A program made the translations under genes and the position numbers. A stretch of 10,615 nucleotides of DNA, taken from an uncultured Selenomonadales bacterium. Lineage in GTDB: Bacteria; Bacillota_C; Negativicutes; Selenomonadales; Selenomonadaceae. Below the pieces are notes generated by a model. That model did no database searches, had not been told where the DNA came from, and was given only the letters and a program-made list of their open reading frames with translations. The DNA is taken from NCBI GenBank assembly GCA_947302675.1, contig CAMYWI010000020.1, positions 1 to 10,615 on the forward strand. Direction: 5' to 3'. Every line of letters begins with the position of its first letter. Within the stretch, counting starts at the first letter, position 1. Shown here piece after piece: positions 1 to 10,615 of the stretch.

Positions 1-245
1 AACGAGAGAATATTGAAATTAGAGTCGATGACATTCCAGAGATTTTGCAACTCATTAAGAATCTTCAGCAAGGGGCAAAAATTGAAATTGAAGAAACGAC
101 CGATTTCGCCCCCATACTCGATGATTCATCTCTTGAGCCGTCTCGTACAGATGATGTTGACGAAAATAAAATCATTCAGCGTAATGGTCTGCGCACTTTA
201 GAGTCCCTTGAATCAGTAGCGTCCATTACGATGAAAAAATTTTAG
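1..245 (+). CDS. 3' end of an unrecognised protein (5' end outside window)
   Basis: The frame is open from base 3 to the TAG at 243-245 and gives about 80 residues with no stop. An internal TTG at 45 could act as a start, but the frame runs unbroken to the window edge, so this is more likely the tail of a longer gene. The visible protein is acidic and hydrophilic: an Ile/Leu/Glu-rich stretch (about residues 4-30, probably helical), then an Asp/Ser/Glu-rich stretch, ending in MKKF. There is no membrane segment and no motif I recognise, so I assign no function. It ends only 27 bases before zorA on the same strand, with no terminator-like hairpin between. Co-transcription with the Zorya genes is therefore plausible, and the Zorya promoter may lie to the left of the window. 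Confidence 0.6.
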   Translation, partial: RENIEIRVDDIPEILQLIKNLQQGAKIEIEETTDFAPILDDSSLEPSRTDDVDENKIIQRNGLRTLESLESVASITMKKF

Positions 246-256
246 TGAATATTTGT

Positions 257-264
257 AAGGAGAG
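257..264 (+). promoter_or_regulatory. Shine-Dalgarno site deciding the TTG start of zorA
   Basis: AAGGAGAG is a near-perfect anti-16S match. The GGAG core (259-262) lies 10 bases before TTG at 273. The next in-frame ATG, at 303, is about 40 bases away from this site and would cut into the first membrane helix. The TTG start is therefore preferred. Confidence 0.7.
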
Positions 265-272
265 TTTTTTAA

Positions 273-2189
273 TTGTATGAAATATTTTTATCGTCGTGGG
301 GCATGGGTTCGATTATTGTTGCCACGATTTTATTTGTTGTTTGGTATGTTTTCTGCGCAAGAGAAATTTTAACGCTCAGTAGCGAGATAAAGAAGTTTCT
401 TGCATGGTTGAATACGGAGATAGAGTTTCAAGACATTGACGCAGAATTTAAGAACTACAATCGACTTTTGCCTGTGTGGAAAATGTTTGAGAAGTCTCTG
501 ACGAAAACGAGTAGTACCGCTTATTCGACGACCGATTCAGCAGATTTTTTTTCGCCGCAAAATTTAACTCATGGAATGAATATGACATTCTGGCAAGCAT
601 ACGGCGGAATATTTACGGGCTTGGGGATTTTAGGAACCTTTGCGGGCTTGACTTACGGACTTAGCGGCGTTGATATGACCAGTGGCGACATCGAGACCTT
701 AAAAAACGGTATCGCGAAACTTTTATCGGGCGTTGAAAGCGCATTTGTTACTTCGCTCGTTGGAATTTTCTGCGCAATAGTTTACAGTGTTGCTCATCAT
801 CAGCTTTTGAAAAATTTTCAAGGAAATGTCAAATCGTTGGCTGAAAAACTCGATGAAGTGTTTCCGCGTCGTTCTGCAGAAGATTGGCTTGCTGACAGTT
901 GCAGAATCACAGGCGACCAAACAAATTCGATTAAAGAAATTGGCGAGGCTGTGACGCAAGCAATTTATGAAGGGCTCGACGAAAAACTCGGTGAAGCTGT
1001 CGAAAAACTTGACCCGCTTGTAGAAAAAATTTGCGAGGCGATTGAAAATTTGGGAGCCAGTGGAACGGATACTGTCGGCGAAATTTTTTCTGATAGAGTT
1101 GGGGCGCAGATGGATAGATTTTCTGTTGCACTCGACAAATTTACGAACAGCATAGACGAGAAATTGAAAAATGCCAATGAAATTTCCAGAATCATGAGTG
1201 AGCAACTCTTAAACACCTTGAATGAGCTTAACGATAGTTTGACTCAACAAGCAAAAACTTCTGCCGAAGAACGCAACGCCGATTACAAGATATTTTCTGA
1301 CACTATGGAAAACTTGATTAGCAATTTAACAGATGTCGCCGAAAAAATCAAAACTCAGCAGGAAAATACTGCCAATGATTTTGAAAAACTCGTAAAGAAT
1401 CTACTTGATAATTTTAATGCGGTCATGAATCAAACGACGACAAATATTCAAAGCGAAGTTGAAGAAACAAATAGGAAAAATCACGAGACATCAGAAAAAT
1501 TTTTGTCCACCCTTAGCGGACTAACTAACACTTTGCAAGAAGTAGCGGAAAACTCTAAGCAACAACAAAAGACTGCCGCAGATAATTTTGAGTCCACAGT
1601 AAATTCCTTGCTTGAGAATTTGAAAAATTTTGCTCAACAGCAAAAAGAGTATTTAGGCAGAATAGCAGACTCAAATGCTACGCAAATCTCTGAGGCGGTC
1701 AAAGCCTTCCGCGAAATCGTCGACAATCACAACGAAACGACTCAAAGAAGTTTTGTGCAAATTCAAAAGCTCCTGAGTAGACTGGAAGATTTGTTGCAGA
1801 ATATGGACGACGCAAGCACTTCACTTAATCAAGCCGCCGAGCCTGTGCGTCAAAGTACTTTACAACTCACGAGAAATTTGGAAGAGACTTCTGCGCAGAT
1901 GAAAAATCTTTCCACTGTTAATCAAACTACGCGGCAAAATCTTTTTGACTTGACAGCGCGGCTATCCGACTTCGTTAAAAATTTCGGTGGCATTGCTGAT
2001 GAACTCGAACGTTCTACAAAAATTATCCATGACAGCTTGGACAATTACAACGTCAAAACGAATGCGGGCTTAAAGGAGAAACTTGAGGTCTTTGATAAAT
2101 CTATGGCGGAATCAGTCGGTTATCTTAAAAATCTCATGGAAGATTTAACAGACCTTCTCGAAGATTCAAGACAATCTCGTAGGCGGTGA
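273..2189 (+). CDS. zorA: ZorA: MotA/ExbB-like stator with long coiled-coil tail (type I Zorya)
   Basis: This 638-residue protein has the layout of the Zorya motor subunit. A first membrane helix lies at about residues 10-29. A soluble stretch follows, then two MotA/TolQ/ExbB-type helices at about 107-131 (GLGILGTFAGLTYGLSG) and 154-174 (ESAFVTSLVGIFCAIVYS). The Thr/Ser residues in these helices (T122, T127, T160, S161) lie in the regions that line the ion path in this family. From about residue 185 to the end it is a hydrophilic, Glu/Lys/Gln/Asn-rich coiled coil of about 450 residues. Flagellar MotA and ExbB lack this, and it matches the intracellular tail of ZorA. By family knowledge, ZorA forms a pentamer around a ZorB dimer in the inner membrane, and the tail is needed for defence signalling. 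The start is TTG, supported by a strong ribosome site. zorB begins 4 bases downstream. The tail contains a 69-residue internal repeat, listed separately. Confidence 0.88.
   Translation: MYEIFLSSWGMGSIIVATILFVVWYVFCAREILTLSSEIKKFLAWLNTEIEFQDIDAEFKNYNRLLPVWKMFEKSLTKTSSTAYSTTDSADFFSPQNLTHGMNMTFWQAYGGIFTGLGILGTFAGLTYGLSGVDMTSGDIETLKNGIAKLLSGVESAFVTSLVGIFCAIVYSVAHHQLLKNFQGNVKSLAEKLDEVFPRRSAEDWLADSCRITGDQTNSIKEIGEAVTQAIYEGLDEKLGEAVEKLDPLVEKICEAIENLGASGTDTVGEIFSDRVGAQMDRFSVALDKFTNSIDEKLKNANEISRIMSEQLLNTLNELNDSLTQQAKTSAEERNADYKIFSDTMENLISNLTDVAEKIKTQQENTANDFEKLVKNLLDNFNAVMNQTTTNIQSEVEETNRKNHETSEKFLSTLSGLTNTLQEVAENSKQQQKTAADNFESTVNSLLENLKNFAQQQKEYLGRIADSNATQISEAVKAFREIVDNHNETTQRSFVQIQKLLSRLEDLLQNMDDASTSLNQAAEPVRQSTLQLTRNLEETSAQMKNLSTVNQTTRQNLFDLTARLSDFVKNFGGIADELERSTKIIHDSLDNYNVKTNAGLKEKLEVFDKSMAESVGYLKNLMEDLTDLLEDSRQSRRR
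1293..1622 (+). repeat. Tandem 69-residue repeat within the ZorA tail
   Basis: Residues 341-381 and 410-450 of ZorA align without gaps at an offset of 69 residues. I count 17 identities in 41 positions, plus many conservative pairs. The best-matching block is DVAEKIKTQQ against EVAENSKQQQ, continuing through a shared F-E...V...LL-N pattern. The DNA copies have diverged, so the duplication is old and visible only at protein level. The repeats lie in the coiled-coil tail, where adding or losing a unit would change tail length. Confidence 0.6.
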
Positions 2190-2193
2190 TTAA

Positions 2194-2900
2194 ATGCGAA
2201 GACGAACACCGCGCATTAAAGACGAGACCGCGCAAGATTCATTCACAATCAGCATTAGCGATTTGATGTCCGGCTTACTTGCAATTTTTATCTTAGTGTT
2301 GTCGTATTTCATTTTGAATTTCAGTCAAGCAACTGCGCAACTCACTCAAAATGACGTAACTCGTGCCGAGCTTCTGCGTTTCATGCAGAAGGAACTTGAG
2401 CGCGAAGGAATAAAAGTCACAGTCGACGAACAACACGGCATATTGAGAATATCAGAGGGCGTCCTATTCGATGTCGGAGCTGCTGATGTGAAACCGCAAG
2501 GGCAAATTGTGATAAGAAAGTTGAGTAGCGTACTCGAAACCGCGCTTGAATCAGAACAATTTCAAGGGCGCGTTGAAACGATATTTATAGAGGGGCATAC
2601 CGACAACGTGCCGATAGTTACTGAAACTTTTCCGTCGATTGGGAACTGTCAACGAAACGAGCGATAAATACTTGGCTAACGATGAGTAGCGCGAATCCCA
2701 AATTGACGACGATACTCAACGATAAACAAGAAATAATTTTCTCGGTGAGCGGTTACGCTGATACACGACCGATTGCGGAAAATTCTACGGAGGAAGGTCG
2801 TCGCGACAATCGGCGAATCGATATAAGATTTTCAATGACACCCCCGACGGAAGAAGATATGAGTATCGTTAAATTCGTGCGGAAGGAGTTGTCCGGATGA
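2194..2900 (+). pseudogene. zorB: ZorB: MotB/OmpA-like motor subunit, frame broken by a 1-base deletion
   Basis: The start ATG at 2194 follows zorA by 4 bases. The first frame encodes 157 residues and stops at 2665-2667. A single membrane helix lies at about residues 24-43, preceded by the Asp (D23, in SISDLMSGLLA) expected to carry ions in MotB/ZorB proteins. The OmpA-like peptidoglycan-binding domain then begins and includes GHTDNVPI (D137). After FPS (S148) the frame gives nonsense (IGNCQRNER). The frame starting at 2640 reads WELSTKRAINTW and continues through GRRDNRRIDIRFSM to the TGA at 2898-2900. These are the classic second half of the domain (FPSNWELSxxRA in relatives). Restoring one base at 2638-2639 (for example AT to AAT, giving Asn) yields a normal 235-residue protein. 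As read, the product would lose most of the peptidoglycan anchor. This is either a true mutation or a sequencing/assembly error. The ATG at 2682 has no ribosome site, so a separate second protein is unlikely. Confidence 0.85.
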
Positions 2901-4189
2901 GTTTGCGGGATTCGATAAAGGATTTGCGTAATGCCGCGAGGCGTTTGGATATCGCAGAATTTAACCCTTCAATGAATGCATTGGAAAAATTTTTGAGCGG
3001 AATCAAAGTCGATAAGCCGGCGACGCCGCCTGAAGATGTTTTGGCAAAACTTTTGGCAAAATATCTGCGCGGAGAAAATTTAGACTCCAAAGACCGTCGA
3101 AATTTGCCGTTCATAATTTATGAAGACGAGATAACTTTTAATCATACAAAAGATATTTTGAATAAGCTGGACTTTTCAAAGACAAGTCATTTACGGCGTG
3201 TGGTTAGCGTTTATCTCTTGAATTATGACAACACGCTAAAGACAAAACTTTTGAGAGAGCGATTAGATGTCATTCGAGAAGTTGATTCGGTATCGTTGAA
3301 GAAAATCTTTGCCGCTCGCGATAAACTTTTCTCGGAAAATCATATGGCGAATATGTCAAAATTTCTCGCACAGAAACTAAACGTAACTGGAGTAATTGAA
3401 GAGTTCGGACTGTCAAACTTTTATAAGGCGTCGAATTTTGTTCAAACCGCGCTGATAAATTTCTTTCGTTCAAATGTAGCAAACATTTCCGACCAATTTG
3501 AAATTCTGGACGAACTTGACGCCGAGTTTGACACATACAAGAATGTTTTCCCCGTTATTGCCGACACGCTAATTCAATCGGTTGCTCTGACAGGATTCGG
3601 CAAAAAGAAATGCATAGAAATTTTTTATCGTCGATTAGGCGACCCGCGCTTTGGATATATGCGGTTTAACTGGAATAAAATTTCAGAAGAATCCAAAGCG
3701 ATTTTCTTGCGTTGGCTGGTTGAAGACGATTTGGAGATATTCTTTAAGATCATCAAGCAGACAGCATTAGACAGAATGTGGCGTTATCGCGAGAAATTTT
3801 GGCGAGCATATCTGCCGCACATAAGCAACACATGGATTTTTTTGGGTAGTAACGCCAAAAGTATTGCTCGACAATTAGGCGATAAAAGTATGGGGCACGG
3901 CAATTTGGACGGCGGCTCAAGCGACCAGAGTGTTTTTGTTTTTCAAATCGGACGATACATTTTTTCCGAGTGGAGTCATAACGGCAAATTGCGAGTTTAT
4001 AAAACGGAATCGGCGAACCACTTTTTTGGCTCAAGCTCGTTAAGCAAATGGGAGATTGACGAAAATTTTATTGAGGCATGGATTCATTCCAGTCCGAGAA
4101 CTTATTCTTGGCAAAACAAAGTCAGTGAATGGCTCAAAATAAATTGCGGCGTTATCAAGACAGAAAATGATTGGGGGATTAAAGATTGA
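2897..4189 (+). CDS. zorC: ZorC: EH-signature domain protein of type I Zorya
   Basis: This is a 430-residue soluble protein with no signal peptide or membrane helix. Its ATG overlaps the zorB stop (ATGA, 4 bases), and GGAAGGAG at 2881-2888 sits 8 bases upstream, so the start is firm and probably coupled to zorB. The C-terminal part carries the EH-signature motif: IFSEWSHNGKLRVYK, with E358 and H361 as the Glu/His pair, followed by SSLSKWEIDENF and then WQNKVSEWL near the end. The N-terminal two thirds is helical and rich in Phe and Lys, with no motif I recognise. In known type I Zorya, ZorC is required for defence and is reported to bind DNA and act with ZorD. The position between zorB and a Snf2 gene supports the assignment strongly. 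No frame damage is seen. Confidence 0.85.
   Translation: MSLRDSIKDLRNAARRLDIAEFNPSMNALEKFLSGIKVDKPATPPEDVLAKLLAKYLRGENLDSKDRRNLPFIIYEDEITFNHTKDILNKLDFSKTSHLRRVVSVYLLNYDNTLKTKLLRERLDVIREVDSVSLKKIFAARDKLFSENHMANMSKFLAQKLNVTGVIEEFGLSNFYKASNFVQTALINFFRSNVANISDQFEILDELDAEFDTYKNVFPVIADTLIQSVALTGFGKKKCIEIFYRRLGDPRFGYMRFNWNKISEESKAIFLRWLVEDDLEIFFKIIKQTALDRMWRYREKFWRAYLPHISNTWIFLGSNAKSIARQLGDKSMGHGNLDGGSSDQSVFVFQIGRYIFSEWSHNGKLRVYKTESANHFFGSSSLSKWEIDENFIEAWIHSSPRTYSWQNKVSEWLKINCGVIKTENDWGIKD
4173..4177 (+). promoter_or_regulatory. Shine-Dalgarno site deciding the TTG start of zorD
   Basis: GGGGG lies inside the last codons of zorC, 8 bases before the TTG at 4186. That TTG overlaps the zorC stop as TTGA. 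The first in-frame ATG is at 4270, much further away. The TTG start is therefore preferred, with translation coupled to zorC. Confidence 0.6.
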
Positions 4190-7100
4190 ACACTACTTGG
4201 CAGGAGCGAGAGGAAGGTTATTTTTTCCCTCACGACAACTTATCGGCGGCAGTTAAATCGAAACTAGAAATGCTCAGCCTAGACGACACCGCGCAGACTT
4301 CTGACGCAGGTATCTTAATCCCATTTGAAAAATCCGTTCTTTTATCAGAGGAAGACGCTGAACTCTTGAACTTGCCGCCGCATAATCCTTATCAAATGTC
4401 AATCTGGACAGAAGGATACATTGGAAGCAAGAATTTCAAATACGTCGTTGAATTTTTGAATCCCGACAGTCGTCCTATCGTTAATCCGAAAATTAACGGC
4501 GCAATCCTCCATATCGGTAGCGGTGGTATCTTCCGACTCAATGCCGATCAATTCGCACTGATTAACTTGATGAAAATAGGTAATGAAAGTTCCTCGCGTG
4601 AGACAACCTTGTTGACGGCTCATCATATTCAAAAACATGCGACGGCGACCGATGCCAAACTTGACGAATATCTTTCGGCAGATAATGCAAAAATCGTCGT
4701 GCCCGACAAACTCAGCGTCGATTTTATAGATTTTTCGAGTAATGCAGTTAAAGTTCAGCCACTACTTTTGGAAAATCGTGACGGACAATCGGAACTGATT
4801 GACAGCGCGTCATTTCAAGAAGCTTTTGGTAATCGCAGAAAAGTTTTGAGTTCTTACAGAGACAAGAACGGAACGCGATACGTTTTTACTAAAGCCTTAC
4901 GAGATGGATTGGAACAGATTAAGTCAGTTGGTACCCTCAGCAAAGCCGATGCCGCTCTATATAGACTTCAGCCGAAAGAATTATTTTCCGGCGAGGCATT
5001 TGATTTCAGTTACTCTGACCGTGTCGTGGGCTTGGAGGAAATCAAAGTTTCTTCGTACTACGGTTCAGAAAGAGCCAAGATAGATTGGGTCGACGTTGAC
5101 GAAAAATCTCATGATGAAACGCCAAAAGAACCGTCACTTCCCAGAGAACCGAGAGAACGCCCAAAAATTTTCGCATTGAAGATAAAGGAAAATTTTGAGC
5201 GCGTCGACTACGAAAAAAATCTGTCAGAACGAGTTATGGAATTTTTTGCCGACGTACTTCGACCAGAAATAAAATTATTGCCGCATCAAAAATTGGGCGT
5301 GGGACTGATGGCGCAACTTTGGCAAAGTGGCTGGCATGGAATTCTGTTGGCTGACGATATGGGGCTTGGAAAGACTCTTCAAACACTGACCTTTCTTGCG
5401 GGACTTAAAAAATCTTGCGCAGAATACGAGAGAACAAATCAACCAATGCTAATCGTTGCGCCAACCGCACTTCTCACAAACTGGCAAGAAGAATACGAAA
5501 AATTTCTGTGCGAAAAATTCTTTGGTGAAATGATAGCATTGCACGGCTACAATCTGCGAAATTTCTTTACGGGCGAGTCTACTCCCAACGGCAAGCGTAA
5601 ACTTTCCTTGAAAAATCTACCGAAGGATTCTCTTGCGCTAACAACATACGAAACTCTGCGCGACTACCAATTTTCATTCGCAGAAATTTCTTGGAGTTGT
5701 ATAGTCGCTGATGAAGCGCAGAAGATAAAAAATCCTGACGCGGGTATAACGAAGGCACTCAAGGCAATGAAATACGACTTCGCGATTTGTCTGAGCGGAA
5801 CGCCCGTTGAAAATTCGTGGATTGATTTATGGAGCATTATGGATTTTGTTCAGCCTGCGCACCTCAACGACTTGAAAACTTTTCGTGAGAAATATCTTGG
5901 AAAATTGACTAACGAGGCAGAAAGTATCCAACGACTCGGCGAAGAGTTAAAGAATAATTTACGCCCGCTATTTCTTAGACGCATGAAACAAGGCAATTTA
6001 CAAGGCTTACCTACGAAAAAAATTTTCCGTTGTTCCGAACAAATGCCGCTTTATCAACGAGAAATCTATTCGGCAGTAGTTGAAAAATATCGCAACGGAG
6101 GATTTTCAAATCCACTCGAATTTTTAAGCAAACTGCGCGAAGTTTCCCTGCACCCCGACCTTGATACAATGTCAGAAGAAAAATTTTTTGCTCTCGATGC
6201 CAACGAAGTAATTAATCGCGCCGCAAGACTGATAAAAACTTTTGCGATCCTTGACGAAATAAAAGCTCGCGGCGAAAAAGCCCTAATCTTTGTCGTAAGC
6301 CGAAAAATGCAAGCGATATTAAAACACCTGCTCGAAGAAAAATTTAGAATGAAAATTCTTCCACCGATTAACGGGACGATGAATGGGGCGGCGCGTCAGA
6401 AGTTCATTGACGAGTTCAAAAATTCTATTGACTTCAATGTACTGATACTTTCACCGGAAGCAGCCGGCGTTGGTTTTACGATAACTGAAGCAAACAATGT
6501 TATTCATCTCGGTCGAACATGGAATCCTGCCAAAGAGAATCAAGCGACCGACCGCGTTTATCGTATCGGGCAGAAAAAATCTGTGAATGTCTATCTTCCG
6601 CTAGCTTGCGATAAGAATCTCCGTAACAAATCCTTCGATGAGAATCTTGACGCACTATTGAGCTACAAAAGAATTTTAAGCGAAAACGTTCTATTTCCTA
6701 CTGATGACCTCTCTACTGATGTACATACTTTGGCTGAAGAAATCGCTCCAAGCGTTGAAGAAGGGATTTCGCCAAGCTATTGGACTATCGAAGCTCTTGA
6801 CTCTGTCACAGGACTTGCGTTCGAGAAAATTATCTGCGACCTGTATAACGCAATGAAAGGTTTTTCTGCCGAGAAAACTCCAGGTTCAAATGATTTCGGA
6901 GCTGACGTTGTTGTCAAATCTTTAACCGATAGTACAGGATTGTTGATTCAATGCAAACACACCGAAAATCCTGACAGCTCTACGAACAACAAAGGCGTTC
7001 AAGAAATTTTCGCGGCAGTCGCCTATTACGAGAAAAAGTATTGTGGAAGAAAATTTCAGCCCGTTGTCATAACCAACGCCAAGAATTTCACAAACGGAGC

Positions 7101-7191
7101 AATCAAACTTGCTCACGACGACGGTGTTAAGTTAATCACTCGTCGAGAGCTTGAAAAAATGTTTTGTGACCATAAAATTTTACGGTGCTGA
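4186..7191 (+). CDS. zorD: ZorD: Snf2-type helicase fused to Mrr-like nuclease (type I Zorya)
   Basis: This is a 1001-residue protein. Residues 1 to about 300 form an N-terminal region without a recognised motif, followed by a charged, Pro-rich linker (about 306-327). The SF2/Snf2 motor occupies about 350-800. Its visible motifs are the Q-motif-like LPHQKLGV (from about 365), the Walker A motif DDMGLGKT (K396), the Walker B motif DEAQ (509-512), SGTP (537-540), motif V SPEAAGVGF (from 756) and motif VI QATDRVYRIGQ (786-796), with the RIGQ typical of Snf2 ATPases. The C-terminus (about 870-1000) is a PD-(D/E)XK restriction-endonuclease fold of the Mrr type: helix Glu E880, then D907 in NDFGADVVV, then Q922-x-K924 in IQCKH. 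All key residues are present, so both ATPase and nuclease look active. In the known system ZorD is the DNA-degrading effector. The gene has a TTG start with 4-base overlap to zorC. Confidence 0.9.
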   Translation: MNTTWQEREEGYFFPHDNLSAAVKSKLEMLSLDDTAQTSDAGILIPFEKSVLLSEEDAELLNLPPHNPYQMSIWTEGYIGSKNFKYVVEFLNPDSRPIVNPKINGAILHIGSGGIFRLNADQFALINLMKIGNESSSRETTLLTAHHIQKHATATDAKLDEYLSADNAKIVVPDKLSVDFIDFSSNAVKVQPLLLENRDGQSELIDSASFQEAFGNRRKVLSSYRDKNGTRYVFTKALRDGLEQIKSVGTLSKADAALYRLQPKELFSGEAFDFSYSDRVVGLEEIKVSSYYGSERAKIDWVDVDEKSHDETPKEPSLPREPRERPKIFALKIKENFERVDYEKNLSERVMEFFADVLRPEIKLLPHQKLGVGLMAQLWQSGWHGILLADDMGLGKTLQTLTFLAGLKKSCAEYERTNQPMLIVAPTALLTNWQEEYEKFLCEKFFGEMIALHGYNLRNFFTGESTPNGKRKLSLKNLPKDSLALTTYETLRDYQFSFAEISWSCIVADEAQKIKNPDAGITKALKAMKYDFAICLSGTPVENSWIDLWSIMDFVQPAHLNDLKTFREKYLGKLTNEAESIQRLGEELKNNLRPLFLRRMKQGNLQGLPTKKIFRCSEQMPLYQREIYSAVVEKYRNGGFSNPLEFLSKLREVSLHPDLDTMSEEKFFALDANEVINRAARLIKTFAILDEIKARGEKALIFVVSRKMQAILKHLLEEKFRMKILPPINGTMNGAARQKFIDEFKNSIDFNVLILSPEAAGVGFTITEANNVIHLGRTWNPAKENQATDRVYRIGQKKSVNVYLPLACDKNLRNKSFDENLDALLSYKRILSENVLFPTDDLSTDVHTLAEEIAPSVEEGISPSYWTIEALDSVTGLAFEKIICDLYNAMKGFSAEKTPGSNDFGADVVVKSLTDSTGLLIQCKHTENPDSSTNNKGVQEIFAAVAYYEKKYCGRKFQPVVITNAKNFTNGAIKLAHDDGVKLITRRELEKMFCDHKILRC

Positions 7192-7373
7192 GAACAGAAC
7201 TAACTTTGAAAGAAGCAAGACAACCGCGACGACAGTTTTGGGAAAAGTTTGATGTCTTCAAAGAAGTTTATGACGATGGTTGTTATCAAATTTTCCTTTG
7301 TAGCGATAGCACAGAAGACGATGTTAATAGCGAAGTCAGAGCATTAAAAGTGATCCCATTACAAAGAAAATAA
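7185..7373 (+). CDS. Small hypothetical ORF overlapping the zorD end, probably a gene fragment
   Basis: A GTG at 7185 inside the last codons of zorD opens a 62-codon frame; a TTG at 7206 is an alternative start. Neither has a clear Shine-Dalgarno sequence. The composition is protein-like (for example WEKFDVFKEVYDDGCYQIFLC followed by an Asp/Ser/Glu-rich stretch), with codon use similar to zorD. No motif or membrane segment is visible. The last ten or so codons (from about 7340) overlap, in another frame, a convincing fragment of a different protein family (next entry). The native 3' end of this frame may therefore have been lost at a DNA junction. It could be a small Zorya-linked protein, but a truncated remnant is at least as likely. 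Confidence 0.3.
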   Translation: MLRTELTLKEARQPRRQFWEKFDVFKEVYDDGCYQIFLCSDSTEDDVNSEVRALKVIPLQRK

Positions 7374-7561
7374 AACTTTCAGACTCGTTCATCAACAGCG
7401 GTAGCGACTCTGTAGAGTTGGCCATAACTGCTTACAATATTAACCCCGAAGTGAACCAACCATTATTTGTGAACTGTAGACATTTGCACGACTATAGGCG
7501 GCAAAAATACCAAAATTCACGTTCTCATCAACAAGAGAATGTAACTTATGAAGGTTGTTGA
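7331..7561 (+). pseudogene. Remnant of an Rpn/PD-(D/E)XK 'putative transposase' family protein
   Basis: This frame follows two stops (TAA TAG at 7325-7330) and runs open to a TGA at 7559-7561, without a usable ATG. It reads SDPITKKIKLSDSFI, then about ten residues, then ITAYNINPEVNQPLFVNCRHLHDY. From memory of the family, the pattern L-S-D-x-F, V-E-L, Y-N-I-N-x-x-x-N-x-x-L, C-R-x-L-x-x-Y matches the middle section of Rpn-like proteins that are common and multicopy in gut Bacillota. After HDY the sequence no longer looks like the family. The nuclease-bearing N-terminus and the usual helical C-terminus are both absent. It is best read as an internal fragment left by recombination next to the Zorya operon. 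The family call comes from a short motif and is moderately sure; the fragment status is surer. Confidence 0.5.
7519..7542 (+). repeat. Inverted repeat in the gap after zorD, function unknown
   Basis: ACGTTCTC (7519-7526) can pair with GAGAATGT (7535-7542): eight pairs, one of them G-U, around an 8-base loop. There is no T run after it, so it is not a standard terminator. A second short repeat, CCGCGC (7565-7570) with GCGCGG (7588-7593), follows, with six T at 7611-7616 too far away to form a terminator. From 7562 to 7616 I see nothing else. No clear terminator for the Zorya operon is visible. Confidence 0.3.
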
Positions 7562-7616
7562 CTACCGCGCAGACTGCCCACTATTGAGCGCGGGTCGCAA
7601 TCCTATACGATTTTTT

Positions 7617-7649
7617 GGTAAGTAAGTATCCTAAAAGTGCGTACTTGCC
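7617..7649 (+). promoter_or_regulatory. Candidate operator for the HxlR regulator
   Basis: GGTAAGTA (7617-7624) and TACTTGCC (7642-7649) form an inverted repeat, seven of eight positions complementary, with 17 bases between. A second AAGTA (7624-7628) sits just inside the left arm. The right arm overlaps the -35 hexamer of the promoter below, so a bound protein would block RNA polymerase. AAGTA/TACTT half-sites resemble those known for HxlR/YodB-type repressors, though the spacing differs from the YodB consensus. The regulator is encoded in the same operon (8218-8541), which suggests autoregulation. The protein-site link is inferred. Confidence 0.45.
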
Positions 7650-7672
7650 TTTTCGCGTCCTTTCGATAAAAT
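7645..7672 (+). promoter_or_regulatory. Sigma-70/A-type promoter of the SRPBCC-hxlR-flavin reductase operon
   Basis: TTGCCT (7645-7650) and TAAAAT (7667-7672) are separated by 16 bases. Transcription would start near 7679. This leaves a leader of about 24 bases that contains the TAGGAGA ribosome site (7687-7693) for the ATG at 7703. The -35 overlaps the right arm of the inverted repeat. Confidence 0.5.
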
Positions 7673-7702
7673 GGAGCCAAACTTTTTAGGAGATGTGATT
7701 AC

Positions 7703-8221
7703 ATGCTCAACGAAGTTAATTGGCCGCAAGATTATCTGCCCGGCACTACCGACAACTTCGCCTCGAACGAAATTATCGTTAAGGGCATTACCGCGCAGGA
7801 CGTCTTTGAAAATCTTATCGACACGTCCGTTTGGCAGAGTTATTACAACAACGTCGCCGACATTTATTTTTATGACGGTGACGCGCCCAAGCTCAAGGCG
7901 AACACGCGCTTTAAGTTCTCGACTTTCGGCTTTCCCATTGAGGCGCAAGTTGTGGAGTTCGAGGCTCCCGCTGACGGCAAGCCCGGACGTTTGGCATGGC
8001 ACGGTTGGGCTGAAGGTGACGCCGAACACCGCCTCGATGTCATTCACGCTTGGCTTATTGAAGATTTGCCCTTCGGGCGCGTCAGAATTTTGACTCAAGA
8101 ATCTCAAAAGGGCAAGCCCGCCAAAGATTTGTTCAACACCGAACCCGACATTATGAATCAAGGGCATCAAGACTGGATTAAAGGGCTTGCGCGTACCGTT
8201 CTTGCCTCAAAAAATCTATGA
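7703..8221 (+). CDS. SRPBCC (START/polyketide cyclase-like) domain protein
   Basis: This 172-residue cytosolic protein has the pattern of SRPBCC-superfamily helix-grip proteins. The N-terminus WPQDYLPGTTDNFASNEI is followed by GITAQDVFENLIDTSVWQSYYNN, the usual helix and 'W...Y' region. Alternating beta strands around residues 62-125 follow, with LAWHGWAEGD in the middle, and a long C-terminal helix (HQDWIKGLARTVL). Members bind hydrophobic ligands in a deep pocket, and the natural ligand here cannot be told. The ATG has a good ribosome site (TAGGAGA, 7687-7693). The stop overlaps the ATG of the HxlR gene. Such proteins are often found with HxlR regulators and small redox enzymes, suggesting a role in handling an organic or electrophilic compound, but this is inference. 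Confidence 0.75.
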   Translation: MLNEVNWPQDYLPGTTDNFASNEIIVKGITAQDVFENLIDTSVWQSYYNNVADIYFYDGDAPKLKANTRFKFSTFGFPIEAQVVEFEAPADGKPGRLAWHGWAEGDAEHRLDVIHAWLIEDLPFGRVRILTQESQKGKPAKDLFNTEPDIMNQGHQDWIKGLARTVLASKNL

Positions 8222-8541
8222 CTGCCTCAAACGATTTCACTTGTCCCGTCGACGTTGCGTTGAAGTTTATCGGCGGCAAATACAAACCGATTATCATCTG
8301 GCACCTCTTCCACAACACGCTGAGATTTAATCAGCTGTCAAAGTTGATTCCGAAGGCTACTCAAAAAGTTTTGACGCAACAACTTAGGGAATTGGAGCGC
8401 GACGGGATTATTCACCGCGAAGTTTTTCCCGTCGTGCCGCCGAAAACCGAGTACTCTATTACCGAATTTGGTAAGACGCTTTTCCCAATTATCTCCGCTA
8501 TGGCTGACTTCGGTAAAAATTTCCTCCGCGAGAAAGGTTGA
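8218..8541 (+). CDS. HxlR-family winged-helix transcriptional regulator
   Basis: This 107-residue protein matches the HxlR/YodB family along its whole length. It has an N-terminal CPVDVALKFIGGKYKPIIIWHL, the helix-turn-helix LRFNQLSKLIPKATQKVLTQQLRELERDG, the wing (IIHREVFPVVPPKTEYSIT) and a C-terminal dimer helix. The single cysteine, C9, sits at the position used in YodB and related proteins to sense quinones, diamide or other thiol-reactive agents. A redox-sensing role is therefore plausible but not shown. The ATG overlaps the preceding stop (ATGA) and lacks its own Shine-Dalgarno sequence, so translation is probably coupled. The likely target is the operator at 7617-7649 in front of its own operon. 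Confidence 0.88.
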   Translation: MTASNDFTCPVDVALKFIGGKYKPIIIWHLFHNTLRFNQLSKLIPKATQKVLTQQLRELERDGIIHREVFPVVPPKTEYSITEFGKTLFPIISAMADFGKNFLREKG

Positions 8542-8547
8542 TTGCTT

Positions 8548-9018
8548 ATGGCTAACGTCGGCAAAGATTTGGCTCTCATCAGTGCCGGCTCTCCCGAAAA
8601 TTTTAACGCCATGACGATAATGTATGGCGCAGTCGGCATGATTTGGAGTAAAAATGCGTATTTCGCTTTCATTAAGCCCGAACGTTTCACTTTCGACTTC
8701 ATTCAAGCCAACGAATACTTCACAGTTTCTTACTTCCCTAAGGAATTCAACAAGATACACAAAATATTCGGTTTTAAGTCCGGCAGAGATATGGACAAAA
8801 TCGCCGCGACCAGCATCACTCCCGAATTTCTCGACAACGCCGTCACTTTCAAAGAGGCTAATGAATTTTTTCTCTGCAAAAAGATTTACTTCAAGCAGAT
8901 GGACAAGAATTTTGAGCCTGAAGACGTTGTAGCAAAGTATTCCGACCCGAAAGATATAATCTACGGCGAATCGCATTACGCTCTTATCGGCGAGATTGAA
9001 AAGCATATCGTCAGATAA
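8548..9018 (+). CDS. Flavin reductase-like (FMN-binding split-barrel) protein
   Basis: This 156-residue protein reads KDLALISAGSPENFNAMTIMYGAVGMIW, then FIKPERFTFDFIQANEYFTVSYF, then FGFKSGRDMDKIAATSITPEF. This is the typical run of the flavin-reductase/NADH:FMN oxidoreductase-like family, with the Ser/Asn/Met flavin-contact loop and the SGRD motif. I choose ATG 8548 over the TTG at 8542, because AGAAAGG (8531-8537) is 10 bases from the ATG and only 4 from the TTG. Relatives usually have about 15 more residues before the conserved 'ALISAG' strand. Here an in-frame stop (the hxlR TGA at 8539) rules out extension, so the N-terminus is short. It is third in the SRPBCC-hxlR operon, 6 bases after hxlR, and is followed by a terminator. 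It probably uses FMN; the substrate is unknown. Confidence 0.78.
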   Translation: MANVGKDLALISAGSPENFNAMTIMYGAVGMIWSKNAYFAFIKPERFTFDFIQANEYFTVSYFPKEFNKIHKIFGFKSGRDMDKIAATSITPEFLDNAVTFKEANEFFLCKKIYFKQMDKNFEPEDVVAKYSDPKDIIYGESHYALIGEIEKHIVR

Positions 9019-9033
9019 TCTCAAAAAAATTTG

Positions 9034-9066
9034 CCCCCGCGCAGTTTTACGCAGGGGGATTTTTTT
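9034..9066. terminator. Bidirectional Rho-independent terminator
   Basis: CCCCC-GCG (9034-9041) pairs with CGC-A-GGGGG (9050-9058), an 8-pair stem with one bulged A and a loop of 8 bases. It is followed by seven T (9060-9066). On the other strand it is followed by a T run made by the seven A and AATTTG at 9023-9033. It therefore fits both the flavin reductase operon (plus) and the convergent SGNH gene (minus), whose TAA is inside the T tract at 9065-9067. Confidence 0.85.
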
Positions 9067-10615
9067 ATTTCAAAAGATTTTTATGCTTGCTGATAAGCTC
9101 GCCCATTAGCATTTTGCCGCGCAGGTCGGGATGAATGCCGTCAACCGAAAAGCCCGCGTCCATTGTCCCTTGCGCGTCGTAAAAATAAGGCTCAAGGTCA
9201 ACGAAAAATTCTTGCCGCTTAATGTACTCGTTAATCTGCTGAAGTTTCGCGTGCCAATTCGGGTCGGTCGGCGTGTGGAAGGCGTTTTGAAGATTGTCGG
9301 GATTAATCGGCATGAGCGTTAAGAAAATCGGGCGAATATCATTTTGCAAGCAAAGCTTGTTAATGCCGGCAAGGTCGGCGATAACGTCGTCGGCGGAAAT
9401 GGTCGTGTCGCGCAAGCAATTCGCGCCCGTCGAGATAATTAAATTCTTCGGCTTGAGCGGCAAAACGTCTTGCTCGAATCGCTCCAAAGTCATGCGAGAA
9501 GTGTCGCCGCTCCGCGAAAGATTCACAACAGGGAAGTCAATATAAGTCTCGTAGCTGTACTGCAAGGCTCGCGGCGAATAACTCAACGCGCCGCCGCCGT
9601 GCGAAATGCTGTCGCCCAAAACTGCCACGTCGACGCCCTTTGTATAGTCCTCGACGATAAATTTCTCGCTGTTTGACCAAGTGCCAATCGGCTGATTGTT
9701 TTCGTCAAGCGCACGAACCCGCCAATAATACACGCCCGCATAAGGTCGCCCGTACTCGTCGTAACAACTCGCCACGTCCTCCGAAATCATACGCCACACG
9801 CCGTCCGCGCTCGGCTCAACATCATTTTCCGTCGCGGGCGGGTGCGTCAGCATTTCAACTTCATACTTCGCCGCCTCGTGCAAAGGAATCCAATCGAACA
9901 CGTGATAAATCGGTTGCGGCAAATAGTCCATGTAATCAAAGTCGTTTATCAGCGGACAATTCGGCTGTGGTTTCGTCGCGTCAATGAAAATTTTTTCCGC
10001 CTTGCAAAACTCGCCAATAGGTTCGTGATGAAGTCCCAGTGCTCGCGCCCGCCAATAAAGCTCCTTACGGTCAGCGAACTCGCGCAGGTCAGCTTGATAG
10101 CCGTTAGTATAAATTTTCCGCGTACTGTCCAAATGATGAGCCGTCGACAAGGCAATTCCGCCTTCGACTTCGGGCGGCGCGTCCAAAAGTTCAAACTCAT
10201 AACAAACGGCGTTGGGCACCGTGTGCCAGACAAGGAACGGCATCAAACTCGCGGGATTTTTTTTGTCGTAATGATAAATGCTCACGGGGTGCGGCGGCGT
10301 CGGGAAGTTGGGGTTGGGATAGATTTTATCACTGCGAAAAATTTCCCCGAAGAAGCCTCGCGCTGTTATGAAGTAGTAAGTCGGGATTGACGCTCGCGGC
10401 ACGATGTAATTTGCAAAGCGCGTGTCCTCCTCCTTAAAAATGTGGAAGGGCGGCGAATCCTTTACAAGCCCCGTAGTTTTGCTGACCGTCGTGACCGAGT
10501 AAACGCAGGGATACGGTAGCGGTCGCCACGTCATCAGCGTATCGTCGCCTTCTTGCGAAAACTTCACGCCGAGCGAACGCCCTTTGAGTTGGAGCACGTC
10601 GGTTTTCTCGGCGAT
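9065..10615 (-). CDS. SGNH/GDSL-type hydrolase with N-terminal fibronectin-III-like modules (5' end outside window)
   Basis: The minus-strand frame is open to the window edge. The GTG at 10597 gives 510 residues but has no good ribosome site, and six more codons are open before the edge, so the true start is probably outside. Numbered from that GTG, the C-terminal about 190 residues form an SGNH esterase/lipase fold. Block I is VAVLGDSISHGGG (nucleophile S330), block II is NLSRSGDT (G364), block III is STGANCLRD (N393) and block V is VDGIHPD (D486, H489). All four signature residues are present. The N-terminal part has about three beta-rich modules (about 20-90, 120-205 and 233-315). The second and third share YEFELL/YEVEML and YWRARAL/YWRVRAL with PIG...SEKFI-like ends, as in fibronectin-III-like repeats. 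These enzymes often deacylate polysaccharides; the substrate here is unknown. No signal peptide can be judged because the start is missing. Confidence 0.8.
   Translation of the reverse strand: MAEKTDVLQLKGRSLGVKFSQEGDDTLMTWRPLPYPCVYSVTTVSKTTGLVKDSPPFHIFKEEDTRFANYIVPRASIPTYYFITARGFFGEIFRSDKIYPNPNFPTPPHPVSIYHYDKKNPASLMPFLVWHTVPNAVCYEFELLDAPPEVEGGIALSTAHHLDSTRKIYTNGYQADLREFADRKELYWRARALGLHHEPIGEFCKAEKIFIDATKPQPNCPLINDFDYMDYLPQPIYHVFDWIPLHEAAKYEVEMLTHPPATENDVEPSADGVWRMISEDVASCYDEYGRPYAGVYYWRVRALDENNQPIGTWSNSEKFIVEDYTKGVDVAVLGDSISHGGGALSYSPRALQYSYETYIDFPVVNLSRSGDTSRMTLERFEQDVLPLKPKNLIISTGANCLRDTTISADDVIADLAGINKLCLQNDIRPIFLTLMPINPDNLQNAFHTPTDPNWHAKLQQINEYIKRQEFFVDLEPYFYDAQGTMDAGFSVDGIHPDLRGKMLMGELISKHKNLLK

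Follow-up and report, generated by a model that had tools for sequence, protein, structure and literature searches.

In this study, we examined a type I Zorya operon in a 10,615-nucleotide stretch of DNA from an uncultured Selenomonadales bacterium (hereafter the window) and found its zorB gene to be broken by a change of reading frame. On balance, we believe that in this strain a genuine, recent one-nucleotide break has inactivated zorB and has very probably disabled the entire Zorya I system along with it. As sequenced, the system is predicted to be most likely non-functional; the kind of lesion is ordinary.

The operon spans positions 273-7191 in the order zorA-zorB-zorC-zorD, as recognized by the PADLOC profiles ZorA1, ZorB1, ZorC1 and ZorD1 (Table 1). 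The defining arrangement of Zorya I, zorA to zorD in one operon, is present, with all genes on the same strand and overlapping or nearly touching, and with zorB as two pieces only. Pfam models also back the identity of the three other gene products, each encoded, as originally predicted, by an intact gene. ZorA is a MotA/ExbB-like motor subunit with a long coiled tail (PADLOC ZorA1 E 2.5e-44; Pfam MotA_ExbB 29.9 bits, cut-off 22.9), ZorC matches Pfam EH_Signature at 153.9 bits (PADLOC ZorC1 E 1.3e-46), and ZorD combines an SNF2 helicase with an Mrr-like nuclease (PADLOC ZorD1 E 2.1e-304; Pfam SNF2-rel_dom, Helicase_C and Mrr_cat all above cut-off). The nearest relatives of ZorD lie on four contigs at 63-69% identity, all from uncultured Selenomonadaceae of ruminant guts and originating from rumen (two), cecum (one) and red deer (one), which points to such a bacterium as the source of the window. 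On the 3′ side of the operon, positions 7703-9018 of the + strand hold three genes: an unassigned one encoding 172 residues, one for an HxlR-type regulator and one that is flavin reductase-like. The flanks of the window showed no similarity to the fetched Zorya loci described below at blastn E 1e-5.

Table 1. Genes of the Zorya operon and the site of the frame change in zorB, in window coordinates
Feature	Position	Strand	Remarks
zorA	273..2189	+	TTG start, 638 aa; single open frame
zorB 5′ piece	2194..2667	+	157 aa; PADLOC ZorB1 E 1.4e-40
zorB frame-change place	2638..2639	+	From DNA alignment and tblastn
zorB 3′ piece	2640..2900	+	86 codons, other frame; PADLOC ZorB1 E 3.3e-27
zorC	2897..4189	+	430 aa, EH signature; single open frame
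zorD	4186..7191	+	TTG start, 1001 aa; single open frame

From its ATG at 2194, zorB encodes 148 family-like residues ending in FPS (codon end at 2637), followed by nine foreign residues and a terminating TAA at 2665-2667, while the rest of the domain (WELSTKRA...) resumes in the other frame at TGG 2640-2642 and ends with a stop at 2898-2900. This is the reading given in the original prediction, which had recognized the gene as zorB of a Zorya system and placed a missing base at the site of the frame change. With the intact relative P0001 as tblastn query, residues 1-148 matched 2194-2637 at 97.3%, and residues 146-234 matched 2628-2894 at 95.5% in the second frame. In a DNA alignment with 12 relatives, the window alone has a one-nucleotide gap at the site, and all 12 read through it in a single frame. 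Because each piece alone matches PADLOC ZorB1, the split is more than chance. The first piece, used as query, matched 389 proteins, of which the best 120 were listed and the remaining 269 score lower; FPSNWELS is exact in 119 of the 120 listed, with one substitution in P0036. Top query coverage among the listed matches was 96%, and thus none of these 120 of 389 carries the out-of-frame tail of the window ZorB. The best two relatives among the matches listed, P0001 and P0002, are intact at 235 residues and have a ZorB 97% identical to that of the window.

Structurally, the break falls inside the wall-binding domain, as had been claimed. An AlphaFold2 model of P0001 (24 sequences; over five models, mean pLDDT ran from 67.0 for the worst to 83.3 for the best) places a long helix (21-70), two strands (76-78 and 83-87), a helix (101-119) and a strand (127-135) before the break, and a helix (149-167), two strands (183-187 and 208-215) and further helices after it. 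As helix 149-167 begins after codon 148, the break falls in this model at the first residue of a helix of the OmpA-like domain. Published work on Zorya I reports that defence needs ZorB wall binding as well as all components, and its mutants show that both wall binding and defence depend on five ZorB residues (PMC11890865). By our own mapping, made from motif and spacing rather than by alignment to the published protein, these would correspond to H135, L152, R156, R203 and R208 of P0001. All five positions are invariant among 24 relatives, and four of the five so mapped lie beyond the break.

With zorB in two frames, the helix, the conserved Asp and the peptidoglycan-binding domain are not joined in one chain: the domain is split at the frame change, and its two pieces score 17.4 and 15.6 bits against Pfam OmpA, for which P0001 reaches 42.6 and the cut-off is 27.2. 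The 5′ piece does retain the membrane helix, Asp D23 included, again as predicted. The truncated ZorB would therefore keep its membrane helix and the ion-path Asp, with no foldable wall-binding domain; since it could not fold this domain, the ZorAB motor would be untethered from peptidoglycan and would leave ZorC and ZorD without a signal. The 3′ piece has an internal ATG at 2682 that opens a reading frame of 72 aa (2682-2900) without a membrane helix, and reading the sequence before this ATG revealed nothing like a Shine-Dalgarno sequence; if made from this start, the product would probably stay cytoplasmic. The start codon of zorC shares the letters ATGA with the stop of zorB and is preceded by a GGAAGGAG of its own, so downstream translation need not stop despite the break in zorB. 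ZorC and ZorD may thus still be produced, without a working sensor.

Zorya loci of related genomes are often damaged. In a sample of 189 genomes from the same family as G003, which carries locus L003, we identified 15 Zorya loci by way of zorB (14 genomes, E <= 1e-25), zorC (14 genomes, E <= 1e-20) and zorD (12 genomes, E <= 1e-100) only, a search that would miss weaker relics. All 15 were fetched and their frames checked: eight are damaged in varied ways, six show open frames throughout the sequence available, and one is cut by an assembly gap. Complete and open loci are those of G001, G003, G074 and G120, the zorC of G001 ending about a dozen residues early, at a size that also occurs in database ZorC records; in G058 and G104, Zorya is open to the contig ends. 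Among the damaged loci, that of G055 (L056) keeps zorB and zorD at full length, but its zorA is interrupted by a stop codon in frame and its zorC by a frame break; G101 has zorA in two frames, and its zorD contains stops as well as a gap; G002 has lost zorA and the start of zorB; G057 has zorA in pieces, zorB without its start and zorC in two frames, and zorD was not found; G070 has zorA in two frames and zorB without its start, and zorD was likewise not found; in G004 every gene is partly lost or replaced; in G113 zorB is joined to zorD and zorC is lost; and G076 holds a relic. In G176 (L065), an NN gap at 3489-3490 inside zorB gives an apparent frame break, and as the split sits on this gap the locus was left out of the damage count. 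For zorB alone (n = 14), eight genes are full-length and open, five are damaged, and one has the gap.

As a control, we looked at rpoB in these 15 genomes: 12 have it as a single open frame, the exceptions being G002 (split over two contigs), G076 (not found) and G176 (two frames); G058 has an extra partial copy. The accessory defence gene hsdR was matched in 10 of the 15 genomes by 23 rows, eight of them over the family cut-off, in five genomes; a check for stops within the match rows showed none, and the G070 match consists of two rows on one contig. The third control, valS, turned up in all 189 genomes, 170 of which scored over the cut-off, with no internal stop among the rows listed, the 19 genomes below the cut-off lying outside this check. 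The Zorya operon is longer than any control gene, and the per-base contrast in damage is therefore smaller than the raw counts; the numbers compared are small, and most genomes are multi-contig assemblies. In the literature searched, we found nothing on point about Zorya decay or Zorya in rumen selenomonads, from which we make no claim of absence from print.

In two of the damaged loci we observed heptamer-repeat hairpins, built of TTAGGAA/ATGAGGA units in inverted pairs and occupying the places of missing zorB/zorC parts. They lie on the reverse complement at about 1166-1240 and 1726-1805 of L064 (same contig as L004, in G004) and at about 1278-1360 of L063 (in G070). For a 28-mer of this family, with up to 2 mismatches allowed and overlapping matches included, the count is 188 in G001 and 122 in G004. 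The 28-mer is present in 12 of the 15 genomes; it is absent from G003, G120 and G176, and a reversed control pattern had no match in any of the 15. The window holds no member of this hairpin family.

The main rival to a genuine lesion is a sequencing or assembly error, in which case the organism's zorB would be intact and its Zorya I system normal; we regard this as quite possible, if short of probable. The break is the sole defect in an operon that otherwise remains open, and the severed 3′ part has barely diverged, being still 95.5% identical to intact P0001; this is how an error would look, and it is also what makes the lesion look recent, as the original prediction had offered. Relatives with the same frame break had been named as evidence against an error. 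Among the 120 listed of 389 matches there are none, so a sequence error stays a candidate. Furthermore, most damaged relatives show lesions larger than one nucleotide, and the comparable zorB split of G176 is an assembly gap, draft assemblies being known here to hold artefacts. Against an error, the site lies outside any simple repeat or long homopolymer and is therefore an atypical spot for an indel error: zorB has no simple repeat anywhere and no homopolymer of at least five at the break, its A/T runs of at least five or G/C runs of at least four occur at 2285, 2592 and 2841 only, and the run nearest to the break is TTTT at 2628-2631. The window has no N at the break, intact zorB alleles exist in the close relatives P0001 and P0002, and damage to Zorya is common and independent among related genomes (8/15). 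The ZorC record P0206, described below, reads like a further frame break and also favors a lesion.

Translational frameshifting, leaky or programmed, would let part of the ribosomes pass the break and yield some full-length ZorB. Read in the -1 frame, the sequence has no stop from 2625 until past the break and would give a product of about normal size, and the TTTT run lies in this stretch; however, inspection by eye found the canonical X XXY YYZ heptamer absent from the overlap, folding of the RNA downstream is on a par with that of shuffled sequences (z 0.06), and the 12 aligned relatives all have a single frame at the site. We thus consider frameshifting improbable. Phase variation by reversible one-base changes that switch zorB on and off, which the original prediction had also offered, would fit a one-nucleotide difference in a defence gene whose operon is otherwise intact, but is more improbable still given the lack of a simple repeat in zorB or of a homopolymer of at least five at the site, and a length change there in 0 of 12 relatives.

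If the break is a genuine lesion, as we favor, it may belong to a wider pattern. We put forward, tentatively and with more doubt than confidence, that type I Zorya undergoes recurrent inactivation in ruminant-gut Selenomonadaceae, being gained, recombined and disrupted again and again through unrelated lesions that can hit any of the four genes, so that about half of the loci are dead at any moment. The window would represent the youngest stage of this proposed cycle of gain and loss. With regard to exchange, the ZorC records P0156 and P0159 have longest contigs equal to those of P0001 and P0002 (24,708 and 9,005 bases). Their identity to the window ZorC is just 65% and 64%, against 98% for the nearest ZorC, P0134. 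ZorB and ZorC relationships are thus out of step, which suggests zorB/zorC recombination, with records paired by equal longest contig only.

Individual protein records show further departures. The ZorB P0004 (165 aa) leaves the family sequence soon after FPSNWELS, and the ZorC record P0192, without its first 98 residues, shares its longest-contig size (1741 bases); the pairing, which rests on this equal size, suggests a deletion. P0027 (192 aa) misses an inner part of the ZorB domain. The ZorC P0206, 89% identical to that of the window, follows the family only up to residue 241 and stops at 246, and from the protein record alone reads like another frame break. C-terminal ZorB fragments of 65 and 72 residues (6/13 matches) were first taken for broken zorB genes; they were not counted, because other matches also begin at internal start codons and contig ends explain them equally well.

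Searches of viral contigs gave no exact match to the 19-base window site and no relative of P0001, and ZorD as query gave one distant match (26% identity). Plasmid records gave five short matches (1-2% of query) at 71-84% identity, in genes named helicase or SNF2-related. Across the phylum, ZorB1 matched in 81 of 398 genomes; three places scored above 240 bits, all of them open (one being G003), and the remaining matches, at 74-107 bits, are taken to be MotB-like.

A single frame-broken defence gene is ordinary, and we see the frequent damage to Zorya as the more interesting lead. Recurrent inactivation, if true, would imply that loss is selected for because Zorya is costly, be it through its energised wall-tethered motor or through autoimmunity; if about half of a family's Zorya loci are broken, the cost of motor upkeep becomes a testable question. 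There is also a practical side. The expectation that annotation would report two short unrelated genes here was overstated: Pfam OmpA is indeed below its cut-off in both pieces, but both match PADLOC ZorB1, and a profile-based finder could therefore count the locus as a complete Zorya I. Defence-system counts from profile matches may thus include dead systems.

In relation to known systems, the window has the same four genes in the same order as Zorya type I (ZorABCD) and matches all four type I PADLOC profiles, whereas its zorB lies in two frames and its proteins fall below the NCBIfam type I cut-offs: 72.6 of 750 bits for ZorA1, 37.5 of 400 for ZorB1 (as P0001), 36.1 of 490 for ZorC and 371.7 of 1500 for ZorD. 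We therefore place it in a divergent branch of Zorya I; the general NCBIfam model ZorA_2 is passed (133 bits vs 100). The site has neither the conserved slippery heptamer with downstream structure of a programmed -1 frameshift nor the tract of repeats, or the long homopolymer, at which a simple-repeat phase-variable gene would switch. Among OmpA-like peptidoglycan-binding proteins such as MotB and Pal, P0001 matches Pfam OmpA and solved MotB chains such as 6ysf and 8ucs, its best solved match being 8vvn_B, deposited as a MotB-related protein; in contrast, the window ZorB has this domain spread over two frames, with neither half at the Pfam cut-off. With the eight damaged related loci, finally, the window shares broken or missing Zorya genes, but in most of those the deletions or insertions are larger or the lesions several, whereas the window combines one single-nucleotide lesion with three open genes.
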